64,000 bases of DNA from Actinomycetota bacterium (GTDB taxonomy: Bacteria; Actinomycetota; Actinomycetes; Streptosporangiales; Streptosporangiaceae). Below, in pieces: positions 1 through 64,000 of this stretch. The number at the start of each line of letters is the position of its first letter. Within the stretch, counting starts at the first letter, position 1. The notes beneath the pieces are model-generated. The model was given only the letters and a program-made list of their open reading frames with translations. It was not told the origin of the DNA and searched no databases. The DNA is taken from positions 1 to 64,000 of the forward strand of contig PMSU01000205.1 in assembly GCA_003168255.1 (NCBI GenBank). The letters are read 5' to 3'. A program made the position numbers and the translations under genes.

Positions 1-132
1 GTGGGCGCGGCGCACCACGGGACAAGCGGCGTGGGCTCTGCGCGGCACGGGACAAGCGGCGTGGGCTCCGCGCGGCACGGGACAAGCGGCGTGAGCTCCG
101 CGCGGCACGGGACAAGCGGCGTGGGCTCCGCG
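1..132 (+). repeat. Coding 30-bp tandem repeat, four copies plus a partial
   Basis: Units start at 1, 31, 61 and 91, with a fifth partial unit at 121. Each unit begins GTGGGCTCCGCGCGG and contains GGGACAAGCGGC, with one to a few mismatches between copies. The unit is a multiple of three and encodes a 10-residue repeat (consensus GVGSARHGTS) in the frame of the AIR-synthase-related protein. The array may continue upstream of the window. Confidence 0.9.
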
Positions 133-1185
133 CTGGTGCGGGCCGCTTGCGCGCGGGCGGAGATGGAGGGGGCGCTGCGGTTCGACGCCACGGTCCAGGC
201 CCGCAACGAGCCGTTGTTCACGCGTCTCGGCTGGCATGCGGTGCGGCCGGTAACCGTGGCGGGTGCGCCGCATGTGCTGATGCGGTGGCCGATCGGGCGG
301 ATCGCGGCGCTGGCCGCCGCGACCAAGAGCGCGCTCGGGCCGCTGCTGGCCGGCCTGCCGGCGCCGCCGGCCGGGTTCGGCGGGGATGACGGTGCGCCGG
401 TGCCCGGCAGCGACCTGGTGGCGGCCTGCGACGCGATCCTGCCCTCGATGGTGGAGCGCGACCCGGCCTGGGCCGGGTGGTGCGGCGTGCTGGCGAACCT
501 GAACGACCTGGCCGCCATGGGCGCCGAGCCGGTCGGCCTGCTGGACGCCGTCGCGGCGCGAGATGCCGCGCGGGCCGCCCAGGTGCTGGGCGGGCTGCGG
601 GACGCGTGCCTGGCGTACGACGTTCCGGTGCTCGGCGGGCATACTCAGCTAGGCGTCGCCGCCGCGCTGTCGGTGACCGCGCTCGGCCGGGCTGCGTCGC
701 CGGTTCCCGGCGGCGGCGGCCGGCCGGGGCACCGGATCCGGCTGACCGCCGACACCGGCGGCGGCTGGCGGCCCGGGTATCACGGACGGCAGTGGGACTC
801 CACTACTCATCGCCGCACCGCTGAGCTCCGGGCCATGCTCGGCTCGGTGGCGGCCGCCGCGCCCGCGGCGGCGAAGGACGTGTCGATGGCCGGCATCGCC
901 GGGACGCTGGGGATGCTGGCCGAGGCCAGTGGCTGCGCCGCCGTACTCGAGGTGGCGAAGGTGCCCAGGCCCGTCGGCGCGGCGGTCGGTGACTGGCTGA
1001 CGTGCTTTCCTGGGTTTGGGATGCTGACGGCCGGCCGGGCCGGCGCGGCGGCGCTGCCGGCTGGGCCTGCGGTCGGGGCGGAGTGCGGTGAGCTTACCGC
1101 CGGCAGCGGGGTCGCGCTGCGCTGGCCGGACGGGGAAGAGACCATCGTGATCGGCGGGCCGGTGACCGGCCTCGGAGCGGCATGA
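1..1185 (+). CDS. MSMEG_0567/Sll0787-type GNAT + AIR-synthase-related protein (5' end may lie outside window)
   Basis: The reading frame is open from the first base, so the true start probably lies upstream. After a repetitive N-terminus, residues about 45-100 look like the end of a GNAT acetyltransferase domain, with a LFTRLGW motif. From about residue 125 it resembles a PurM/AIR-synthase-like ATP-binding domain; the stretch GGWRPGYHGRQWDSTTHR (about 256-273) is characteristic of the MSMEG_0567/Sll0787 family. This family is a conserved member of the Nit1C/Nit6803 nitrilase cluster, implicated in nitrile or cyanide nitrogen use; the reaction of this protein is unknown. Its stop overlaps the next start by 4 bp (ATGA), so it is translationally coupled to the hydrolases that follow. 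Odd: four in-frame 30-bp repeats sit where the GNAT fold should be. Family call is confident, biochemical role is not. Confidence 0.75.
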   Translation: MGAAHHGTSGVGSARHGTSGVGSARHGTSGVSSARHGTSGVGSALVRAACARAEMEGALRFDATVQARNEPLFTRLGWHAVRPVTVAGAPHVLMRWPIGRIAALAAATKSALGPLLAGLPAPPAGFGGDDGAPVPGSDLVAACDAILPSMVERDPAWAGWCGVLANLNDLAAMGAEPVGLLDAVAARDAARAAQVLGGLRDACLAYDVPVLGGHTQLGVAAALSVTALGRAASPVPGGGGRPGHRIRLTADTGGGWRPGYHGRQWDSTTHRRTAELRAMLGSVAAAAPAAAKDVSMAGIAGTLGMLAEASGCAAVLEVAKVPRPVGAAVGDWLTCFPGFGMLTAGRAGAAALPAGPAVGAECGELTAGSGVALRWPDGEETIVIGGPVTGLGAA

Positions 1186-2048
1186 GCATGCTCAGGATGG
1201 TGGCTGCCGCAGCGCCGTTCGGACGAAATCTTGAGGAAGACTTTAACCGGATCGGGCGGCTGATCTCGGCTGCCAGGGCGGACGGGGCCGGGCTGCTGGC
1301 GCTGCCGGAGGCATGCCTCGGCGGTTACCTCGCCGACCTGGATGGCGGCGCCGAGGGGCCGCCGGCGCTGGATCCCGGCGGGCCGGAGATCCGGCGGCTG
1401 GCCGCGCTGGCCGGGGACATGGTGGTGTGTGCCGGGTATTGCGAGGCGGCCGGCGGGCTGCGGTACAACAGCGCGGTGTGCGTGACCGGCGACGGGATTC
1501 TCGGCCGGCATCGCAAGGTGCACCAGCCGCTCAGCGAGGATGATAGCTATGCGGCCGGCAGCGGTTTTGCCGCGTTCGATACGCCGGCCGGGCGGATCGG
1601 GATGATGATCTGCTACGACAAGGCGTTTCCTGAGTCCGCGCGGGCGCTGGCGCTGGACGGGGCGGAGATCATCGTGTGCATGTCGGCGTGGCCGGCCAGC
1701 CGCACCAATCCGGCTCCGTCCCTGGCCGAGGACCGGTGGACCCGCCGGTTTGACCTGTTCGACCAGGCGCGGGCGCTGGAAAATCAGGTCGTCTGGCTGT
1801 CGGCTAATCAGTCGGGATCATTTGGCTCGCTGCGGTTCGTCGCGAGTGCCAAGGTGGTCGGGCCTGGCGGTGACGTGCTGGCCTGCACCGGTACCGACGA
1901 GGGCATGGCCGTGGCCGGGCTGGATGTGCGGCGCGTGATCGAGGAGGCGCGGCAGTACATGGGGCATCTGCGGGACCGCAGGCCCGACGCGTACCTGCCG
2001 GGGCTTGGCGCGGGATTCTGGGCGGCCGGGCGGAGTTTTCGCCGATAG
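1182..2048 (+). CDS. Carbon-nitrogen hydrolase (nitrilase superfamily), catalytically intact copy
   Basis: A 288-residue single-domain nitrilase-superfamily amidohydrolase. The Glu-Lys-Cys triad is visible: E43 in LPEACLGGYL, K112 in GRHRKVHQP and C144 in MMICYDKAFPE. The family hydrolyses nitriles, amides or N-carbamyl compounds in the cytoplasm; the substrate here is unknown. The start ATG overlaps the stop of the preceding AIR-synthase-like gene (ATGA), and the gene is followed 12 bp later by a second, similar hydrolase, so it belongs to the same operon. Context in a Nit1C-like locus suggests a role in using a nitrogenous compound. It is a general CN_hydrolase rather than the larger Nit6803 nitrilase itself. 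Confidence 0.85.
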   Translation: MSMLRMVAAAAPFGRNLEEDFNRIGRLISAARADGAGLLALPEACLGGYLADLDGGAEGPPALDPGGPEIRRLAALAGDMVVCAGYCEAAGGLRYNSAVCVTGDGILGRHRKVHQPLSEDDSYAAGSGFAAFDTPAGRIGMMICYDKAFPESARALALDGAEIIVCMSAWPASRTNPAPSLAEDRWTRRFDLFDQARALENQVVWLSANQSGSFGSLRFVASAKVVGPGGDVLACTGTDEGMAVAGLDVRRVIEEARQYMGHLRDRRPDAYLPGLGAGFWAAGRSFRR

Positions 2049-2060
2049 CGGAGGGTGATG

Positions 2061-2897
2061 ATGGCTGTTGTCCGGATCGCGGCGGCCGCTGCGCACTTTG
2101 GCCGTGACCTGGAGTTCGACCTTGCCCGGATCGGGAAGCTGATCGAGGACGCGCGCCGGTCCGGGGCTGGGCTGCTGGTGCTGCCCGACGCGGCTTTCGG
2201 CGGCTACCTGACTGACTTGCGGCACCCTGATCCCGAGGCGCTGCCGCCCGCGCTCGCGGCTGATGACCCGATGCTCAAGCGGGTGGCCGTTCTGGCGGCG
2301 GACATGGTGGTGTGCGTGGGCTTCTGCGAAGCTGACGGCGCCGCGCGGTACAACGCGGCGGCGTGCCTGAGCGGGGACGGGATTCTCGGCGGGCACCGTA
2401 AGGTGCATCTGCCGGCTGGGGAGACGGCGGCGTACGCGGCGGGGGACGGGTTCGCCGCCTTCGACACGCCGGTCGGGCGGATCGGCATGCTGATCGATTA
2501 CGACAAGACCTTTCCCGAGTCGGCCCGGAGCCTGGCGCTGGACGGGGCGCAGATCATCGCGTGCCTGTCGGCGTGGCCGGCCAGCATTACCGACCGGGCG
2601 GCGCGGGTCACCCAGGACCGCCAAGCGCGGCTGTTCGACCTGTACGATTGCGCCCGCGCGGCCGAGAACCAGGTCGTGCTCGCCTCGTCCAATCAGACCG
2701 GGGCCATCGGCGGGATGCGGTTTCTCGGACAGGCCAAAGTGGTCGGTCCTGGGGGGAACATCCTGGCTCGTACCTGGTCGAAGGCCGGGCTCGCTGTTGC
2801 CGAGCTGGACGTGGCCGCGGAGATCGAGCGGGCGCGGCGGGTGCTGCGGCATCTGAGCGAGCGTCGGCCTGAGACCTATCGCAGCGCGGAGGCTTGA
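2061..2897 (+). CDS. Carbon-nitrogen hydrolase paralogue lacking catalytic Cys and Glu (likely pseudoenzyme)
   Basis: A 278-residue paralogue of the gene just upstream, aligning over its whole length (shared IGM.I.YDK.FPESAR and the LDGA.II segment). I chose ATG 2061 because GGAGG at 2050-2054 lies 6 nt before it; in-frame GTG 2055 and ATG 2058 are alternatives. The catalytic Cys is replaced by Asp (GMLIDYDK, D146, codon GAT at 2496-2498) and the catalytic Glu by Asp (LPDAAFGG, D43), while Lys is kept (K114 in GHRKVHLP). Without the Cys nucleophile, nitrilase chemistry is not expected. The frame is otherwise intact with ordinary codon use, so it appears maintained, perhaps as a regulatory or structural partner of the active copy. 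The stop overlaps the next start (TGATG). Confidence 0.85.
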   Translation: MAVVRIAAAAAHFGRDLEFDLARIGKLIEDARRSGAGLLVLPDAAFGGYLTDLRHPDPEALPPALAADDPMLKRVAVLAADMVVCVGFCEADGAARYNAAACLSGDGILGGHRKVHLPAGETAAYAAGDGFAAFDTPVGRIGMLIDYDKTFPESARSLALDGAQIIACLSAWPASITDRAARVTQDRQARLFDLYDCARAAENQVVLASSNQTGAIGGMRFLGQAKVVGPGGNILARTWSKAGLAVAELDVAAEIERARRVLRHLSERRPETYRSAEA

Positions 2898-4036
2898 TGG
2901 CCGGGCGGCCGCTGGCCATTGCCCTGCTGACGTATTCCACCAGGCCGCGCGGCGGGGTGGTGCATACGCTCGCGCTGGCCGAGGCGCTGGCGGCGGGCGG
3001 GCAGGATGTGACTGTCTGGACTCTCGGGCGGGGCGGCGATAGCGGGTTCTTCCGGCCGGTGGATGAGGCCGTGCGGTTGCGTGTCGTACCTTTCCCTGAT
3101 GCTGAGGGCGAGGGCGTCGGGGAGCGGGTGCTGCGGTCCATCGCCTTGCTGCGCGCGGCGTTCGACCCGGCGGGCTACGACGTCGTGCATGCGCAGGACT
3201 GCATCAGCGCCAACGCGGCCGGCCGCTGCCTGCGGACCGTTCACCACATCGACCACTTCACCACCGCCGAGCTGGTTCGCTGCCATGAGCGGGCTATTCG
3301 CAGGCCAATGGGCCACGTGTGCGTGTCCGCGGCAGTGGCGGCTGAACTGCGGGACGGCTGGGGAATCGGGGCCGAGGTGATCCCCAACGGGGTGGACGCC
3401 GGCCGGTTCGCCGCGGCGGCTGGCCCGGCTGGCCAGGCTGCGGCGGCGCGTGAACGGTGGCGGGACAAGTTCGGGAGGTTCGTGCTGTCTGTCGGCGGGA
3501 TCGAGCCGCGCAAGGGCTCCGTCGAGCTGCTGGAGGCCTTCGCGCTACTGCGGGCCGATGACCCGGAGGCGGCGCTGGTGGTGGCTGGCGGCGAGACGCT
3601 GTTCGACTACCGGCCTTATCGGGCGCAGTGGGAGGCCCGCGCGGCAGAGCTTGGCCTGGAACCGGTGGTCCTCGGGCCGGTCAATCACGACGAGCTGCCG
3701 TCGCTGGTCGCCGCGGCGGACGTGTTCGCGTTTCCGTCTACTCGCGAGGGGTTCGGGCTGGCTGCCATGGAGGCGCTGGCGGCCGGCGTCCCGGTGGTCG
3801 CCAGTGACCTGCCGGTGCTGCGGGAGGTGTTTGGCGACGCGGTTCGGTTCGCTGACGGGGCTACTAGCTTCGCTGACGGGCTGCGGGATGCCCTAGGCCG
3901 GCCCGATCCGCAGCGGCGGGCCGCCGGGCAGGCACTTGCCGCCCGGTACACCTGGCAGGCGGCTGCCCAGCGCCATCTCGCCCTCTACCGCAAGGTTGTG
4001 TACGACGAGACCCTCAGCGGTGCGTCGAGGGACTGA
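2897..4036 (+). CDS. MSMEG_0565-type family 4 glycosyltransferase
   Basis: A GT-B fold glycosyltransferase of about 379 residues. The N-terminus (IALLTYSTRPRGGVVHTLAL) closely matches the MSMEG_0565 family, and the C-terminal half has the GT4 nucleotide-sugar site (SVGGIEPRKG, then FAFPSTREGFGLAAMEALAAG, in which the E-x7-E motif lies). ATG 2897 overlaps the preceding TGA by one base (TGATG), which decides the start. It is the last gene of the nitrilase-associated operon; mycobacteria and other bacteria keep the same association. The acceptor is unknown. Only 23 bp separates its stop from the convergent phosphatase gene. Confidence 0.85.
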   Translation: MAGRPLAIALLTYSTRPRGGVVHTLALAEALAAGGQDVTVWTLGRGGDSGFFRPVDEAVRLRVVPFPDAEGEGVGERVLRSIALLRAAFDPAGYDVVHAQDCISANAAGRCLRTVHHIDHFTTAELVRCHERAIRRPMGHVCVSAAVAAELRDGWGIGAEVIPNGVDAGRFAAAAGPAGQAAAARERWRDKFGRFVLSVGGIEPRKGSVELLEAFALLRADDPEAALVVAGGETLFDYRPYRAQWEARAAELGLEPVVLGPVNHDELPSLVAAADVFAFPSTREGFGLAAMEALAAGVPVVASDLPVLREVFGDAVRFADGATSFADGLRDALGRPDPQRRAAGQALAARYTWQAAAQRHLALYRKVVYDETLSGASRD

Positions 4037-4059
4037 ACGTGAGGAGCGCCGGCATCCCG

Positions 4060-5460
4060 TCAGCCGTGCTGCTCGTTTCCTGGATCCGGGTGGCCGTTCG
4101 TCTCGTGCCGGGGGACTTTCAGCACCAGCGTGACGGTGTCGTCGCTGCTGTCTCCGCCGGTGAAGGCCAGCGCGGCTTGCTGGATGGAGTCGGCGATCCG
4201 CGCCGCGGGCACATCGCCCAGGCCAGCGATGAGGTCGCGGAGTCGGTCGTCGCCGTAGAGATCACGGTCGATGTGGCCCCGGGCCTCGGTGACGCCATCG
4301 GAGAACAGGACCAGGCTGTCGCCCGCTCGCAGCTGCGTGCGTGAGTCATGAAGGTCGGGATCGGGGACTATCCCGAGCAGGGTCCCCGGCCGGCCGGATG
4401 CCTGCACGCGCCCGTCCGCGCGGCGTACCAGCGCCAGGGGGTGACCCGCGGAGCTGATCTGCACTGAGGCCCCGGCGACAGTGGGCCGCACGGTGGCATA
4501 GATCGCGGTCAGGAACCGCGGGTCATCGGTAATCCACTCCAGCAGCGCCTGGTTCAAGGCAGCCAAGATCAGCCGCGGCCTCGTCTCCCGGTGTGCCTCC
4601 GCCCGGAGGGTATAGCGGGCTAGCGCGGTGCTCTTGGCAGCCGGGACCCCCTTGCCGCACACGTCGCCGACCACCATCCCCCAGCTCCCCCGGACCGACG
4701 GGAACACGTCGTAGAAGTCCCCGAGAACCTCGGCGCCGATACCCCCGGCCACATACCGCGCCGCCACTTGCAGGCCCGGGATGACCGGCAGTCGCGACGG
4801 CAGCAGGCTCTCCTGAAGGGTCTGCGCCAGAGCCGCGCGCTCCGCGCCGTGCTGCACGGCGACCTGTAGCGCGGCTTCACCCGAGGCGACGTAGGCCAAG
4901 GTCTCCAGAACCTCGACGTCGCCCGTACTCCACCGGCGCGGCCGGTGATCGGCCACGCACAGCGCGCCCACTACGCGGCCGTCCGGGCCGCGCACCGGGA
5001 ACCCGGCCCAAGCGATGACGCCCGCCGGCCCTGACGGGCAACTGGCGATGGTGCGCGAGTCCAGCCGGACGTCATCGATGACCAGCTTGTCCGCGGAGTC
5101 GATCACGTGCTGGCACAACGACTGCTCGGCCGGGCTCTGCCGATCGGCCATGCCCAGGGGGCCGGGACGGATCCGCCAGGAGAAAGGGCGCTCACCGACC
5201 ATCATCACGGACGCCAGCGGCGTGCCCATGACCATCGCGGCCAGCCGCGCAACACGGTCGAAAGGCTCCTCCGCGCGGGTGCCCGGCATGCCAGCCTGAC
5301 ATGCCGCAGCGGGCCCAGGCACTGCGGGCACGTCCGGCATGTCCAGGGGGTCCGGGGGGTCCGAGGGGTCCGGGGGGTCCGGCACGTTCGCCGGGACGAG
5401 CCCGGTCACCGTACTGGCGCTGGCGGGAACTGGAACGGAGGCATTACCGAGGACTCTCAT
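4060..5460 (-). CDS. GAF-domain SpoIIE/RsbU-type PP2C phosphatase
   Basis: A predicted cytoplasmic serine phosphatase of 466 residues. After a Pro/Asp-rich low-complexity N-terminus (repeats of PDPP and PDP) comes a GAF sensor domain (about residues 60-215, with a CVADHRPRRWS-like strand), then a SpoIIE/PP2C domain from about 235 carrying GDFYDVF, GDVCGKG, FSDGVTEAR and SSDDTVTLV, which include the metal-binding Asp residues. Such proteins dephosphorylate anti-anti-sigma factors in partner-switching stress pathways; no partner kinase or STAS protein is nearby. I chose ATG 5460 because GGAAAG lies 7 nt upstream; an in-frame ATG at 5565 would add 35 residues. The low-complexity segment comes from a run of GGGGTCC-like repeats in the DNA. 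Confidence 0.8.
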   Translation of the reverse strand: MRVLGNASVPVPASASTVTGLVPANVPDPPDPSDPPDPLDMPDVPAVPGPAAACQAGMPGTRAEEPFDRVARLAAMVMGTPLASVMMVGERPFSWRIRPGPLGMADRQSPAEQSLCQHVIDSADKLVIDDVRLDSRTIASCPSGPAGVIAWAGFPVRGPDGRVVGALCVADHRPRRWSTGDVEVLETLAYVASGEAALQVAVQHGAERAALAQTLQESLLPSRLPVIPGLQVAARYVAGGIGAEVLGDFYDVFPSVRGSWGMVVGDVCGKGVPAAKSTALARYTLRAEAHRETRPRLILAALNQALLEWITDDPRFLTAIYATVRPTVAGASVQISSAGHPLALVRRADGRVQASGRPGTLLGIVPDPDLHDSRTQLRAGDSLVLFSDGVTEARGHIDRDLYGDDRLRDLIAGLGDVPAARIADSIQQAALAFTGGDSSDDTVTLVLKVPRHETNGHPDPGNEQHG

Positions 5461-5890
5461 ATCGCCGCTTTCCACCGGGGTTGTGACAGTGCATCCCGAA
5501 ATCCGGGTGAAGCGGGGTCCAGGCCTCAAGTTTTTTAATCTAACCACAGAACCTGTAGTCCACATCAGCCTTTGTCCGAATCCCTTGCCTGCCGTCCAAT
5601 TGGGCAGGTTGGGGTGTCCACTTTCCGCCTTTGCGTCGCAGCGCCCTCGGTCATACTCGCGCCGATACAGGCGACCATTACTGTCGACTCCGCAGTCGGG
5701 GTGAAGTTTTCGCTACCCCGTTCAGGTTTGGGTGGAGGGACAAAACAGGTGTGATACGGTTCCGTCCGCTCGGACACTATTAAGCAATCTTTGTGCGGTG
5801 TTGCGTAATATGCCGGACGTACGCCGGTCGCAGCATGGGAGCCGGTTTTGGCATTATTTCTGTATTGTTTTGGCATCTTCCTGATGATGG
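5461..5890. other. Intergenic region upstream of the phosphatase; no gene recognised
   Basis: About 430 bp, slightly lower in GC than its surroundings. It holds the presumed leader of the leftward phosphatase gene and the 3' flank of the permease gene. An 8-bp direct repeat, GCCAAAAC on the minus strand, occurs twice within 5845-5875 about 22 bp apart, in an AT-rich patch. I recognised no protein, tRNA or terminator here. Confidence 0.4.
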
Positions 5891-7078
5891 CTAGGACGGC
5901 GGGCCGACGCGGGCGTGATCGTGATGCTCGCCGCCGGTTTCGGGTGCGCCGCCCATCATGCGGAGCATCGGGATGCCGCCGCTGCGGACGAACCGACAGC
6001 ACAGTGCGGCGGCGAGGAGCAGGAAGATGATGTTGAGCACGGTGGTGTAGTTCCACTGAATGGATGCCTCGAACACCTTGGCGTGCCGGCCGGCCGGGAT
6101 GAGGCCGAGGCCGCCGAAGATCAGCTCGATCAGGTATCCGGCGGCGACCATGGTGGCGTACAAGGCGGCCAGGATGAACAGCATCATCTTGGTGCCGTAG
6201 TACTTCCGGTAAATCACCAGGATCGGCACGATGAGCAGGTCGGCGAAGATGAACGCCACGACGCCGCCGAAGCTGATCCCGCCGTTCCAGAGCACCCCGG
6301 CCAGCGGGACGTTCCCGATCGAGCAGACGAAGCTGAGCAGGCTGACGACTGGCCCGATCAGCGGCCCCCAGAGCTTCGACGCCAGCGGGTGCCCGGACAG
6401 GAACAGGTGGCCCCAGAAGCTGTTCGGCACCCAGGCGGCGACCGCGCCGGCGATCAGCAGGCCGATCACGATGTCGCGGATGACGGCCGCCCACTCCATC
6501 ACGAAGATGTGCGACACCGAGGTAAACGCCTGCCGCGACCTGAGCCGCTGCCACAGGCTCCCCTCGGCCGCGATGGTCATGTCCATCGCGGCGTGCCCCT
6601 CCATCGATCCGGCCAGGCCCCTTTCCGCCTGGGTCCTGGCGGCGTCGAGCAGTCGCGGGCGCAGGAAGAGGCGAAACAGCAGCGCCATCAGGATGATCAT
6701 GATCGGGCCGCCGATGAACTCCGCCAGGGTGAACTGCCAGCCGATGAGCAAGGCCAGGATGATGCCGAGCTCGATGACCAGATTGGTGGAGGCGATCTCG
6801 AAGGCCATGGCGGCGGTGAAGCTTGCTCCCTTGCGGAACAGCGACCGCGCCAGTGCCACGGCAGCGTAGGAGCACGACGACGAGGCGGCGCCAAGGCCTG
6901 CCGCCAGCGCCAGCGTCCTTGGCCGGTCGTCGCCCAGCAGCCGGATGATCGTGGCGCGGCGCACCACAGCCTGCACCACAGCGGACAGGGCAAAGCCCAG
7001 GATCAGCGCCCAGAGGATCTCCCAGGTCATCGAGCCGGTGATGGCCAGGGCATGCCCCAGGGCGTGCAGCCACCTCAT
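5891..7078 (-). CDS. ArsP/YraQ-like permease (COG0701 family)
   Basis: A 395-residue polytopic membrane protein with roughly eight to ten hydrophobic segments and a hydrophilic central loop (about residues 140-185). Family-typical stretches are GAASSSCSYAAVALARSLF (about 63-81, holding a Cys), FEIASTNLVIELG and SIGNVPLAGVLWNGG. Members of COG0701 include the organoarsenical exporter ArsP and related permeases of unclear substrate. No arsenic regulator or other ars gene is adjacent, so a metal(loid) role is inference only. The C-terminus is His-rich (GGEHHDHARVG), which could bind a metal. The gene appears monocistronic; the start is ATG 7078. Confidence 0.75.
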   Translation of the reverse strand: MRWLHALGHALAITGSMTWEILWALILGFALSAVVQAVVRRATIIRLLGDDRPRTLALAAGLGAASSSCSYAAVALARSLFRKGASFTAAMAFEIASTNLVIELGIILALLIGWQFTLAEFIGGPIMIILMALLFRLFLRPRLLDAARTQAERGLAGSMEGHAAMDMTIAAEGSLWQRLRSRQAFTSVSHIFVMEWAAVIRDIVIGLLIAGAVAAWVPNSFWGHLFLSGHPLASKLWGPLIGPVVSLLSFVCSIGNVPLAGVLWNGGISFGGVVAFIFADLLIVPILVIYRKYYGTKMMLFILAALYATMVAAGYLIELIFGGLGLIPAGRHAKVFEASIQWNYTTVLNIIFLLLAAALCCRFVRSGGIPMLRMMGGAPETGGEHHDHARVGPPS

Positions 7079-7205
7079 GGCTCCTCTTTCCCTGCGGGCT
7101 GTCGCGTTATCGCGCTGACCGGGCCGTCGTCAGTCGCGTCGGTCAGCCAGTGCTGGGGCGCCAGCAGCGGCCTGGCTTACCGTACGGTACTCATCGGGCG
7201 CTGCC

Positions 7206-7420
7206 TTGGCGCGTACCCCCGCCTACGCGGGCCTGCGCCGCGGCGGACGGCTGGCGCTGGTCGCGCTGCCCGCGGCCGGAACGCTGAGCATCCCCGTGTT
7301 CGACACGGTCCTGAACGGCGTCTCGGTCATCGGGTCGATCGTCGGAACCCGCGCGGACCTGCTGGATGTGTTCGCGCTGCAGGCCGCCGGGCAGACCCGG
7401 GTTAGCTACGAGACCAGGCC
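7206..7420 (+). pseudogene. Fragment of a zinc-type alcohol dehydrogenase
   Basis: About 65 residues reading GLRRGGRLALVALP, then TVLNGVSVIGSIVGTR and QAAGQTRVSYETR match the distal nucleotide-binding part of AdhP-like zinc alcohol dehydrogenases. The N-terminal catalytic domain, the zinc ligands and the final C-terminal strand are all missing, and past about 7420 the frame becomes unrelated sequence. It is a remnant with both ends deleted. It begins a run of decayed genes reaching 8945. Confidence 0.7.
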
Positions 7421-7544
7421 CCTGGGCTCGGTCGGAAGCGATTCGCCCGCAATGACCCCGATACGGACCCGGGACGCCGTCGCAGGTGCAGCGGACCGGG
7501 ACCAGCGGGCCAATGCGCGAGAGCCGCACCCCCGACCGGCGATG

Positions 7545-7592
7545 TGAATGTGAAATTACCCCCCATGGGTGGTAGGCCACGCCGCATTCATC
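7545..7592. repeat. Dispersed palindromic element, copy A (degenerate)
   Basis: The core CCCCCCATGGGTGGTAGGC (7560-7578) matches the cores at 17938-17987 and 41161-41214. The flanking arms are imperfect inverted repeats, GAATGTG on the left and CGCATTC on the right. It is intergenic, between the ADH fragment and the decayed GntR gene. This is the most diverged of three copies in the window. Confidence 0.75.
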
Positions 7593-7660
7593 TGGGCTGC
7601 CGGACCTGGCTGTTCGCCTGGCCCGGCGCCTGGCTCGCGGGCGGGGCTCGCCGGCCGGGC

Positions 7661-8421
7661 TCAGGAGGGCTGGGCGCGTCCTGTCACGAATGCGTCCGGG
7701 ATCAGCTTGGTGAGCTCGTCGAGCCGTGCTCGAGAGCGATCCATGTGCGCCCGCACTGCCTTCTCCACTCGGTCAGGGTCGCCTCGGCGCAAGCCGGTGA
7801 CCATGGCGCGGTGCTCGATCAAAGCAGCACTGAGATCCTGCTTGGGCTGATGCTTGAGATACCGGACGCGGTTGACATGAATCCAGCTGCGGCGGATTGC
7901 TTCGAAAGCTGGCCGGTTGCCCGCAGTGGCGGCAAGCACCAGATGGAATTCCTCGTCCGCTTCCAGGAAGGCGACGGCGTCTGGCTCCTCGAGGGAGTGC
8001 TCCATGCGCGCCAGCAAATCGTCAAGCTGCGTGTAGTCGATTGGAACCTTATTCACGATGACTCGGCGAAGCACTTCGGACTCGACAGCTTCGCGAACAA
8101 CCGTATTGTCGTAGATCTCCTTGGGATCGAGTAGCGCTACGAAGATTCCTCGTTGCGGAACGGTCTCGACGAGGTCTTCCAAGGCCAATCGGTGCAGCGC
8201 TTCGCGTAGCGGTGTCCGGCTCATGCCAAGTAGAGCAGCCTGGTCGCGTTCGTTGAAAGCATCACCGGGGCAAGCTCGCAGGTCGCGATGAGGCGGACGA
8301 GTATCTTATATGCGCGCGCCGCCGCACTGCCCTCGTCTGACGACTTGCGAGGGTCTTCACCGGGCTTCAGCGAGAGGCCCGCGTCGAAACGTTGAGCCAT
8401 GTGCCGCTCAGAGTACACCAC
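7661..8421 (-). pseudogene. GntR/FadR-type regulator disrupted by a frameshift
   Basis: Two overlapping minus-strand frames together make one FCD-domain GntR regulator. The upstream frame (8421 down to about 8266) encodes the first part of the wHTH, ending RLIATCELAP; the downstream frame encodes GDAFNERDQAALLG, then SRTPLREALHRL and the full FCD ligand-binding domain (for example EFHLVLAATAGNRPAFEAIR). Continuity is restored if one G is added in the CCGGGG run at about 8264-8270, so a single-base deletion is the likely lesion. If real, the protein lacks an intact DNA-binding domain. A sequencing error in the homopolymer is the alternative. Neighbouring fragments on both sides are also decayed, which supports true inactivation. 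Confidence 0.75.
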
Positions 8422-8481
8422 GTGGGGTCTCCCGGAAGGTAGGCCGAGACGGCGGGATCGCAGGACACAACGGTGACTCGG

Positions 8482-8807
8482 TCAGTGCCAGATGGCCTGC
8501 TCGGTCTCGGCGTCGAAGACCTGCATGCGCTCGACGTCGACCGTGAAGCGGGCCCTGGTTCCCGGCTTCATCAGCGTACTGGGATCCGCACGTGCCACAC
8601 CGGCACCGCGGCTCGTGAACTGCCTGAGCGCCGATACGCAATGACCCGCCCCTTCGCCGACGACGGCCTCGTAGAGGTTCATCGACGGCGATCCGATAAA
8701 TGCGGCCACGAACAGATTGCCTGGATGATCGTAGCGGGACTGTGGCTAGTCGCATTGTTGTAGCAGTCCGTTTCGCATGACCGCTACCCGACTGCCGATG
8801 GTCATTG
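8482..8807 (-). pseudogene. Remnant of a MalK/UgpC-type sugar ABC transporter ATPase
   Basis: The minus strand reads AMTIGSRVAVMRNGLLQQCD, a TAG stop, then HPGNLFVAAFIGSPSMNLYE, which is the region after the H-loop of MalK/UgpC-like ATPases. It then jumps to the extreme C-terminus (LMKPGTRARFTVDVERMQVF, then DAETEQAI). The Walker A, signature and Walker B regions are missing, there is an internal stop, and most of the TOBE region is deleted. It is a non-functional remnant. At its upstream end (about 8806) it abuts an oppositely oriented esterase fragment with no spacer. Confidence 0.75.
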
Positions 8808-8945
8808 CAGACGATCCGCTAAGGGACGAGGCGCTCCAATTCGGATGCCGCCTCATTGAGGCTGGTATTCCCACGAAGCTCCATCATTTCCCTGATGGGT
8901 TCCACGGCTTCGACCTTGCTGTACCCAAACAGCTGGGCAGTCGGC
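8805..8945 (+). pseudogene. C-terminal fragment of an HSL-family alpha/beta-hydrolase (esterase)
   Basis: About 46 residues, ADDPLRDEALQFGCRLIEAG followed by IPTKLHHFPDGFHGFDL, match the end of hormone-sensitive-lipase-like esterases, including the catalytic Asp (DPLRD) and His (FHGF) regions. The oxyanion HGG motif and the Ser nucleophile are absent because the 5' part is missing. It is fused head-to-head to the ABC-ATPase remnant and ends at the 3' end of the MarR gene. Confidence 0.65.
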
Positions 8946-8948
8946 TGT

Positions 8949-9425
8949 TCAGGTGTGGCGGGGAGGCCAGTGCGGTGCGAGCAGGCGGCCGGCGAGTTCT
9001 TGCAGCAGGCCGGCTTCGTGGCTGTTGAGCGGGGCGAGGAGCTTGCTCTCGGCCTCCTCGATCACGGTGAGCGCGCGCTGAAGCGTGCGCTGCCCGGCAG
9101 GGGTCAGCTGGAGCACGTACCGCCTGCGGTCTTTTTGGCTGCGCTCTCTGCGCAGGAAGCCGCGGCGCTCCAGATCGTCGACGAGGGCAACCATGATCGT
9201 GGGGTCTAGTCCGAGCTGGCCGCTCAGGTCCTGCTGGGACAGGGTGATGTCAGCCGCGACCATGGTCATGACGTTGAAGTGGCGGGCGCGGAGGTTGAGG
9301 GGGGCGAGTGCCCGCTCGGCGATCGCGAGCGTGACTTCCCCGAGTTTGATCAGCAGGTAGCCGGTGTGCTGCGCAAGCGGCTGGCCTGCTGGCGCGGCCG
9401 GTACGCCGGTGGCGGGCATGGTCAC
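8949..9425 (-). CDS. MarR-family transcriptional regulator
   Basis: A 158-residue winged-helix regulator. The recognition-helix region (TLSQQDLSGQLGLDPTIMVA, about 80-99) and the wing (RRERSQKDRRRYVLQLTPAG) are typical of MarR proteins, which usually repress adjacent genes and are released by small ligands. It is divergent from the short-chain dehydrogenase at 9507, with an 81-bp AT-rich spacer that contains an inverted repeat, so local regulation of that SDR is the natural inference. ATG 9425 is used; ATG 9419 is equally possible. Confidence 0.85.
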   Translation of the reverse strand: MTMPATGVPAAPAGQPLAQHTGYLLIKLGEVTLAIAERALAPLNLRARHFNVMTMVAADITLSQQDLSGQLGLDPTIMVALVDDLERRGFLRRERSQKDRRRYVLQLTPAGQRTLQRALTVIEEAESKLLAPLNSHEAGLLQELAGRLLAPHWPPRHT

Positions 9426-9483
9426 GCGGCGGACTTTACCAGATCATCGATTGATTAGATCGTAGATAATTTTAATGATTGAA

Positions 9484-9504
9484 GATCACGATGATATAGT
9501 GATC
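9484..9504 (+). promoter_or_regulatory. Inverted repeat over the -10 region of the SDR gene
   Basis: GATCAC (9484-9489) and GTGATC (9499-9504) form an inverted repeat whose spacer contains TATAGT (9495-9500), a good -10 hexamer. The -10 ends 6 nt before ATG 9507, the spacing expected for a leaderless transcript. The position suggests that a repressor, most simply the divergent MarR protein, blocks polymerase here. Confidence 0.55.
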
Positions 9505-9506
9505 GC

Positions 9507-10319
9507 ATGACCCGACATCAGGCCAGCATCATGAAACTCACCGGCCGCACCGCGCTGATCACCGGTGCCTCCTCTGGTCTCGGCGCCGCCTTCGCCGAGG
9601 AACTAGCCCGCCGACAGGCCAACCTGGTGCTGGTGGCCCGTTCCGAGCAGGTCCTCACCGCCACCGCCGGCCGGCTCCGCGACGACTACGGGATCCGCGC
9701 CGACGTCATCGCGGGAGACCTCGCCGTCGAAGGCGCCGCCACCGCCGTGGCCCAGCGGATTGGCGAGCTCGGGAGACGGGTCGACCTGCTCATCAACAAC
9801 GCCGGGTTCGCCACCCAGGGCCGGTTCGAGACGATCCCGGCCGACCGCGACCACCAGCAGGTCATGCTCAACGTCACCGCCGCCGTCGATCTCACCCACG
9901 CCCTGCTACCCGCCATGCTCGCCGAAGGGACCGGCGGGATCATCAACGTGGCATCTCTCGGCGGCTTCCAGCCCGCCCCCTACCTGGCCGTCTACGCCGC
10001 CACCAAAGCATTCATGATCTCTTTCAGCCAGGCACTGTCCGCTGAGCTACACGGCCGCGGGATCGCGGTACTGACACTGTGCCCCGGCCCCGTCGACACC
10101 CGGTTCTTCGAGGTCCTGGGCTCCCGCGCCGCCGCGATCGGCCAGCAACTCGACCCGGCAACGATCATCACAGCAACCCTGGACGCGCTCATCACAGGTG
10201 ACACAATCCTGGTGCCCGGCTGGCGCAACCGTCTCACCGCCCGCGCCGCCACCCTCCTGCCGCGCCGCCTTGTCCTGGCCACCGCCGAACGCGCCACCCG
10301 CCGCGTCGTCGCCCCCTAG
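9507..10319 (+). CDS. Short-chain dehydrogenase/reductase (classical SDR)
   Basis: A 270-residue Rossmann-fold oxidoreductase with the cofactor motif TGASSGLG (19-26), NNAG (97-100) and the catalytic set S150, Y163 and K167 (YAATK). The family interconverts alcohols and ketones using NAD(P)H; the substrate is not predictable. Length is normal, with a short helical C-terminal extension. ATG 9507 fits a leaderless mRNA (TATAGT 6 nt upstream); ATG 9531 is an in-frame alternative without a clear Shine-Dalgarno. It is divergent from and probably controlled by the MarR gene at 8949-9425. Confidence 0.85.
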   Translation: MTRHQASIMKLTGRTALITGASSGLGAAFAEELARRQANLVLVARSEQVLTATAGRLRDDYGIRADVIAGDLAVEGAATAVAQRIGELGRRVDLLINNAGFATQGRFETIPADRDHQQVMLNVTAAVDLTHALLPAMLAEGTGGIINVASLGGFQPAPYLAVYAATKAFMISFSQALSAELHGRGIAVLTLCPGPVDTRFFEVLGSRAAAIGQQLDPATIITATLDALITGDTILVPGWRNRLTARAATLLPRRLVLATAERATRRVVAP

Positions 10320-10340
10320 AACCCGCAAGGACCGGCCATC

Positions 10341-10544
10341 TCACCCCGGGCGTCGCGGACGCCGCCGTCGAGCGGAGCCTGGCGCCCGAAGTCACCCCGG
10401 GCGTCGCGGACGCCGCCATCGAAGGGAGCCTGGCGCCCGAAGTCACCCCGGGCGTCGCGGACGCCGCCATCGAGCGGAGCCTGGCGCCCGAAGTCACCCC
10501 GGGCGTCGCGGACGCCGCCATCGAAGGGAGCCTGGCGCCCGAAG
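10341..10544. repeat. 51-bp tandem repeat, four copies, each with a hairpin
   Basis: Units start at about 10341, 10392, 10443 and 10494, differing at only a few positions, with an alternating pattern (GAGC versus GAAG variants). Each unit contains GGCGTC-GCG-GACGCC, a 6-bp stem with a 3-nt loop. The array fills the gap between the convergent SDR and TetR genes. Its length is a multiple of three and it can be read through in several frames, but no start or homology supports a protein. Confidence 0.9.
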
Positions 10545-10571
10545 AACCCGCGTCCCGGCAGAACGTTCCTT

Positions 10572-11207
10572 TTACGTGACGGGTTCGGACGGTGTTATCA
10601 GATTCTCAAGGACGCGGCCGAGAAGGTCTCCGGGAACCGCGTCGGGGTCGGTCAGGCGTTCGATGGCCAGGCCGTTTGACAGCGCAAGGATGATCGTGGC
10701 GAGCGCGTTGGCGTCGAGCGCGGCTTCGTTGCCACCAAGGAGATCTCGGGCCGCCTCAGCGATGAGCTGACGGACACGCCGACGGTGGGCCACGAACTGG
10801 ACGCGGACAGCAGGATCCCGGACGGCACGTCCGACGTAGTCCAGGAAAAGCAGCTGCCAGTCCCGATCGTCGGTGAGGGCGGCGGTGAGACGGCGGCCGA
10901 CGAGCTGCGCGGACTCAGCGGGATCGTGCGGGGCCGTCAGAACATCCCTGGCCTGGTTGATGCGCGCCTGCACCTTGGCGTCCATCAGGGCAAGGAACAG
11001 GTCATCTTTGCTGGCGAAGTTCGAGTAGACGGCGCCCTTGCTGAAGCCGGCCGCGGCGGCGACCTGCTCCAGCGAGGTCCCGTCGTACCCCTGTTCGCTG
11101 AACAGCTTGAGTGCGGCAGTGAGCAGTCGGCGACGGACGTCGCCCCTGGGCGGGCGGCGCATCCGAGCCGGCGGCTCGCCCGGACCAGCAGTTCGCGCCC
11201 TTGACAT
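10572..11207 (-). CDS. TetR-family transcriptional regulator
   Basis: A regulator of about 211 residues. The N-terminal HTH (LLTAALKLFSEQGYDGTSLE, then VAAAAGFSKGAVYSNF) is a canonical TetR DNA-binding domain; the C-terminal helical domain is of the usual length. It is divergent from the CMD/SDR operon at 11268-12685, and the 60-bp spacer contains overlapping palindromes, so it very probably represses that operon and itself. ATG 11207 is preceded by GCAGG; a GTG at 11213 is the alternative. Confidence 0.85.
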   Translation of the reverse strand: MSRARTAGPGEPPARMRRPPRGDVRRRLLTAALKLFSEQGYDGTSLEQVAAAAGFSKGAVYSNFASKDDLFLALMDAKVQARINQARDVLTAPHDPAESAQLVGRRLTAALTDDRDWQLLFLDYVGRAVRDPAVRVQFVAHRRRVRQLIAEAARDLLGGNEAALDANALATIILALSNGLAIERLTDPDAVPGDLLGRVLENLITPSEPVT

Positions 11208-11225
11208 AGCCACGCCTGCAGCATA

Positions 11226-11258
11226 CTACTGGTACTCAATACCATCGGTATCCAGTAG
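11226..11258. promoter_or_regulatory. Palindromic operator between the TetR and CMD genes
   Basis: CTACTGG (11226-11232) and CCAGTAG (11252-11258) are perfect inverted arms. Within them GGTA-CTCAA-TACC and TACC-ATC-GGTA make nested inverted repeats. The site lies 9 bp upstream of ATG 11268 and immediately before the AGGAGGG ribosome-binding site, as expected for a TetR operator. Confidence 0.65.
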
Positions 11259-11267
11259 GAGGGTCTT

Positions 11268-11831
11268 ATGACACGATTGCCCGATACCGACACGGCAAGC
11301 GGACCGTCGCAGGTCCGCGACACCCTGGCGGCGCTGCCGGACCTGTCGCTGTTCCGCGTGATCGCGCATGCCGAGACCGCTTTCGTGCCGTGGCTGACCC
11401 TGGGCGGCGCCCTGCTCGGCTCGCTGGCGCTAGACCCGATGCTGCGTGAGCTGGTGATCCTCCAGGTGGCCACCTCGACCGGCAGCGACTACGAACGCGT
11501 CCAGCACGAAGCCATCGCCGCCGGGACCGGCGTATCCGCCGAGCAGGTCGCTGCCGTCGTCGGCGCCCGGCTCGATGACCCGAGCCTGGCCCACTCTGCA
11601 CCGGTGCTGCGTGTCGTCGCCGAGCTCGTCCGCATCCACACCACCAGTCCCGCCGGGCTCGACACTCTGCGGACCCGGCTCGGCGACCGCCAGACCGTCG
11701 AGGTGCTGCTCGTTGTCGGCTTCTACCTGGGCGTCGCGCTGCTCGCCGCCGCGGTCGACCTCGACCCTGACCCGCCTGCGCAGATGGCGGTCATCGACGC
11801 TGCCGCCACAACCGGCCAAGACAAGCCGTGA
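11268..11831 (+). CDS. Carboxymuconolactone decarboxylase (CMD)-family protein without redox cysteines
   Basis: An all-helical CMD/AhpD-fold protein of 187 residues. The segment LRELVILQVATSTGSDYERV followed by QHEAIAAGTG is the CMD signature region; the CxxC found in AhpD-like peroxidase members is absent, as in many actinobacterial CMD proteins of unknown activity. A strong AGGAGGG precedes ATG 11268. The stop overlaps the next gene's GTG by 4 bp, so it forms a two-gene operon with the SDR under the divergent TetR. A role in oxidising or detoxifying a small molecule with that SDR is inference. Confidence 0.8.
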   Translation: MTRLPDTDTASGPSQVRDTLAALPDLSLFRVIAHAETAFVPWLTLGGALLGSLALDPMLRELVILQVATSTGSDYERVQHEAIAAGTGVSAEQVAAVVGARLDDPSLAHSAPVLRVVAELVRIHTTSPAGLDTLRTRLGDRQTVEVLLVVGFYLGVALLAAAVDLDPDPPAQMAVIDAAATTGQDKP

Positions 11832-12685
11832 CCACCCATTCCGTCGAAGCCCCGCTGCCGACTCTCCCCGCTCATCTGCCCGCCGCTGCCCTGGGTACCG
11901 CACCCGGGCGAGGGCTGCTGGCCGGGCGCCGGCTGCTCGTCGTCGGCGGCGGGCAGCAAACCTACGGCCAGACCGACCCGCCGATCGGCATCGGCCGCGC
12001 GGTCAGCATCCTGGCTGCCCGCGAAGGCGCCGCAGTTGCCGTCGCCGATGTCGACCCCGCGGCGGCGCAGTCCACCGCCGACCGCATCCACGCCGAAGGC
12101 GGGAACGCGCACGCCGTGGCCGGCGACGCCGCTAACCCCGACCAGGCCGCCAGCATGGTCACCGCGGCCGCCAGCGCACTTGGCGGCCTCGACGCGCTCG
12201 TCTTGAACACTGGCATCGCCGCCGGCATCGGCCTGGCCGGCACCAGCGGGACCGACTGGGACCGGGTGATGGCCGTCAATGTCAGAGCCCACTTCCTGGC
12301 CCTGCAAGCCGCGCTTCCCCTGCTGCCACCCGGCAGCGCCATCACCCTCACCTCCTCGGCTGCGGCCCAGGTCGTCACCGCCACCGAGATTCCCGCCTAC
12401 ACCACCAGCAAGGCCGCGCTCGGCGGGCTGTGTGCTTATGCCGCAAAGGAGTACGCCCCCCGCCGGGTCCGGGTCAACGTCGTCATGGCCGGACTGATCG
12501 ACACCAGCCTGGGTCGCCTCGCCAGCCAGATCCGCCCCGACCGCGACAACACGCCCATCCCGCTGGGACGCCAGGGCACCGCCTGGGAGATCGCCGCCGC
12601 CACGGTCTTCCTGCTCTCCGACAGCGCCTCTTACATCACCGGTGTCACCCTGCCCGTCGATGGCGGGCTCACCGGCGTCCAATGA
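11828..12685 (+). CDS. Short-chain dehydrogenase with an insertion in the cofactor loop
   Basis: A 285-residue SDR: NTGI (127-130, in place of NNAG), catalytic Y191 and K195 (YTTSK), and the C-terminal PVDGG typical of FabG-like members. Odd: the glycine-rich loop is expanded, VVGGGQQTYGQTDPPIGIGR, with about eight extra residues between the first Gly pair and GIGR, compared with the usual TGxxxGIG. GTG 11828 overlaps the CMD stop (GTGA), so translation is coupled. It is likely controlled by the divergent TetR protein. The substrate is unknown. Confidence 0.85.
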   Translation: MTTHSVEAPLPTLPAHLPAAALGTAPGRGLLAGRRLLVVGGGQQTYGQTDPPIGIGRAVSILAAREGAAVAVADVDPAAAQSTADRIHAEGGNAHAVAGDAANPDQAASMVTAAASALGGLDALVLNTGIAAGIGLAGTSGTDWDRVMAVNVRAHFLALQAALPLLPPGSAITLTSSAAAQVVTATEIPAYTTSKAALGGLCAYAAKEYAPRRVRVNVVMAGLIDTSLGRLASQIRPDRDNTPIPLGRQGTAWEIAAATVFLLSDSASYITGVTLPVDGGLTGVQ

Positions 12686-12714
12686 CCGCGCAGCGTTACT
12701 GGCAGGCGGGCGCT

Positions 12715-13522
12715 TCACGCCGGCTTCGCGGGCAGCGGCGGATCGGCGGCGGCCGCGATGGGCGGAAGACCGAGGCAGTTTCGCAGCGTATTTTCCAGCG
12801 CTTCTCCCCGGTCGTGGTTCCCGACGCTGCCGGTCACGAACCCGATCGTGTAGCCGCCGGCCGTGCTCGTGCCCCCGTAGTTTCCGCCCAGCCCGCCCAT
12901 CCCGTAGCCGTCGTCGTCGATGCCGAAGCCAAGTCCCCAGGCGTTGTCGTGCCCGAACACCCGGTCCGGGCCGGCGCACTGCGGGGCGACGCCGCGTCCG
13001 TCCACCCGGCGCACCAGCTCGCCGACCAGGTGCCCGTAAAACAAGGGCGATTCCCCGTGCGCGGTCCCGGGCTCCCACGACGGTTCCTGCGCCGCCAGCA
13101 GGCCGCAGAGGCGGTGCCAGTCGTAGAAGACTCCGGTCGGCGCCGGCCGGCTTAGCATCACCACCCCGGCCTGATGTGAGAGGACGTGACGCACCGTCGC
13201 CGGGGCAAAAAACTCCGGCCAGTACCGCTGCACGGGCGCGTCCAGGTCGAGCCGCCCGGCTTCGACGAGGAGCAGGGCGCACACCGCCGCGAACGGCTTG
13301 CTGACCGAGTAAGGCTGGACCAGGCTGCGGGCATCCCACGGCCGGCGCCGTCCCAGGTCGGCGCCGTCCCAGGTCGGCGTGACCGCCGCACAGATCTATC
13401 ACCAGCCGGCCGTCGCACCACGCAGCCAAGGCCGCGCCGGTGCCTGTCTGCACCTCGAGAATCTCGGCGAAGCAGTCGCGCACCGGGCCAAACAGCGCGT
13501 CGGCGAACCCCCGGACTTCCAT
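12715..13522 (-). pseudogene. EstB-like serine hydrolase (beta-lactamase family), broken by a 16-bp duplication and an internal deletion
   Basis: The N-terminal frame (from 13522) encodes EVRGFADALFGP, then RLVIDLCGGHADLG. Removing one copy of a 16-bp tandem duplication at 13344-13375 restores ARSLVQPYSVSKPFAAVCAL, which contains the SxxK nucleophile motif (SVSK) of class C-like EstB esterases. The downstream frame then matches the family (EPSWEPGTAHGESPLFYGHL) but loses roughly 100-150 residues between VDGRGV and VFGHDNAWGLGFG, so the middle of the catalytic domain is deleted. Both lesions are incompatible with function. It is convergent with the SDR at 11828-12685. Confidence 0.85.
13344..13375. 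repeat. 16-bp tandem duplication causing a frameshift
   Basis: GGCGCCGTCCCAGGTC occurs at 13344-13359 and again, identical, at 13360-13375. Because 16 is not a multiple of three, it shifts the frame of the EstB-like gene just before its SxxK motif. Confidence 0.95.
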
Positions 13523-13550
13523 GCCGCCATCATGGCCCCGGGTTCGACGG

Positions 13551-14531
13551 CTAGGTCAGGAGGCCGTCGGCCTGTCGCGGGCCGGTCCCGCCGACGTTTT
13601 TCAGGGCGAGCCAGGAGCCGCGCGTCGGCGCCGACACCGTGGCTTTGATGTCGCCCATGAGCTCGATGCTGAGCAGCACCTCGTCTCCCGCGGCAAGCCA
13701 CGGATATTCCTCGGCTGAGTGCCTGATGGACAGCTCGAGAATGCAGCCGCCCTGGCATGTACCGCTGCCGATGATTGACGCCGCTTCCAGCCGCGAGTTC
13801 CAGGAGGAGTACGAGATCAGTTCCTCGAATGACCAGTACGCCGAAGACCAGCGATCACTGCCGTAACGGCGTCCGTTCACGGCGGACGTCATCAGGAGGT
13901 CGTAGCCCTTCCCGCTGCGGCGGCCTTCGAGTTCGTCGGGCGTGACGAACACCGGCCCCAGCGATGAGCCGAAGTCCTTTCCCTTGAACGGGCCGAGCCG
14001 GCCGTCCATCTCGCGGAATTGCAGGTCGCGGGCGGACCAGTCACAGAGAATGAGGAATCCAGCTATGTAATCGGCTGCCTGATCTGGGGTGACCGAGCAT
14101 GCATCCCGGCCTATGACGGCGCCCACCTCGAGCTCGAAATCGAGCCGCTGCGAGCCGCCAGGGATCTCGATCGGGTCGCGTGGCCCGCCGATCGTCGCCG
14201 CGTTGCTGAAGTAGCCGACGGGCTGCTCGTACCAGACGTCTGGCCCCCGGCTCATCCCGGCTTGACGCCAGGCCGGCAGAATGTGTTGCTCGAAGACCAT
14301 GAAATCGCGCATCGCCACCGGGTCCACGGGCTTCAGCAGGCTGAGGCGGTCAAGCTCGAACTCGCCGGCCGGCGCGGCATGTATCGCCTCCGCCAGCCGA
14401 CGGAGTGACTCGCCGTCGTCCCCGAAGTGGGGTTCCAGGCGAGATTCGTCGCGCGCCAGTTCCACCACGCCGTCGGGGCGAACGACTCCCAGCCGCGCAC
14501 CCTGCTCTGTCTGTGCTTTGATGAATCGCAC
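13551..14531 (-). CDS. Fumarylacetoacetate hydrolase (FAH)-family protein
   Basis: A 326-residue metal-dependent hydrolase or decarboxylase of the FAH superfamily. Likely Mg/Mn ligands are E133 and E135 in DFELEVGAVIG and D164 in CDWSARDLQ; K183 and K185 in FKGKDFGSS match the conserved Lys region. The N-terminal SRPBCC-like cap (MRFIKAQTEQGARLGVV) is typical. Members cleave C-C bonds in aromatic or sugar-acid catabolism (fumarylacetoacetase, OHED hydratase, acylpyruvase), and the sequence does not distinguish these. It stands alone on the minus strand, with a decayed hydrolase gene immediately downstream. Confidence 0.85.
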   Translation of the reverse strand: MRFIKAQTEQGARLGVVRPDGVVELARDESRLEPHFGDDGESLRRLAEAIHAAPAGEFELDRLSLLKPVDPVAMRDFMVFEQHILPAWRQAGMSRGPDVWYEQPVGYFSNAATIGGPRDPIEIPGGSQRLDFELEVGAVIGRDACSVTPDQAADYIAGFLILCDWSARDLQFREMDGRLGPFKGKDFGSSLGPVFVTPDELEGRRSGKGYDLLMTSAVNGRRYGSDRWSSAYWSFEELISYSSWNSRLEAASIIGSGTCQGGCILELSIRHSAEEYPWLAAGDEVLLSIELMGDIKATVSAPTRGSWLALKNVGGTGPRQADGLLT

Positions 14532-14889
14532 AACGCTCCAATCTGTGAGTGTGGCCAGACCCGAGGAGCTGCAAGCCGATAATGCCAGTCTCCAGGAAAT
14601 TGCTGCCGATCACCCGCAAGCCGCTCTTGTAGATCACGTCACCGCGGCCCCGGTTGCCGCTTGGCCTCGCGGGTGCTTTCGCCGGCCATGACGGCGGCAG
14701 CACGCTCGGCGTGGCGGCCATCGTGACACCTGCGGCGCGCAACTCGATCAGGCCGGGATCGAACCTCGACCGTCCGTGCCAGCGCCGCAGAGTATTACGC
14801 GATAGGAAGGTTCCTGTCATGCAGATGCTGCCAATTCGTGCGTTCGGAAGAAATGATCTTCTAAATATGATAAGTGGTATCGTAGGAAT
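14532..14889. other. Intergenic region; promoter of the MarR/GH13 operon
   Basis: About 358 bp. Open frames exist on both strands but none has a recognisable product or good start. The last 50 bp are AT-rich (AAATATGATAAGTGG) and presumably hold the promoter and operator of the MarR gene at 14890; TAGGA at 14882-14886 is a weak ribosome-binding site. Confidence 0.4.
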
Positions 14890-15363
14890 ATGAACAGCGA
14901 GGAACCTGACGGCGGGCCGGGTGCCCCGGCCGACATCCGCCGGGGCGTCACCCGGCTAGCGCAGCGTCTGCGGGTGCAGCGACCGCCCGGGGCGCTGAGC
15001 ACCAACAAGATCAGCGTGCTCAGCCATCTCTACCGGCACGGGCCGAGCACTCCAGGGCAGGTCGCTGCCGCGGAACATCAGCACCCGCAGTCACTCACCC
15101 GGACCTTCGCCGAGCTCCAGCTCGCAGGCATGGTGTCCCGGTCGCGCAGCGAGCGGGATGGCCGAGAGTCCGTGCTGGCCCTCAGGCCCGCTGGCCGGGA
15201 CGCGCTGACCCGCGACATGGCCCAGCGCGACAGCTGGCTCGGCGAAGCGTTGTCCAGCCTCACTGCCGCCGAGGTCGGGCTGCTCGAGATCGCGGCAAGG
15301 CTGCTGGAACAGATCTCCGACTTCCCCGCCGCGGACGTGACCAGCCACGGCCAGACCGCGTGA
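14890..15363 (+). CDS. MarR-family transcriptional regulator
   Basis: A 157-residue MarR regulator. HTH residues about 48-75 (GPSTPGQVAAAEHQHPQSLT, then RTFAELQLAGMV) and the wing RSRSERDGRESVLALRPAGR are clear. Its stop overlaps the GTG of the GH13 gene by 4 bp, so regulator and enzyme are co-translated. The AT-rich segment directly upstream is the likely autoregulatory operator. Confidence 0.85.
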   Translation: MNSEEPDGGPGAPADIRRGVTRLAQRLRVQRPPGALSTNKISVLSHLYRHGPSTPGQVAAAEHQHPQSLTRTFAELQLAGMVSRSRSERDGRESVLALRPAGRDALTRDMAQRDSWLGEALSSLTAAEVGLLEIAARLLEQISDFPAADVTSHGQTA

Positions 15364-16724
15364 GCGACGACTCACCGGCCGGCTCCGGCCCTGCTGCGGG
15401 ACGGGAGCCGGGCTGGGTGGCGGATGCGATCTGGTGGCAGGTATACCCGCTCGGCTTCACCGGCGCAGATGTCACGGGTGCGGACCGCCGACCGGTCGCA
15501 GGGCTGGGGCACATCACGAGCTGGCTCGACTACGCGGTCGGCCTCGGCGCCTCCGGTCTCGCGCTCGGCCCGATCTTCGCCTCGTCCACCCATGGGTACG
15601 ACACCATCGACCACTACCGCATCGACGAGCGCCTCGGCGGCGGCCCCGACTTCGAGCAGCTGGTGACCGCGGCGCACGATCGCGGGCTGCGGGTCTTGCT
15701 CGACGGAGTGTTCAACCACGTCGGCCGGGGCTTCCCCGCCTTCCGCCGGGTCATCGAGGCCGGCCCCGGCGCCGCCGGGGCCGACTGGTTCCGGCTGTCC
15801 TGGCCCGAAGGCAGCGGGCGTGCAGCCGAGCCCGGCTACGCCACCTTCGAAGGCCACCACGGCCTGGTCGTCCTCAACCACGACAACCCCGCCGTGGTGA
15901 GTTACGTCGCCGATGTCATGGCCTACTGGCTGGACCGGGGCGCGGACGGCTGGCGCCTGGACGCCGCCTACGCGGCACCGCGCCGCTTCTGGGCTGACGT
16001 GCTGCCGCGAGTGCGTGCCGGGCACCCGGACGCCTACCTGATCGGCGAGGTCATCCACGGCGACTACGCCGCGATGGTGACCGACACCGGCCTGGACGCT
16101 GTCACCCAGTACGAGCTGTGGAAGGCCATCTGGAGCTCGCTCAACGACCGCAACCTCTTCGAGCTGGCCTGGGCGCTCGACCGGCACAACACCTACCTTG
16201 ACACCTTCGTGCCGATGACCTTCGTCGGCAACCACGACGTAACCCGGCTCGCCAGCAAGCTGCTCGACGAGCGCCACCTCCCCCACGCCCTCGTCGTGTT
16301 GCTCACTACCGGAGGCACACCGTCGATCTACTACGGCGACGAACAAGCCTGCCGCGGGATCAAAGAGGACCGGCCCGGCGGTGACGACGCCGTCCGCCCC
16401 GGCTACCCGGCCAGACCAGCAGACCTAGCCGCCGACGGCTGGCCGGTCTATCGCCTCCACCAGGACCTCATCGGCCTGCGTCGACGCCACCCCTGGCTGC
16501 ACACCGCCCGCACGCAGGTCCTTGAGCTGACCAACGAACACCTCGTCTACGCCGCGACCAGCAAGGACGGCCGGCTCGTCGTCGCGCTCAACCTCGCCGA
16601 CACCAGCTCGAGACACCACGCTGGCCAGCATTCCCAGGTCATCGCTGGCAGCCCCGGCGCTCACCTCGACGAAGAGCACCTCACCCTGCCCGCATACGGC
16701 TGGGCCGTTGCCCACTCAGCCTGA
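15360..16724 (+). CDS. Alpha-amylase-family glycoside hydrolase (GH13), cytoplasmic
   Basis: A 454-residue TIM-barrel GH13 enzyme. Conserved regions are present: DGVFNH (115-120), GWRLDAAY with nucleophile D201, GEVIHGDY with acid/base E230, and FVGNHDVTR with D293. No signal peptide is visible, so it probably acts inside the cell on an alpha-glucan or oligosaccharide. The start GTG 15360 overlaps the MarR stop (GTGA). Regulation by the upstream MarR protein is unusual for a glycosidase. It is convergent with the SDR at 16734, leaving only 9 bp between stops. Confidence 0.85.
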   Translation: MSDDSPAGSGPAAGREPGWVADAIWWQVYPLGFTGADVTGADRRPVAGLGHITSWLDYAVGLGASGLALGPIFASSTHGYDTIDHYRIDERLGGGPDFEQLVTAAHDRGLRVLLDGVFNHVGRGFPAFRRVIEAGPGAAGADWFRLSWPEGSGRAAEPGYATFEGHHGLVVLNHDNPAVVSYVADVMAYWLDRGADGWRLDAAYAAPRRFWADVLPRVRAGHPDAYLIGEVIHGDYAAMVTDTGLDAVTQYELWKAIWSSLNDRNLFELAWALDRHNTYLDTFVPMTFVGNHDVTRLASKLLDERHLPHALVVLLTTGGTPSIYYGDEQACRGIKEDRPGGDDAVRPGYPARPADLAADGWPVYRLHQDLIGLRRRHPWLHTARTQVLELTNEHLVYAATSKDGRLVVALNLADTSSRHHAGQHSQVIAGSPGAHLDEEHLTLPAYGWAVAHSA

Positions 16725-16733
16725 CCCGCGGGC

Positions 16734-17612
16734 CTAGGCAATATCGATGGTGACGCCGGTGAGCGTCTGCGACAGGGTCCAGAGTGCAGCCGCGGTGGTC
16801 TCGTCGTAGGAGGCCTTGCTGGATTTCACGATCTTGGGGTGGCCGCGCTGCTCGAACAGCCCGTCTGGCCCGATGAAGGAACCGCCGGCTAGCTCGGGCA
16901 CGGTGGCTGCGTACAGCGCAGGCAGCGCGCCCATCCGAGCGCTCTGCGCGATGATGCGGTTGGTGACATTCATCAACCGGTCCTGGATTGAGTCGGTATG
17001 TGACTGTAGGTTGGTTGCCGCGTAGCCAGGGTGTGCAGCGAATGCCTTGCGCGTTGATCCCGCCGCGGTAAGCCGGCGCTGGAGCTCGTAGGTGAACAAC
17101 AGGTTGGCCAGCTTGGACTGACCGTAGGCTGGCCAGCGCTGGTAGCGGCGATGCTCCCAGTTCAAGTCCTGAAGATCAATGCGGCCCGTGCGGTGGGCCG
17201 CGCTCGACATCGTCACGACGCGGTCGGTGATCCGATCCAGGAGAAGGCCGGTCAGGGCGAAGTGGCCGAGATGGTTGGTGCCAATCTGAAGCTCGAAGCC
17301 GTCCTTCGTCTGACGCTTCGGTGTGGCCATGACACCTGCGTTGTTGACCAGCACGGCGATCTCACCCAGGCCTGCGGCGAATTCGCGCACCGAGGTCAGG
17401 TCAGCGAGATCCAGCTGGCGGACCTCGACATCGCCTGGCATCGCAGCAGCGGCCTGCTTGCCCTTTGCCGTGTCGCGGCAGGCAACGACGACGTGCGCGC
17501 CCGATCGTGCCAGTTCCGTCGCGGTCACCGCGCCGAGCCCGCTGTTCGCCCCGGTGACGACGAAGGTTCGTCCGCTTTGTTTGGCGATGTCGGCGGCAGA
17601 CCATTTACTCAT
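16734..17612 (-). CDS. Short-chain dehydrogenase (retinol dehydrogenase-like)
   Basis: A 292-residue SDR of the protochlorophyllide/retinol dehydrogenase-like group: TGANSGLG (20-27), NNAG (90-93), MSSAAH around 135-140, and catalytic Y163/K167 in YGQSKLAN. I start at ATG 17612 (MSKWSAADIAKQSGRTFVVT); the longer open frame to 17774 adds a tail unlike any SDR. The substrate is unknown. It appears monocistronic. Confidence 0.85.
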   Translation of the reverse strand: MSKWSAADIAKQSGRTFVVTGANSGLGAVTATELARSGAHVVVACRDTAKGKQAAAAMPGDVEVRQLDLADLTSVREFAAGLGEIAVLVNNAGVMATPKRQTKDGFELQIGTNHLGHFALTGLLLDRITDRVVTMSSAAHRTGRIDLQDLNWEHRRYQRWPAYGQSKLANLLFTYELQRRLTAAGSTRKAFAAHPGYAATNLQSHTDSIQDRLMNVTNRIIAQSARMGALPALYAATVPELAGGSFIGPDGLFEQRGHPKIVKSSKASYDETTAAALWTLSQTLTGVTIDIA

Positions 17613-18247
17613 GGCGCCACAGTACGGGTCTGTCAGGCGGATCACGTACCCTCCGCACTTGATCAACCGGATTAATCCAGACGCGAGTAGCCACCGACGC
17701 CTGCCGGCCCGACAGGAGAAGGTGCTCCATGTACGCCGCAGAGCCTTCGGCTGAACCGACCCCTCGCCTGGCACGCCCCCCGCGGGCGAGACCGGCGGGG
17801 GTTTGGTGTCCTAAGCGGACCGGAACTCTCCGCAGATCATCGCGCAGCGGCGCGGTTTCGACTGGAATGCCCTGGTATATGGCATTGGGGGACGGTGGCA
17901 GACGGCTCACCTAGCGGAGCCGCACCCGCCAGCGGGGGATGGATGTGGCAGAGCCCCCCACGGGTGGTAGGTAACGCCACATTCATCCGTGGCCCTGGCG
18001 CTGCGCGTCCCGTCATCACGCCCAGCAGTCACCGCCTGCCCCGCCTGCCCCAAGTATCCCTCCCGGCTTCACCCCGCCAGAGAGATCGACGCCGATACCA
18101 CGACGAAGTAAGGAAGCCGGGCACGTCCATGCCACGACGATATTCCAGCTGAGCCGACCCGGCCGATGGGGCGGTGGCCGGTGAGAGGCGCTTCGGCATG
18201 GGTCCGGGGCACGGCGCAGCCTGGCAGCGCAGTAGGCTTGCGGGCCT
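17613..18247. other. Intergenic region with a hairpin and palindromic element copy B
   Basis: About 635 bp without a recognisable gene on either strand. It holds a 7-bp stem (CCCCCGC at 17777-17783, GCGGGGG at 17795-17801) followed by TTT, which could terminate rightward transcription, and the palindromic element at 17938-17987. The end presumably carries the promoter of the hypothetical gene at 18248. Confidence 0.5.
17938..17987. repeat. Dispersed palindromic element, copy B
   Basis: The arms GATGGATGTGGC (17938-17949) and GCCACATTCATC (17976-17987) are inverted repeats with one mismatch, flanking the core GAGCCCCCCACGGGTGGTAG. The same core and arm design occurs at 7545-7592 and 41161-41214. 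It is intergenic. Confidence 0.85.
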
Positions 18248-18619
18248 ATGACGAGCGAGTTCAGCCTCATTGTGCAGTTGCGGCGCGACGGAGCGGTCGA
18301 CCGCAACTTTCGCGCGGACCCGCCGCCCAGCGTCGTGAGCGGCCAGGTTGTCCTGGATCACGTCGCGGCTGATATCTCTGGCCGCCTCGGGCCACCGGAA
18401 GTCGGTGAGGTCGTCATGTCGGTACTGTCCCCGGAGGCCTTGACCCGGGAACAGCAGGAAGTCCAGGACGTTATCCGCGAGGCTGCCGCCGGTGACGAGC
18501 CGCTGGTCATCATCGTGCAGGCGGCTGAGGAACTGCGCGAGGATGAGCTTGGCGTGGTGCTGGCCGCGGCTGTTCACGCGCGTCGCCCTGTCATCTTGCG
18601 TGTCATGGCGGACGCCTAA
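18248..18619 (+). CDS. Small acidic protein of unknown function
   Basis: A 123-residue protein without recognised family. It starts at ATG 18248 (MTSEFSLIVQLRRDGAVDRN) and looks like a compact alpha/beta protein: beta-rich start, a helix with LTREQQEVQDVIREAAAGDE, and a hydrophobic end (VVLAAAVHARRPVILRVMAD). No signal peptide or membrane segment is visible. It lies 55 bp upstream of the DksA/TraR-like gene and may be co-transcribed with it. Codon use is typical of the window, which supports it being real. Confidence 0.55.
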   Translation: MTSEFSLIVQLRRDGAVDRNFRADPPPSVVSGQVVLDHVAADISGRLGPPEVGEVVMSVLSPEALTREQQEVQDVIREAAAGDEPLVIIVQAAEELREDELGVVLAAAVHARRPVILRVMADA

Positions 18620-18674
18620 ATTGGCGTCCGGCGCCCCGGGCGCCGGACGATCGCAGCGACGGTCGGGAGAACAG

Positions 18675-19013
18675 ATGGACGAGGACCGGGCGCGAGCACT
18701 GGTGCGTGCCGAGCGAGCTGAGGTACAGAAGCTGGTCATCGACACCGAGGCTGCCGGGCGGCAAGACCGGGAAGCGGAAAACGAGACGGGAGACATCGCC
18801 GATCCCGCGCAGTCACTAACCGCCCAGGGCATGGACGACGCCATTGCGGTCAGTTTGCGCGATCGACTGGCCGCGCTCGTCCGCGCCGAGCAGCGGCTGG
18901 ACAACGGGACATACGGACGGTCCGTCCGCAGCGGGCTGCCGATCCCGGACGAGCGACTGGAGGCCGACCCTGCGGCGGAGCTCACCGTCGAGGAGGCCCA
19001 GGCCCGGCCGTGA
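18675..19013 (+). CDS. DksA/TraR-like protein with the zinc-finger cysteines replaced
   Basis: A 112-residue protein: an N-terminal helical region (MDEDRARALVRAERAEVQKL) leads into the DksA/TraR C-terminal motif RLDNGTYGRSVRSGLPIPDE, then RLEADPAAE. In the family the motif is GxYGxCxxCGxxIPxxRL; here both Cys are Ser (GRSVRSG) and the second Cys pair is missing, so the C4 zinc finger cannot form. DksA-family proteins bind the RNA polymerase secondary channel and alter transcription initiation; whether this one does is unknown. ATG 18675 is preceded by GGGAGA. The 5' neighbour is an unknown small protein. Confidence 0.7.
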   Translation: MDEDRARALVRAERAEVQKLVIDTEAAGRQDREAENETGDIADPAQSLTAQGMDDAIAVSLRDRLAALVRAEQRLDNGTYGRSVRSGLPIPDERLEADPAAELTVEEAQARP

Positions 19014-19103
19014 GTTCCGGCAAGCGCCGCTGTGGAACATCGACGCGGTCGCCCGGCACCTGGGCGTAACGGCCTGTCTCTGTCTCCGAGACGGCCGCGA
19101 CGG

Positions 19104-19415
19104 TCAGTCCTGCTGGCCCTTGGCCCCGGCTTCCTCACCCTCGGCTCGGTAGCCAGCAGCGTTCAGCATCCGGCGCAGGTCCACAACCGTCTGGGTATCG
19201 ATGTCCTTCTGCGTGGGAGGGTCGAAGAACTCGGTCTCTGACCCGACAGTAACGGCAACCTTGCCGTCGTGGTGCTCCACCACCGAGCCGACCACCTCGA
19301 GCAACGAGACCACAGCGCGCCACTCGATGTTATGGCTCACGGGATGCTGGAAGATTTGGCGCAGTGTGTTGCGGTGATGGTTGCTGAGGTGGGCCGGCTC
19401 TGACGTCGATGACAT
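19104..19415 (-). CDS. Conserved actinobacterial small protein of unknown function
   Basis: A 103-residue protein whose central part (HHRNTLRQIFQHPVSHNIEW, then VVSLLEVVGSVVEHHDGKVA) I recognise as a small conserved actinobacterial family without assigned function. The N-terminal RNTLRQIF..P.SHNIEW arrangement resembles HicA-like or dsRBD-like folds, but this is speculation. No partner antitoxin is adjacent. It lies convergent to the DksA-like gene and 78 bp from the prolyl aminopeptidase stop. Confidence 0.6.
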   Translation of the reverse strand: MSSTSEPAHLSNHHRNTLRQIFQHPVSHNIEWRAVVSLLEVVGSVVEHHDGKVAVTVGSETEFFDPPTQKDIDTQTVVDLRRMLNAAGYRAEGEEAGAKGQQD

Positions 19416-19493
19416 CCATGCACCCTACCGCTGCCCCTGCTCTGGTAGCCCGGAGCCGGGCGCTGCTGACAGCAGTTCGGTCCGCCGACGGCA

Positions 19494-20477
19494 CTACCCT
19501 GGATCTGCCCGGGGCAGACGGAAGCGGTCGGTCGCCTCGATCAGCTCGTGGACGATGCCGGGCTCGGTTGCCGCGTGGCCGGCGTCGGCCACGATGCGCA
19601 GGTCTGCCTGCGGGAAGGCGCGGTGCAGGGTCCACGCGCTCGTCATGGGGCAGCAGAGGTCGTAGCGTCCCTGGACGATTACGGCGGGGATGTGCCGGAT
19701 GCGTCCGATGTTGGTGAGGAGCTGACCATCGTGGTCGAAGAAGGCGCCGTTGACGAAATAGTGGCATTCGATGCGGGAACGCGCGCGAGAGAACTCGTCA
19801 CCGGCGCTGCGGGTGACAATGCCGGGATTCGGGTACAGGGTGCTGGTCGTGCCCTCCCAGACGCTCCACGCTCTGGCGGCCGGCTGCTGGATGGCAGGAT
19901 CGTCGCTGGTGAGCCTGGCGTGATAGGCGTGCAGCAGATCCCCGTGCTCGCCGACAGGGATCGGGGCTAGGAAGTCTTCCCATGCGTCGGGGAAGAGGGC
20001 GTCCGCTCCCTGCTGGTAGAACCAGTCGATCTCCTGCCGGCGGAGCAGGAAGATCCCGCGGAGCACCAGCTCGGTCACGCGATCGGGGTGTTCTTCGGCG
20101 TAGGCGAGGGCCAGTGTGCTGCCCCAGGATCCGCCGAACAGCTGCCACCGCTCGATGCCCAGGTGCTCGCGGATCCGTTCCATGTCGGCGACCAGATGCC
20201 AGGTGGTGTTGTCAATCAGGCACGCGTGTGGCGTGCTCTTGCCGGAACCGCGCTGGTCGAACAGCACGATGCGATAGGCGGCGGGATCGAAGAAACGGCG
20301 CAGCTTGGGCTCCGTGCAACCCCCCGGCCCGCCGTGAATGAATAAGACTGGCTTCCCCCGCGGGTTGCCTGATTCCTCGATGTAGATCTCGTGCAGATCG
20401 GAGACCCGCAGGGTACCCGTCCGGTAAGGCTCGATCTCGGGGTACAGCGTGCGGCGCCGGGAGCTGTCGGCGGTCAT
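19494..20477 (-). CDS. pip: Prolyl aminopeptidase (proline iminopeptidase, S33)
   Basis: A 327-residue alpha/beta-hydrolase that removes N-terminal proline from peptides in the cytoplasm. Evidence: the oxyanion motif HGGPGG (48-53), DQRGSGKSTPH characteristic of Pip, the nucleophile elbow GGSWGSTLALAYAEEHP with S117, and the C-terminal Asp (QGRYDLCCP) and His (DAGHAATEPG). ATG 20477 (MTADSSRRRTLYPEIEPYRT) matches the family start; the open frame extends further upstream without homology. It is monocistronic and divergent from hipB, with about 180 bp between. Confidence 0.9.
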   Translation of the reverse strand: MTADSSRRRTLYPEIEPYRTGTLRVSDLHEIYIEESGNPRGKPVLFIHGGPGGCTEPKLRRFFDPAAYRIVLFDQRGSGKSTPHACLIDNTTWHLVADMERIREHLGIERWQLFGGSWGSTLALAYAEEHPDRVTELVLRGIFLLRRQEIDWFYQQGADALFPDAWEDFLAPIPVGEHGDLLHAYHARLTSDDPAIQQPAARAWSVWEGTTSTLYPNPGIVTRSAGDEFSRARSRIECHYFVNGAFFDHDGQLLTNIGRIRHIPAVIVQGRYDLCCPMTSAWTLHRAFPQADLRIVADAGHAATEPGIVHELIEATDRFRLPRADPG

Positions 20478-20660
20478 GGTGGCCGAGTCCTTTCCGTTGA
20501 TTGATGCCCCCGGGTTCCGGCGCATCGTCAAGAACAGCATCAGGCATTGATGACCACGCTGACCAGGATGCTGCCCGGCGAGCGCGGCGGGCAGCCCGCA
20601 CCTTGTCACGTGGGCTCCAGCCGATATTAAAGACGAGCGTAAGCCGCATAAAGAGCTACA

Positions 20661-20999
20661 ATGACGCTTGTGATCGGCGTTAGAGAGATAGACAAAGCGG
20701 CTGTGACGCCACTTGCGGTGGCTCGCTCGCTGAGGCTGCTCGGAACCCATGTCTCGAACTGGCGGAAACTACAGCGGCTGACCGCCGCCCAGCTTGCGGA
20801 GCGGGCCGGAATCTCCCGGGATACGCTGCGCGCCATCGAGCAGGGCAAGGGCACGGTGAGCACCGAGAACTTGCTCCGGGTGCTGCGCATCATCGGGATC
20901 CTCGACAGCGTCGTCGCGTCAGCTGACCCGTACCGGACCGACGTAGGCCGCCTGCGTGCGGACGAGATCCTGCCCCGGCGGGTGCGGGGTGATCGCTGA
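20661..20999 (+). CDS. hipB: HipB-like antitoxin (XRE HTH)
   Basis: A 112-residue protein with a clear XRE-type HTH (NWRKLQRLTAAQLAERAGIS, then RDTLRAIEQGKG), followed by a short C-terminal tail that would contact the toxin. HipB neutralises HipA and represses the operon. The stop and the hipA start overlap (TGATG). ATG 20661 is used; the hexamer TACAAT (20657-20662) overlaps it, so transcription could start near 20670, where an in-frame GTG would give a leaderless mRNA. Start choice is therefore uncertain by three codons. Confidence 0.85.
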   Translation: MTLVIGVREIDKAAVTPLAVARSLRLLGTHVSNWRKLQRLTAAQLAERAGISRDTLRAIEQGKGTVSTENLLRVLRIIGILDSVVASADPYRTDVGRLRADEILPRRVRGDR

Positions 21000-22249
21000 T
21001 GGCACGCGAGCCGGTCGAGGTCACCGTAGAGACTGACCGGCAGGAGATCACTGCGGGGACCCTGTGGATTCACGACCGGAGCGGGCAGAGCGCAACGTTT
21101 CGCTACACCGACGAGTACCTGACCAACCCGTACTCCTACGATCTCGACCCAGCGCTGCCCAAGTCGTCCGGCGTGTTCCAGACGCCCGCCGGAAAGCCGA
21201 TGTTCAACGCCTTCGCCGACAGCGCGCCCGACCGGTGGGGCCAGAATCTCATGCGCCGGGGCGAAAGGGAGCGTGCGGAGGCAGCCCACGCCATCTCGCG
21301 CACGCTGCACGAATCCGACTTCCTGCTGGGCGCGCGTGACGATGCCCGGCAAGGTGCTATCCGGTTCAGGATGCCCGGCACCCGCACGTATTACGCGGCC
21401 CATCGCAAACCCGTCCCGCGCCTGCTCGCGATGCCCAGGCTGCTGCACGCTGCCGACCGGCTCAATACCGAAGGATCGGCAGGCCCTGACATCGACGATC
21501 TCATCGACGCCGGCAGTTCGCTCGGCGGCGCCCGGCCCAAAGCCGCTGTCATCGACAGCTCCGGGCGGCTGGCAATCGCGAAGTTCCCGCGTTCAGGCAG
21601 CGACGGCTGGGATATGGGCGGGTGGGAGAAACTGGAGCTGAACCTGGCCCGGCGGGCAGGGTTGCATGTGGCCGAGTCCGAGCTCGTGCTCGTTGACGGC
21701 CGTCATGTGCACATCGTGAGCCGTTTCGATCGGGAGGACGGGAAGCGGATCGGGTTTGCCAGCGCGCTCACCATGCTGGAGGCCTCAGATCGCGAGCAGC
21801 ACAGTTACCTGGAGATAGCCGACGTGATCGAGCGTCACTCCGATCGCCCCGAGGCCGACCTTCATGAGCTCTATCGCCGCATTGTCTTCTCTATCCTCAC
21901 CGGCAACACCGATGACCACCTGCGCAACCACGGGTTCCTGCGGTGCCGGCGAGGGTGGACCCTCTCCCCCGGTTACGACCTGAACCCCAACCCCGATTCT
22001 CCGGGCCGGCTGCAAACCGCGATCGACCTCGACAACTCCGACGCCAGCATCGAGACGACGCTGTCGGTCGCCGGCTATTTCCGGCTGTCCGCCAGGGCGG
22101 CGAGTTCCGTCATCTCCGGAATCGAGGAGGCGACCCGCTACTGGCAGCGCGAGGCAGCGGAACTCGGTCTGGCTGGGCAGGAGATTGACCGGATGGCGAT
22201 CGCGTTCGACTCTGATCAGCGCGGCGTTGCCCGCACGCTACGTGCTTAG
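20999..22249 (+). CDS. hipA: HipA-like serine/threonine kinase toxin
   Basis: A 416-residue HipA-family kinase. HipA kinases phosphorylate glutamyl-tRNA synthetase or other translation targets and cause growth arrest. Visible are the ejectable glycine loop GSSLGGARPKA (172-182), the ATP-contact Lys in AIAKFPR (K195), HIVSRFDR (238-245), the catalytic NTDDHLRNHG (303-312, D306 and N310) and the metal-binding PGYD (D327). It is full length, including the N-terminal Couple_hipA subdomain (about 1-115). It overlaps hipB by one base, and its end overlaps the convergent TetR gene by 12 bp. All key residues are present, so the toxin is probably active. Confidence 0.9.
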   Translation: MAREPVEVTVETDRQEITAGTLWIHDRSGQSATFRYTDEYLTNPYSYDLDPALPKSSGVFQTPAGKPMFNAFADSAPDRWGQNLMRRGERERAEAAHAISRTLHESDFLLGARDDARQGAIRFRMPGTRTYYAAHRKPVPRLLAMPRLLHAADRLNTEGSAGPDIDDLIDAGSSLGGARPKAAVIDSSGRLAIAKFPRSGSDGWDMGGWEKLELNLARRAGLHVAESELVLVDGRHVHIVSRFDREDGKRIGFASALTMLEASDREQHSYLEIADVIERHSDRPEADLHELYRRIVFSILTGNTDDHLRNHGFLRCRRGWTLSPGYDLNPNPDSPGRLQTAIDLDNSDASIETTLSVAGYFRLSARAASSVISGIEEATRYWQREAAELGLAGQEIDRMAIAFDSDQRGVARTLRA

Positions 22250-22885
22250 CGGGCGTTGGCCCGGCCAGGATGCACCCAGCCCGGCGTGCAGGGAGTTCAC
22301 GAACGCGGTCATGTCCTGAATCAGGGTGGCGACGTCGCATGGCTGGGGGTCCAGGTACCAGTCGATGATGATCTCGAAGAAGGCGCCGATCACGCCCAGG
22401 GCGAGGCGTCGCGGGCTGGCCTGGGGGGTGGCGCCTATCCGCGCCCAGGTTGCCTGCACCAGGGCAGCTCCCTGGTGCCGGGCCTCTCGCCGCCGCTGGT
22501 CGACCGCAGGCGAGATGCACATCCCTTCAATGCTGGTGACTCGCAGCACCCGGATGTCGTCGACCATGGCGTGCACGAAGGCGGCGACCATGCGGGCAAC
22601 CACGTCGGCGCTGCTGTCGTCGGCGGGCGCCAGCCGTTCGGTAATGGCGGCTTCTAGCTGGCGGTGCAGGGCTAGATAGCAGGCCTCCTTGTTTCCGAAC
22701 AGCTCGTAGAAACTGCGCGTGCTCACGTAAGCGGCCTGGCAGAGCTGCTCGACGGAGGTGGCCGCGTAGCCGCGCGTCCCGAACAGCTCGAGGGCGGCGT
22801 CCAGCAGCAGGCGGCGCCGCTCGTCCAGCCGCTGCCGGGGGTCCAGGCCGCGGATGCGCCGCTGGCCGACCGCGGTCTGTGCGCC
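22238..22885 (-). CDS. TetR-family regulator with no credible start codon
   Basis: The TetR protein is readable from about 22885 (GQRRIRGLDPRQRLDERRRL) through a good HTH (LLLDAALELFGTRGYAATSV, then EQLCQAAYVSTRSFYELFGN) to a full C-terminal domain ending at 22238. In the family the start codon lies just before the RRIRGLD motif, but here that position falls at the junction with an antisense lipase fragment and contains no ATG or GTG in frame. The frame stays open upstream to 23230, but that part is antisense to lipase sequence. The gene has either lost its start or is expressed from a non-native or CTG/TTG start. I set the 5' boundary at the end of homology. Confidence 0.65.
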   Translation of the reverse strand, partial: GAQTAVGQRRIRGLDPRQRLDERRRLLLDAALELFGTRGYAATSVEQLCQAAYVSTRSFYELFGNKEACYLALHRQLEAAITERLAPADDSSADVVARMVAAFVHAMVDDIRVLRVTSIEGMCISPAVDQRRREARHQGAALVQATWARIGATPQASPRRLALGVIGAFFEIIIDWYLDPQPCDVATLIQDMTAFVNSLHAGLGASWPGQRPLST

Positions 22886-23185
22886 GACCAGGAAGCCGGA
22901 TCCGCGGTCATCCGGCAACTCGACAACGGCCCCATCGCCCAGCCCGGCGTCAACTACACCATCATCGAGACCCTGGACGAGTTCGTCGTCACGCCGGTCG
23001 GATCCTCCTTCATCCGCGAGCCCGGCGTCACCAACGAGTACGTCCAGCAGGCCTGCCCGTTCGACCCGGTGGACCACGCCGACCTCTCCTACGACCCGGT
23101 GGTCTTCCAGGAGGTTTTCAACGCCCTGGATCCGGCCGCGGCGCAGGCGCCCGACTGCTTCGACGCCTTCCCCGCACCGGCGTGA
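22878..23185 (+). pseudogene. 3' fragment of a secreted lipase/esterase
   Basis: About 100 residues on the plus strand, including GSAVIRQLDNGPIAQPGVNY, TIIETLDEFVVTPVGSSF, then QQACPFDPVDHADLSYDPVV, match the C-terminal part of actinobacterial secreted triacylglycerol lipases, containing the catalytic Asp region (DEFVVTP) and the conserved Cys (QQACPFDPVDH). The 5' two-thirds, with signal peptide and Ser nucleophile, is missing. It abuts the 5' end of the oppositely oriented TetR gene. Confidence 0.7.
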
Positions 23186-23287
23186 AAGCGTCAGACCCGG
23201 GCGAGCCGTATCACCGTGAGCCCGCCCCACCGAGCCAGGACCGTGATGCTCAGATGATTCTCGGTGCCCGTTGACTTGTGCTCCAGA

Positions 23288-24751
23288 TCAGGCTTGGTGC
23301 GGGTCGTTATCTGGCCCGGGTGCGGTGGCCGGGCGGGCCGACGCTGCCGGGAGGAGGGCGATGGCGCCGGCCCGGAGCAGCGGCGACGTCCTGATGCCGC
23401 GCCGTAGCCCTGGTATCGCGAGGGGCAGGGCGATCCCGGCGATCAGGCTGATCGCGGCAGCCAGGGCATCCCACCGGTAGGGAGCCGACGGCAGCGGGAT
23501 GAACGTGTCCTTGACGACGTACCCGAGGACGGCCAGGCCGGCGAGCAGGACGAGGATCGTGACAGCCGACATGCGCCGCCGGACGGCGAAGACGATCGCG
23601 GCAGCCACTACCAGCGTGTACGCCGCGATGATCAGGTCGGCGCCGTAGCTGAGGCTGATGGCGACCGCGCGGGTGGCGGTGGGCTCGCCGACGAACAGCA
23701 GCAGTGTGACCAGGCTGCCGGCCCCGACCCAGATCAGCGCGCCGCCCGGCGACCCGGTCCGCCGGCTGGTCCGGCGCAGCATGCGCGGCCCAAAGCCATC
23801 GCGGCCGAGCGCGAACAGGATCCGCGACCCGGCCACGGCGCAGGCCAGCGCCGCGCCGAACGAGCTGATGACCGCGGCGAAGTTCACCAGATCGCCCATC
23901 CACGGCGCGACGTAGCGGTCGGTGATGCTGACGAGCGGGACCGGGGCCGCGGCCAGCCGCGCCGTGGCGGGATAGGCGTTCGTGACCACAGCCGTCACCC
24001 CGATCTCGAAGATCGCCACCACGGCCAGCGAGATCGCGATAGCCGCCGGGATGACCCGCTGCGGCTGGCGGGCCTCCTCGCCGAGGGTCGCCGCCGCCTC
24101 GAACCCGGAGAAGGCCGAGAACGAGAGCACCACGCCCAGGCCCAGGGTCGCCACGCCGACGCCGTCGGGCCGCAGCGGCGCGGTGCTGAACGCATGCCCG
24201 TGGTAGCCGCCCTTCGCCACGATGATGGCGCTGGCGATCACGACCAGCAGCATCGAGGCGGCCTCCACCGCGAGGATGACCGCCGCGGACAGCCTGATGT
24301 CGGCACCGGCGAACGCCATGACCAGGACGAACGCGATCACCGCGTAAACCGGCCAGGGCAGGTGGAGGCCGATCGCGGCGAAGGCCGGCCGTGCCTCGTC
24401 GGCGGTGCTGATATACACGCCGCCGGCGAAGTTCACGTAGACGAGCAGCAGCGTCCAGGCGGACAGGAAGCCGATGGCCGACCCGGCCACCGCACCGGTG
24501 AACCCGTAGACCGAGCCGGCGCTGTTGAAGCCGCGGGTGAAGATGACGAACGCGTAGGCGACGAAGCCCATCGCGACTGCCGCGACGACCTGGACGAGCG
24601 CCGTGCCGCCGCCCGATACGCCGGCCAGCACGGCCGCTGTTATCACCACGCCGCCGGTGGGGCCCTGCACGCCGACCGACTCGGCGATCGTACGAAAAAA
24701 CCGCAGCCGTCCCGCGCGCAGCCCGGCGCGCGGGTCGGCGCCGACCTTCAA
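23288..24751 (-). CDS. APC-family amino acid/polyamine permease
   Basis: A membrane transporter of 487 residues with about 12 hydrophobic helices. APC-typical segments are PTGGVVITAAVLAGVSGGGT (TM1), GFTGAVAGSAIGFLSAW, FSAFSGFEAAATLGEEARQP (TM6, with the GEEA..P loop) and SSFGAALACAVAGSRILFAL (TM8). The substrate is probably an amino acid or amine. TTG 24751 overlaps the stop of the upstream phosphatidyltransferase (TTGA), matching the family N-terminus; the open frame extends to 24862 but that part overlaps the neighbour. The two genes are translationally coupled. Confidence 0.8.
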   Translation of the reverse strand: MKVGADPRAGLRAGRLRFFRTIAESVGVQGPTGGVVITAAVLAGVSGGGTALVQVVAAVAMGFVAYAFVIFTRGFNSAGSVYGFTGAVAGSAIGFLSAWTLLLVYVNFAGGVYISTADEARPAFAAIGLHLPWPVYAVIAFVLVMAFAGADIRLSAAVILAVEAASMLLVVIASAIIVAKGGYHGHAFSTAPLRPDGVGVATLGLGVVLSFSAFSGFEAAATLGEEARQPQRVIPAAIAISLAVVAIFEIGVTAVVTNAYPATARLAAAPVPLVSITDRYVAPWMGDLVNFAAVISSFGAALACAVAGSRILFALGRDGFGPRMLRRTSRRTGSPGGALIWVGAGSLVTLLLFVGEPTATRAVAISLSYGADLIIAAYTLVVAAAIVFAVRRRMSAVTILVLLAGLAVLGYVVKDTFIPLPSAPYRWDALAAAISLIAGIALPLAIPGLRRGIRTSPLLRAGAIALLPAASARPATAPGPDNDPHQA

Positions 24752-25386
24752 CGCAGCCCGCCCGCCTGCGATCGGGCCGGCGGCCCGGAGCCACGCAGCA
24801 GCCGCAGGCCGTAGCCGACCCGCTGGATCGCGGTGATGCCGACCGCCGCCGTGAATGCCCACACGATCACGACCGCATGCGCGGGCAAGGCCAGGAGCAG
24901 GATGTAGACGACGATTGTCTCGGTTCCTTCCGCGAGGCCCCCGACGAACTGGAGCGAGCGGTTGTCACCGAGTTTCTGGCGGCGCCGTTCGGAAATGGAA
25001 GAAAAGGCTAGGAACGCGGTGCCGGAGATGTAGTACGCGGTGAGCAGCGCCACACATGCCAGCCGGGTGGCTGGCAGGGCGACGGCCAGGCCGAGGATGA
25101 TCCCCGCGTAGATGCTGAAGTCCGCGACGATGTCGGCGAAGCCGCCGGCGTCGGTGGACCCGCTCGCCCGCGCGACCGGGCCGTCGAGGCCGTCGGCCAG
25201 CCGGTTGGCCAGCCACAGGCCCAGCGCGAGCGGCCAGGCCTGAAGCGCGGTCGCGGCGCACGCCCCGGCGCCCGCCACCCAGCCCGCGATGGTCAGGGCG
25301 GCCGGGTGCACGCCCGCGAGGGCTAGCTTGCGGCCGGCCGCGTCCAGGACCGGGGCGAGCAGGCGCCGCATCCGCGAGTCCAGCAT
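24748..25386 (-). CDS. CDP-alcohol phosphatidyltransferase
   Basis: A 212-residue integral membrane enzyme that transfers a phosphatidyl group from CDP-diacylglycerol to an alcohol. The signature DGPVARASGSTDAGGFADIV (then AD) keeps all the Asp and Gly residues of DGxxAR...G...D...D, but has one residue fewer between AR and Gly than the classic spacing. About five to six membrane segments are visible. It is the first gene of a pair with the APC permease, joined by a TTGA overlap. The acceptor alcohol is not predictable. It starts at ATG 25386 and is separated by about 100 bp from the P450 operon upstream. Confidence 0.85.
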   Translation of the reverse strand: MLDSRMRRLLAPVLDAAGRKLALAGVHPAALTIAGWVAGAGACAATALQAWPLALGLWLANRLADGLDGPVARASGSTDAGGFADIVADFSIYAGIILGLAVALPATRLACVALLTAYYISGTAFLAFSSISERRRQKLGDNRSLQFVGGLAEGTETIVVYILLLALPAHAVVIVWAFTAAVGITAIQRVGYGLRLLRGSGPPARSQAGGLR

Positions 25387-25484
25387 CCGCGTTCCTTACT
25401 CCCGGGGAACACGCGACTCCTGCCGGAGTCAACCGCGCTGACACCGTGCTGGCGGGAACTCCGGCTCGGCCGACCAGCCTCGTC

Positions 25485-26783
25485 TTATGCCTTGATGAGC
25501 TTAACTGGCATGCTCCTCAGGCCGCCGACGAAGTTGGTCTTGAGCCAGCGGGGCTCGCCGGTCAGCTCGATGCCCTTGATACGGGGCAGGAGCTCTTCGA
25601 AGAGGACCTTCATTTCGAGGCGCACCACGTGCATGCCGACGCAGGCGTGCGGGCCGGCGCCGAACGCGACGTGCCGCACGTCGCGCTCGATATCGAACTG
25701 GTCGGCATGGTCGAACACTTCCTCGTCGCGGTTGGCAGACGCATAGAGCAGCATGAGCCGGTCACCTTCCTTGATGCGCCGGCCCCGGAGGTCGGTGTCG
25801 CGGCTCGCCGCGCGCATGAAGTGCTTGACCGGCGATACCCAGCGCAGGCTCTCCTCGATTAGCCGGGGAATCAGCGCGGGATCTGCCCTGACCTTGGCGA
25901 GCTGGTCTGGTCGTTTCGCCAGCTCGAGGGCGGCACCGGAGATGGTCGAGGAGGTGGTGTCGTGTCCGGCGGTGGCGATCGCGATGTACCAGCCGTTGGC
26001 GTAGCCCTCGCTGATGGGCTGCCCGTCGATCTCGCTGTTGGCGATCAGTGACAGCAGATCGTCGGTAGGGTTCGCCCGCCGGTCGGCGTTCAAGGCGCTG
26101 AAATAGGCGAAGAAACCTTCGGTCGCGGCGGCGAAAGCGCGGGCGGCCGCGTCCGGCTCGGGGGCTACCTGAGGCCCGAGTTCGTCGTCGTGGACGCCGA
26201 AGAACTCCTGGGTGAGCTGGAGCATGATCGGCTCGTCCTGCTCGGGCACGCCGAACAGCGTCATGATGACGTGCAGCGGGTAGCCGAGCGCGAAGTCCTT
26301 GACGAAGTCGCACTCACCGTCGTTGGCCAGCACTCGATCCACGGCTTGCCTGGCCAGCTCGCGCATCTGTCCTTCGAACCGCCGGATGTTGCGAGGCATG
26401 AACCATTTGTTCGCCACGGCGCGCACCTTGGTGTGCTCGGGCGGGTCCATGTAGACCAGCACGTCCATCGCCCGGTAGGAGCCGCCGGTGAGGCTCCGGA
26501 CGAAGGCGTCGCTGGGCTGGTCGTTGAGGATCGGGTTCAGCACCCCGCTGGTGAACAGGTCGGGCTGACGTTCGACCTCGAGCAGGTCGTGGTGCTTGGT
26601 GACCAGCCAGAGGGGGTCGAAGTTGTCGAGCTTGGCCAGGCCCAGCGGGTTGTTCTTCCGCAGCCATTCGTATGCCGGGTACGTAATGCTCGTCTCATCG
26701 GCGTAGGAGGCGGGCAGTACCGCGTGCTGCGCGATCTTGTCCGGGATCAGGTAGTCCTGCGCTGTGTCTTCGGTGATAGTCAT
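25485..26783 (-). CDS. Cytochrome P450
   Basis: A soluble bacterial class I P450 of 432 residues. Motifs: I-helix AGHDTTSS (272-279), ExxR at E311-R314 (EESLR), and the heme loop FGAGPHACVGM with ligand C381. The family inserts oxygen from O2 with electrons from ferredoxin; no ferredoxin gene is in the window. It is the last gene of a minus-strand operon with a zinc alcohol dehydrogenase and an aldehyde dehydrogenase, so a three-step oxidation of a hydrocarbon or terpenoid (hydroxylation, alcohol to aldehyde, aldehyde to acid) is a reasonable inference. It resembles linalool- or steroid-side-chain-type bacterial P450s, but assignment needs phylogeny. Confidence 0.9.
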   Translation of the reverse strand: MTITEDTAQDYLIPDKIAQHAVLPASYADETSITYPAYEWLRKNNPLGLAKLDNFDPLWLVTKHHDLLEVERQPDLFTSGVLNPILNDQPSDAFVRSLTGGSYRAMDVLVYMDPPEHTKVRAVANKWFMPRNIRRFEGQMRELARQAVDRVLANDGECDFVKDFALGYPLHVIMTLFGVPEQDEPIMLQLTQEFFGVHDDELGPQVAPEPDAAARAFAAATEGFFAYFSALNADRRANPTDDLLSLIANSEIDGQPISEGYANGWYIAIATAGHDTTSSTISGAALELAKRPDQLAKVRADPALIPRLIEESLRWVSPVKHFMRAASRDTDLRGRRIKEGDRLMLLYASANRDEEVFDHADQFDIERDVRHVAFGAGPHACVGMHVVRLEMKVLFEELLPRIKGIELTGEPRWLKTNFVGGLRSMPVKLIKA

Positions 26784-26795
26784 GGCTTCGGTCTT

Positions 26796-27908
26796 TCAGC
26801 TGGCCGGGTCGAGGGTGAGGACGACCTTGACGGCCTCGCCCAGGTGCTGCGCGGCGATGCCGTCATTGATCTTTTCGAAGGGCATGGTCGTGACGAATTT
26901 GTCGAAGGGGAACTTGCCCTGGAGGTAGAGCTGCATGAGCTGCGGGATGAACGTGTCCGGGTCGCTGTCGCCTTCGACGATGTTCTTGACCGTCAGGCCG
27001 AGGACCAGGCCCTGGATCAGCGGCAGCGGCAGCGCCGCCGCCGGATCGCTGGGCACGGCGAGCAGCCCGAGCACGCCCTGGTTGCCAAGGGCGTTGACGG
27101 CATCGCAGAGGGCCGGCACGAGCCCGGTGGTGTCGAGGACGAAGTTCACCCCGGCGGGGAAGATCGCTCTGACCTGCTCGGCGGTGGAGCCGTCCGCAGG
27201 GTCGAGTGCATGGGTGGCGCCGAGGGCCGCGGCGAGTTCCCTGCGCCCGGCGACCGGTTCGACGACGATGATGGGATTGCAGCCTTGAACGACCGCGCCG
27301 AGAACCGCTGACAAGCCGACGGAGCCACTGCCGAGGATCAGGACCGAGGATCCGGCCGGTGCCTTGAAGCTGCGCATGATCGCCCCGGCCCCGGTCTGGA
27401 TGCCGCAGCCCAGCGGGCCGGCGAGCGCCAGCGGGAAGTCGTCGGGCACCTTGACGAGGTTGCGTTCCCCGGTAATCGCATGAGTGGCGAATGAGGACTG
27501 CCCGAAGAAGCTGCTGCCGACCGTCCCGGCGGCGTTGGTGATGACGGAGCTGCCGTCCAGGCGGGTGCCGGCGTAGTTGAGTGCCATGAAGTTGTGGCAG
27601 TAGGCGGGATCGCCGGGCGTGCAGGCGAGGCACTCGCCGCAGCTGGCGAAGCTGATCGCGACCCGGTCGCCGGGCTTCACCTTGCTCACCGCGGTACCGA
27701 CGGATACGACTGTGCCGCTGCCTTCGTGCCCGAGCACGCCGGGCAGCGGGAAAGGCAGTGCGCCGTCGCGGGTTGCCAGGTCGGTGTGACAGATGCCAAC
27801 CGCTGCGATCTGGATCAGCACCTCGTCAGGGCGGGGGTCATCGAGCTGGACCCGCTCCAGGCTGAGTTCCGCGCCCAGCTCGGTCAGGACTGCTGCGGTG
27901 GCTTCCAT
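26796..27908 (-). CDS. Zinc-dependent alcohol dehydrogenase (aryl/alkyl alcohol type)
   Basis: A 370-residue MDR-family dehydrogenase. Catalytic zinc ligands C40 (GICHTD), H61/E62 (GHEGSG) and C168 (PLGCGIQTG); structural zinc Cys C90, C93, C96 and C104; nucleotide loop GSGSVG (193-198) followed by VVEP, suggesting NAD. It resembles long-chain or aryl-alcohol dehydrogenases. It sits 12 bp upstream of the P450 and 26 bp downstream of the aldehyde dehydrogenase in the same operon, where it would oxidise the P450's alcohol product. Confidence 0.9.
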   Translation of the reverse strand: MEATAAVLTELGAELSLERVQLDDPRPDEVLIQIAAVGICHTDLATRDGALPFPLPGVLGHEGSGTVVSVGTAVSKVKPGDRVAISFASCGECLACTPGDPAYCHNFMALNYAGTRLDGSSVITNAAGTVGSSFFGQSSFATHAITGERNLVKVPDDFPLALAGPLGCGIQTGAGAIMRSFKAPAGSSVLILGSGSVGLSAVLGAVVQGCNPIIVVEPVAGRRELAAALGATHALDPADGSTAEQVRAIFPAGVNFVLDTTGLVPALCDAVNALGNQGVLGLLAVPSDPAAALPLPLIQGLVLGLTVKNIVEGDSDPDTFIPQLMQLYLQGKFPFDKFVTTMPFEKINDGIAAQHLGEAVKVVLTLDPAS

Positions 27909-27934
27909 GGATTCTCCTAGGTATCGGCAGGCGG

Positions 27935-29380
27935 TCAGAGGTAGACGGACTGGAGCACCTGATAGGCCGCCAGTCCCTCGGGCCCGAGCTCGCGGCCGAG
28001 GCCGCTGGCCTTGACTCCGCCGAAGGGCGCGGTCGGGTCGGGCAGGTAGCCGTTGATGCCGATGGTGCCGGTCTTGATCTGCTTGGCGACTGCGAGACCG
28101 CGGTCGTGATCGTCGGTCCAGACCGTCCCGCCAAGCCCGAAGTCGGAATCGTTGGCGATCGCGATGGCCTCGGCGTCATCGCCGTATGCGATCACCGACA
28201 GGACCGGCCCGAAGATCTCCTCCTGGGCGATGGTCGAGCTGTTGTCGACGTCGGCGAACACGGTCGGTTCGACGTAGAAGCCATGCTCGACGCCGGCTGG
28301 GCGGCCACCGCCGATGGTCACTCGTGCTCCGTCACTCTTGCCCTTCGCGATGTAGCCCTCGACCCGGTCGCGATGGCGTGCGCTGGACATCGGGCCGATC
28401 TGGGTGGCCGGGTCGAGGGCATCACCGAGCTTCATCACGCTCGCGAACGTGGTGAACAGCTCGACGACCTCGTCGTAGCGGCTGCGCGGGGCCAGGATCC
28501 GGGTGCCGAGATAGCACGTCTGGCCCTGGTTGAGGAGGGTGGCGCCGAACAGTTTTTCGCCGACGGCGGCCAGGTCCAGTGCGGCATCATCGAGGATGAT
28601 CGTCGCGGACTTGCCGCCCAGCTCCAGGGTGACGGGCCGCAGCAGGCGCCCGCATACCTCTGCGATCGAACGCCCGGCGGCAGTGGAGCCGGTGAAGGCG
28701 ACCTTGTCGACGCCAGGGTGCTGGACCAGGTAGGCACCGACCTCGCGTCCGGCCGGAACGATGTTGATCACGCCGGCCGGGACGCCTGCGGCTTCCAGCG
28801 ACTCGGCGAACAGGTAACTGTCGAGCACCGTCTCGGGTGAGGGCTTGACGACGAGCGTGCAGCCCGCAGCGAAGGCCGGCGCGTACTTGAAGGCGGCCAG
28901 CGCCTGGGGAAAGTTCCACGGCACGATGGCGGCGACCACGCCGACCGGCTGACGGCGGACCAGGGTGGTCCCGCCGAGCAGGCCCGGTCGCTCCTCGTCG
29001 GTCGGCGTGCCCTTTGCCAGTCCGGCGTAGTAGCGCAGCAGGATCTGCGGAAACACCACTTCGAGTGCGCCGGAGACGGCCACCGGCATCCCGTTCTGGC
29101 TGCTGACCCGCTGCGCCATCTCACCGGCACGCTTGTCCATCTCATCGGCCAGCCGCTCCATCACCTCGGCCCGGCGCGCAGGGTGCCAGCTGGACCAGCC
29201 GGCCGGGTCGTCGAAGGCGGCACGGGCGGCGCTCACCGCGGCGTCGACGTCGGCCTCGAGCCCTTCGGGGACGCTGCCGATGACGTCCTCGGTGCTGGGT
29301 GAGACGACGGTGATCGTGGCGCTGGAGGACGGCTTCTGCCAGGCCCCGCCGAGGTAGAGCTTGTCGTAGGTCAGTGTCAT
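27935..29380 (-). CDS. Aldehyde dehydrogenase
   Basis: A 481-residue NAD(P)-dependent aldehyde dehydrogenase, with catalytic C289 in NQGQTCYLGTR, general base E253 in LELGGKS, and the cofactor motif FTGSTAAG (229-236). It starts at ATG 29380 (MTLTYDKLYLGGAWQKPSSS), the usual family N-terminus; the open frame continues upstream into a low-complexity repeat that is leader DNA. It is the first structural gene of the ALDH-ADH-P450 operon. A palindrome 205 bp upstream of the start and the nearby AcoR-like gene suggest activator control. Confidence 0.9.
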   Translation of the reverse strand: MTLTYDKLYLGGAWQKPSSSATITVVSPSTEDVIGSVPEGLEADVDAAVSAARAAFDDPAGWSSWHPARRAEVMERLADEMDKRAGEMAQRVSSQNGMPVAVSGALEVVFPQILLRYYAGLAKGTPTDEERPGLLGGTTLVRRQPVGVVAAIVPWNFPQALAAFKYAPAFAAGCTLVVKPSPETVLDSYLFAESLEAAGVPAGVINIVPAGREVGAYLVQHPGVDKVAFTGSTAAGRSIAEVCGRLLRPVTLELGGKSATIILDDAALDLAAVGEKLFGATLLNQGQTCYLGTRILAPRSRYDEVVELFTTFASVMKLGDALDPATQIGPMSSARHRDRVEGYIAKGKSDGARVTIGGGRPAGVEHGFYVEPTVFADVDNSSTIAQEEIFGPVLSVIAYGDDAEAIAIANDSDFGLGGTVWTDDHDRGLAVAKQIKTGTIGINGYLPDPTAPFGGVKASGLGRELGPEGLAAYQVLQSVYL

Positions 29381-29430
29381 GGCACTCCTTCTGCAAACGG
29401 TCGCCCTGGTCTGGTCCGGTTCGGTCCGGT

Positions 29431-29510
29431 CCGCGGCTCCGGGTTCTGGCCTGCGGCTCCGGGTTCTGGCCTGCTGCTCCGGGTCCTGGCCTGCGGCTCC
29501 GGGTTCTGGC
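29431..29510. repeat. 20-bp tandem repeat in the leader of the aldehyde dehydrogenase operon
   Basis: Four units of consensus CTGCGGCTCCGGGTTCTGGC start at 29431, 29451, 29471 and 29491, with one to three mismatches each. The array lies between the palindrome at 29585-29602 and the ALDH start codon, where a promoter would be expected, and so could change promoter or activator-site spacing. Confidence 0.9.
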
Positions 29511-29584
29511 TGCCGCACCGGTGTAAGTCCGCTGCTAAAGCTACGCCGAATGCTCTAGTCCCCGATGTTCAGTTCCTGGACATT

Positions 29585-29602
29585 CTGTGAGCAGGCTCAC
29601 AG
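29585..29602. promoter_or_regulatory. Palindrome upstream of the ALDH-ADH-P450 operon (candidate activator site)
   Basis: CTGTGAGCAGGCTCACAG is a perfect inverted repeat (8-bp arms with a 2-bp centre). It lies 205 bp upstream of ATG 29380, downstream of the 3' end of the AcoR-like gene, as expected for an upstream activating sequence of that regulator. A 16/18 match occurs at 63712-63729, again 205 bp upstream of a start codon. Confidence 0.65.
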
Positions 29603-29662
29603 TCTGCGACGGCGGTGCAGGTGACCGCTCGCAGGCCAGCCGGCGGTTGGCCTGCGGTTGGC

Positions 29663-31390
29663 TCAGGCCGAGATGCCGAGGGTGCGCAGCGCCTTATACA
29701 GGGTGGTGCGGCTGATTCCGAGGTAGGCGGCCGTCTTGACTTTGTTCCCGCCGTTGGCCCGCAAGGCGGCGCGGATGGCCTCGTGCTCGGCCTGCTCCAG
29801 CCGGGTGAGGCGGCCCGGCATGCCAGGCTGGCGGTAACCCTCTGGCAACTGCTCCGGCTGGATCTCGCCGGTCCGGCCGGCTGCGTGCAGGGCCGCGGCG
29901 ACATCGGCCAGTTCGCGCAGATTCCCGGGCCAGGGCTGGCTGATCAGGATCGCCTGCGCGGCGGGAGAGATCCGGCGCGGCGACGCGCCGGATGCCGCGG
30001 CCATCGCGCGCAGGAGCTCGGGGATCTGCTCGCGGTAGCTGCGCAGCGGGGGTATCTCCACCCGTCCGGGCAGGTGGGAGACGAGCCCGAGGGTGTCGCT
30101 GCCAAGCTCTGCAAGCGGGGCAGCGGTGGCGGCTACCCACGCCGAGGACGCGGCGACCGCCTCGGCGACGAGGTGGGTAAGCCTGGGAGGGAGCAGTTGA
30201 ACGCCTTCGATCACGACGAGACCGGGGTGCTCAGCCAGCAGCCGCCGCAGCTTCCTGAGCCACGCCATGGCACCGTCGCTGCCCAGTTCAGCTGGGTGCA
30301 GGGTAGCAAGCGGGTGCGGTCCGGCCAGCGACGCCAGCACGGTGGTTCGCCCGCTGCCGGGCTCACCGTGCACCAGGGTGCGGGTCCGGCTCGCCCGCAA
30401 CCTCGCGAGAGCGGGCAGGGCCGGCCCCAGGGGTCCCCGGCCCGGCAGTGCCGACGCCGGGACGGCGGGCAGCCGGGCCGACGCGAGGGCCGGGCGGGCA
30501 GCTGGGGCAGGCGTGGTTTTCTCGATGCGGCACAGCACTCCGGATCCCGCGCCGGCCAGCCGGTGCAAATCGATGCAGACGGGCACGCCGCGAGACAGCA
30601 CGAGGTGGCGGCTCATGGCCTGCGTCCCGCGCAGGTCGGATGCGAGGTCGGCAATCAAGGAACGGTCATCCGCGTCCAGTAGCGCCGACACCGCGGGCGT
30701 CTCCAGGTGCACGCCCTCGCCGAGCACCAGGACCAGCCCGGGCGGACCCTGGGCGGTGACACTCTGGAATACATCGAGCATGCGCTTCTGCGCGGCGCGC
30801 CCGGTTTCGAGCAAGAGCTCCTCGATGTCGCTGATGCCGCGGCTGACGAACGGCTTGAGCAGGTCGTTGTCCTGGGTGGCGGCGCAGGTGATGTCCAGGA
30901 CGCCCTCGAGCCTGCGGGTGGCACGGTGGAAGATGGGCTGGCCATAGCAGCTGTAGGCCTTCAGGCCGTCCAGGAAGTGCTCTTCGCCGCGCACGAACAG
31001 GCCCCGCCGCAGCTCGAGTGCGGTCGATATCGCGTTGGTACCCGTGGCTGGCTCGGAGAACAGCTGGCCGATCACGGCCCCGGTGCGTTCGACTCTGGTG
31101 CGGACGGCTGACTCACCGCACCGTATGTCGACCAGGCGTCCCGAACTGTCGGCCACCATCAGGCTGAAGCTCGTGCCCTCCAGGTGCCGGGCCAGGCTCG
31201 CCAGCACCGGGCCTGCCGCAGCCATCAGCCGGCTGCTGCGATCGACCTCATGCAGGCGTGCGGTGTGCAGGTCATCACGGGGGTTCAGGCCGCCCTGCTG
31301 GCAGCGCTGCCACGAGCTCAGGATCTCGGCCCTGAGCGCTCCGGGGCGGCCGTGATCCGGGCCAGCTCGCGCGGCTGTGCCCATCGGCAT
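29663..31390 (-). CDS. AcoR/MimR-like GAF-AAA-Fis transcriptional regulator
   Basis: A regulator of about 575 residues: an N-terminal GAF-type sensor (about 50-210, VADSSGRLVDIRCGESAVRT), a divergent AAA+ domain with Walker A GEPGSGRTT (about 340-348), and a C-terminal Fis-type HTH (ANGGNKVKTAAYLGISRTTL). It lacks the GAFTGA loop needed for sigma-54 contact, consistent with Actinobacteria generally lacking sigma-54; such AcoR/MimR-like proteins activate alcohol, alkane or acetoin metabolism genes. ATG 31390 is preceded by AAGGAGG four nt upstream; ATG 31384 is possible. Its position just upstream of the ALDH-ADH-P450 operon and the palindrome at 29585 point to that operon as target. Confidence 0.8.
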   Translation of the reverse strand: MPMGTAARAGPDHGRPGALRAEILSSWQRCQQGGLNPRDDLHTARLHEVDRSSRLMAAAGPVLASLARHLEGTSFSLMVADSSGRLVDIRCGESAVRTRVERTGAVIGQLFSEPATGTNAISTALELRRGLFVRGEEHFLDGLKAYSCYGQPIFHRATRRLEGVLDITCAATQDNDLLKPFVSRGISDIEELLLETGRAAQKRMLDVFQSVTAQGPPGLVLVLGEGVHLETPAVSALLDADDRSLIADLASDLRGTQAMSRHLVLSRGVPVCIDLHRLAGAGSGVLCRIEKTTPAPAARPALASARLPAVPASALPGRGPLGPALPALARLRASRTRTLVHGEPGSGRTTVLASLAGPHPLATLHPAELGSDGAMAWLRKLRRLLAEHPGLVVIEGVQLLPPRLTHLVAEAVAASSAWVAATAAPLAELGSDTLGLVSHLPGRVEIPPLRSYREQIPELLRAMAAASGASPRRISPAAQAILISQPWPGNLRELADVAAALHAAGRTGEIQPEQLPEGYRQPGMPGRLTRLEQAEHEAIRAALRANGGNKVKTAAYLGISRTTLYKALRTLGISA

Positions 31391-31496
31391 CAGCCCTCCT
31401 TGCCAGCGCATGTCCCTCGGTTCGCGGGGACCTGGCGGGTGGAACTGGCACACAGTCGATTCATGTGATTTACCTCGCCTTAACGATAGTTGATTC

Positions 31497-31838
31497 TTAG
31501 AGTAATCGCCATAGCGAGACAGCTACGAGACTGGCCTGTAGCCCGCCAGCTAGGCCCTCGGCCGACCATGCGGGGCGGTGGTACACAGAATCGACGAGAC
31601 GAGCAGACGAGCGCAGGGCGTCACGTGCCTTGCGTGACGCAACGACCATGACGCCGTAGTGCGCCGCATCCTTCAGGTCGAGGAGCCTCAGCAGGGCTTT
31701 CGCCAGTTCAGCCCCGTCCGGCTCATCTAGGACCGAGCCGGCGACCTCCAGGTAGGCCTGGGCAGTCCGGAGCCGGGTGCGTCCTTCTGCCACGCCGCAT
31801 GGGGAAGTGCGAGACCTCTGAGACATCCCGGTCACCAT
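31497..31838 (-). CDS. HEPN-like small helical protein, partner of the nucleotidyltransferase
   Basis: A 113-residue, mostly helical protein (LRTAQAYLEVAGSVLDEPDG, then LAKALLRLLDLKDAAHYGVM and VASRKARDALRSSARLVD). The arrangement directly downstream of a wHTH-nucleotidyltransferase, and the LKDAAHYG motif, match HEPN-like partners of MNT-type genes. I do not see the RNase motif R-x4-6-H, so it may be inactive or a divergent member. The gap from the upstream gene is 23 bp, so they form one operon. Whether it is toxin or antitoxin is unknown. Confidence 0.6.
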   Translation of the reverse strand: MVTGMSQRSRTSPCGVAEGRTRLRTAQAYLEVAGSVLDEPDGAELAKALLRLLDLKDAAHYGVMVVASRKARDALRSSARLVDSVYHRPAWSAEGLAGGLQASLVAVSLWRLL

Positions 31839-31861
31839 GCCTCTCTATGTGGCAGGTGACT

Positions 31862-32560
31862 CTATGAGGAGCCACCGACAACCTGGACGGCATCGTGGCT
31901 GATTTCCATTGACAGAGCGCTCTGGTGCCGCTTGTGATCGGCCCACTGGAACGTGGACATCTCAAGAACCTGAAGCGGATTGCCCGTCCACCTACGTGCG
32001 AGCCCGCGCAAATGATCAACCTGGCGCCGCCACTTGGCCAGCTGCCGCTCGGTCAGCTGCCGCTCGGTCAATGGCACTGCCATGAACTCCGCGGCGAAGC
32101 CAGCGACCGCATTCAGGCCGCCTGAGCGGCGCCTGGGATCGCTCTCTCCAGGCAGGGGCGCGTGCACCAGCAGCAGATCGATGTCGCTCTGGGCGTCTCC
32201 GTCGCCGCGCGCAGCCGACCCGAAAACGCACCCGTACAAGGGCTTGGGGTTCCAGGTAGCGAGCGTCTTCCTGAAACGGGTCCATAGCTCAAGGCGGAGG
32301 CCAGAGAGCAGCTCCGCGGCCGGGGCGGCAAGATGCTCCCGGTTGAGCTCGTGAACCCGGTTTCTGCCCATCTCCGTCGACCGGACAATTCCCTGCTCGA
32401 CCAGGCGCGACAGGCTTCTGCGCACACCGATCTCCGATCCGCGCGGCATTTGCGCGGCAACCTCGCCCACGGTCAACGGCTTGCCAGCCTGGGCCAGCAC
32501 GGCCAGGACCGGCCCATCCAGGGTGGCCGTCACAGCGCGGGTTGGGTCAGTCAGGTCCAT
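31862..32560 (-). CDS. wHTH + MNT-type nucleotidyltransferase
   Basis: A 233-residue protein: an N-terminal winged helix (about 15-78, LTVGEVAAQM, then GVRRSLSRLVEQGIVRST) fused to a polymerase-beta-type nucleotidyltransferase with GSAARGDGDAQSDIDLL (114-130; G114, S115, D126 and D128 conserved). MNT proteins paired with HEPN proteins act in toxin-antitoxin modules by nucleotidylating the HEPN partner. I start at ATG 32560 because TATACT lies 8-13 nt upstream, suggesting a leaderless mRNA; the open frame to 32665 overlaps the radical SAM gene. The wHTH and the palindrome in the promoter suggest autoregulation. Confidence 0.75.
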   Translation of the reverse strand: MDLTDPTRAVTATLDGPVLAVLAQAGKPLTVGEVAAQMPRGSEIGVRRSLSRLVEQGIVRSTEMGRNRVHELNREHLAAPAAELLSGLRLELWTRFRKTLATWNPKPLYGCVFGSAARGDGDAQSDIDLLLVHAPLPGESDPRRRSGGLNAVAGFAAEFMAVPLTERQLTERQLAKWRRQVDHLRGLARRWTGNPLQVLEMSTFQWADHKRHQSALSMEISHDAVQVVGGSS

Positions 32561-32571
32561 GATCAGAAAGT

Positions 32572-32583
32572 ATAGGCACCTAT
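32572..32583. promoter_or_regulatory. Palindrome over the promoter of the nucleotidyltransferase gene
   Basis: ATAGGCACCTAT (32572-32583) is an inverted repeat (ATAGG/CCTAT) that overlaps the minus-strand TATACT -10 hexamer (TATACT reads into the palindrome). It is well placed for autorepression by the winged-helix domain of the encoded protein. The palindrome also touches the stop codon of the radical SAM gene. Confidence 0.5.
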
Positions 32584-34010
32584 CAAATAAGATAGCTAGC
32601 GATCTGATCCGATAATAACCGCCGAGGACGCACGGTCGGGAGCGGGAGCAGCACGCGCAGGTCACGGTTCTCCTGCGGGTCCAGCAGGCAGTGCTGCACG
32701 CAGGCTGGCACGAGCGTGCCGTCCTCGGGGTGGGCCATCGCGTAGTGGCAGGCCGCCAGCCGTTCCTGGGTCGCGCGGATCCGCGGATCGGGACTGGTCT
32801 CGCCGCGCTGCATCAGCTGCCAGGCGGGTGCGACGTCGACGGCATCCATGAACTGGTGCATCACGTAGCTGACCGGTCGCACCCGGCGGGTGAGCAGCCG
32901 CCGCAGCCCCACCCGGCGCACGACCCGCGCGGCCCAGCCCGCTGCCAGCACCAGCACCCGCGGATGCCGCGCGGCGATCAGCGAGAGCCTCACCGCGAGC
33001 AGCCCCGGCGGCGTGCCGGTGAAGTTCACCGGGCCGAAGTAGCGGAGGAACCCGTCCCGGACCGCCAGATCGCGCGGGTCGGCGCCGTCCAGCACCGGGT
33101 ACCACGTGTCACCGGCCCAGAAACCGTAGGCGACCCGGTTGCAGCGCACGTCGCCGTGCTCGAACAGCCGGTAGTCCAGCCGCGCTCCGACACCACGCTC
33201 GATCTGGGCCCACACCTGATCGCCGGTCACGTCGCGGTACGGCTCGTGCCAGCGCCGCTCGTCGCCGACGAAAGCGGCCGGCTGGAACGAGAACATGCCG
33301 TACCCCATCGCCGCGCAGTCGGCGACCACGCCGGCGACCTGAGCCAGGTTGGCCGGGGTGACGGTCATGTTGTGGGCCAGGAAGCAGCGGACGCCGTGCT
33401 CACGCCGCAGCCGGGCGAACAGCCGCGCGAACTGCTCGCGGTAGGGGTTGAGCGAGGCCTCGTTTTCGGGCCCGGGGATGCCGCGCCGTCCAAACATCAG
33501 CATGTCGAAGTGCGCCGCGAACGACACCCGCCGCAGCCTGGGCCGGCCGTCTGGTCCCAGGACGAGCCGCCGGAGATAGTCGTAGTCGATGTCGCCGTGG
33601 GTGAAGCTCATCGGTTCCCGCCCGTGGCGTCGCATGGCCTGTAGGGCGGCGGCGTGATCGTCGGGATCCAGCAGGCTTACCTCGCCGCCGATCAGCTGGG
33701 CATGCGCCCGCGGGCCCCGCAGACGGCGGAACAGGGCCAGCTGCGCTTTTACTTGCGCGACGGTGTGCGGGCCGTCGACGCGGACCTGGTTGGCGTCGCG
33801 GGAGTGATAGCACGGCGTGCAGGCCAGGTTGCATCGCGGGAAGACACCGTGCGTGCCCTCGCAGCCCACCGCATGGCGCCCGAGGACCTGGCCTTTCGTG
33901 CGAGCCGTCTCGGGCAGCTCGGCCCAGCGGCGCGCCAGCGCCGCGGCGAACTCCGGATCGCCTGGCCGCAGAGCGCTGATCAGTGCGCTGGCCGTCGCCC
34001 TCAGCCTCAC
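32583..34010 (-). CDS. Radical SAM protein of unknown function
   Basis: A radical SAM enzyme of about 475 residues. The [4Fe-4S] motif CNLACTPC (C60, C64, C67) has the CX3CX2C spacing; an additional Cys lies at about residue 50 in HAVGCEGTHG. Downstream are GGEVSLLDPDDH (the GGE motif contacting SAM) and a long C-terminal region with several Cys (for example LVPACVQHCLL) that could hold a second cluster. GTG 34010 is chosen because GGAAGGAG lies 8 nt upstream. The gene is divergent from an SRPBCC lipid-binding protein with a 72-bp spacer, hinting at a role in modifying a lipid or hydrophobic substrate. The family occurs in actinobacteria but the reaction is unknown to me. Confidence 0.75.
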   Translation of the reverse strand: MRLRATASALISALRPGDPEFAAALARRWAELPETARTKGQVLGRHAVGCEGTHGVFPRCNLACTPCYHSRDANQVRVDGPHTVAQVKAQLALFRRLRGPRAHAQLIGGEVSLLDPDDHAAALQAMRRHGREPMSFTHGDIDYDYLRRLVLGPDGRPRLRRVSFAAHFDMLMFGRRGIPGPENEASLNPYREQFARLFARLRREHGVRCFLAHNMTVTPANLAQVAGVVADCAAMGYGMFSFQPAAFVGDERRWHEPYRDVTGDQVWAQIERGVGARLDYRLFEHGDVRCNRVAYGFWAGDTWYPVLDGADPRDLAVRDGFLRYFGPVNFTGTPPGLLAVRLSLIAARHPRVLVLAAGWAARVVRRVGLRRLLTRRVRPVSYVMHQFMDAVDVAPAWQLMQRGETSPDPRIRATQERLAACHYAMAHPEDGTLVPACVQHCLLDPQENRDLRVLLPLPTVRPRRLLSDQIASYLI

Positions 34011-34082
34011 GATCGTGGCTCCTTCCCGCACGTGCCGGGTGCCGGCAGCGCCTGGCCGTGGCCAGGTCGTATCCTTCGAGCC

Positions 34083-34664
34083 ATGCCTCGTCGTCGCAGC
34101 GTCGCCGCACTCTCAGCCGCTGCTGGCGGCGGCCTGGCCGGGCTCGGCTACTACCTCACCGTCACCGGCAAGATGACGACCGATACCGGCTGGGGCCGCC
34201 GGATGCGCCCGCTCGGGCCGTTCAGCATCCAGGTTAACGCCCCGGCGGCCACCGTCTTTGACGTGATCGCCGCGCCCTACCTGGACCGCACGCCGCGGGC
34301 CATGGCCGGCAAGCTGCACGTGCTCGAACGGGGAACCGGGATGGTGCTCGCCGAGCATTACACGCCGGTTCTCGGCGGGCGGCTCACGGCTACCACGCTG
34401 GAGACGGTGACGTTCCGGCGGCCGGACCAGGTCCGGTTCCGCCTGGTCCGGGGGCCGGTGCCGGTCGTGACCGAGAAATTCGGCCTCACCGAGCGGGACG
34501 GGGTCAGCACGCTCGCCTACGACGGGGAACTCGGCACCGACTTCTGGAGCGCCGGGCTGTGGTGGGGCGGCCAGGTAGCCGCCATCTGGGAAGCAGCGGT
34601 CCGTACTTCTTTTGAAAACATTAAAGCTGAGGCCGAACGGCGCGCCCGACCCGATCACGGATAA
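34083..34664 (+). CDS. SRPBCC (START-like) protein
   Basis: A 193-residue protein with a hydrophobic N-terminus (RRRSVAALSAAAGGGLAGLG, possible membrane anchor or signal) followed by a polyketide-cyclase/START-like SRPBCC domain (about 45-185, FSIQVNAPAATVFDVIAAPY). SRPBCC folds bind hydrophobic ligands. ATG 34083 follows TATCCT, a possible -10, so the mRNA may be leaderless. It is divergent from the radical SAM gene and may share a promoter region and pathway with it. Confidence 0.75.
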   Translation: MPRRRSVAALSAAAGGGLAGLGYYLTVTGKMTTDTGWGRRMRPLGPFSIQVNAPAATVFDVIAAPYLDRTPRAMAGKLHVLERGTGMVLAEHYTPVLGGRLTATTLETVTFRRPDQVRFRLVRGPVPVVTEKFGLTERDGVSTLAYDGELGTDFWSAGLWWGGQVAAIWEAAVRTSFENIKAEAERRARPDHG

Positions 34665-34796
34665 GCAAACCAGGCCGCGGCAGTCCGTACGCGAGCCGCC
34701 GGCGCTGAACCTTTCCGGCTGCGGGGCCGTTTCGACGATGATGACATCGATGCGGGCTGCGGCCCGGGAGAAGAGGCAGTCATCAGCAAGAGAAAT

Positions 34797-34979
34797 GTGC
34801 TCGTCGGCGCGGGCGCGCTGATCGCACTCGCGGGAATCATCTTCACGCTGCAGGGCGTAGGCGCCCTCGGCGGAAGCTCCATGTCCGGCGTCACCTTCTG
34901 GGCCGTGGCCGGACCGGTGATCGCACTGGCGGGCCTGACCATCGCCGCCGTCGGCCTGCGCCGTCGCTCCGCCTCCTAA
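34797..34979 (+). CDS. Small two-helix membrane protein
   Basis: A 60-residue protein with two hydrophobic segments, VGAGALIALAGIIFTLQGVG and FWAVAGPVIALAGLTIAAVG, ending in LRRRS. It resembles a common small actinobacterial membrane protein family of unknown function. GTG 34797 is used; no strong ribosome-binding site is visible. It lies 132 bp after the SRPBCC gene, in the same direction. Confidence 0.6.
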   Translation: MLVGAGALIALAGIIFTLQGVGALGGSSMSGVTFWAVAGPVIALAGLTIAAVGLRRRSAS

Positions 34980-35024
34980 TCGCACGGGCGAGAGGACGTT
35001 CCCACCGGCAGCGCGGCTCGCCCG

Positions 35025-35783
35025 CTAGCTCAGGAGGAACTTCACCAGGGCAGCTACTCCGACGACGACGATGACGCCGCGCAGCACCAGCGGTGACAGG
35101 CGGCGGCCGATGAGCCCGCCGATCTGGCCACCGATCGCCGAGCCCACCGCGATGACGGCGACATAGGTCCACTCTGGATGCGCGAGCACGATGAAGATCA
35201 CGCCCGCGACCCCGTTCACCAGGCCGGTGAGCACGTTCTTCACCGCATTCATCCGCTGGAGATCCGCCTCCAGCAAGGTGGCCAGGATAGCGATCAGCAG
35301 CACACCCTGGGCAGCGCCGAAGTACCCGCCGTACACCCCGGTCAGCAGCACCGCCCCCCACAGCAAGACGGGACGCGCAGCAGAACCCTGACGCTCCGCG
35401 CCGGCCAGCCGGCGAGACAGCCACGGCTGCGCCACCACCAGGCCCAGCGCCGCGATGATCAGCACCGGGACGACCGCCTTGAACACCCCGGCCGGCAGGA
35501 CCAGCAGCAGCACCGCCCCGGCGATGCCGCCGATCAGGGACGCACTGCCCAGGCGGATGAGCCGCTCACGCTGGCCCGCCAGCTCGCGGCGATAGCTCCA
35601 GGCGCCGCTGAGCGATCCCGGGACCAGGCCGATGGTGTTGGACACATTCGCGGTCACCGGCGGGACGCCCAGCGCCAGCAGGACCGGGAACGTGATCAGC
35701 GTCCCCGACCCCACGACGGTGTTCATCGCACCCGCCGCCAGCCCTGCCACGCCAGCCAGCGCGACCATGACCCAGCCCGTCAC
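35025..35783 (-). CDS. TauE/SafE-family anion exporter
   Basis: A 252-residue membrane protein with about eight helices and the duplicated TauE/SafE design: GLAAGAMNTVVGSGTLITFP (first half) and GVYGGYFGAAQGVLLIAILA (second half). The family exports sulfite, sulfoacetate or other small organic anions. It stands alone on the minus strand; neighbours give no substrate clue. ATG 35783 is used; ATG 35768 is possible. Confidence 0.85.
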   Translation of the reverse strand: MTGWVMVALAGVAGLAAGAMNTVVGSGTLITFPVLLALGVPPVTANVSNTIGLVPGSLSGAWSYRRELAGQRERLIRLGSASLIGGIAGAVLLLVLPAGVFKAVVPVLIIAALGLVVAQPWLSRRLAGAERQGSAARPVLLWGAVLLTGVYGGYFGAAQGVLLIAILATLLEADLQRMNAVKNVLTGLVNGVAGVIFIVLAHPEWTYVAVIAVGSAIGGQIGGLIGRRLSPLVLRGVIVVVGVAALVKFLLS

Positions 35784-36014
35784 ATCGATCGCTTCCCCGG
35801 CACAGACCTGTCAAGCTGACCGCGCGCGCTGATATTCCGCTGGTAGCAGCCCTGCCGCGCCAACCACGACCATGCCACTGGCTAGCCGAGGGCCGCGGTG
35901 CCTGGCGGGGAAGGGGCTGCTGCTGATTTGGGCCTGGTTGCATGGCATCGGTGGTGCCTGGCCGCGGTCACGGCCAGCCGCGGGCAACGGCACCCGGATA
36001 GTTAATTAGTCTTG

Positions 36015-36032
36015 TCTAATCACGAGATTAGA
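36015..36032. promoter_or_regulatory. MntR/DtxR-type palindromic operator
   Basis: TCTAATC-ACGA-GATTAGA is a perfect inverted repeat with 7-bp arms, 31 bp upstream of the DtxR-family gene. A further half-site, TTAGATT, overlaps the likely -10 (36050-36056) just before ATG 36063. This is the expected arrangement for autorepression by a metal-loaded DtxR-family protein. Confidence 0.75.
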
Positions 36033-36062
36033 TGCGCCTTCCAGACGTGTTAGATTACCCGC

Positions 36063-36764
36063 ATGATGGCGGCAGCGGCCGGGCCCGGGTCCGCGTGCTG
36101 TGATGCGGCGCGTTCGGAGGCGATGGGGAAATACCTGCGGGCGATCTACCTGCTGAGCTTCAAGGCCCCGCCTGTCTTGACCTCTGATGTGGCGGCCCGG
36201 CTGGGAGTCGCTGCGCCCTCGGTATCGGCGATGCTGCGCCGACTCAGCGCGGCGGGCTTGCTGGCCGCATCGGGCAGCGGCGGCATCACGCTGAGCGAGC
36301 ATGGCCAGTCTCATGCCCGGGACATGGTCCGGCGGCACCGGCTGATCGAGACCTTCCTGGTGCAGGCAGCCGGGATGAGCTGGGATGAAGTGCATGACGA
36401 GGCCGAAGCGCTGCAGCACGCGGTCAGCGGCCTGCTGATCGACCGGATCGACGCGGTGCTGGGGCATCCGCGGCGGGATCCGCACGGCGATCCGATTCCG
36501 CAGCCCTCCGGGGATCACGTCGAGGACTGGTCGCCGGCGCTCGCCGGCGCTGCCGCGAGCGAGTGGTTCCGGGTGGACCGGGTCAGCGACGAGGACAGCG
36601 CCGCCCTGCAGTATCTGGCCAGCCTGGGCGTGCGGCCGGGGGTCGTGCTGCGGGTGCTGGAGCGGGATCCGTTCGGCGGGCCGCTGTGGGTCGAGGTCGG
36701 CGGCCAGCGCCATGCCATCGGAATCCCGCTGGCCCATCTCGTGCATGGCGTAGCGCGGTCGTGA
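36063..36764 (+). CDS. mntR: DtxR/MntR-family metalloregulator
   Basis: A 233-residue DtxR-type repressor: wHTH (VLTSDVAARLGVAAPSVSAM, then LRRLSAAGLL, about 37-67), dimerisation and metal-binding domain (ARDMVRRHRLIETFLVQAAG, then WDEVHDEAEALQHAVS), and a C-terminal FeoA/SH3-like domain (about 165-230). Because the next, 4-bp-overlapping gene is an Nramp transporter, manganese is the likeliest co-repressor, although iron cannot be excluded. TAGATT, 7 nt before ATG 36063, may be the -10 of a leaderless mRNA. Confidence 0.85.
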   Translation: MMAAAAGPGSACCDAARSEAMGKYLRAIYLLSFKAPPVLTSDVAARLGVAAPSVSAMLRRLSAAGLLAASGSGGITLSEHGQSHARDMVRRHRLIETFLVQAAGMSWDEVHDEAEALQHAVSGLLIDRIDAVLGHPRRDPHGDPIPQPSGDHVEDWSPALAGAAASEWFRVDRVSDEDSAALQYLASLGVRPGVVLRVLERDPFGGPLWVEVGGQRHAIGIPLAHLVHGVARS

Positions 36765-38038
36765 CCGCCACCGGGGCTGCGGCCAGCGGCCAGGTCACAC
36801 TGCGGCAGATGCAGGCGCGGGGCCGGATCCGCGCCACAGCCGGGCTGCTGGGCCCGGCGTTCGTGGCCTCGGTCGCCTACGTCGACCCGGGGAACTTCGC
36901 CACCAACTTCGCCGGTGGCGCCGAGCACGGTTACGAGCTGGTGTGGGTCATCGTGATGGCCGACCTGATGGCCGTCCTGGTGCAGTACCTCACCTCCAAG
37001 GCCGGGCTGTCCACCGGCCGCAGCCTGCCCGAACTGTGCCGGGAACGGTTCGGCCGCCGCGCGAACATGATGCTCTGGTTGCAGGCCGAAGTCGTCGCGA
37101 TGGCCACCGACCTGGCCGAGTTCGTCGGCGCCGCGGTCGGCATCAACCTGATCTTCGGCATCCCGCTGCTGGCGGCCGGCCTGATCACCGCAGTGGTCGC
37201 CTTCGTGATCCTGGGCCTGGAACAGCGCGGCTACCGCCGCTTCGAGCTGGCGATCATCGCCCTGCTGGCGCTGGTCGGGCTCGGCTTCGCATACCTGTTC
37301 TTCGCCGTCGGCGGCCAGCACTACCCGCAACTCGCCGCGGGCTTGCTGCCCCGTCTCGGCGGCGCCGACACCCTCACCCTGACTGTCGGGATCATCGGCG
37401 CGACCGTCATGCCGCACGTGGTCTACCTGCACTCAGCGCTGCACACCAACCGGGTGCACGCAGCCGGGCAGCAGGAACGCCGCACCCTGCTGGCCTACAA
37501 CAAATGGGACTGCATCACCGGCCTCGGCATCGCCGGGCTGGTCAACCTGTCCATGCTGTGCATCGCCGCAGCACTGTTCCACAAGCCGGGGTTGACCGGC
37601 ATCAGCGACCTCGGGCCCGTCCACGCCCACCTTGCCACCTTGGCCGGCGGAACCGCCGCCCTCATCTTCGGCATCGCCCTGATGGCCTCGGGCCTATCAT
37701 CGTCCAGTGTCGGCACCTACGCCGGCCAGGTTGTCATGTCCGGCTTCATGAACTGGCGGATCCCGCTGCTGACCCGCCGCGCGCTGACGATGCTTCCCTC
37801 GCTGATCATCCTCGCCCTCGCTGTCAACACCAGCCAGGCGCTGGTCTACTCCCAGATCGTGCTGTCCTTCGGCATCCCATTCGCCCTCATCCCGCTGCTG
37901 CTCATCACCCGCGATCCCGCCACCATGACCGACATGCCCAACCAGCGCCTGACCAGCACCCTGATGCTCCTGACCACGATCATCATCACCGGCCTGAACC
38001 TCTACCTGCTCTACGACGCCCTCACCGGCCTGCTCTGA
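36761..38038 (+). CDS. mntH: Nramp-family divalent metal transporter
   Basis: A 425-residue proton-coupled Mn2+/Fe2+ importer with 11 hydrophobic segments. Family landmarks are DPGN (42-45) in TM1 and MPH (217-219) in TM6, which form the metal site. GTG 36761 overlaps the mntR stop (GTGA), which fixes the start; an open frame upstream lies inside mntR. Regulator and transporter are therefore one operon under the palindrome at 36015. Confidence 0.9.
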   Translation: MTATGAAASGQVTLRQMQARGRIRATAGLLGPAFVASVAYVDPGNFATNFAGGAEHGYELVWVIVMADLMAVLVQYLTSKAGLSTGRSLPELCRERFGRRANMMLWLQAEVVAMATDLAEFVGAAVGINLIFGIPLLAAGLITAVVAFVILGLEQRGYRRFELAIIALLALVGLGFAYLFFAVGGQHYPQLAAGLLPRLGGADTLTLTVGIIGATVMPHVVYLHSALHTNRVHAAGQQERRTLLAYNKWDCITGLGIAGLVNLSMLCIAAALFHKPGLTGISDLGPVHAHLATLAGGTAALIFGIALMASGLSSSSVGTYAGQVVMSGFMNWRIPLLTRRALTMLPSLIILALAVNTSQALVYSQIVLSFGIPFALIPLLLITRDPATMTDMPNQRLTSTLMLLTTIIITGLNLYLLYDALTGLL

Positions 38039-38126
38039 CACCGCACACCGTAGCCAGTGCGATCTTGTCGCCTGAGGCCGGCCACCCCACGAGCGCACAG
38101 AATAACCATTCACATGCGACGAACGC

Positions 38127-38151
38127 GGCCACCGGGCGGCGCCCGGTGGCC
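38127..38151. terminator. Strong GC hairpin after mntH
   Basis: GGCCACCGGGC-GGC-GCCCGGTGGCC is a perfect 11-bp stem with a 3-nt loop, 89 bp past the mntH stop. There is no T-run, as is usual for actinobacterial terminator hairpins. Confidence 0.6.
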
Positions 38152-38192
38152 AGGCAGGCCTGCGGGCGCCGCTGCGGGCCGTGCGGTGGTGG

Positions 38193-38262
38193 TCAGGGAC
38201 GCGCCTGGAACACGAGGTTGAACGGTGTCTCCGCGACCCGGCGGAACTGGCCTCGTACAGCC
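38193..38262 (-). pseudogene. Possible C-terminal scrap of a SAM-dependent methyltransferase
   Basis: The minus strand reads GQFRRVAETPFNLVFQARP and then a stop. This resembles the last strand of actinobacterial class I methyltransferases (ETPFNLVFEARP-like endings). Nothing upstream in frame continues the match. It is too short to be sure. Confidence 0.3.
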
Positions 38263-38368
38263 GAGATACGAGGTCGATGGGGGGCGCGTGGGTGACGTCC
38301 ATGGCACCTGCCTTCGTCATCGACTTGGTTAGAGAAGCCCGGCCAGGCTGACCCCGGCCTGCGAACCC

Positions 38369-38422
38369 TGGCGTCTTGAATCTAACTCATGTTAAAGTTT
38401 AATAAACGTTAGAATCTAATGT
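38369..38422. promoter_or_regulatory. AT-rich promoter with TCTAA/TTAGA half-sites
   Basis: This 54-bp AT-rich patch contains AATCTAAC, GTTAAAG and the palindrome TTAGAATCTAA (38409-38419). The half-sites resemble those of the mntR operator (TCTAATC/GATTAGA). TAGAAT (38410-38415) is a possible -10 for the NTF2/ligase/TetR operon. It could be a site for the operon's TetR protein or for a DtxR-type protein. Confidence 0.45.
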
Positions 38423-38460
38423 CAATCAGGTTCTACTCACTCGACAAGGGGGCCCCACCG

Positions 38461-38961
38461 ATGGCGGTGAGCACTACAGGCGCTGACACCGGCACTCTCG
38501 ACCGCGAATTCGCGATCCGCTGGTACCAGGGCTGGATCGACGCCTGGAACAGCCACGACCCCGACCGCGTCCGAGATATTGTCACCGACGACTTCGTGCT
38601 GGACAGTCCGACGACGCGGCACACCGGATGGTTCGTCAAGGGGCCGCAGGGCGCGAGCGATTACGTCCGGTACGTGCTCTGCGCCTACCCCGACCTGATC
38701 TGGGAGATCACGGCACCGCCGATGTTCTCCGACGGGATCGCCCGCGCCGCCTTCAGCTGGCGCGGGAGCGGGCACTTCTCCGGTACCCTCGCCCCGCCCG
38801 GCATCCCCGGCACCGGCAAGCCGTTCACCTTCACCGGCCTGGAGGTCTTCGACTTCCGCGGCAGCCGCGCCTGTTACCTCTACGCCTGCTACGACCTGAT
38901 CGGCCTGATGAAACAGATCGGCACCTACCGCGGCGGCTCGGCGAAAGGGGAGACGCAGTGA
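38461..38961 (+). CDS. SnoaL/NTF2-like protein
   Basis: A 166-residue cone-shaped NTF2-like domain (FAIRWYQGWIDAWNSHDPDR, then IVTDDFVLDSP) typical of SnoaL-like polyketide cyclases, small isomerases or ligand-binding proteins. I start at ATG 38461, which follows AAGGGGG by 9 nt; an ATG at 38419 lies close to the probable transcription start. The stop overlaps the GTG of the acyl-CoA synthetase (GTGA), so it likely acts in the same pathway, for example on the same acyl substrate. Confidence 0.75.
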   Translation: MAVSTTGADTGTLDREFAIRWYQGWIDAWNSHDPDRVRDIVTDDFVLDSPTTRHTGWFVKGPQGASDYVRYVLCAYPDLIWEITAPPMFSDGIARAAFSWRGSGHFSGTLAPPGIPGTGKPFTFTGLEVFDFRGSRACYLYACYDLIGLMKQIGTYRGGSAKGETQ

Positions 38962-40448
38962 CCCAGAGCCTGCGGGCGCTGCTTGAGGAAGGCGCCCGCA
39001 CAACCCCGAACGGGCGAATCGTGGACGATCTCACCTGGGCACAGCTGCACGGACAGGCGCTGCGGGTGGCATCGGCGCTCTTGCGGGACGGGGTCGGTGT
39101 ACAGGAACACGTGGTCTACCTGGGGAAAAACGACGCCCGGTTTTTCGCGTACCTTTTCGGCTGCGCTCTCATCGGCGCCGTACCGACGCCACTGAACTGG
39201 CGGCTCGCCCCGGACGAGCTGACGGCGATCGTTGCGGACTGCCGCGCACGAGTGCTCCTCGCCGATCCTGATCTTACGGGCGTGGTGCCGGTGCCGCGCG
39301 TCGTCCCGCTCGACCAACTGGAGAACTGGCTCGGCCCCGCCGAGGACCCCGGCATCCCGGCAGCGCCGGAGCACATCGCCTTCCAGCTCTACACCAGCGG
39401 TACGACCGGCCCCCCCAAGGGCGCGATGTTCGCTAACGGCACCAACCTCCGGGTACTGCTCGACGACATCGCGGTGCAGTGGGGCTTCGTCTCAAGTGAC
39501 GTCAGCCTCCTCGCCATGCCACTGTTCCACATGGGCGGTCTGGCATGGGCCCTTGCCGGGATGGCCCGCGGGGCGCGGGGCGTGGTGGTGCGGGACTTCG
39601 AGCCGAGTGCCGTGCTCGACACGATGGAGCGCGAGCGCGTCACGACGGCGTTCTGCGTCCCCGCGATGCTCGCCGCCCTGTGCGCGGTCACTGGGATCGA
39701 CCGGCGGGCACTCGCCTTGCGACAGATGGTCTATTCCGGTTCGCCCATCTCCACCACTGCGCTCACCACCGCGATGAAGGCGCTGCGCTGCGACTTCGTG
39801 CAGATCTACGGCATGACCGAGGCGACCGGTGCGTTCGCCCAGCTCGCGGCCGCCGAGCACGACCCCGCCCATGCCGTCGCGTTGCGCTCGGCGGGACGGC
39901 CATACCCGTGGGTCGAGGTCCGGGTCGTCGGGCGTAATGGCATCGACGTCCCGACGGGCGAGATCGGCGAGATCTGGACCCGCTCGGAGCAGAACTTCGT
40001 CGGCTACTGGAACCGGCCAGACGAGACAGCGGCCACATTCGCCGAGGACGGCTGGCTACGCACCGGCGATCTCGGCTACCTGGACGACGAGGGTCGCATC
40101 TACCTCGTCGACCGAGCCAAAGACCTGATCATCACCGGCGGCGAGAACATCTATCCGGGACAGGTGGAGGACGTGCTCGCAGCCCACCCGGACCTCTCGG
40201 AGGTCGCCGTGATCGGTGTCCCGGACGAACGATGGGGCGAGACCGTCTGGGCAGTCGTCGTGCCACGCGCCGGGTCGCGGGTCGACCCGGCCGGGGTGAT
40301 CGCATTTGCGCGGGACCGGCTGGCGCACTTCAAGTGCCCCACTGGCGTCGACGTGGTGGCGTCGCTACCCCGCACCGCCACAGGCAAAGTGATAAAGGTG
40401 GCGTTGCGGGAACAGTACTGGCGCGGCCACGATCGCCGGATTGGCTAG
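38958..40448 (+). CDS. Acyl-CoA synthetase (AMP-dependent ligase)
   Basis: A 496-residue adenylate-forming enzyme that activates a carboxylic acid to its CoA thioester. Motifs: YTSGTTGPPKG (145-155, P-loop), YGMTEATG (A5), WLRTGDLGYLDDEGRIYLVD (A7) and the catalytic Lys in RTATGKVIK near the C-terminus. GTG 38958 overlaps the preceding stop, fixing the start. The acid is not predictable. It is 11 bp upstream of a TetR gene, giving a three-gene operon. Confidence 0.9.
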   Translation: MTQSLRALLEEGARTTPNGRIVDDLTWAQLHGQALRVASALLRDGVGVQEHVVYLGKNDARFFAYLFGCALIGAVPTPLNWRLAPDELTAIVADCRARVLLADPDLTGVVPVPRVVPLDQLENWLGPAEDPGIPAAPEHIAFQLYTSGTTGPPKGAMFANGTNLRVLLDDIAVQWGFVSSDVSLLAMPLFHMGGLAWALAGMARGARGVVVRDFEPSAVLDTMERERVTTAFCVPAMLAALCAVTGIDRRALALRQMVYSGSPISTTALTTAMKALRCDFVQIYGMTEATGAFAQLAAAEHDPAHAVALRSAGRPYPWVEVRVVGRNGIDVPTGEIGEIWTRSEQNFVGYWNRPDETAATFAEDGWLRTGDLGYLDDEGRIYLVDRAKDLIITGGENIYPGQVEDVLAAHPDLSEVAVIGVPDERWGETVWAVVVPRAGSRVDPAGVIAFARDRLAHFKCPTGVDVVASLPRTATGKVIKVALREQYWRGHDRRIG

Positions 40449-40459
40449 AGGGAAAACAT

Positions 40460-41098
40460 ATGGCAGGCACAGCGGGCAAAATCGGCGCAAGCCCGCCGGG
40501 CAGGCCTTCAGCTGCCGACTCCACCAAAGGGGACCGCACCCGACGACGGCTGCTCGATGCCGCAGCCGCGCAGATCGCCCGGACCGGCCCGGCGGGCGTA
40601 AGCCTCGGCAGCATCGCCGCCGACGCCGGGCTTAAAACCGGGAGCATCTACTTTCATTTCGCCTCCAAGGACGAACTGATCGCGACGGTGCTCGCGGAAG
40701 GCCTGCGGGAGACCTTGCGGCTGCTCAATGACGCCTTGGCCGCTGTGCCGGACACTACGGACGCCCGCGCCCGGCTGCGGGCCGCGGTCCGCGCCCATCT
40801 TGTTGCGCTGCACGAACTCAACGACTACGCAACTATCGTCCTGGCCCAGTGGGCAGGCGACGAGCTCCCGGCCGCGGCGGAATTCCGCGCACTCCGCAAG
40901 TGCTACGGCAAGCTCTGGGCCGAACTGATCGCCGACGCGCAGCGCGGCGGGGTGCTACCAGGCGGCGATAGCCCGCGAGATGTGCGCGACCTGCTGTTCG
41001 GGGCAATGAACAGCGCACTCGGCCATAGGAAATGGTCGCCCGACACGCAGACGGGTGCGCTAACCCGTCTGCTCCGCCTCGACGCCCCAGATGCGTGA
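40460..41098 (+). CDS. TetR-family transcriptional regulator
   Basis: A 212-residue TetR regulator with a canonical HTH (LLDAAAAQIARTGPAGVSLG, then SIAADAGLKTGSIYFHFASK). It starts at ATG 40460, 11 bp after the acyl-CoA synthetase stop. It probably regulates its own operon through the AT-rich palindromic promoter at 38369-38422, sensing an acyl-CoA-type ligand as many FadR/KstR-like TetR proteins do (inference). Confidence 0.85.
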   Translation: MAGTAGKIGASPPGRPSAADSTKGDRTRRRLLDAAAAQIARTGPAGVSLGSIAADAGLKTGSIYFHFASKDELIATVLAEGLRETLRLLNDALAAVPDTTDARARLRAAVRAHLVALHELNDYATIVLAQWAGDELPAAAEFRALRKCYGKLWAELIADAQRGGVLPGGDSPRDVRDLLFGAMNSALGHRKWSPDTQTGALTRLLRLDAPDA

Positions 41099-41160
41099 TC
41101 GCTGACTCCGCGCCGCATAGCCGGTCAACCCCTGGCATGGTGCGCTGCCGCGTCCTTTCC

Positions 41161-41214
41161 AAGATCGATGTGGCGGAGCCCCCCACCGGTGGTAGGCCAT
41201 GCCACATCGATCTT
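41161..41214. repeat. Dispersed palindromic element, copy C (best preserved)
   Basis: Perfect 14-bp inverted arms AAGATCGATGTGGC (41161-41174) and GCCACATCGATCTT (41201-41214) flank the core GGAGCCCCCCACCGGTGGTA. The core itself contains the palindrome CCACCGGTGG. Copies A (7545) and B (17938) share the core and arm design. It sits 62 bp after the TetR stop and could form a cruciform or RNA hairpin. Confidence 0.9.
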
Positions 41215-41419
41215 CGGCGGTGCTACCGATGACGTGGCTCACGGGGTCGATGGTTCCGGTGTGACGGGAGTGACCCGGTCGGCAGGGTCCGCGGGCTCCC
41301 GCGAATCTGATTTCTTGCGGACAGTTTATGTCTCAACATTGAGCCAGGCCCGAGGCCCCGAAGGTCACGGCGACGGACTGGCCTGCGGGCCGCTGTCGCC
41401 CTTCGCACGAGCGCGTCCG

Positions 41420-43417
41420 ATGGGTAAAGTGCCTACCGAGGCTGATCCCCGCGAGCCTCTGCGGAGGTACGTGATCAGCGACGAGGAGATCCGCCATCTT
41501 GAGGCGGTGCTAGCCGGCGCAGCGCGCTCGCAGTTGCGCCCGCCCGCCGTTCTCGGCAGGCTGACCGAGCTCTACCTCCAGCCATCGGCCAGCAGGCAGC
41601 CGGACCGGGCGCTTGAGCTGGTCGAGCAGGGCCTGGCCATGGTCGCCAACGGTGACCCGCTCTACCCCAAGCTGCTGCACTACACGGCGGCAGCGCTGCG
41701 AGCCGTCCAGACGTCGCCGGCCGGAGCGCTCGGGCACGGCGGCCGGGCGGCCAGGCTCGACCGCGACGCCTGGCTGCTCAGCCTGGATCCCGTGCCGGGC
41801 GATGCGGTGCTCTTCGCCGGGCAATGGGGCGACTGGGCGTGGCAGAACGAAGTCTGGGACGAGGCGGCAGAGGCCTACGAGGGCGCCGCGCTGGCGCTGA
41901 CCCGGATCGTGCTCCGGTCCACTCCCGGCATCATGGCCCGGCTGGACCTGCTCAGCCAGCACGCCAACCTGGCCCCCCGCAGCGCTTTCGCCTATGCGCG
42001 CATCGAGCGAGCGAAGGAGGCGGTCACCGTGCTCGAGCGGGCGGGTGACCTGCTGTCCGCGTTCGGCTCGCAGCGGCGGGACCTCGACAAGCTCGGCGCG
42101 ATGGGCAAGACGGAGCTGCGCGACCGGCTTCTCGCGGTCAACAGCGAGTCCGTGGCGCAGAACTCCGCACAGCCCGACTCCTACGGTCGTTCGCCAGTCA
42201 GCAAGCAGCAGGCCCAGACGCGGGTGGACGCCATGGTCAAGGAGATCCGCGCGATCCCTGGAATGGCCAGGTTCGCCACGCCCGCCGGGTGGGCCGACGT
42301 CAGCGACGTGGCGCAGGCCCAGCCCATCGCCTATCTCGCGACGACAGACAAGGGGACGGTGGTCCTGACCGTCACGCCAGCGGCGAAGAGCATCGCATGC
42401 CTGCCGGTGACGCAACAGGACATCCTGTCCGCGGTGCGCGAGTTCTTCCTGTCCGAATACGAAGACGGTCCCGCGGATTCACACGATGCGCTGATGAAGG
42501 CGCTTGACTGGCTCAGCCGGCTCATGTTCAGCGTGTTCCAGGCGGTTGGCGGCGACCATCGGGTCCTCCTGGTGCCGTTCGGCCTGCTGGCCCAGCTGCC
42601 GCTGCACGCCGCATGCGCGATGCTCCCCGCCACCGACACCCAGCCCGCCCGTAACCATTTCTGGTTCCACCCGTCGCATGTGACCTACGTGGGATCCGCG
42701 CGCTCGTGGCTGGCCTGCAAGGAGCGCTCCAGACAGGTCCGCGTCCCGGGTGCGCTCGTCGTCAACAGTCCCGCGCCGCTGCCCGCGGAATTCGACGAGC
42801 TGCTGCTGTCCGACTTCGAGCGAGACGTGGTCGCCAGCCATTTCCCTGTCACCGAGCTGACCGGTACGGACGCGACCGATGACCGGATACTCGCTGCGCT
42901 GCCCGAGGCCGACGTCGCCCACTTCATCTGCCATGGCCAGATCGACAAGAGGCTCCGCTACACGGGGGTGCTCATTGTCGCCGATCAGAAGATCTTGACG
43001 GTCAGGCACCTGGAGAACTTGCCGGGGCTGACCGCCCGGCTCGTTTTCCTGTCGGCCTGCACCAGCGGCATGACCGCCCTCGGGGTCGCGCAGCTGGCGA
43101 GCATCCCGACGGCGCTCGTGGGCGTCGGCGCGGCCGCCGTGATCGCCACGTTCTGGAAGACGGACGAGATGGCGACCCTGCTGGTCGTGACCCGGTTCCA
43201 CGACCTCTGGCAGGGCGGCCGCGGAGCTGACCTCGCCGAGGCTCTCGGGCAGGCTCGGGTATGGCTGGCCACGTCGCGGGCCGATGTGCTCCGCGCCGCG
43301 GTCCCGGCGGCCGCGCTGGCCGGCCGGGCGGGACAGCGGCTCGCCAGCTGCCAGGATGAGGACCAGCCGTACAGTCACCCGTGGTTCTGGGCGCCTTTCT
43401 TCCTCCTCGGAGCATGA
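41420..43417 (+). CDS. CHAT-domain caspase-like protease
   Basis: A 665-residue protein. Residues about 20-250 are helical and may form TPR-like repeats (for example AENEVWDEAAEAYEGAAL-like segments). The C-terminal half is a CHAT peptidase domain with the caspase-type dyad intact: H505 in AHFICHGQ and C547 in FLSACTSGM. CHAT proteases act in bacterial defence and programmed cell death (for example with gasdermins or in type III-E CRISPR). I start at ATG 41420 (MGKVPTEADPREPLRRYVIS); the frame is open further upstream through a probable promoter (41310-41335). It is followed 14 bp later by an unknown gene and then by an inactive sedolisin-like gene, forming one operon. Confidence 0.85.
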   Translation: MGKVPTEADPREPLRRYVISDEEIRHLEAVLAGAARSQLRPPAVLGRLTELYLQPSASRQPDRALELVEQGLAMVANGDPLYPKLLHYTAAALRAVQTSPAGALGHGGRAARLDRDAWLLSLDPVPGDAVLFAGQWGDWAWQNEVWDEAAEAYEGAALALTRIVLRSTPGIMARLDLLSQHANLAPRSAFAYARIERAKEAVTVLERAGDLLSAFGSQRRDLDKLGAMGKTELRDRLLAVNSESVAQNSAQPDSYGRSPVSKQQAQTRVDAMVKEIRAIPGMARFATPAGWADVSDVAQAQPIAYLATTDKGTVVLTVTPAAKSIACLPVTQQDILSAVREFFLSEYEDGPADSHDALMKALDWLSRLMFSVFQAVGGDHRVLLVPFGLLAQLPLHAACAMLPATDTQPARNHFWFHPSHVTYVGSARSWLACKERSRQVRVPGALVVNSPAPLPAEFDELLLSDFERDVVASHFPVTELTGTDATDDRILAALPEADVAHFICHGQIDKRLRYTGVLIVADQKILTVRHLENLPGLTARLVFLSACTSGMTALGVAQLASIPTALVGVGAAAVIATFWKTDEMATLLVVTRFHDLWQGGRGADLAEALGQARVWLATSRADVLRAAVPAAALAGRAGQRLASCQDEDQPYSHPWFWAPFFLLGA

Positions 43418-43431
43418 AAAGGAGATCATCA

Positions 43432-44193
43432 ATGGCACCACTTCCGGTGGCCTACATGAAGGCGGTCAGGGACATCACCGGCTTCTGGGGGGCATATCCC
43501 CTGGCCCAGGAACTGTCGCCGGGAGCCTACGGCCGCCGGGTCCAGGGCGTGTTCATCGGTGACGGCCAGCTGTCCGATTTCCCTGGCTACGACGCGGCCG
43601 CCTACGCAGTGGCGGAAGCGCCGGTGCGCAGCCCGGCGGACGCCTGGCTGTCCGAGGGCGCCAGCGTGGAGCAGCTTGCCGCCGCAGCAGGCGGCCCCGC
43701 CCTGCCGGCCGCCGCGGGCCTGCGGCTGCGTTTCAGCCGGGCCGAACAGGCGGCTTTCGCCTGCCGCAACGGACGCCAGTGGGCCTTCAAGAACCTCCGC
43801 CAGGTGAAGGATCACTTGCTATGGCTGCACCAGCAAGGCCAGTGGGATCCCAGGGACATCCTGGTGACGCACGTGATGAAGACAGACGCGGCGTGGCTGT
43901 TCTACTCCAGCCAGAGCGGTCAGTCGGTGGATCTGTCGCTGGAGGTCACCCCGGGTCCGGCGGCCGCGGCGGAGCTGCTCAAGGCGGCCGTAGGCAGCGG
44001 CAAGGTCGAGATCGGGTACGGCGGGCTGGCCTCCTCGGGCTACTCGTCGGTGATAGACGGGCCAGCCACACCGCTGTTCCAGGCAATCCGGATCAAGAGA
44101 TTCCCGCGAGCGCACGCGGACGTCGTCGTGAGAGGACCGGGAGACTTCGACGAGGCGACCTTCGGCGACCCTGACGAGACCGAAGGCGAGTAG
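43432..44193 (+). CDS. Unknown protein between the CHAT and S53-like genes
   Basis: A 253-residue protein that I do not recognise. ATG 43432 is preceded by AAAAGGAG 7 nt upstream. It has no signal peptide and no clear membrane helix. The central part, QWAFKNLRQVKDHLLWLHQQ, then ILVTHVMKTDAAWLFYSSQS, looks like a mixed alpha/beta or beta-sandwich fold, and the C-terminus is acidic (GDFDEATFGDPDETEGE). Tight spacing on both sides (14 bp and 4 bp) says it works with the CHAT protease and the S53-like protein. It may be the substrate, inhibitor or effector of the protease; none of these is shown by the sequence. Confidence 0.7.
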   Translation: MAPLPVAYMKAVRDITGFWGAYPLAQELSPGAYGRRVQGVFIGDGQLSDFPGYDAAAYAVAEAPVRSPADAWLSEGASVEQLAAAAGGPALPAAAGLRLRFSRAEQAAFACRNGRQWAFKNLRQVKDHLLWLHQQGQWDPRDILVTHVMKTDAAWLFYSSQSGQSVDLSLEVTPGPAAAAELLKAAVGSGKVEIGYGGLASSGYSSVIDGPATPLFQAIRIKRFPRAHADVVVRGPGDFDEATFGDPDETEGE

Positions 44194-44197
44194 GCCG

Positions 44198-45283
44198 ATG
44201 AGCACGACCTCGGCCCAGCCGCACGGGCGGATCCTGCCCGCTCCCGTAGCCCGGGCCGGCGAACGACCCGGGTTCGACATGCGGGCTATCGCGTCGTACT
44301 ACGCGTTCCCGGCCCGTTTCGACGGGACGGGGACGACGATCGCCATCCTCAGCCTCTACGGCGGATTCCGCCGGTCCGATCTCGACGCGTACTTCTCGTC
44401 GGTAGGACTTGGCACCCCGGCGATCGACGTCATTCCGGTCGGCGGCGCGGCCAACAACCCGGTCGCCGACCCTCGTGCCAACGTCGAGCTGGTGATGAGC
44501 CTGGAGATGCTCGGCTCGATCGCTCCGGGAGCCCGGCTGGCCGTCTACATCGCCCCCAACACCGAGCAGGGTGTGGTCGATGGCCTCAGTAAGGCCATCT
44601 TCGACCAGGAGCACCACGCGGACATTCTCTGCCTGACATGGGCAGCCGACGAGGCCGGCGCCAGCGGCATGCTCGCCAGGATGATCGACGACAGCATGAA
44701 GACCGCCCTCGTCCGGGGCCTCCCGGTCTGCGCGCCGGCCGGCCTCTGGGCTGACGGGAAACTCCGGCCGACGTACCCCGGCTCGCACCCGCTGGTACTG
44801 GCGTGCGGCGCCACCCGCGCGGTGCGCCAGGGGTCAGGACTGACCGAGCAGCCGATGATGGCCACGGCGAGCCAGCCGGCAGGCAGCGTCCTGTGGCCGA
44901 TGGACCGCTGGCAGGCCAAGGGGATCAAGCGGGCCGTCCGCCGAGCCGTGCGCGGACGGCTGGTGCCCGACGTGAGCGCACTGGCCGACCCGGAGATCGG
45001 CTACCGGTGCTACGTCAACGGCCAGTGGGTCAGCGTCAGTGACCCGGGGATAGCGTCCTGCCTGTGGGCGGGCCTGCTCGCCCGCCTGCACCAGGCTCGC
45101 GGCCGTCCCTGGGGCATGGTAGGTAGCCTTTACTCGACGCTCGGGCCGGCCGGCACCCTGACCGCGGTGCCCGCGGCCAAGGCGGGATCGAGGCCGGCGC
45201 CAGCCTGGGACAGCCGCGTCGGCTGGGGAAGCCCGGACGGAGAACGCATGCTGGCGAAGCTCACGGCAGTCAGCCGCCGATGA
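44198..45283 (+). CDS. Sedolisin-fold (S53-like) protein with all but one catalytic residue lost
   Basis: A 361-residue protein with the S53 fold: IAILSLYGGFRRSDLDAYFS (48-67), SIAPGARLAVYIAPNTEQGV (107-126), PGSHPLVLACGATRA and LWAGLLARL. In active sedolisins the residues are Glu and Asp (ExxxD), an oxyanion Asp (SGD) and Ser (GTS). Here Glu is kept (E97), but Asp becomes S101 (ELVMSLE), the oxyanion Asp becomes Leu (APAGLW, L183) and the Ser position is Gly (SDPGIASCLW, G284). There is no prodomain or signal peptide, so it is probably cytoplasmic. Third gene of the CHAT operon, 4 bp after its neighbour. I infer a pseudoprotease acting as binding or sensing module. Confidence 0.8.
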   Translation: MSTTSAQPHGRILPAPVARAGERPGFDMRAIASYYAFPARFDGTGTTIAILSLYGGFRRSDLDAYFSSVGLGTPAIDVIPVGGAANNPVADPRANVELVMSLEMLGSIAPGARLAVYIAPNTEQGVVDGLSKAIFDQEHHADILCLTWAADEAGASGMLARMIDDSMKTALVRGLPVCAPAGLWADGKLRPTYPGSHPLVLACGATRAVRQGSGLTEQPMMATASQPAGSVLWPMDRWQAKGIKRAVRRAVRGRLVPDVSALADPEIGYRCYVNGQWVSVSDPGIASCLWAGLLARLHQARGRPWGMVGSLYSTLGPAGTLTAVPAAKAGSRPAPAWDSRVGWGSPDGERMLAKLTAVSRR

Positions 45284-45368
45284 GGCCGTTCGGCTGGAGG
45301 GCTTAATATTTTCCGAACGCACGCCCGGTCGACAATCCGCCTGGCGACCCCTGGCCGGACCGAGTGAA

Positions 45369-45387
45369 CTACGCTGTAGGCCTACGC
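45369..45387. promoter_or_regulatory. Operator upstream of the TetR gene at 45438
   Basis: CTACGCTGTAGGCCTACGC comprises CTAC-GCT-GTAG and GTAGGCCTAC, overlapping palindromes. It matches 15 of 19 positions at 47814-47832 upstream of the aldehyde dehydrogenase gene, so one TetR protein probably binds both. Confidence 0.7.
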
Positions 45388-45437
45388 GAAACGCTCTGAC
45401 CGCCAGCCTCGATCACAGGGGAGCAGGTGCTACCGCG

Positions 45438-46133
45438 ATGAACACACCGCCGGCCGCCCGGGACGCCGCGGCCAACGGGGACCGCAAGATCACCCGTGAT
45501 GTCGTGCTGGCCACGGCGCTGGAACTCATCGACCGCGACGGCGCCGACGCCCTGTCCATGCGCCGCCTCGCCCGCGCCCTGGACAGGGATCCGATGATCG
45601 TCTACCGGTATGCGCCCAACAAGGCAGCCCTGCTCGACGGCGTCGCCGAGACCGTGCTCGCCCAGCTCCATGTCGACTCCGCCGACCCCGACTGGGCGGC
45701 CCAGCTTCGCGCCGTCGCCCGCGACTACCGCGCGCTGGCACTGACCCATCCCAACATGGTGCCGCTGCTGGTCACCCGGCCGCTGGCCACCCCGCTGGGA
45801 CTACGTCCCCGGGGCACGCTGCGGCCGCTCGAAGACATCCTCGCCCTGCTCACCAGCGCCGGGTTCAGCGGACCCGACGCCCTGCATATTTACCGGGCAC
45901 TGTTTGGGTTCCTGCACGGCCATGTACTGAACGAGCTCCAGGAACTTGTCGAGAACCCGGACGAGACCGACGACCTGCTACGGCTGGGACTGTACCGGCT
46001 GCCGATCACCGAATTCCCGCTGCTCCGCGGCCTCGCCTCTGTGCTGGCTTCCTACGACGGCGCCGCCGAGCTTGAACGCGGTCTCGACATCCTGCTCACC
46101 GGACTCACCGCCACGATGCCCGCCCCCGGCTGA
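45438..46133 (+). CDS. TetR-family regulator (TetR_C_1 type)
   Basis: A 231-residue regulator with HTH MRRLARALDRDPMIVYRYAP preceded by VLATALELIDRDGADALS. The C-terminal domain (from about 80, DWAAQLRAVARDYRALALTH) is of the TetR_C_1 class. Operators of the same sequence precede this gene and the convergent aldehyde dehydrogenase gene, which makes the latter the likely target. ATG 45438 is used. Confidence 0.85.
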   Translation: MNTPPAARDAAANGDRKITRDVVLATALELIDRDGADALSMRRLARALDRDPMIVYRYAPNKAALLDGVAETVLAQLHVDSADPDWAAQLRAVARDYRALALTHPNMVPLLVTRPLATPLGLRPRGTLRPLEDILALLTSAGFSGPDALHIYRALFGFLHGHVLNELQELVENPDETDDLLRLGLYRLPITEFPLLRGLASVLASYDGAAELERGLDILLTGLTATMPAPG

Positions 46134-46183
46134 AGCGCGCCCGCCCGGCCACAAGATCGGTCCGGGCCGCCCGGGCACGTAGC

Positions 46184-46212
46184 GGGGGCCGGACCTGTTC
46201 GGTCCGGCCCCC
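46184..46212. terminator. Bidirectional terminator hairpin
   Basis: GGGGGCCGGACC-tgttc-GGTCCGGCCCCC is a perfect 12-bp stem with a 5-nt loop, located between the convergent TetR and aldehyde dehydrogenase genes, 50 and 18 bp from their stops. Confidence 0.8.
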
Positions 46213-46229
46213 GGGCTATGACTACTTGT

Positions 46230-47720
46230 TTACAGCTGGGCAGTGACAGCCTTGACCTCGGTGTAGGCATTGAGCGCCTCGTGGCCCATCTCGCGGCCCC
46301 AGCCGGACTGCTTGTATCCGCCGAACGGCAGTGCCGCGTCGAACACGTTGTAGCAGTTGATCCAGACCGTGCCGGCCCGGAGCTTCTTGGCCAGCGCGTG
46401 CGCCTTGGAGATGTCCTTGGTCCAGATGCCAGCGCCGAGGCCGTACTCGGAATCGTTGGCAACCGCGGCGATCTCATCCAGGTCGGTGAACGGAGCGGCG
46501 ACCAGGACCGGCCCAAAGATCTCCTCGCGGACGACCTTCATGTCGGGACGGGTGTTGGTCAGCACCGTCGGCTCGATGAAGTAGCCGCGGTCCCCGTACC
46601 GGCCGCCGCCGGCCAGCGCGGTGGCGCCGTCGGCCTTGCCGGACTCCAGGAAGCCGGTCACCCGCTGGAACTGCTCGTCGGAGACCAGGGGACCCATCTG
46701 CGTACTGGGCTCCATCCCCGGTCCCATCTTGATCGACTTGGCGATCGCGGCAACGCCGTCGACGACCTCGTCGAAGCGGGACTGCTGGACGAACAGGCGC
46801 GAGCCTGCGACGCAGCACTGCCCGTGGTTGAAGAAGATCGCGTTGGCAGCACCTTCGATCGCGCCATCATCGGCGTCTTCGAAGACGATGTTGGGGCTCT
46901 TCCCGCCCAGTTCCAGGGTCAGCTTCTTGAGGTTGCTGGCCGCTGCCGCGGCGACGATCAGCTTGCCTACCTCGGTGGACCCGGTGAAGGCGACCTTGTC
47001 CACGTCGTTATGGGCGGCGAGGGCGGCGCCGGCGGTCTCGCCGAAGCCGGGCACCACGTTAACGACGCCGTCAGGCATTCCAGCCTCGGCGATGAGCCCG
47101 GCCAGCCGCAGCGCGGTCAGCGGGGTCTGCTCGGCAGGCTTGAGCACCACGCAGTTGCCGGTGGCCAGCGCCGGGCCGAGCTTCCACGCGGCCATCAGCA
47201 GCGGGAAGTTCCACGGAATGATCTGCCCGACCACGCCCAGCGGCTCGCGCAGGGTATAGGAGTGGAAGTTGGCGCCCGGCATGTAGGGAACCGAGATGTT
47301 GATCGAGTTGCCCTCGATCTTGGTGGCCCAGCCGGCCATGTAGTGGAACAGGTCGGCGGCCAGCGGCACATCGGCACCACGCGCGACCGCGAACGGCTTG
47401 CCGTTATCCAGCGACTCCAGCTGCGCGAGCTCATCGGCATGCTCAAGGATCAGGTCCCCGATCCGCCAGATGATGCGCCCGCGCTCGGACGGGGTCATCC
47501 GGCTCCACGGGCCTTCCTCGAACGCCTTGCGTGCGGCCCGCACCGCCCTGTTTACGTCCTCCGCGTCGCCCTCCGCGATCCGGGCGAGCGTCTCACCCGT
47601 CGCCGGGTTGGGTGTCTCGAACGTCTTGCCCGACGCCGCGTCGCACCACTCCCCGTTAATAAAGAGCTGCCGCGGCGTGCCGATGAAGGATTCGACATTC
47701 CGGTCCAGGGTCACAGTCAT
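46230..47720 (-). CDS. Aldehyde dehydrogenase (NAD-dependent, betaine-aldehyde/general type)
   Basis: A 496-residue ALDH: cofactor motif FTGSTEVG (245-252), general base E270 (LELGGKSPN) and catalytic C302 (HGQCCVAGSR). This type oxidises a range of aliphatic or aromatic aldehydes. I use ATG 47720 (MTVTLDRNVESFIGTPRQLF); the open frame extends upstream to 47762 into the leader. The upstream region carries repeated palindromes matching the operator of the convergent TetR gene. Confidence 0.9.
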   Translation of the reverse strand: MTVTLDRNVESFIGTPRQLFINGEWCDAASGKTFETPNPATGETLARIAEGDAEDVNRAVRAARKAFEEGPWSRMTPSERGRIIWRIGDLILEHADELAQLESLDNGKPFAVARGADVPLAADLFHYMAGWATKIEGNSINISVPYMPGANFHSYTLREPLGVVGQIIPWNFPLLMAAWKLGPALATGNCVVLKPAEQTPLTALRLAGLIAEAGMPDGVVNVVPGFGETAGAALAAHNDVDKVAFTGSTEVGKLIVAAAAASNLKKLTLELGGKSPNIVFEDADDGAIEGAANAIFFNHGQCCVAGSRLFVQQSRFDEVVDGVAAIAKSIKMGPGMEPSTQMGPLVSDEQFQRVTGFLESGKADGATALAGGGRYGDRGYFIEPTVLTNTRPDMKVVREEIFGPVLVAAPFTDLDEIAAVANDSEYGLGAGIWTKDISKAHALAKKLRAGTVWINCYNVFDAALPFGGYKQSGWGREMGHEALNAYTEVKAVTAQL

Positions 47721-47813
47721 GAATTGGTTCTTCTCCCTTGCCTGCGCGGTGCAGGTAGCCACTGTTTGCGGCCAGCCAGCACCTCTTGTGCGCGTATCTG
47801 CGTATCTGCGTAT

Positions 47814-47850
47814 CTACGTCGTAGGTCTACGTTTTCAGTCTACAGTGTAG
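47814..47850. promoter_or_regulatory. Operator cluster upstream of the aldehyde dehydrogenase gene
   Basis: It contains CTACG-T-CGTAG (47814-47824), GTAG-GT-CTAC (47821-47830) and CTACA-G-TGTAG (47840-47850). The first 19 bases match the operator at 45369-45387 at 15 of 19 positions. Immediately downstream in transcription sense is an iterated CGTATCTG motif (three copies in 47793-47815). Confidence 0.7.
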
Positions 47851-48415
47851 GGCGTTAGGGCAGCTTTGTCGATCTGGATCAGCTGGCAGGCGGGCTGCGC
47901 GGGAGCGCCGTCGACCCTAGAGACGGCAGGTTCTGCTGGTGGCTTGGCGGCTGGGTGCGGCGGACCGGTTCACGTCACCCACCTGCGGAAGGAGGACCAG
48001 ATCGCTGCGCGCGGGATGCCACATCCGTGAGCGCAAAGGTGTCGCCAGCTCACCCGCCGCCATGCGGTTTTCGCCGATGGTCAATCCGCCGACGGCGTAA
48101 CCCGCGGGCGTGCAGCGGCGCCAGATGCGGCCAAGCGGCGCATTGGCTGCCCGCCGGATGCGCGCGCCGGCGAGGAGTCGCTGGGCACTTTCGTGGTCGC
48201 CGGCGGTTGGGCATGCTAGGACGGCGACCTGGCGGTGGGCGCCGAAGACCCAGCCGAGGCCGTCGACGACTCCTCCCAGTGGTGGTGGGCCGCCATGGCC
48301 CGCCGCACTGGCCCGACGAGGACCGCCACGGCCGAGATTCCCGCGCCCCCAAGCCAGGTCGGCAGCGCGGGCTAGGCGGGAGCAGAGGACAGCGGTCACC
48401 AGAGAGGAGGAATTC
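47851..48415. other. Region without a confirmed gene; one weak minus-strand frame
   Basis: About 565 bp. A minus-strand frame ending at 47917 has reasonable codon use near RRAANAPLGRIWRRCTPAGY and GGLTIGENRMAAGELATPLR, but no clean start and no recognised family; it could be a decayed gene. The plus strand ends in AGAGGAGGAATTC, a very strong ribosome-binding site for the gene at 48416. Confidence 0.35.
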
Positions 48416-49264
48416 ATGCAGGCAATTGAGTCCGATGATGTGACGCCTTTACCGGCATGGCGGCACAGCATTGCTGCGTGCCGCCGCGCTGTCCCTCGAT
48501 TGCGCGCCCCGGGCCCGGACCTGGATGACGCCGGTGCGTGCCAGGTGTGGCTGCGCCAGGTTTGGACACTGCCGGGGTTGGCTGAGGCGGTCCGTCAGGC
48601 AACCCCGGGCCTGGCCGGCCGCATTGACGAAATAATCGCCGGCCAGGCCGCCTCCAGTAAGCCGGTCCGGCGCGCCGCCAGGTCCGCGCTGCGGTACGTG
48701 GCGCGGGCAGCCGGCCGGCCCACCCCGTTCGGGCTGTTCGCTGGCGTGTCCCCCGTCGAGGTGGCAGCCCAGACGCATGTGCGGTGGGGCACAGATCACA
48801 GGCCGGTTGCCCGCGCCGACGCGCTCTGGCTCTCGGACGTCATCGACCGCCTGGAAACCGATCCCGCACTGCTGGATCTGCTGGACGTCGTCTTCACCGA
48901 CGTGGCCGCAGCACGAGGCGGGCGGCTGCAAATCTGCCACGGAGCTGGCCTGGTGAGCATCCGCGAGACCGCCGCGGTCCGCGCCGCACGGGACGCCATG
49001 GCCGCAGGCAGTCGTGAGATCGTTGTTACCGATCAGATGATCACGGCGTTCGCTGGCAGAGACAGCGCGGCGCAACTGCCGCCGCACATCGAGATGGCTG
49101 CCCGCATCCACGCCGCCAGCCCTGAGGCCCTCGACCGGGGCGAGTTCACGCTCATGATCGGGCTGGCCCGGTCGGCGGGCACCCTGACCTCGCGGTTCAG
49201 CGCTGGCGAGGCGAGCGCCAGCCTGGCGGCACCATGCACCCGCCTGGTGATCGCCTACACCTGA
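48416..49264 (+). pseudogene. Internally deleted LanB-type lanthipeptide dehydratase
   Basis: The first 220 or so residues match the N-terminal domain of lantibiotic/thiopeptide dehydratases, including the hallmark SALRYVARAAGRPTPFGLFA (then GVSP). LanB glutamylation domains normally run about 700-1000 residues; here only 282 remain. The end (EFTLMIGLARSAGTLTSRFS) resembles a later part of LanB (the AGTxTGRF region), so a large internal segment seems deleted in frame. A strong GAGGAGG precedes ATG 48416, so it may still be translated. No precursor peptide, LanC cyclase or transporter is adjacent. Function as a dehydratase is very unlikely. Confidence 0.65.
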
Positions 49265-49309
49265 CATGAACAACGCGCATGCACGCCCCCGGTATGGGCG
49301 CCGTCGGTC

Positions 49310-49388
49310 GTGGGGTCGTGGCCTGCCTCATCAGGATGTGGCTCTCCCCCGCGGCCGAGCTTGAGATTTTCCCGAACGCACGCCCCAG
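49310..49388 (-). pseudogene. Short relic resembling the 58122-58547 toxin family
   Basis: The minus strand encodes ACVRENLKLGRGGEPHPDEA, comparable to AAVRENKKPNRGAPEPPAAA in the toxin gene at 58122-58547. Both share the DNA string GTTCGGGAAAAT. No flanking homology is visible. Confidence 0.35.
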
Positions 49389-49530
49389 GTTGCGAGTTCA
49401 TCGGCGCCGCTGAGAAGCTCGTCGCCCACTTTCTCAATGCTGAAGACATCCTGGCGGCGGTTGACCTCTTCGATCCAATCCCAGAACGCTGGACAGAAGT
49501 CAAAGCCGTAATTAAGGTTCTTCGCCTGTG
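49383..49530 (-). pseudogene. Fragment of a DUF4411 (PIN-like) toxin
   Basis: About 45 residues, AQAKNLNYGFDFCPAFWDWI, then FSIEKVGDELLSGADELATW, match the N-terminal part of DUF4411 proteins, PIN-like putative RNase toxins. The initial DANVFI strand with the first catalytic Asp and the whole C-terminal half are missing. It joins the toxin-like relic directly at its 3' end. Confidence 0.65.
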
Positions 49531-49561
49531 CTGACCTTAAATTTGCGGCCTGACGATGCTG

Positions 49562-49618
49562 CCCTGTACGGGACACCCACCCCTGGACACGTCCTCTGGC
49601 CAGGGGTCCCGTACAGGG
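49562..49618. repeat. 57-bp two-part inverted repeat
   Basis: CCCTGTACGGG (49562-49572) pairs perfectly with CCCGTACAGGG (49608-49618), and CCCCTGG (49580-49586) with CCAGGGG (49600-49606). The element could form a long hairpin with an internal loop. It lies just beyond the 3' end of the DUF899 gene, between it and the toxin relics, and could be its terminator or the end of a lost mobile element. Confidence 0.8.
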
Positions 49619-49679
49619 TTGGTGCACGGCACCGACCCACGCCAGTTACTTGACGTCGAAGACGACGGACGGGCACGGA

Positions 49680-50399
49680 TCAGAGCTGCGGCACGCCGGC
49701 ATCTGTCACCGGCTCGCTCGTGCGCGACCACTGCGCGATGGGCCGACCGTTGAGGCGCCACTGATGCTCGCCCTCGCCAACGTGGGGCCATCCCTGCGGG
49801 GAGTCCTCCCAGCGCTCCTGCCGACCGAACACCGTCAGGTCCAGCGCGTGGTAGCTCGTAATCAGTGCCTCCACGCCACGGCCGGTGGTCCAGTACGTCT
49901 CGAAGACCCGGTCGCCGTCGCGCAGATAGCACGCAATGAGCCCGAATCCGCGGCCGTCGACGAGAGCCGGATCGGAGTCCTTCACGGAGTACCACGGCCA
50001 CGAATAGCCCATGAACTCACGAAAGGCGGCGCCTTCGTCATACGGGCCCTCGGAGAACACGGCGTAGGTGACGCCGCGAGCGTGGAGGTAGTCGAGCATC
50101 TGCATGTGGCAGGTCGAGGAGGTGCAGCCCTCGCACTGCTGCTCGAACGGCTTGCCGTCATGCCACATATGGAAGTAGGCCATGAGCATGCTGCGGCCCT
50201 CGAAGACGTCCAGCAGCGGGACCGCTCCGTGCGGTCCGGTCACGGTCACCTGCGGCATCTCGGTCATGGGCAGTCGCCGGCGGGCGGCGGCGATCGCATC
50301 CCCCTCGTGCGTGTGCGCCTTCTCACGGTCCAGGATCGCGTCGCGGGCGGCACGCCACTCGGCACGATCGACGACAGTTGGCATCGCTTCGGAAGTCAC
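49680..50399 (-). CDS. DUF899-family thioredoxin-like protein
   Basis: A 239-residue protein of the DUF899 family, which has a thioredoxin-like fold. Features: RLPMTEMPQVTVTGPHGAVP, LLDVFEGRSMLMAYFHMWHD and the Cys-rich CEGCTSSTCHMQ (around 90-101), where CxxC and a third Cys could be redox-active. The C-terminal DLTVFGRQERWEDSPQGWP is typical. No biochemical function is established. ATG 50399 is used; ATG 50384 is possible. It is divergent from the decayed pRiA4b ORF-3 gene. Confidence 0.8.
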   Translation of the reverse strand: MTSEAMPTVVDRAEWRAARDAILDREKAHTHEGDAIAAARRRLPMTEMPQVTVTGPHGAVPLLDVFEGRSMLMAYFHMWHDGKPFEQQCEGCTSSTCHMQMLDYLHARGVTYAVFSEGPYDEGAAFREFMGYSWPWYSVKDSDPALVDGRGFGLIACYLRDGDRVFETYWTTGRGVEALITSYHALDLTVFGRQERWEDSPQGWPHVGEGEHQWRLNGRPIAQWSRTSEPVTDAGVPQL

Positions 50400-50456
50400 A
50401 GGTGCGCTCCTTCGGTATCGGGGTGTGGGTGGTCACCGTGGTGGCCCCTTCGTTGA

Positions 50457-51097
50457 GTGCTTGTTCATCGGTACAGACTGCACGGCTGGATCAAACTCAT
50501 CGGCCTGGCTGTCTCGTCGACCGATCCCGTCACATCTCTGACGGCATCTGGTCCCGTCCTGCCGGTCAAGATGACGCTCACTGACGTCGCGGATCCGGTG
50601 GTCTGGCGGCGCATACTGATCCCGGCGGCGATCTCACTCGACACGCTGCACGACGTGATTCAGCGCGACCTGGGCTGGCAGGACTGCCGCCTGCACGTGT
50701 TCCGGATCGGCGAGGTTGCTTACGGGACCGATCCGGAGGACACGCTGGGATACCGGGATGGGACGAAGGTCCGGCTCGCCAGTGTGGCGGACGTGGATGG
50801 CCGTTCGGCTACGAATATGACTTCGGCGATGGCTGGGAACACGAACTGCTCGTCGAAGCGTCCGCCGAGGCCGAGGCTGGCCGGACCTACCCGGTCTGCA
50901 TCGAAGGCGAGGGCGCCTGTCCGCCTGAGGACTGCGGTGGTTACCCGGGCTACCAGCAGCTCAAGGAGATCCTCGCCGGCCCGTCCCACGAAGAGCACTG
51001 CGAGCTGAAGATCTGGGCGGACTCCCAGGTCCGCGGCGAATTCGATCCGACCCGTTTCGATCCGGCTACAGCCGCCATGCGAATGACCCTGGCTTGA
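50457..51097 (+). pseudogene. pRiA4b ORF-3-like protein, frameshifted
   Basis: The first frame (from GTG 50457 or ATG 50571) encodes LTDVADPVVWRRILIPAAIS and LGWQDCRLHVFRIGEVAYG, the N-terminus of plasmid pRiA4b ORF-3-like proteins. The family's middle and end are found in another frame from about 50803: WPFGYEYDFGDGWEHELLVE, CIEGEGACPPEDCGGYPGYQ, to the stop at 51095-51097. A one-base change near 50803-50808 breaks the gene. The family is widespread on plasmids and chromosomes, with unknown function. A sequencing error cannot be excluded. Confidence 0.75.
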
Positions 51098-51259
51098 CCC
51101 GGCCGGACGACGGCCTGATCCTTCCAAGATTTAGATTTCCTAACGGCGCCCTGCCCACCACGTGGCTTGTGCGAGCATCCTCGCGGAGATCGAAAGCCGC
51201 AGTGATCCTCATGACGAGCCTGGTGCCCTGCACCCCCAGACGGGGTTCGCACGGGGGGG

Positions 51260-51496
51260 TCACGCGGTAGTCGTGTCGCGATGCTCGAGGCGCTCGGCAA
51301 TCCACACCTTGATGATCGACTGACGCGTAACGCCCAGCCGCCTCGCCTCCCGGTCAAGAGACTCGATCATCCATGCCGGGAAGTCCACATTGACCCGGCG
51401 CTGCTCGTACCCCGGCCGCCGAGCGCCGTCGAGGTCGAGGGCTGAAGTCACGTCCCCTCCCCGGTCGAAGCGCTGGTCGAACTCTTCAGCTTTCAT
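51260..51496 (-). CDS. brnA: BrnA-like ribbon-helix-helix antitoxin
   Basis: A 78-residue protein: an acidic N-terminus (MKAEEFDQRFDRGGDVTSAL) that would bind the toxin, then an RHH DNA-binding domain (RVNVDFPAWMIESLDREARR, then LGVTRQSIIKVWIAERL). This is the standard BrnA design. ATG 51496 lies inside the end of the upstream brnT remnant, an 11-nt overlap, and is preceded by GAGGAGG. It likely represses the operon through the palindrome at 51644-51660. Confidence 0.85.
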   Translation of the reverse strand: MKAEEFDQRFDRGGDVTSALDLDGARRPGYEQRRVNVDFPAWMIESLDREARRLGVTRQSIIKVWIAERLEHRDTTTA

Positions 51497-51626
51497 AGAT
51501 CGCCACCTCCTCATCTCGGGAGCGGCGGACCGAGATGAGCCTGACCTTCTGCTGCCGGTGTGTGATCACGGCTGACCAGTGCTTGCCCCCGATCAGGCCG
51601 ATCACCAGCCACCTTGGCTCGTCCAC
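51486..51626 (-). pseudogene. brnT: BrnT-like toxin, N-terminally truncated
   Basis: The minus strand encodes RWLVIGLIGGKHWSAVITHR followed by QQKVRLISVRRSRDEEVAIY and ES, the C-terminal half of BrnT RNases (RIISARRA..E...YE pattern). The usual first half (WDEEKNRxNxxKHGxSF) is absent. GTG 51626 or TTG 51653 could start a 46- or 55-residue product just after the operator, so expression is possible, but the RNase fold would be incomplete. Overlaps brnA by 11 nt. Confidence 0.7.
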
Positions 51627-51643
51627 CCAATATGCTCCCTCTC

Positions 51644-51660
51644 GGTATAACAACTATACC
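51644..51660. promoter_or_regulatory. Palindrome upstream of brnTA
   Basis: GGTATA-ACAAC-TATACC is a perfect 6-bp inverted repeat in an AT-rich patch just upstream of the truncated brnT frame. It is a likely autoregulatory operator for the RHH antitoxin and may overlap the promoter (TATACC, TATAGT). Confidence 0.65.
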
Positions 51661-51739
51661 ATAATGACGTTAGTGAACACCGATACGGTTGGTCAACGGC
51701 CGGGCACCCGCCACAGTAAAGGTGGGGGCGGCACTGGCC

Positions 51740-51913
51740 TCACCGGCCGAGCTTGGCGAGCTTGCGGTTGACTTCGGTGAGGCTGAACGGTCCGGGTTCC
51801 TGCGGGTCCTCCTCGGATGGGTACTCGACCGGGGAGTCGCCCTGGTACGCCACACAGACCGCTGCGCCCTCGTGACCACCGATGCGCGACTGGCGCGCGC
51901 AACCGGTATGCAC
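51740..51913 (-). CDS. Small protein with an EVNRKLAKLG tail
   Basis: A frame of 57 residues from GTG 51913, with highly biased third positions, ending DPQEPGPFSLTEVNRKLAKL and GR. The tail is paralogous to the end of the 40-residue protein at 53283-53405 (RPFSMAEVNRRLAALG). These two flank the 424-residue gene at 51982-53256. The upstream start is uncertain; it may be the end of a longer, broken gene. A plus-strand frame over the same DNA looks weakly PIN-like but I consider the minus strand real because of the paralogy. Confidence 0.45.
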   Translation of the reverse strand: MHTGCARQSRIGGHEGAAVCVAYQGDSPVEYPSEEDPQEPGPFSLTEVNRKLAKLGR

Positions 51914-51981
51914 TGTGCCGTCAACCAGATCCGATTATTGCCGAACGGCCCGGCTCCTGACGCGGCGAGGAGCTAGGCCCG

Positions 51982-53256
51982 TCACGCCAAAGCGGCCGAG
52001 ACGGCGTGCTCGATCAGGTGAGCGGGGACACCGGCCCGCTCGCCGTTCCAGCGAACCCACTCAGGAAGCAGGGCCAGGACTGCGTCCGTGACAGGATCGT
52101 CCCTCCAGTCGCCGATGAGCTCACGGTAGAACTCCGACCGGTGGGGCGAGACCGCGTGCTCGGTACCGGGCAGCATCCCCTCCAGCCACTCCGCCGCCAG
52201 CGCCTCCACCGCGTCCCGGCCGGGAGCGTGGCCGTGCCGCGCCGAATACCAGCCGGTAAACCCGGCGGCCATCGGCGCGAAGTCGATGTCGTGGTACAGC
52301 GAACGCGGGCTCGGCAGGTCGACGCCCTGGCCGCGCAGCGCATCGGTGACATCCCGCATCCGGCGGGGGCCACGGAACCAGTTGTCCATCAGCGCTCGCG
52401 GCTCGCTGCCGCTGAGGATTTGCTCGGCATGCTCGCAGTACACCAGGCACGCCAGTGAACCGGCCGTCGCCGGGACAGGTACCAGTCCCTCAGCGCTGAC
52501 GCCGACCTGTTCCCGCCAGGCCACAGCTGCCTGCTCCAGGTCGTCGAACACGCCAGCGCCGGCGAGACGGATCGTCCCGCACGCGTCAATGTCGAACAGG
52601 TACACCGACGGATCGATGCCGCCGGGATAGCAGAAGCCCGCGATCACCGCGAACCGCGTCCCGTACCCGTCCCGCATCACCCGCACATCACCGGTGGCTT
52701 CGATGTCCGGCAGCAGCTCCAGCCAGGCCGGCTGCGCCGCCAGCTCGTCGCGGGGCAGCTTCTTCGCGGCTTCCGACGCCTGCTGGCTGGCGAACGCGCC
52801 GAGCCCGTACGACCCGATCGAGGCAAGACCGCACAGCAGCCGCCACGGCCCCCGCCACCCACCGTCGCCCCGGCCCGCAGCAGCTACCATCTGGTCGACA
52901 GCACAGCCGGTAAGTTCCATCGCCCACAGGTCGAACCGCAGCCCGGAACGCTCCGCGTGCACCGCGCGGTGAAACTCGGCTCCGGTCAGCTCGGCCGTCG
53001 CCTGTTCCAGCGCCCGCGGCCCCCGTGCCGCGAGCAGGCCGCGCGAGGCTGCGAGCACGCGCTCCTGCGACGGCGTGAACCACTCCGGGCGGTCAGGTGG
53101 CCCGAAGAACGCGTCGATCCGGGACCTGCCCCCGGTACTCAGCCCGGAGAGCCCAAGTTCCGCCGCGTTCACCGGCCCAGAGCCGGGAGCGGGACGCTTG
53201 CGCTGCTTCGACTTTGCCCGCTTCTTCGGCTTGCGACCGCGAGACACCGGCGACAT
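51982..53256 (-). CDS. Unknown 424-residue protein with a basic N-terminus
   Basis: No family recognised. It begins with a Lys/Arg-rich segment (MSPVSRGRKPKKRAKSKQRK) of the kind seen on SEC-C-type or nucleic-acid-binding proteins, then a helical region (about 50-160) and an alpha/beta C-terminal part with DGYGTRFAVIAGFCYPGGID and YLFDIDACG. There is no membrane segment. ATG 53256 follows 26 bp after the stop of a 40-residue gene, so the two may be co-transcribed. Codon use is normal, supporting an active gene. Confidence 0.6.
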   Translation of the reverse strand: MSPVSRGRKPKKRAKSKQRKRPAPGSGPVNAAELGLSGLSTGGRSRIDAFFGPPDRPEWFTPSQERVLAASRGLLAARGPRALEQATAELTGAEFHRAVHAERSGLRFDLWAMELTGCAVDQMVAAAGRGDGGWRGPWRLLCGLASIGSYGLGAFASQQASEAAKKLPRDELAAQPAWLELLPDIEATGDVRVMRDGYGTRFAVIAGFCYPGGIDPSVYLFDIDACGTIRLAGAGVFDDLEQAAVAWREQVGVSAEGLVPVPATAGSLACLVYCEHAEQILSGSEPRALMDNWFRGPRRMRDVTDALRGQGVDLPSPRSLYHDIDFAPMAAGFTGWYSARHGHAPGRDAVEALAAEWLEGMLPGTEHAVSPHRSEFYRELIGDWRDDPVTDAVLALLPEWVRWNGERAGVPAHLIEHAVSAALA

Positions 53257-53282
53257 GCGGCGAGCCTAGCCGACAGCCGCGG

Positions 53283-53405
53283 TCACTCCTCCTCGCCGAG
53301 CGCGGCCAGCCTGCGGTTGACCTCAGCCATGCTGAACGGCCGGGAATCCAGGACAGCCACGCCCGCGAACAGCGGGCAATCAGCGTCCCTGTCCCCCGCC
53401 GACAT
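53283..53405 (-). CDS. 40-residue protein with an EVNRRLAALG tail
   Basis: ATG 53405 to TGA 53283 encodes MSAGDRDADCPLFAGVAVLD followed by SRPFSMAEVNRRLAALGEEE. The C-terminal half repeats in the small protein at 51740-51913. The short amphipathic tail could be a protein-binding peptide or the end of an antitoxin. It precedes the 424-residue gene in the same direction. Confidence 0.45.
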   Translation of the reverse strand: MSAGDRDADCPLFAGVAVLDSRPFSMAEVNRRLAALGEEE

Positions 53406-53428
53406 CGATCCGCATCTGCCCGGCCGGC

Positions 53429-55027
53429 CTACAGCCGATCAGCGTGGATGAGCTCAGCCAGCTCAGCGTCAACGGAAGGAGCCGGCCGCGCAGGCAGCGC
53501 AGCCACGACAAAGAGCGCGCCGGCGAGTGCGACACCAGCGGCCACAAGACACCCGACTCGAAATCCGTCGAAGAAGGCGGTGTGCGCCGCCGTCACAAGG
53601 AGATGGGAAGCGTGGACATTCGACTGCGCGAGCCGCCGCGCTCCAATGAGGGCAGCTCCCACGGACTCCTTGGATTGCGCGAGCAGCGCGGAGGGGATGA
53701 CGGCCGCGGCCCGCGAGGTCACGATGGTGTGGATGTAGATGGAAGCGAATACGCTCCCGATGACCGCGACCCCCAATGTGCCGCCGAACAGCCGGTTGGC
53801 GTCGTTCACGGCTGCCCCGACGCCCGCCTTATCCTTGTGCACCACCCCCATGATGGCTTCGGTGGCGGGAGCGGTGGCGAGACCCATCCCAGCAGAAGCC
53901 ACGAGCATCTGCCCGATGATTTCCAGGTAGGACGTCCCTGCGTTCGACGTGGCGATCCAGGCGAACCCGATCGCCATCAGGGCGAGTCCCGCACCGACCA
54001 CCCGGTTGTTGCCCAGTCGCACTGCGAGGGTCGGGCCAACGCCCGAAGAGACGCCCATGCCGATGGCGACGGGGATGAGGCGCAGTCCGGTCGAGAACGG
54101 GCTGTAGCCGTGCAGGAACTGGAAATACATGGTGATCAAGAAGATGAATCCGAAGAGGGCGAAGAAGGCCACGGAGATGGCGGCGCTGGCGGCCGAGAAT
54201 CGGAGGTTCTTGAACAGCTCGACGTCGAGCATCGGCTCTGCCACCCGCCGCTCCCACCAGACGAAGGCGATGAGGGCCACGGCGGCGCCGGCGAATCCAG
54301 CCATCGTGCCTGGTGCGCTCCATCCACGTCCGGGGGCTTCGATGACCGTGTAGACGAGGAGCCCGATCGTCAGGGTGGATAGCGCCAGGCCGAGGCCGTC
54401 GAGTCGGGGTGCTGAAGGATTCCGGGAAGGCGGGACGAAGAGGATCACCAGAAGCATGGCAATGGCAGCGGGAGGAGCCATCGCCAAGAACACGCTGCCC
54501 CACCAGAAGTGCTCCAGCAGCCATCCCCCGATGATCGGGCCGAATGCGACGGCCATTCCTGTCGTCGCACCCCAGGCTCCGATCGCCTTGGCGCGCTCGG
54601 CGCGATCGGCGAACACGTTCGTGAGGATCGACAACGTGTTCGGGAAGATGATGGCAGCGCCGATGCCCATGGCGACACGCGCCATGATCAACTGACCGGA
54701 TGTGGTTCCCAAGGCGCCGATAGTCGTCGAGGCGCCGAAGATGAACAGCCCAACCAGAAGGGCCCCTTTGCGGCCGAATCGGTCGCTCAGGCTGCCCGCC
54801 GCCAGCACCAGCGCAGCAAAGGCCAGGTTGTAGGCGTCCACGATCCATTGCAGGCTGGTCGTGGAGGACCCAAGCTGTCTCACCAGCGCCGGAAGGGCGA
54901 CATTGACGATGGTCGTGTCGACATTTATCGCGAAGACGGCGAGGCACAGTACGGCCAGCACCCTCCATCGATGATCCGATGTCGAGGATGACAAGACTTT
55001 GACGTCACCCTTGAATATCTCCGACAT
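53429..55027 (-). CDS. MFS drug exporter, DHA2 (EmrB/QacA) family
   Basis: A 532-residue transporter with 14 predicted membrane helices. Family motifs: LAVFAINVDTTIVNVALPAL (TM1, with the D of motif D1), GSLSDRFGRKG (motif A) and GAWGATTGMAVAFGPIIGGW (motif C, antiporter). DHA2 proteins export antibiotics and biocides by proton exchange. It is monocistronic; no adjacent regulator is obvious. ATG 55027. Confidence 0.9.
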   Translation of the reverse strand: MSEIFKGDVKVLSSSTSDHRWRVLAVLCLAVFAINVDTTIVNVALPALVRQLGSSTTSLQWIVDAYNLAFAALVLAAGSLSDRFGRKGALLVGLFIFGASTTIGALGTTSGQLIMARVAMGIGAAIIFPNTLSILTNVFADRAERAKAIGAWGATTGMAVAFGPIIGGWLLEHFWWGSVFLAMAPPAAIAMLLVILFVPPSRNPSAPRLDGLGLALSTLTIGLLVYTVIEAPGRGWSAPGTMAGFAGAAVALIAFVWWERRVAEPMLDVELFKNLRFSAASAAISVAFFALFGFIFLITMYFQFLHGYSPFSTGLRLIPVAIGMGVSSGVGPTLAVRLGNNRVVGAGLALMAIGFAWIATSNAGTSYLEIIGQMLVASAGMGLATAPATEAIMGVVHKDKAGVGAAVNDANRLFGGTLGVAVIGSVFASIYIHTIVTSRAAAVIPSALLAQSKESVGAALIGARRLAQSNVHASHLLVTAAHTAFFDGFRVGCLVAAGVALAGALFVVAALPARPAPSVDAELAELIHADRL

Positions 55028-55343
55028 GTCAGTTTCTCCGATCTGTCTTGCTTGTCCGGCGTCCGGTCCGTGCGGGACCGGGGATCAGGGACTGGCGACG
55101 CCCGTCTGGGGGTGAGGACCCGGCCGGTGAGCTGGCGGCCGGGTGTTATTGCGCGTTCACCGGTACCGATCCGGGCTGCCCCGGAAACTGAACGGCCGGC
55201 CGCGCCCATGCACAGGGCGCAGGCGGCGGGTCTGTGCGCCTGCATCGTGCCGCCGGTCACTTTTCCTCGTTCACCGGATCAGTACAGTGACGGCACGGGC
55301 GAGAGACGCATGCACCCGGCCAGACCTGATCACAGGAGGGGCG
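55028..55343. other. Intergenic region between the MFS gene and the sigma factor gene
   Basis: About 316 bp separating two divergent genes. AGGAGGGG lies just before ATG 55344. The segment TTTTCCTCGTTCACCGGATC (55262-55281) may hold the sigma factor's promoter. No further gene was recognised. Confidence 0.4.
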
Positions 55344-56414
55344 ATGTCAGGAACGGCCAGGGCGCAACAGGGCAGCCCGCCGCCGAGTGGCGGCGACCCG
55401 GGCTGGCTCGCGATGCCGGGCAGCGAGGATTTCGGGCAGCTCACCGATCCGTTCCGGGATGAACTGCTGGCTCACTGCTACCGCATGCTCGGCTCGGTCC
55501 ACGACGCCGAAGACCAGGTGCAGGAGACCCTTATCCGCGCGTGGCGGTCCTATGGCGAATTCCAGGGCCGGGCGTCGCTGCGGACCTGGCTGTACCGGAT
55601 CGCGACCAACGCATGCCTGCGGGCGCTGGAGAACCGCAACCGCCGGCCGCTGCCCTCTGGCCTGGGCGGCCCGGCCCGGGACCCGGAAGCACCAGTGGGC
55701 GCAGCGCTGCCGGAGGTCCCGTGGCTACAGCCCATCCCCGACGCGCTGTTCGGCTCCGTACCCGCCGACCCGGCCTCGATCGTGGCATCACGCGCAGGCA
55801 TGCGGCTGGCCCTGATCGCCGCCTTGCAGTACCTGCCCGCCCGGCAGCGCGCCGTGCTGATCCTGCGCGACGTGCTGGGATGGCGAGCGGCAGAGGCCGC
55901 CGAGCTACTCGGCACCACGACCACCGCGGTGAACGGCGTGCTGCACCGCGCCCGGGTGCAGCTCGAACAGGTCGCCCCCGCCCAGGGCGACATCCGCGAG
56001 CCCGCCGACCCCGGCGACCGCGCGCTGCTCGACCGGTACGCCGCGGCGTTCGAGAACGCCGACATCACCGCCCTCACGCAGCTACTGCACGATGACGCGG
56101 TATTCGAAATGCCGCCGGTGCCGACCTGGTTCACCGGCCGTGAGGCGATCGGGCGCTTCCTCGCCGCCAGGGTCCTCGGCGAACCTGGCGACATCCGGAT
56201 GATCCCCACCATGGCCAATGGCCAGCCGGCGTTCGCGAGCTACCTGCGCGGTCACGACGGCGTGCATCGCGCGCACGCGATAAAGGTGCTCACCATCACC
56301 GCGTCGCGCGTCGCCCGGGTCGTCTCATTCGGCGACCCGGGCCTGTACGCAGCCTTCGGCCTGCCCCGCGCCCTCCCGCCCGCCACGATCGCGGCGCCGG
56401 CACCACGCCCATGA
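55344..56414 (+). CDS. ECF sigma factor with C-terminal SnoaL-like domain
   Basis: A 356-residue sigma-70-family ECF factor. Region 2: FRDELLAHCYRMLGSVHDAE (then DQVQETLIRAW); region 4: QYLPARQRAVLILRDVLGWR (then AAEAAELLGTTTTAVNGVLH). A C-terminal NTF2/SnoaL-like domain (about 235-345, DDAVFEMPPVPTWFTGREAI) replaces a classical anti-sigma factor, as in SigG/SigJ-like (ECF41/ECF56-type) proteins where it modulates activity. ATG 55344 follows AGGAGGGG. The stop overlaps the next start (ATGA), so the TIGR03086 protein is co-translated with it. Confidence 0.85.
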   Translation: MSGTARAQQGSPPPSGGDPGWLAMPGSEDFGQLTDPFRDELLAHCYRMLGSVHDAEDQVQETLIRAWRSYGEFQGRASLRTWLYRIATNACLRALENRNRRPLPSGLGGPARDPEAPVGAALPEVPWLQPIPDALFGSVPADPASIVASRAGMRLALIAALQYLPARQRAVLILRDVLGWRAAEAAELLGTTTTAVNGVLHRARVQLEQVAPAQGDIREPADPGDRALLDRYAAAFENADITALTQLLHDDAVFEMPPVPTWFTGREAIGRFLAARVLGEPGDIRMIPTMANGQPAFASYLRGHDGVHRAHAIKVLTITASRVARVVSFGDPGLYAAFGLPRALPPATIAAPAPRP

Positions 56415-57022
56415 TCGGGTCAGTCGCGTCGGCGCCACAGACCGACGACATGGGGCTGCTGGAACAAGCGATCAGCTACGCCCTCGGCAGCGTCCAGGCG
56501 ATCACGCCGGAGCTGCTGCCGCGGCCGACGCCGTGCCAGGGCTGGGATCTGCGGATGCTGCTCAGGCACGCCAGCGAGTCCCTGGCCGCGCTCCACGAGG
56601 GCATCGGTGCCGGATACGTCCGCATGGACGCCGCCGACGATAGCGAACTGGCGGCTGACCCCGCCCGGGCCTTCCGCGATCGGGCCGGCCGGCTCGTTGC
56701 CGCATGGACCAGCCCGGGCCGCCAGCACCAGGTCATCGACATCGCCGGCTGCCCGCTGGCGGCCAGCGTCATGACCGGCGCGGGAGCCCTCGAGATCGCC
56801 GTCCACGGGTGGGACATTTCCCAGACGTGCGGGCCCCGGCAGCCCATCCCGCATGCCCTCGCCACCGGCCTCCTGCAGATAGCCCCGCTGCTCGTCCCCG
56901 GCACCGGCCGACCCTCCCTATTCGCGGCGCCCGTGATCGTCGCACCCACGGCCGGCCCCAGCGACCGGCTCGCCGCCTTCCTCGGCCGTACCCCCGGGAT
57001 AGGTCCGGAGCTGACCAGGTGA
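56411..57022 (+). CDS. TIGR03086/DinB-fold metal-binding protein
   Basis: A 203-residue helical-bundle protein of the TIGR03086 (mycothiol-dependent maleylpyruvate isomerase N-terminal-like) family. Evidence: TPCQGWDLRMLLRHASESLA with a metal-binding His (about 57), and EIAVHGWDISQTCG with a second His. The family binds Zn or Ni and is thought to use mycothiol, the actinobacterial thiol. ATG 56411 overlaps the sigma factor stop by 4 bp. The coupling suggests either a redox-linked target or a partner that influences the sigma factor. Confidence 0.8.
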   Translation: MIGSVASAPQTDDMGLLEQAISYALGSVQAITPELLPRPTPCQGWDLRMLLRHASESLAALHEGIGAGYVRMDAADDSELAADPARAFRDRAGRLVAAWTSPGRQHQVIDIAGCPLAASVMTGAGALEIAVHGWDISQTCGPRQPIPHALATGLLQIAPLLVPGTGRPSLFAAPVIVAPTAGPSDRLAAFLGRTPGIGPELTR

Positions 57023-57145
57023 GATTGGCCCGGCCAGCGTCCGCAGCCTGGGCAGCGATGTATTTACTAGGCGTTTCCATCCTCTGCATGAAAGGGCCGT
57101 GGCCCTGACGGGACCGGACCACCGGCCTTAGCTGAGGAGATTTAC

Positions 57146-57709
57146 ATGAGCCTGATCAACCGTAGGCAGCGGCGGCTGGCCCTCGTCGCGGCCGCTTGCG
57201 CCGTGGTCTTGTCACCCGCGGCCGCCCTCGCCGCGGCCGGGCATCCGGCAGCGGCGCCTGCCGTGTCGTCGTGCGCGACCTCCGATCTCAGGGTCTGGCT
57301 GGGCATCCCAGGTGACGGCGCGGCTGGCACCACGGCCTACCAGCTTGAGCTGTCCAACGTCTCCAGCCACACGTGCACGCTGATGGGCTATCCCGGCGTG
57401 TCGGCGGTGGCCATGGGCGAGCAGCAGCTCGGCAGCCCGGCGACGCGTGATGCGTCGGATCCGACGCTCCTGGTGACCCTCGCTCCCGGCGCGACCGCCC
57501 ATGTCTTCCTGGAGATTGTCGATACGGCGTTCTTGCCGCCGGCGACCTGCCACCCCACCAGCGCCATTGGGCTGAAGGTCTACCCGCCGAATGACACCAC
57601 CGCCACGGTGGTCCCCTTTTCATTCCAAGCCTGCAAGAAGGCGGGCCCGGTATTCCTTACCGTGCGCACCACGGTGACAGGCACGGGCATCCCAGCTTTC
57701 AGCAGCTGA
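57146..57709 (+). CDS. Secreted DUF4232 protein
   Basis: A 187-residue protein with a Sec signal peptide (RRQRRLALVAAACAVVLSPA then AALAAAGHPAAA) and a DUF4232 beta-sandwich domain (about 45-180) containing four Cys that probably form two disulfides (SSCATSDL, HTCTLMGYPG, ATCHPT, QACKKAG). Function is unknown; such proteins are common in the cell envelope of actinomycetes. A GAGGAG ribosome-binding site precedes ATG 57146. Confidence 0.85.
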   Translation: MSLINRRQRRLALVAAACAVVLSPAAALAAAGHPAAAPAVSSCATSDLRVWLGIPGDGAAGTTAYQLELSNVSSHTCTLMGYPGVSAVAMGEQQLGSPATRDASDPTLLVTLAPGATAHVFLEIVDTAFLPPATCHPTSAIGLKVYPPNDTTATVVPFSFQACKKAGPVFLTVRTTVTGTGIPAFSS

Positions 57710-58121
57710 CCGGCTCCCCACCGGGTGAGGCGATCGTCGAGGTCGAAGCCTTCTCGTCAGCGCACACGGTCGCTGAGTTCCATGCGCCCGCTGTCGGCCG
57801 GATCCAAGACCGGGATGAGTGCTTCTCAGGTCACTAGCGTCAGTTGCCGTTCGTGATGAAACGGACCGGTCCTTCGAGGACCTTGGCCGCCGAGTCTGGA
57901 TCCGCGAGGCGAGCAGCGAGTGTGGCGGTGGCCAGGCGGGGGGAAGCGCCTCGCTGGACTTTAGCCCCGCCAGTGCGCTTTCATCCACGTCTGGCAGGCA
58001 GACGCGGTCCGCCGCATCGGCGGTGCCCGCCTTCCAGATCTGTGGGGTCAGGTCGGCACGCATCCGGAGATGGGAATCCGTGAAGCGCTGGATGCCGCGC
58101 CGTAACCACATACTGCTGTTG
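57710..58121. other. Region without a recognisable gene
   Basis: About 412 bp between the DUF4232 gene and the toxin gene. Short frames exist on both strands (for example a plus-strand frame with EAIVEVEAFSSAHTVAEFHA near 57730), but none has a plausible start, length and family. The area may hold degraded genes. Confidence 0.35.
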
Positions 58122-58547
58122 TCAGGTCCCGTCTATCCAGTAACGCTGCAGGCGGGCGATGGCCTGGTCTTTGCTCATCACGGCGACCTCGGCCTCTGGC
58201 AGTCCGACCCGCGCGATCAGCATGTGCACCAGATCGGCGGGAAGGGCTGCGGCGGGCGGCTCGGGTGCTCCGCGGTTGGGCTTTTTATTTTCCCGAACGG
58301 CAGCCCAGAACTCAGCCTCGGTTACCTGCAACTGGTCCCGCAGGATATGACTCCACAGGCTGGGCCCGTAGCCGCTGCGGTCCACCGGGTGAGAGATCCG
58401 GGTGCGCAGGATCCGGCCATCCGGCAAACCCAGTTCGTAGGTGACGTGATGGGTGCCGGTCCGGCCGCGTGCATCCCGCACCCGCTGCCACCCCTCGGCG
58501 ACGCAGAACGCCTCATGGTCCTTGCGGGTCGGCTCCGGCCAGCTCAC
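58122..58547 (-). CDS. Putative toxin of a TA pair (cytotoxic translational repressor-like)
   Basis: A 141-residue protein matching the actinobacterial family annotated as cytotoxic translational repressor of toxin-antitoxin stability systems: GWQRVRDARGRTGTHHVTYE, LPDGRILRTRISHPVD, SLWSHILRDQLQVTEAEFWA. A GTHHVTYE-RTRISHP motif with His residues resembles HicA-like RNA-binding folds. Its ATG 58547 overlaps the antitoxin stop (ATGA). Toxic activity is inferred from family annotation and gene arrangement only. Confidence 0.7.
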   Translation of the reverse strand: MSWPEPTRKDHEAFCVAEGWQRVRDARGRTGTHHVTYELGLPDGRILRTRISHPVDRSGYGPSLWSHILRDQLQVTEAEFWAAVRENKKPNRGAPEPPAAALPADLVHMLIARVGLPEAEVAVMSKDQAIARLQRYWIDGT

Positions 58548-58960
58548 CGCGCTGATCCGGCCAGCCAGTCCCGCAGTTGATCGTCGTCGCTGAGGCTGAT
58601 CAACTGCACCAGGCCCCAGTTGTCCCGGTGGTTCGGCGCGTCCAGGAGCCGGTCCTGCCAGTCCTCGGCGTACTCCCGCAGCGCCTGCACCATCTCTTCG
58701 ATCGCCCCGTCGAACGTCGCCCCGTCGGCAGCTATCGGCAGCCCGGGAATGAACACCGACCAGCCGTCAGCCTCCGGCACGACCTGAGCGCGGGAGGGTA
58801 CGACGGCGGCCAGGAAGTGCTGCAGCCGGACCACATCCAGTACCGCAGCGCTAGCCGAATCGCGCCGAACAGTTGCCACCCGGCCCCGCTCAGCGGCGTC
58901 CAGCAGATTCTTCAGATGCGCCCGCGCATCACTGTAACTGTCGTAGTGAACCGCCGACAT
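58544..58960 (-). CDS. Antitoxin of the TA pair (Phd/RelB-like)
   Basis: A 138-residue protein: an N-terminal Phd/YefM-type DNA-binding region (MSAVHYDSYSDARAHLKNLL, then DAAERGRVATVRRDSASAAV), and a C-terminal part (DGWSVFIPGLPIAADGATFD) resembling HicB-like partner domains. ATG 58960 is used; a long open frame upstream is antisense or out-of-frame pglX remnant sequence. The 29-bp palindrome at 59009-59037 lies about 50 bp upstream and is a likely binding site for it. Confidence 0.8.
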   Translation of the reverse strand: MSAVHYDSYSDARAHLKNLLDAAERGRVATVRRDSASAAVLDVVRLQHFLAAVVPSRAQVVPEADGWSVFIPGLPIAADGATFDGAIEEMVQALREYAEDWQDRLLDAPNHRDNWGLVQLISLSDDDQLRDWLAGSAR

Positions 58961-59008
58961 GTGTCCGCCTCCCCGTCCATCACCACCATTGTGCGATACG
59001 AGGACACG

Positions 59009-59037
59009 TACGTCAAGTACGCTACGTACTTGACGTA
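59009..59037. promoter_or_regulatory. 29-bp perfect palindrome upstream of the TA operon
   Basis: TACGTCAAGTACG-CTA-CGTACTTGACGTA has perfect 13-bp arms and a 3-nt centre. It lies about 50 bp upstream of the antitoxin start and overlaps the end of the pglX remnant. It is the longest perfect palindrome I noticed near a promoter in this window and a likely Phd/RelB-type operator. Confidence 0.85.
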
Positions 59038-59500
59038 GATTTGAGTGACGGACGGCCGCGAGTGGGGGCGGCTGGTCGCCAGGCGGCCAGCTCGGCGGTG
59101 GTCTTCCCGACCTGAGCAGCGCGGGCGATGAGCTGCTCACGGCAGAACGCAGCCAGGCTGAGCCCGTAGGCCGGGTCAATCTCGCTATGCCACTGGTCCA
59201 CCCACGGCTGCAACTCGGCCAGCCCAGCGACGAGCGGCACGAGCCGATCCTCGGCCCAGCCGTCCTTCTCCCGCTCGGTGACGATGACCGATAGGGCCAG
59301 CGACTGCTGGGCATGATCCCACCCGGCCCAGCCCAGCAGCGGGGTCGGGTCCGTCTCGCGGCCTGCGTCGGGATACAGAATGAACCGCTCCTTGGCACGT
59401 CCAGCTTGCCCCGCGCGTGCCAGTACGAGGGCTTGCGGAAGTCGGCGGAGGTGTACTTGGGTGGCACCGGGATCGGCCCGACCGCTGCGCGACTCTTCCT
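59022..59500 (-). pseudogene. pglX: C-terminal remnant of BREX-2 methyltransferase PglX, frameshifted
   Basis: The minus strand from about 59497 reads AAVGPIPVPPKYTSADFRKP, then SYWHARGKLDVP; after a one-base deletion near 59395 the match continues in another frame as ERFILYPDAGRETDPTPLLG, WAGWDHAQQ, then WVDQWHSEIDPAYG and AELAAWRPAAPTRGRP. These are the end of actinobacterial PglX, the N6-adenine methyltransferase of BREX-2 phage defence (normally about 1200 residues). The methyltransferase core and the other BREX-2 genes are absent from the window. Confidence 0.8.
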
Positions 59501-59658
59501 AAACGAGAACGTCAGCCTCCAGAAGCTCACCGTCGTAGATCACGGTTCGTCCGCACCGATGCATACGTCCGTAGCTCGTGTATCCGCTCCGCAGCGCCGT
59601 GCTGATGATCGAGAAGGCCGGGATCGTCGCCACGGGCGACTGACCAGCGCAGCGCTTC

Positions 59659-60099
59659 TCAGCGCTGACGGGACCCCGCGTTGTCTCGGGGAATCAGCGT
59701 GAAACTGCCACCCGCTAGCGGGGTGACCGCGCGGAAGTCACGTTCGTCGAACGTCAGCAGCCGCCTCGTGTGGAAACGGTGAGCAAGAATCACCACCGAA
59801 AGATCCGCCAGCCCGAGATCAAGATCGGCATACTGCTCATCCAGTCTCGCCACCGTGCCATGCTCATTAGCGGTCAGTCCCTCAACCCGGAACCGGCCAG
59901 ACGCCACATCGCGCAGGAACGCGCGGGCCGCCGACGCGCTCCCGCGACGCCGGATGAGATAGTCCACCTCCGCCGACACCGGCGCGGGAACAACCAGGTC
60001 ACCGGTCTCCGCACGCAGCACATCACCAACCACGGCATGCAGCCGGTCCCGGGAATCCCCGAGAGCCACCAGCGGAGCAGCGTCAACGATCAGGGTCAC
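59659..60099 (-). CDS. vapC: VapC-like PIN-domain toxin
   Basis: A 146-residue PIN RNase: acidic residues in LIVDAAPLVAL (D6), PVSAEVDYLI (E), LGLADLSVVILAH (D) and LLTFDERDFRAV (D). VapC toxins cleave tRNA or rRNA. GTG 60099 overlaps the vapB stop (GTGA), the usual antitoxin-first arrangement. The catalytic acids appear complete. Confidence 0.85.
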   Translation of the reverse strand: MTLIVDAAPLVALGDSRDRLHAVVGDVLRAETGDLVVPAPVSAEVDYLIRRRGSASAARAFLRDVASGRFRVEGLTANEHGTVARLDEQYADLDLGLADLSVVILAHRFHTRRLLTFDERDFRAVTPLAGGSFTLIPRDNAGSRQR

Positions 60100-60323
60100 G
60101 CGCCGAACCCGGCCAGCAGCTCCCCCTCAGGCACATCCGCGACCGATGAGCCGTCCCCTGCCCACGCGCCCTCAAGCGCGAAGTCTCGCGGCGCCGTCCG
60201 CGCCTGCTCATACGCCGACAGCGCGGCACGCACGATCTCCGCCTGGCTACGGCCCTCCTCGGTGGCAAGGCGACGGAGCCGTTCCACGTCGGAGTCGTCG
60301 AGATAAATGCTGGTCTTCCTCAC
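60096..60323 (-). CDS. vapB: VapB-like ribbon-helix-helix antitoxin
   Basis: A 75-residue CopG-type RHH protein: RKTSIYLDDSDVERLRRLAT (then EEGRSQAEIVRAALSAYEQ) followed by a toxin-binding tail ending GELLAGFGA. I choose GTG 60323, because the ATG at 60353 would place the operator-like direct repeats inside the gene. Overlaps vapC by 4 bp. Confidence 0.8.
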   Translation of the reverse strand: MRKTSIYLDDSDVERLRRLATEEGRSQAEIVRAALSAYEQARTAPRDFALEGAWAGDGSSVADVPEGELLAGFGA

Positions 60324-60327
60324 CCAT

Positions 60328-60348
60328 GTAGGGTACCACGTAGGGTAC
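60328..60348. promoter_or_regulatory. Direct-repeat operator upstream of vapBC
   Basis: GTAGGGTAC occurs twice (60328-60336 and 60340-60348) separated by CAC. The 12-bp period is close to one helical turn, and GGTACC at 60332-60337 is palindromic. It sits immediately upstream of the vapB start, as expected for RHH binding. Confidence 0.65.
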
Positions 60349-60411
60349 GGCAAGGGACAAATCCTTCCCGGCTTCCGGGCGAGACCGGGGCCGCGCCCCT
60401 AGGCTGGCTGG

Positions 60412-62304
60412 GTGAGCGTGGCTGATCCGCGACCAGCGGGCGACCTGTCCGCGGTGCTGATGCCGTATCTGCCTCTGCTCGGCGCCCTGCGGCGAGGGGC
60501 TGCCGTCGATGCGGACCGGACGAGCCTGGTCGAAGCCGCCGCGGAGATATGGAGCAGGCCGGGATTCGACATCTTCCTGTCCAGGCCGAGCCTCGGGTTC
60601 GAGCCGTTCGACTACCAGTGGCAGACCGCGCAGACCGTGCTGCGCCGGATGCGGGGGCGGGCGATCCTGGCCGACGAGGTCGGGCTGGGCAAGACGATCG
60701 AGGCCGGGCTGGTCCTGTCGGAACTGCGGATGCGCGGCCTGGGCGACCGGGCCCTGGTGGTGGTGCCCGCGGGACTGACCGAGCAATGGCGGGAGGAGCT
60801 GGAGCGGAAGTTCGCGCTGCCAGCCACCATCGCCGCCCCGGCGGAATGGGACACCGGCAGCCACCATCCGGTGGTGATCGTCTCCCTGGCGGCCGCGCGC
60901 CGCGAGCCGCTCAAGGCGGCGCTGACGGACCAGCCGTGGGACGTCATCATCATGGATGAGGCCCACCGGCTGCGCAATCCGCGCAGCGCGTCGGGCCGGC
61001 TGGCCAGGACGCTGAGCGCGCGGTACCTGCTGCTGCTCACCGCCACTCCGGTCGAGAACAGGCTGCAGGATCTGTACGAGCTGGTGAGCCTGGTCGCCCC
61101 TGGCCTGCTCGGCACCCCGGCGCAGTTCCGCGCCCAGCATGGCAGCGGCGATCCTGGTGCGCCGCGTGACATCTCCGGGCTGCGGGCCAGGACCAGGGAG
61201 GTGATGGTCCGCCACCGGCGCAGCGAGGTGAGCCTGATGCTGCCGCAGCGGCTGGCCGAGACCGTGCTGGTAACTCCGACAGCGGCGGAAGCGGCCCTGT
61301 ATACGCAGATTGCCAGCCGGATCAGGCAGGAGGCCAGGGGCGCGCCGCAAGCCAGGCGGCTGACCCTGCGCAGTCTGGCCCGGCTGGCCGGCTCGAGCCC
61401 GGCCGCGGTGGCGCCGACCCTGGCCAAGGTGGGCTGGGCTGATCTCGCCCGGCAGGCCGCCGCGATCGGCTCGCCGAGCAAGATCGCGGAGCTGGTGACC
61501 CGGCTGCGCGCTGCTGGCTCAAACAGTGCTAGCTCACCCGGCGCGGGCTCACCCGGCGCGGGCTCACCCAGTGCTGGCCCAAATAGCGCTGGCCCGGAGA
61601 AGGTGCTCGTGTTCACCGCCTTCCGGCAGACCCTGGAGCTGATGGCCGGCGAACTGGCCAGGCAGGGCATCCCGGCCGTGGCCTACCACGGGAGCCTGGC
61701 CCGGCTGGACAAGGAGAAGGCGATCGGGGCCTTCCGCGACGAGGTGCCGGTCATGCTCAGCACCGAGTCGGCCGGCGAGGGCCGCAACCTGCAGTTCTGC
61801 CACATGATGATCAACGTCGACCTGCCGTGGAATCCGATGCAGATCGAGCAGCGGCTCGGCCGGCTGCACCGGGTCGGCCAGACCCGCGAGGTGCTGCTGA
61901 CCAACCTGGTCGCCCGCGGCACCATCGAGCAGCGCATCCGGTCCCGGCGCGCCGCGGATGTTCGGCAGGCTGCCCGAGCCGGACACCGATCTCGACCCGG
62001 TGGCGGTCAGGCTCTGGCGAAAAGCCCTTGCGTCGCACGGGCTCCCGCTCACCCTGCGCTGCCTGGCCGCCTGGTGGCGGATCGGCGACGGTCCCGAGCT
62101 GCTGGCCCGGCACCGGCCTGGCGTGCTGGCCGCGGCCATCCACCGGATGGTCGGCTACCGGGCGGGCGAGGCCGGGATCACCCACGACGCGATCGCCGGC
62201 CTGTACGGGGTCACCCCCGGCGAGACCCGCGCGATCACCCAGCTGCTGCAAGCCCGGCTGAAGCTGACCTCGGTCCGACCCTGGTAACGAGAGGACGGAC
62301 GTGA
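60412..62304 (+). CDS. SNF2-family DEAH helicase; C-terminus out of frame after about 61940
   Basis: A Swi2/Snf2-type ATPase: Walker A in LADEVGLGKTIEAGL (about residues 86-100), DEAH box in IIMDEAHRLRNP (about 181-192), LLLTATPVENRLQDLYELVS (motif III) and the second RecA lobe with VFTAFRQTLE, STESAGEGRNLQFC and EQRLGRLHRVGQTREV (motif VI). Between the lobes is a repetitive Ser/Pro/Gly linker (SPGAG repeats, about 366-386). The family remodels or translocates on DNA. After ARGTIEQRI (about 61937) homology ends, and the remaining 120 residues are an out-of-frame reading of the next gene, so the normal C-terminus is lost by fusion or deletion. GTG 60412 or GTG 60418 starts it. It may be a defence-linked helicase, given vapBC and pglX debris beside it. 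Confidence 0.75.
   Translation: MSVADPRPAGDLSAVLMPYLPLLGALRRGAAVDADRTSLVEAAAEIWSRPGFDIFLSRPSLGFEPFDYQWQTAQTVLRRMRGRAILADEVGLGKTIEAGLVLSELRMRGLGDRALVVVPAGLTEQWREELERKFALPATIAAPAEWDTGSHHPVVIVSLAAARREPLKAALTDQPWDVIIMDEAHRLRNPRSASGRLARTLSARYLLLLTATPVENRLQDLYELVSLVAPGLLGTPAQFRAQHGSGDPGAPRDISGLRARTREVMVRHRRSEVSLMLPQRLAETVLVTPTAAEAALYTQIASRIRQEARGAPQARRLTLRSLARLAGSSPAAVAPTLAKVGWADLARQAAAIGSPSKIAELVTRLRAAGSNSASSPGAGSPGAGSPSAGPNSAGPEKVLVFTAFRQTLELMAGELARQGIPAVAYHGSLARLDKEKAIGAFRDEVPVMLSTESAGEGRNLQFCHMMINVDLPWNPMQIEQRLGRLHRVGQTREVLLTNLVARGTIEQRIRSRRAADVRQAARAGHRSRPGGGQALAKSPCVARAPAHPALPGRLVADRRRSRAAGPAPAWRAGRGHPPDGRLPGGRGRDHPRRDRRPVRGHPRRDPRDHPAAASPAEADLGPTLVTRGRT
61958..62287 (+). CDS. Protein fragment of unknown family overlapping the helicase tail
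   Basis: Frame +2 relative to the helicase; 109 residues with good codon bias (LRCLAAWWRIGDGPELLARH, IHRMVGYRAGEAGITHDAIA, GETRAITQLLQARLKL). It looks like genuine protein, probably the C-terminal part of a gene whose start was lost when it was joined to the helicase. ATG 61958 could still start it. Family not recognised. Confidence 0.5.
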   Translation: MFGRLPEPDTDLDPVAVRLWRKALASHGLPLTLRCLAAWWRIGDGPELLARHRPGVLAAAIHRMVGYRAGEAGITHDAIAGLYGVTPGETRAITQLLQARLKLTSVRPW

Positions 62305-62667
62305 CCGTGCCGGCCCACAGGATGAACCGCGAGGAGTTCTTCGCGAAGCTGGCCCCGCTCGATGCTGCTCGACCGGCTCGAAGGGCCGGAAACCGGCCAC
62401 CTGCTGGACAAGCTGGTGGCGCATCCCGCGCTCGCCGGCCCCGAGCGCACGCTGCTGGCGGCGCGCCTGGCGCAGCGGCGCGGCGACCAAGACCAGGTAC
62501 CTGCCCTGGTGCGCGAGGTGCTGGAGGAACTGCCTGGCCACCGGGCAGCTCTCGCCTTCGCGGCGGAGACAGGAACGCCGCTGCCCGCCAAGGCTGCCCG
62601 GTTCGTCGCGGAGCGATCCGAATGGGATCCCACCCTGCCGTCGGCCCCGGCCGACACGGCAACCTGA
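62301..62667 (+). pseudogene. SWIM-associated actinobacterial protein with a large internal deletion
   Basis: GTG 62301 begins MTVPAHRMNREEFFAKLAPL, the N-terminus of a conserved actinobacterial family of about 350 residues that occurs next to SNF2 helicase and SWIM-domain genes. After about 62360 the frame changes and the sequence matches the C-terminus of the same family: MLLDRLEGPETGHLLDKLVA, AHPALAGPERTLLAARLAQR, to ETGTPLPAKAARF. Roughly 200-250 residues in between are missing, with a frame change at the junction. Confidence 0.65.
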
Positions 62668-62763
62668 TCCGGATGCACGACGAGAATGCGTACGTCACGC
62701 CAGGTGGTGACCGGCAGGCCGACGGCACCCGCCGGACATTCACGACATGCCATGTGACTGTGC

Positions 62764-63507
62764 TCAGCGGCAGCCGATGCGTTTGGCACTATCCGCCGCA
62801 GCGGCCACCCCTTCGGTCCATGGTCCGCCGTGGCCGGGCAAGACGAGCCGAGACTCAACATCCCGAACCAGCTCCAATGAGGAAATGGCCTGTGCGCTGC
62901 TGCGGTTCGATCCCCGCGTCTGTATCTGCGGATCCACACTGCGCCCTGTGACCGGGCTGGCCATACAGAGCAAGTCACCGACGAAAGCCACGCCGTGGTC
63001 CCTGAACTCAAGCACGCAGCTTCCATCGGTGTGACCAGGAGTATGGGTGACAATGGGTCTTCCTGGAATGTCGCTCATCTCCCCCTCGGTCAGCGGGTGG
63101 GTCGACGGCATCCGCCGCGGCCTGAGAGCTCCTTTTATGACCGCATGAGCCACGAATGCTGAGGTGGCGGGGTAGCGCAGGTACGGTATTGGGCTCTTCT
63201 CGGTCTTGTTGGAGCGTGGGTTTTTGGCAAGCTCGGTATCTTCAGGATGAAGATAGAGTTGTACGCGCCAGTCGGCCAGGACGGGGGCCATGCCGATGTG
63301 GTCGATATGACCATGGGTCATCACCAGCGCGCGCACATCTTCGGGCTTTCGGCCAATGCGTTTCAGCGTGTTTACGAGCTGTCGATGATAACCGGGCAGG
63401 CCGGCGTCGACCAAGGTTACGCCGTCTTGACCGCTGTCGATGAGGTACCAGTTCACGAAGAACGTTCCTGCCCGCCAGACTCCGGCCGAGATCTTCTTCA
63501 CTGTCAT
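62764..63507 (-). CDS. MBL-fold metallo-hydrolase
   Basis: A 247-residue metallo-beta-lactamase-fold enzyme with the metal motif THGHIDH (64-70; H65, H67, D69, H70), a later His in HTPGHTDG, and GHGGPW near the end. The fold covers glyoxalase II, lactonases and other hydrolases; the substrate is unknown. ATG 63507 is supported by GAGGAG 10 nt upstream; the open frame extends further without homology. A palindrome at 63712-63729 matches the site upstream of the ALDH-ADH-P450 operon, so this gene may be controlled by the AcoR-like regulator or a paralogue. Confidence 0.8.
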   Translation of the reverse strand: MTVKKISAGVWRAGTFFVNWYLIDSGQDGVTLVDAGLPGYHRQLVNTLKRIGRKPEDVRALVMTHGHIDHIGMAPVLADWRVQLYLHPEDTELAKNPRSNKTEKSPIPYLRYPATSAFVAHAVIKGALRPRRMPSTHPLTEGEMSDIPGRPIVTHTPGHTDGSCVLEFRDHGVAFVGDLLCMASPVTGRSVDPQIQTRGSNRSSAQAISSLELVRDVESRLVLPGHGGPWTEGVAAAADSAKRIGCR

Positions 63508-63711
63508 GTCGCTGCTCTCCTCGGGGATAGCTGCACGGCAACCGTCCACATCGCGCCAGCGTGCCGCCTCGCGTGCGTAGCGCCGATGTCGCACCCGCTC
63601 ATGCGGCGCCTTGGCACGAGCCGACGCCCAGCACCGTTCGGCATAAGGTCTTTATTATTTATTGCCTCGCCGACCGAAAACAGGCTTGCCGGTACCGGCG
63701 GAGCGTGGTCA

Positions 63712-63729
63712 CAGTGAGGAGGCTCACAG
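63712..63729. promoter_or_regulatory. Second copy of the GTGAG-N4-CTCAC palindrome
   Basis: CAGTGAGGAGGCTCACAG matches the site at 29585-29602 in 16 of 18 positions and in the same orientation. It begins 205 bp upstream of ATG 63507, the same distance as the first site from ATG 29380. Confidence 0.6.
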
Positions 63730-63903
63730 CGAACCTTCATGCAATATGCAGGGAGCCATGAGACAAGACGCCGACAATGCTGGCCCAGGGCTCCTCTGCC
63801 CAAGACATCAGAGATGCGAGATGGATGACGTCACCGGGGGCAGCCGACGGCGGATCGGGTCCGTGATGGAACCGTGCCGGGTGATCCTGCCTGGCAGTGG
63901 AGC

Positions 63904-64000
63904 ATGATCAGCTCGGCGCCGGAGGAGGCGGCCGGGCGCACGGTCGGCCGCCGGCAGATTCTGGCGCGGACACGGCTGGACTTCTGGCTCGATGCCGCCA
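63904..64000 (+). CDS. Start of a DUF4405-like membrane protein (cut by window end)
   Basis: From ATG 63904 the frame reads MISSAPEEAAGRTVGRRQIL, then ARTRLDFWLDAA, which resembles the N-terminus of DUF4405/cytochrome b-like small membrane proteins (RxxLDFWLDA before the first helix). The rest lies outside the window. The promoter presumably lies in 63730-63900. Confidence 0.55.
   Translation, partial: MISSAPEEAAGRTVGRRQILARTRLDFWLDAA

Follow-up and report, generated by a model that had tools for sequence, protein, structure and literature searches.

The Nit1C cluster is a widespread gene cluster for nitrogen starvation and cyanide assimilation. In its classical form, it carries the NitC/Nit6803 nitrilase (Podar 2005, PMC1199592). 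More specifically, the classical cluster of Methylorubrum pCMU01 holds a nitrilase of family TIGR04048 between its MSMEG_0572-type and radical SAM genes and is without a pair of small carbon-nitrogen (C-N) hydrolases. The actinobacterial form is represented in M. smegmatis by the GlnR-induced gpr cluster MSMEG_0565-0572 (PMC6039565). Under nitrogen starvation, MSMEG_0571 is upregulated 48-fold and MSMEG_0566 8.9-fold (PMC4222082); MSMEG_0566 is annotated as an 'aliphatic amidase' and is treated in these papers as a putative amidase (PMC4222082, PMC6039565).

Another system that bears on the present locus comes from the Lnt branch of the nitrilase superfamily. A contributive role has been proposed for the mycobacterial second Lnt homologue BCG_2279c, in which Cys387 is changed to Ser, and in S. 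scabies efficient acylation by Lnt1 needs a second Lnt (PMC3850990). BCG_2279c is the nearest precedent for the Asp-type gene described here, as both are nitrilase-superfamily paralogues without the catalytic Cys. In contrast to our gene, it is a membrane enzyme of the Lnt branch with a Cys to Ser change, is not arranged in tandem (its functional copy lies elsewhere in the genome) and is located outside Nit1C.

In the window, the whole stretch of 64,000 nucleotides analysed here, two paralogous genes of the nitrilase superfamily lie side by side within a compact gene row. We refer to them as the Cys twin and the Asp twin, and the relevant features are as follows:

1-1185, + strand: C-terminal part of a GNAT-AIRS fusion gene (MSMEG_0567 type; TIGR04050 463 bits, TIGR04045 partial)
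1182-2048, + strand: Cys twin, canonical nitrilase-superfamily (C-N hydrolase) paralogue (PF00795, E 5.7e-35)
2061-2897, + strand: Asp twin, Asp-type nitrilase-superfamily paralogue (PF00795, E 1.2e-32, 113.6 bits)
2187-2189, + strand: Asp43 of the Asp twin, codon GAC, at the general-base (Glu) position
2400-2402, + strand: Lys114 of the Asp twin, codon AAG, the catalytic Lys, kept
2421-2423, + strand: Glu121 of the Asp twin, codon GAG, the second Glu, kept
2496-2498, + strand: Asp146 of the Asp twin, codon GAT, in place of the nucleophilic Cys
2897-4036, + strand: MSMEG_0565-family glycosyltransferase (TIGR04047 464.6 bits)
Contig C31, L119:1-363, - strand: N-terminal GNAT part of the GNAT-AIRS fusion gene

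The twins share 60.6% identity over 274 amino acids. As the earlier note had described, they are tandem paralogues 12 bp apart. Both lie on the + strand and match PF00795; the Cys twin ends at 2048 and the ATG of the Asp twin is at 2061, with an alternative GTG start at 2055 and a GGAGG motif at 2050-2054. Reading of the codons confirmed both residue sets given there, Glu43-Lys112-Cys144 in the first gene and Asp43-Lys114-Asp146 in the second, as well as the intactness of the Asp twin, which is a full open reading frame from 2061 to 2897 despite the loss of Cys and Glu43. The second Glu (E119/E121), absent from that note, is retained, so that the active site of the Cys twin reads GAG Glu43, AAG Lys112, GAG Glu119 and TGC Cys144, while the Asp twin lacks the Glu-Lys-Cys triad and has Asp-Lys-(Glu)-Asp. 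Getting from the Cys codon TGC to an Asp codon (GAT or GAC) takes at least two base changes. Matches to the N-carbamoylputrescine amidase model TIGR03381 reached 104 and 106 bits, under its curated cut-off of 410 bits. Judged by sequence, the Asp twin is homologous to the nitrilase superfamily, but it is no standard enzyme of that superfamily.

The GNAT-AIRS stop and the Cys-twin start overlap (ATGA at 1182-1185), as do the stop of the Asp twin and the start of the glycosyltransferase gene (TGATG at 2895-2899, ATG at 2897), so the gene row looks like one operon. Its 5' part was found on another contig of the same genome: position 1 of the window is a contig end that falls within a 30-bp tandem repeat, and the end of contig C31 (3041 bp) overlaps the window start by 18 nt. 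C31 carries the N-terminal GNAT part, a radical SAM gene (TIGR04043), the MSMEG_0572 protein (TIGR04044) and an amidohydrolase (PF04909). Because the GNAT domain is split across the two contigs, each GNAT piece alone scores under the cut-off. Together, the window and C31 supply the Nit1C set TIGR04043, TIGR04044, GNAT TIGR04045, AIRS TIGR04050/04049 and TIGR04047; the Nit1C flavoprotein TIGR04046 (0569) is present in related loci. Since the twins are flanked by the GNAT-AIRS fusion and the MSMEG_0565-type glycosyltransferase, we assign them to the actinobacterial Nit1C cluster (M. smegmatis gpr, MSMEG_0565-0572). The repeat itself, GTGGGCTCCGCGCGGCACGGGACAAGCGGC, runs in frame for 4.4 copies (window 1-133) within the GNAT-encoding part of the fusion gene, and the assembly breaks there. 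The amidohydrolase (about 287 aa, without an NCBIfam name) is found on C31 (L119:2092-2952) and in most related loci; in actinobacterial Nit1C it regularly occupies the place between the flavoprotein and MSMEG_0572 genes, whereas the classical cluster is without it.

Genomes of family f6 have the same genes in the same order as the M. smegmatis gpr cluster, namely 0572, C-N hydrolase, 0569, radical SAM, GNAT-AIRS, C-N hydrolase and glycosyltransferase. Gene position alone predicts that MSMEG_0571 is of the Cys type and MSMEG_0566 of the Asp type.

Compared with classical Nit1C, the paired clusters share the 0572, radical SAM, GNAT, AIRS and glycosyltransferase genes and the 0569 flavoprotein. 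In contrast, where the classical cluster has the TIGR04048 nitrilase that defines it elsewhere, the actinobacterial clusters have the small Cys/Asp nitrilase-fold pair. TIGR04048 (Nit6803/NitC) was over its cut-off in none of the 18 genomes tested, namely G091, a genome with a solitary Asp twin, and 17 that carry one or both of the twins in a Nit1C cluster or what remains of one; the best score in the source genome was 48.7 bits against a cut-off of 502.6. Among plasmid records, the radical SAM protein occurred in 513, mostly from Proteobacteria, and the Asp twin in four, all from Rhodococcus. The absence of NitC from paired clusters and this plasmid distribution indicate that the pair is a feature of actinobacterial Nit1C, in which, we infer, the Cys twin functionally replaces NitC. 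On the mobilizable Rhodococcus qingshengii plasmid pLP1 (L212), the whole paired Nit1C cluster is flanked by two copies of one IS3 transposase gene.

Paired nitrilase-type genes, one with its Cys replaced by Asp, are carried by many soil actinobacteria. A scan of species genomes gave 80 loci at 75-85% identity, and more came from relatives and the class, which rules out that the Asp is confined to the source genome. In this actinobacterial sample, weighted towards close relatives, the nucleophile position was Asp in 116 of 116 distinct Asp-twin homologues, and Lys and the second Glu were both kept in all of them, whereas the residue at the general-base position varies, being Asp in 107, Gly in 7, His in 1 and Gln in 1. 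The Asp/Asp pair, whose recurrence the earlier note had suggested checking, is thus invariant at the nucleophile and frequent, at 107 of 116, at the base. All 120 complete homologues of the Cys twin have E-K-E-C. This complete split at the nucleophile excludes chance or sequencing error. Two seeming exceptions in the Cys set, L178_act (DKED) and L040_act (odd), were artefacts of a read-through open reading frame and a frameshifted record. The more distant G783 of the same phylum has Asp at the nucleophile too (D-K-D-D by eye).

The Asp clade has 97 near-invariant columns against 71 in the Cys clade and a mean entropy of 0.79 against 0.99, and eight differences are fixed between the clades (C144D, A148T, W186Q, R189L, L199A, V220L, M260L and D265E). 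In a tree of 83 sequences, built by a quick method in which inner forks under 90 are soft, the Asp twins form a single clade (SH-aLRT 97) that is sister to the Cys twins (87), and related single-copy E-K-E-C proteins, which serve as the root, fall outside both. A monophyletic Asp clade sister to the Cys clade points to a single ancient duplication and to Asp having been fixed just once. Other classes of the phylum have a third E-K-E-C subfamily (L204, L205, L207 and L208), solitary and located outside Nit1C, with Gln, as in the Asp twin, at the site where the Cys twin has W.

The Asp twin is under strong purifying selection, stronger than that on the Cys twin, and evolves more slowly. Over 4026 genome pairs with usable dS, the Asp twin had a median dN/dS of 0.236 against 0.273 in the Cys twin, both far from 1, although these values come from counting methods that are rough at dS near 1 and from pairs that are not independent. 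In 93% of all genome pairs, dN was lower in the Asp twin. The earlier note had considered that the Asp residues might occur in this genome alone with dN/dS near 1, and neither was found. As the Cys has long been fixed as Asp and the gene is more strictly conserved than the Cys twin, we regard it as a selected protein rather than a decaying gene: it has lost catalytic residues while otherwise being conserved under selection, as pseudoenzymes have.

The constant neighbour of the Asp twin is the glycosyltransferase rather than the Cys twin. The glycosyltransferase gene lies directly 3' of the Asp twin in 96 of 98 loci, and directly 5' are the Cys twin (79 of 98), the 0569 flavoprotein (11) or GNAT-AIRS (4). 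The twins are separated, by 0569 or several genes, in about 18 of the 98. Among 395 genomes of the class, 50 had a match: 33 carried both twins, 16 had just the Cys twin (assigned from best match and layout, and for a subset from residues) and one, G091, had just the Asp twin. There, an intact Asp twin (D-K-E-D) sits among unrelated genes, and neither a Cys twin (the genome has one match) nor the cluster radical SAM gene was found. G091 is one genome, and its Asp twin gene could be in the course of being lost; no further solitary Asp twins were found in five genomes of its family and order. A second genome with an Asp gene and no Cys twin, G031, was set aside because the amidohydrolase and glycosyltransferase genes are truncated in its cluster remnant. 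In family f19 (L144, L145, L148-L151, L164-L171), the Cys twin occurs alone, with neither 0569 nor the Asp twin present, and the stretch of about 1.7-2.2 kb from the Cys twin to the glycosyltransferase gene holds in L145 the gene of an unrelated 643-aa FAD oxidoreductase.

After correction for the cluster-wide signal, the evolutionary rates of the twins co-varied with a partial r of 0.04, among the lowest of 28 gene pairs; for comparison, the Cys twin reached 0.37 with radical SAM, and the Asp twin 0.25 with GNAT-AIRS. Mirror-tree correlation is a weak test that is uncalibrated for heteromers; the value speaks, weakly, against the twins forming a tight and obligate pair. Among Cys twins, some sites are fixed where an Asp twin is present and not where it is absent, but these are confounded with phylogeny.

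AlphaFold2 predicted a complete nitrilase fold for both the Asp twin (pLDDT 94.8, pTM 0.93) and the Cys twin (pLDDT 93.3), so that the Asp twin belongs to PF00795 by sequence and by predicted fold. In the model, Asp146 lies at the nucleophile elbow, where strand 139-145 gives way to helix 146-150. The closest solved structures to both twins are 6ypa, 3ivz, 1j31 and 5h8k, with 6ypa matching the Asp twin in Foldseek at E 1.6e-23 and TM 0.82-0.86. These nearest structures come from the branch of N-carbamoylputrescine amidase and the Pyrococcus amidase PH0642, yet identity is just 25-29%, and those enzymes have Cys where the Asp twin has Asp at both nucleophile and base.

We propose, as a reading about evenly poised between right and wrong, that the Asp twin is a protein in its own right which binds, and possibly converts by acid-base chemistry, a Nit1C intermediate near the glycosyltransferase step. 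One old duplication would have given rise to a Cys/Asp pair that takes the place of NitC in the actinobacterial clusters. Because Cys is absent, the Asp twin should be unable to form the covalent intermediate of the superfamily, the thioester or thioimidate of nitrilases, and classical hydrolysis is unlikely because the general-base position is free to vary. Its pocket may instead have been repurposed to hold a Nit1C intermediate, which might be turned over by non-covalent acid-base chemistry of Lys, Glu and Asp, making the protein more than a mere helper subunit of the Cys twin. Since these three residues never change, the pocket should bind something, which favours a function of its own; in regulators that need the fold only, one would expect every position of the site to drift. 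The near-constant glycosyltransferase linkage, the occurrence in G091 without a Cys twin, the low rate correlation and the intact predicted fold lead to the same reading. Against it, most loci have the twins next to each other, and most of the matching genomes carry both. A stronger version, in which a Lys-Glu-Asp apparatus replaces Glu-Lys-Cys and catalyses a Nit1C step without a covalent thio-intermediate, seems rather doubtful. The description 'catalytically dead' in the earlier note is borne out as to the loss of Cys and Glu43; deadness itself would be a reading of the sequence, and as the K-E-D pocket is strictly kept, the protein is just as likely to bind a ligand or carry out another reaction as to have no chemistry at all.

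As the main alternative, the Asp twin could be a pseudoenzyme partner that joins the Cys twin in hetero-oligomers, through the dimer surfaces typical of nitrilases, and has a stabilising or regulatory effect on it, which we consider possible, if on the unlikely side. Nitrilase-superfamily proteins are oligomeric as a rule, and the 60% identity of the twins, their adjacency and their co-occurrence all fit such a complex, as do the Lnt precedents of S. scabies and BCG_2279c (PMC3850990). However, 16 of the 50 matching genomes have a Cys twin with no Asp twin and one has the reverse, the twins lie apart in a sizeable minority of loci with hardly any correlation of their rates, and a purely structural role needs no specific fixation of Asp, Lys and Glu in the pocket. 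Of the partner idea put forward in the earlier note, the conserved loss of the nucleophile therefore stands, while completion or regulation of the Cys twin is somewhat disfavoured by the loci with non-adjacent twins, the solitary twins of either type and the rate correlation.

It is also conceivable, and quite improbable, that Asp146 is itself the catalytic nucleophile or an essential acid/base, in an oxygen-based mechanism new to the nitrilase fold. Such a role would suit the fixed Asp146, Lys114 and Glu121 in an otherwise kept family core, the predicted location at the nucleophile elbow and the two or more base changes required to reach Asp, but the general-base position is unconserved (G, H and Q occur) and we know of no nitrilase-superfamily member that works via an Asp nucleophile. 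Finally, a recent pseudogene or relaxed copy in the source genome, for which nothing but the loss of Cys and Glu speaks, has practically no likelihood and is refuted by the same residues fixed across Actinomycetes, the nucleophile Asp also in the distant G783, and a dN/dS of about 0.24.

Part of the missing Nit1C chemistry or regulation may run through the Asp twin, as it is the more conserved member of the pair. It offers a clean case of active-site replacement within the nitrilase superfamily, and genes labelled 'carbon-nitrogen hydrolase' or 'aliphatic amidase' on such evidence are perhaps misannotated. Our literature search for a fixed Asp, a Cys/Asp pair, pseudoenzymes or a missing Cys in the nitrilase superfamily found no description, which is no proof of absence; the genes of the pair are already known and annotated, and the fixed Asp and the pairing are undescribed in the literature searched. 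Beyond the glycosyltransferase gene, the window carries a SpoIIE-GAF phosphatase gene (4060-5565, - strand) near a predicted ArsP/SO_0444-type permease (5891-7078, - strand; PF03773).

Follow-up and report, generated by a model that had tools for sequence, protein, structure and literature searches.

The CHAT protease gene of a soil actinobacterium is followed directly by a gene encoding a small protein whose family recurs beside CHAT genes in other genomes and has a remote profile similarity to bacterial gasdermins. The two genes probably form the core of a cell-suicide device, in which a divergent gasdermin-like pore former would be activated by CHAT cleavage (probability roughly 0.6). A third gene encodes a catalytically dead S53 protein. 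This is most likely either an add-on gained in this lineage, which could serve as a binding or inhibitory subunit, or a passenger.

Organization of the Locus

The locus lies in a window of 64,000 nucleotides, meaning the whole stretch of DNA that was analysed (positions 1 to 64,000 of contig PMSU01000205.1), from an Actinomycetota bacterium of the Streptosporangiaceae (GCA_003168255.1, genome G000). The features are arranged as follows.

41420..43417, + strand: P0001, TPR-like/CHAT caspase-family protease, 665 amino acids (Pfam CHAT match)
42932-42934, + strand: codon of P0001 His505, aligned to the His of nine other CHAT proteins
43058-43060, + strand: codon of P0001 Cys547, aligned to the Cys of nine other CHAT proteins
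43432..44193, + strand: P0002, putative gasdermin-like protein (GLP), 253 amino acids, probable effector (12-locus family, profile similarity to 7n50)
44198..45283, + strand: P0003, pseudo-sedolisin with a kumamolisin-type S53 domain, 361 amino acids (kumamolisin match)

The coordinates and gaps recomputed from the window agree with those of the original prediction, with 14 bp separating P0001 from P0002 and 4 bp separating P0002 from P0003. All three genes are coding according to the gene caller, with GC3 values of 0.86-0.88, and a GTG at 41471 provides an alternative start for P0001. No promoter-like site was found at the locus. Three terminator-like sites (1.1 expected) are located within the CHAT gene or upstream of it, with none between the three genes. 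Judged by eye, the flanking genes have metabolic or regulatory roles rather than those of a defence island.

The CHAT Protease

P0001 matches the Pfam CHAT profile with an E-value of 7.5e-34, and the catalytic His and Cys are kept in 10/10 GLP-paired CHAT genes (P0001 counted), bearing out the predicted protease with an intact His505/Cys547 dyad. The N-terminal ~240 residues are predicted to be helical (helices 21-246, block pLDDT 32-77) in an AlphaFold model that is otherwise poor, its overall pLDDT of 44.9 being too low for a fold search. Residues 373-587 match the Csx29 model with E = 7e-10 and 38 bits, below its curated cut-off of 300. The combination of a helical N-terminal part with a CHAT domain resembles Csx29 of Craspase; in type III-E CRISPR, however, the Csx29 substrate is Csx30, and visual inspection of the genes called in the window showed no Cas genes and no Cas7-11/gRAMP partner.

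An orthologue of P0001 with 63% identity is present in genome G306, at a locus found via its CHAT gene, and adjoins the same GLP partner, which is 68% identical to P0002. Judged from the coding sequences, the CHAT-GLP pair is under purifying selection between the two genomes, with dN/dS values of 0.32 for P0001 and 0.25 for P0002. The more distant CHAT relatives within the order (L025-L033, ~30% identity) have no GLP neighbour detectable with the two-sequence GLP profile.

The GLP Family and Its Pairing with CHAT Genes

P0002 has no significant match in Pfam, NCBIfam, PADLOC or PHROGs, and to this extent its original description as a protein of unknown fold stands; at the family level it gives way to a gasdermin-like profile. 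The family comprises 12 near full-length members including P0002, which scores 67.7 bits against an HMM of six other members (best of 5000 shuffles 10.0) and 99.3% against the family by hhalign. About 29 residues of P0002 extend beyond the region of the conserved C-terminal TP(L/F) motif, and in the 11 aligned members 26-57 residues follow the motif plus 12 columns. Conservation falls very little from the core to this tail (mean pairwise identity 23% versus 20%), and no cleavage site is recognisable.

Searching 394 genomes with the two-sequence GLP profile (A1) gave matches at E <= 0.01 in 12 genomes, including the window's own. Neighbourhoods were examined in G069, G062, G501 and G036, and G501 alone was confirmed. 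In G069 a long gene call lies opposite the match, the G036 match failed to recur, and no CHAT-profile match is near either of these or the G062 match. Further matches at this threshold occur in G344, G364, G372, G433, G468, G556 and G629. A 90-residue GLP fragment in G056, which has no CHAT neighbour, is excluded from the 12 loci.

A CHAT gene is found within 3 kb of GLP at 10 of the 12 loci and is the next gene at nine, where the gaps range from -1 to 232 bp in both gene orders (record annotation or gene caller). In Mesorhizobium the CHAT gene is 2.5 kb away, the Gemmatirosa GLP gene adjoins a TIR-like gene (TIR by eye), and that of G1045 adjoins a STAND NTPase. With G000 and G306 set aside, a CHAT gene lies within 3 kb at 8/10 loci, and three of the last four members, discovered after the pairing was noticed, adjoin one. 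CHAT genes are rare, with 19 matches at E <= 1e-8 in eight of the GLP genomes. A neighbouring caspase-family protease, as in bacterial gasdermin systems, is a feature of most GLP loci, and P0002 would be a likelier CHAT substrate than P0003. The proposal of a CHAT-centred cell-death or defence module is strengthened by the neighbours of the GLP family (CHAT, TIR-like and STAND genes) and by its gasdermin-like profile.

The Pseudo-sedolisin P0003

S53 proteases have a subtilisin-like fold, and P0003 shows whole-domain homology to kumamolisin (E = 2.6e-43). Ten S53 relatives from other genomes of the order all keep the Glu/Asp/Asp/Ser residues, which correspond in P0003 to E97, S101, L183 and G284, so that the Glu alone is retained. 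A further Glu shared by all 10 relatives is replaced by S52; together with the Asp, oxyanion Asp and Ser, this makes four losses among five active-site residues. The assignment as a dead S53 protein holds against relatives that keep these residues, and this alignment revealed no catalytic residues elsewhere in P0003. The C-terminal 'D(I/V)xxGxNG' loop, the calcium site, is also largely missing. The absence of a prodomain is likewise borne out: the frame has 383 residues in total with 22 before the ATG, compared with relatives whose frames extend 164-367 residues upstream of the match. No signal peptide is visible by eye. P0003 is in these respects unlike kumamolisin and sedolisin, lacking the Asp, oxyanion Asp, Ser, prodomain and visible leader.

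The predicted co-occurrence of all three genes holds for CHAT and GLP, which recur together in G306 and across the family, but not for S53, which is absent from the 13-21 kb stretches around all 11 other GLP loci, the closest one (G306) included. No P0003 orthologue was seen, and P0003 is tied to the CHAT-GLP pair by the 4-bp gap alone. The chances are about even that P0003 is encoded by a passenger: a piece of an S53 gene that was captured, lost the residues needed for catalysis and is unconnected with CHAT or GLP. The presence of S53 at a single GLP locus out of 12 and the degenerate active site and C-terminal loop agree with such an origin, which accounts less readily for an unbroken frame of 361 codons whose codon bias is normal and for the tight P0002-P0003 spacing, suggestive of co-transcription.

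Similarity of GLP to Bacterial Gasdermins

Gasdermins are proteins that punch holes in membranes and kill the cell. The 11-member GLP profile matches the bacterial gasdermin 7n50, from Vitiosangium, with E = 6.3e-4, and with both the 8- and 11-member profiles this is the sole match with E < 0.1 among 177,635 PDB sequences. The alignment is collinear over ~150 residues (profile positions 23-171). The E-value improves as members are added, from 0.36 with six (already the top match) to 0.0014 with eight; a two-member profile returned no gasdermin from the PDB. The real score was reached by 0/5000 shuffled gasdermin segments with the full eight-member set and with each of the eight leave-one-out sets, and hhalign of the family with 7n50 gives 56% over 146 columns, compared with <=2% for each of the top five among 132 decoys. 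Removal of the G547 member reduces the match to E = 0.56, and the window's own sequence pair reaches 2.8 bits, a score equalled or beaten by 96/5000 shuffles. The gasdermin link passes through the GLP family, the score of the window pair by itself falling short of significance. The gasdermin fold of GLP is predicted by this remote profile match, with homology that is modest at the family level. A single-sequence PDB match of P0002 to an antibody light chain (E = 0.0048) was rejected as spurious because the profile searches gave it no support.

GLP might instead be a partner or substrate of CHAT that forms no pore, an adaptor, inhibitor or signalling protein, with the gasdermin match remote or spurious. 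A model for this is Csx30, whose cleavage acts downstream of Craspase. Such a role is unlikely, although it would fit the unconfirmed fold (AlphaFold pLDDT of 31.6 from two sequences, too poor for a fold search), the modest 7n50 E-value, which is similar in size to those of the light-chain match and of a spurious match between the 7n50 piece and an unrelated repeat protein (E = 9.6e-6), and the failure to recover a second gasdermin, or any new member, after 7n50 was added to the profile. Residues 1-15 also contain no Cys in 10/11 members, P0002 included, the exception being Cys9 of the G547 member. The uniqueness, collinearity and steady improvement of the 7n50 match argue for a gasdermin-like protein, as does the length of the 11 aligned members (244-275 amino acids), similar to the 259 and 268 residues of the known bacterial gasdermins 7n50 and 7n52.

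Comparison with Known Gasdermin Systems

Bacterial gasdermin systems with a protease were reportedly described by Johnson et al. in 2022. Systems with a caspase-like or TPR-CHAT protease appear in PMC9079055, PMC9612521, PMC10989679 and PMC9729208, the last of which states that TPR-CHAT cleaves and activates a bacterial gasdermin; PMC10907252 gives general background. The CHAT-gasdermin pairing is thus already known in principle. As in these systems, the protease gene with its CHAT dyad adjoins an effector of ~250-270 amino acids that has no large C-terminal domain and, in GLP, a profile similarity to 7n50. GLP differs in being unrecognised by the four profile libraries searched with P0002, of which Pfam also missed the 7n50 piece, and in lacking the N-terminal Cys for palmitoylation that is conserved in most, but not all, bacterial gasdermins (PMC9079055); fold, cleavage and pore are here predicted only.

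A fungal gasdermin activated by a TPR-CHAT protease is described in PMC12881547, and in Podospora anserina a TPR-CHAT protease gene adjoins a short gasdermin gene, an arrangement similar to the one here (PMC12881547, PMC10989679). Fungal gasdermins are also controlled by S8 subtilisin-like proteases, as in the HET-Q1/HET-Q2 pair (PMC12881547, PMC10989679). The locus here shares a subtilisin-like fold, but its S53 protein is catalytically dead and accompanies a CHAT protease. Literature searches on bacterial or actinobacterial gasdermin-CHAT pairs and on dead S53 proteins in defence gave no title or opening lines of an abstract describing the present system, and GLP may be mentioned in the primary reports on bacterial gasdermins.

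Proposed Mechanism

In the resting state the short C-terminal tail of GLP would keep the protein inactive. The TPR-like part of P0001 may sense a signal of infection or damage, upon which the protease would remove the tail and the freed GLP would oligomerise in the cell's own membrane to form a pore. The resulting death would represent abortive infection or programmed death, with phage defence as a presumed role.

A module for development or kin conflict, providing programmed lysis in filamentous actinomycetes, is a doubtful alternative to phage defence. Ten of the 12 GLP members are actinobacterial, though searching was done mostly there, and the flanks in the window look metabolic. Against this, the spread of GLP is patchy, with one of five genomes in the genus of G306 and 4/95 sampled genomes of genus g56 (besides G501), four copies are on plasmid records (a collection searched on purpose), and TIR-like and STAND genes are among the neighbours. 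The plasmid collection gave no match with P0002 or the G547 member as query, the viral contigs contained no GLP relative by the patterns used, and the phages collection held no relative of the Embleya GLP member.

A true three-gene system with the pseudo-S53 protein as sensor, scaffold or restraint on CHAT or GLP is improbable and, like the originally envisaged sensor, scaffold or substrate, unsupported because S53 occurs at 1/12 GLP loci, even if P0003 lies on the same strand, keeps an open frame with a GC3 of 0.87 despite lost catalysis, is the sole S53 match of its genome at E <= 1e-20, and recalls fungal gasdermins of which some are under subtilisin-like proteases (PMC12881547). Equally improbable is a clade of gasdermin-like proteins, hidden from current profile libraries and spread among actinomycetes and further afield, that has paired repeatedly with different CHAT proteases and twice with large proteins (one NACHT-like) to form inflammasome-like suicide operons in filamentous bacteria, the dead S53 protein having been recruited as a regulator of the pair in this lineage.

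If GLP is gasdermin-like, an unannotated pore-forming death effector would be present in some genomes of a large actinobacterial genus and in other phyla, the CHAT-gasdermin pairing would be a recurrent partnership of unrelated proteases, and CHAT-triggered pore formation would be directly testable in actinomycetes that are easily handled in the laboratory. P0003 provides a test case for the recruitment of dead proteases as regulators of death modules.

Layout of the three genes

The three genes lie at the positions of the original prediction, the gaps of 14 and 4 bp being confirmed, and all three score as coding in a gene-caller check.

41420-43417 (+), P0001, CHAT protease, 665 amino acids
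43432-44193 (+), P0002, middle protein, 253 amino acids
44198-45283 (+), P0003, pseudo-sedolisin with an S53 domain, 361 amino acids

The CHAT domain of P0001 is detected by Pfam and both dyad residues, His-505 and Cys-547, are present as predicted. P0003 contains a whole S53 domain (kumamolisin match, 2.6e-43) in which Glu-97 is the sole remaining active-site residue, reading the sequence by the roles we take the kumamolisin residues to have, and its description as an S53-fold protein stripped of most catalytic residues therefore stands. Ten S53 relatives from other genomes of the order, 35-39% identical to P0003, are proenzymes with the Glu/Asp/Asp/Ser set intact in all ten. Comparison with these relatives shows a second conserved Glu to be replaced in P0003 (Ser-52) and most of the C-terminal loop to be gone. 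The proposed lack of a prodomain is borne out, with an open frame of 22 residues upstream of the P0003 ATG compared with 164-367 residues upstream of the S53 match in the ten relatives.

The CHAT and middle gene pair in related genomes

The middle protein is confined to the window's genome among 60 genomes comprising its own and its relatives. A CHAT match at E <= 1e-20 occurs in 11 of 297 genomes of the order (the window's own included), the only other close one being that of genome G306 with 64% identity to P0001, and the remaining matches are 27-32% identical. The middle gene directly follows the CHAT gene in G306, its product having 68% identity to P0002. For the middle gene dN/dS between window and G306 is 0.25, for the CHAT gene 0.32 (Nei-Gojobori, own script), values indicating that both encode maintained proteins. 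The middle gene of the pair is present in one of five genomes of the G306 genus and is thus accessory. No S53 match below E = 0.1 is found in the 15.6-kb stretch of the G306 locus, nor does G306 belong to the 11 genomes, out of 297 (apparently the set used for CHAT), whose S53 match reaches E <= 1e-20.

Assembly of the family of P0002

P0002 has no significant match in Pfam, NCBIfam, PADLOC or PHROGs. A weak profile match in G501 leads to a 260-amino acid protein adjoining a 1,389-amino acid CHAT protein. Used as a query, the 260-amino acid protein retrieves plasmid-borne relatives from Embleya, Mesorhizobium and Gemmatirosa; the Embleya and Mesorhizobium members in turn find one in Streptomyces avidinii. 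Profile searches added G547 (one of three matching genomes among 384 from the class, the others being G501 and the window's genome, G000), G1033, G1049, G1017 and G1045 (5 of 96 genomes, G501 included) and a fragment in G056 (2 of 35, G547 included). The weakest member of this family, termed GLP, is that of G1045 (E = 2.7e-10 to the family HMM). P0002 scores 67.7 bits against an HMM of six members built without the window pair, where the best of 5000 shuffles reaches 10.0, and hhalign aligns it to the family at 99.3% over 239 columns, placing P0002 within GLP. The G056 fragment (L074:4448-4720, minus strand) covers 90 N-terminal amino acids, has no CHAT neighbour and is perhaps a decayed copy.

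Likeness of GLP to bacterial gasdermins

The top PDB match of the GLP profile is a solved bacterial gasdermin (bGSDM, PDB code 7n50), with E = 0.36, 0.0014 and 6.3e-4 for 6, 8 and 11 members, collinear across about 150 residues; the runner-up sequence for the 11-member profile lies at E = 0.79. Of 5000 shuffles of the gasdermin segment, none scores as high as the real segment, either with the full set of 8 members or in any leave-one-out set. The hhalign value is 56%, compared with 2% at most for the top five out of 132 decoys; none of 200 shuffles scores as high. Known bacterial gasdermins are themselves equally far apart: a search with 159 residues of 7n50 retrieves the gasdermin entries 9v2s and 7n52 at no better than E = 0.61 and 0.77, ranked behind unrelated proteins.

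Against this, the window pair alone carries no gasdermin signal (2.8 bits to 7n50, a score equalled or exceeded by 96 of 5000 shuffles), the match drops to E = 0.56 once the G547 member is removed, and spurious matches of comparable strength occur in searches with such sequences. Adding 7n50 to the profile recruits no further gasdermin. The N-terminal Cys is absent in 10 of 11 members, conservation of the C-terminal tail is not clearly below that of the core, and AlphaFold is uninformative. P0002 is therefore classed, by sequence comparison, as gasdermin-like and not as a proven bGSDM.

Neighbourhoods of the GLP genes

Gene arrangement at GLP loci (boundaries in unannotated loci from our own gene caller)
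G000 (window): CHAT first, then GLP, 14 bp gap
G306: CHAT first, then GLP, 37 bp gap
Embleya: CHAT first, then GLP, 182 bp gap
G1017: CHAT first, then GLP, 23 bp gap
G1033: CHAT first, then GLP, 1-bp overlap
G501: GLP first, then CHAT, 59 bp gap
G547 (L062:9919-18123): GLP first, then CHAT, 1-bp overlap; operon continues with a 1,752-amino acid protein with a sub-threshold NACHT match
G1049 (L071:1490-9510): GLP first, then CHAT, 18 bp gap; operon continues with a 1,718-amino acid protein
S. avidinii: GLP and CHAT divergent, 232 bp apart
Mesorhizobium: CHAT 2.5 kb from GLP, SUMF1-family gene nearby
Gemmatirosa (L057:8447-10744): no CHAT; GLP 30 bp downstream of a gene with a TIR-like start (by eye)
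G1045 (L073:2554-7952): GLP with a 1,474-amino acid STAND NTPase upstream (NPHP3_N, 1.3e-6)

CHAT is rare, with 19 matches in 8 of the GLP-bearing genomes, so its adjacency in 9 of 12 GLP loci is far beyond chance. Each of the ten CHAT partners has the dyad His and Cys. Apart from that of G306, these partners resemble P0001 little at the sequence level, tblastn of P0001 giving nothing below E = 0.1 in six other loci and 1e-9 matches inside the CHAT domain at two further ones. Both gene orders occur, suggesting that the partnership probably formed more than once. The three-gene operons of G547 and G1049 resemble a sensor-protease-effector series. No CHAT lies within the 17 kb fetched at G1045, and the Gemmatirosa TIR-like protein has a sub-threshold transglutaminase-like Pfam match.

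Side observations are that the N terminus of the G1045 NTPase may, by eye, be a nuclease, that the Mesorhizobium plasmid cluster (L056:7391-16359) holds GLP, SUMF1-family, ASCH, QueC-like and CHAT genes, and that three more CHAT genes of the window's genome lie outside the window, on contigs C39, C88 and C151.

S53 is found at the window's locus alone among the stretches fetched round the 12 GLP loci, and the idea of a conserved CHAT/middle/S53 trio is not supported. No P0003 orthologue was found in genomes of the order, plasmids or viral contigs; identity is at most 35% among the 20 plasmid matches listed of 31, and a pattern search of viral contigs gave no relative by the patterns used. P0003 may be a regulator recruited to the CHAT/GLP pair; on present evidence it is at least as likely that its gene is a passenger.

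Other loci in the window

20718-22249 (+), HTH gene (by eye), then a HipA-family gene (HipA_C, 5.8e-45), a HipBA-type toxin-antitoxin pair
48401-49264 (+), a lantibiotic dehydratase, N-terminal part only (Lant_dehydr_N, 6.9e-55, matched in two stretches, of which the better covers profile positions 3-154 of 649); the gene looks truncated, as the frame stops early
60412-62304 (+), SNF2-family helicase (4.1e-33), then, close to the end of the window, a small uncharacterised gene; a possible defence or repair locus

Proposed mechanism

Two papers (PMC9612521, PMC9079055) describe bacterial gasdermins as adjoining caspase-like proteases, sometimes with C-type lectin genes nearby, and as kept inactive by a C-terminal peptide of ~20 residues. 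Cleavage and activation of a bacterial gasdermin by TPR-CHAT is stated in a passage of PMC9729208, and activation of a gasdermin by a TPR-CHAT protease in Podospora anserina in one of PMC12881547. By analogy, we infer for every step beyond homology that P0001 would sense a signal and cut off the GLP tail, upon which GLP would permeabilise the membrane. The combination of CHAT protease and gasdermin is already known as a kind; as far as literature listings and profile libraries show, the new elements are GLP as a divergent family, the spread of this family in actinomycetes and the pseudo-S53 gene attached to the window's pair.
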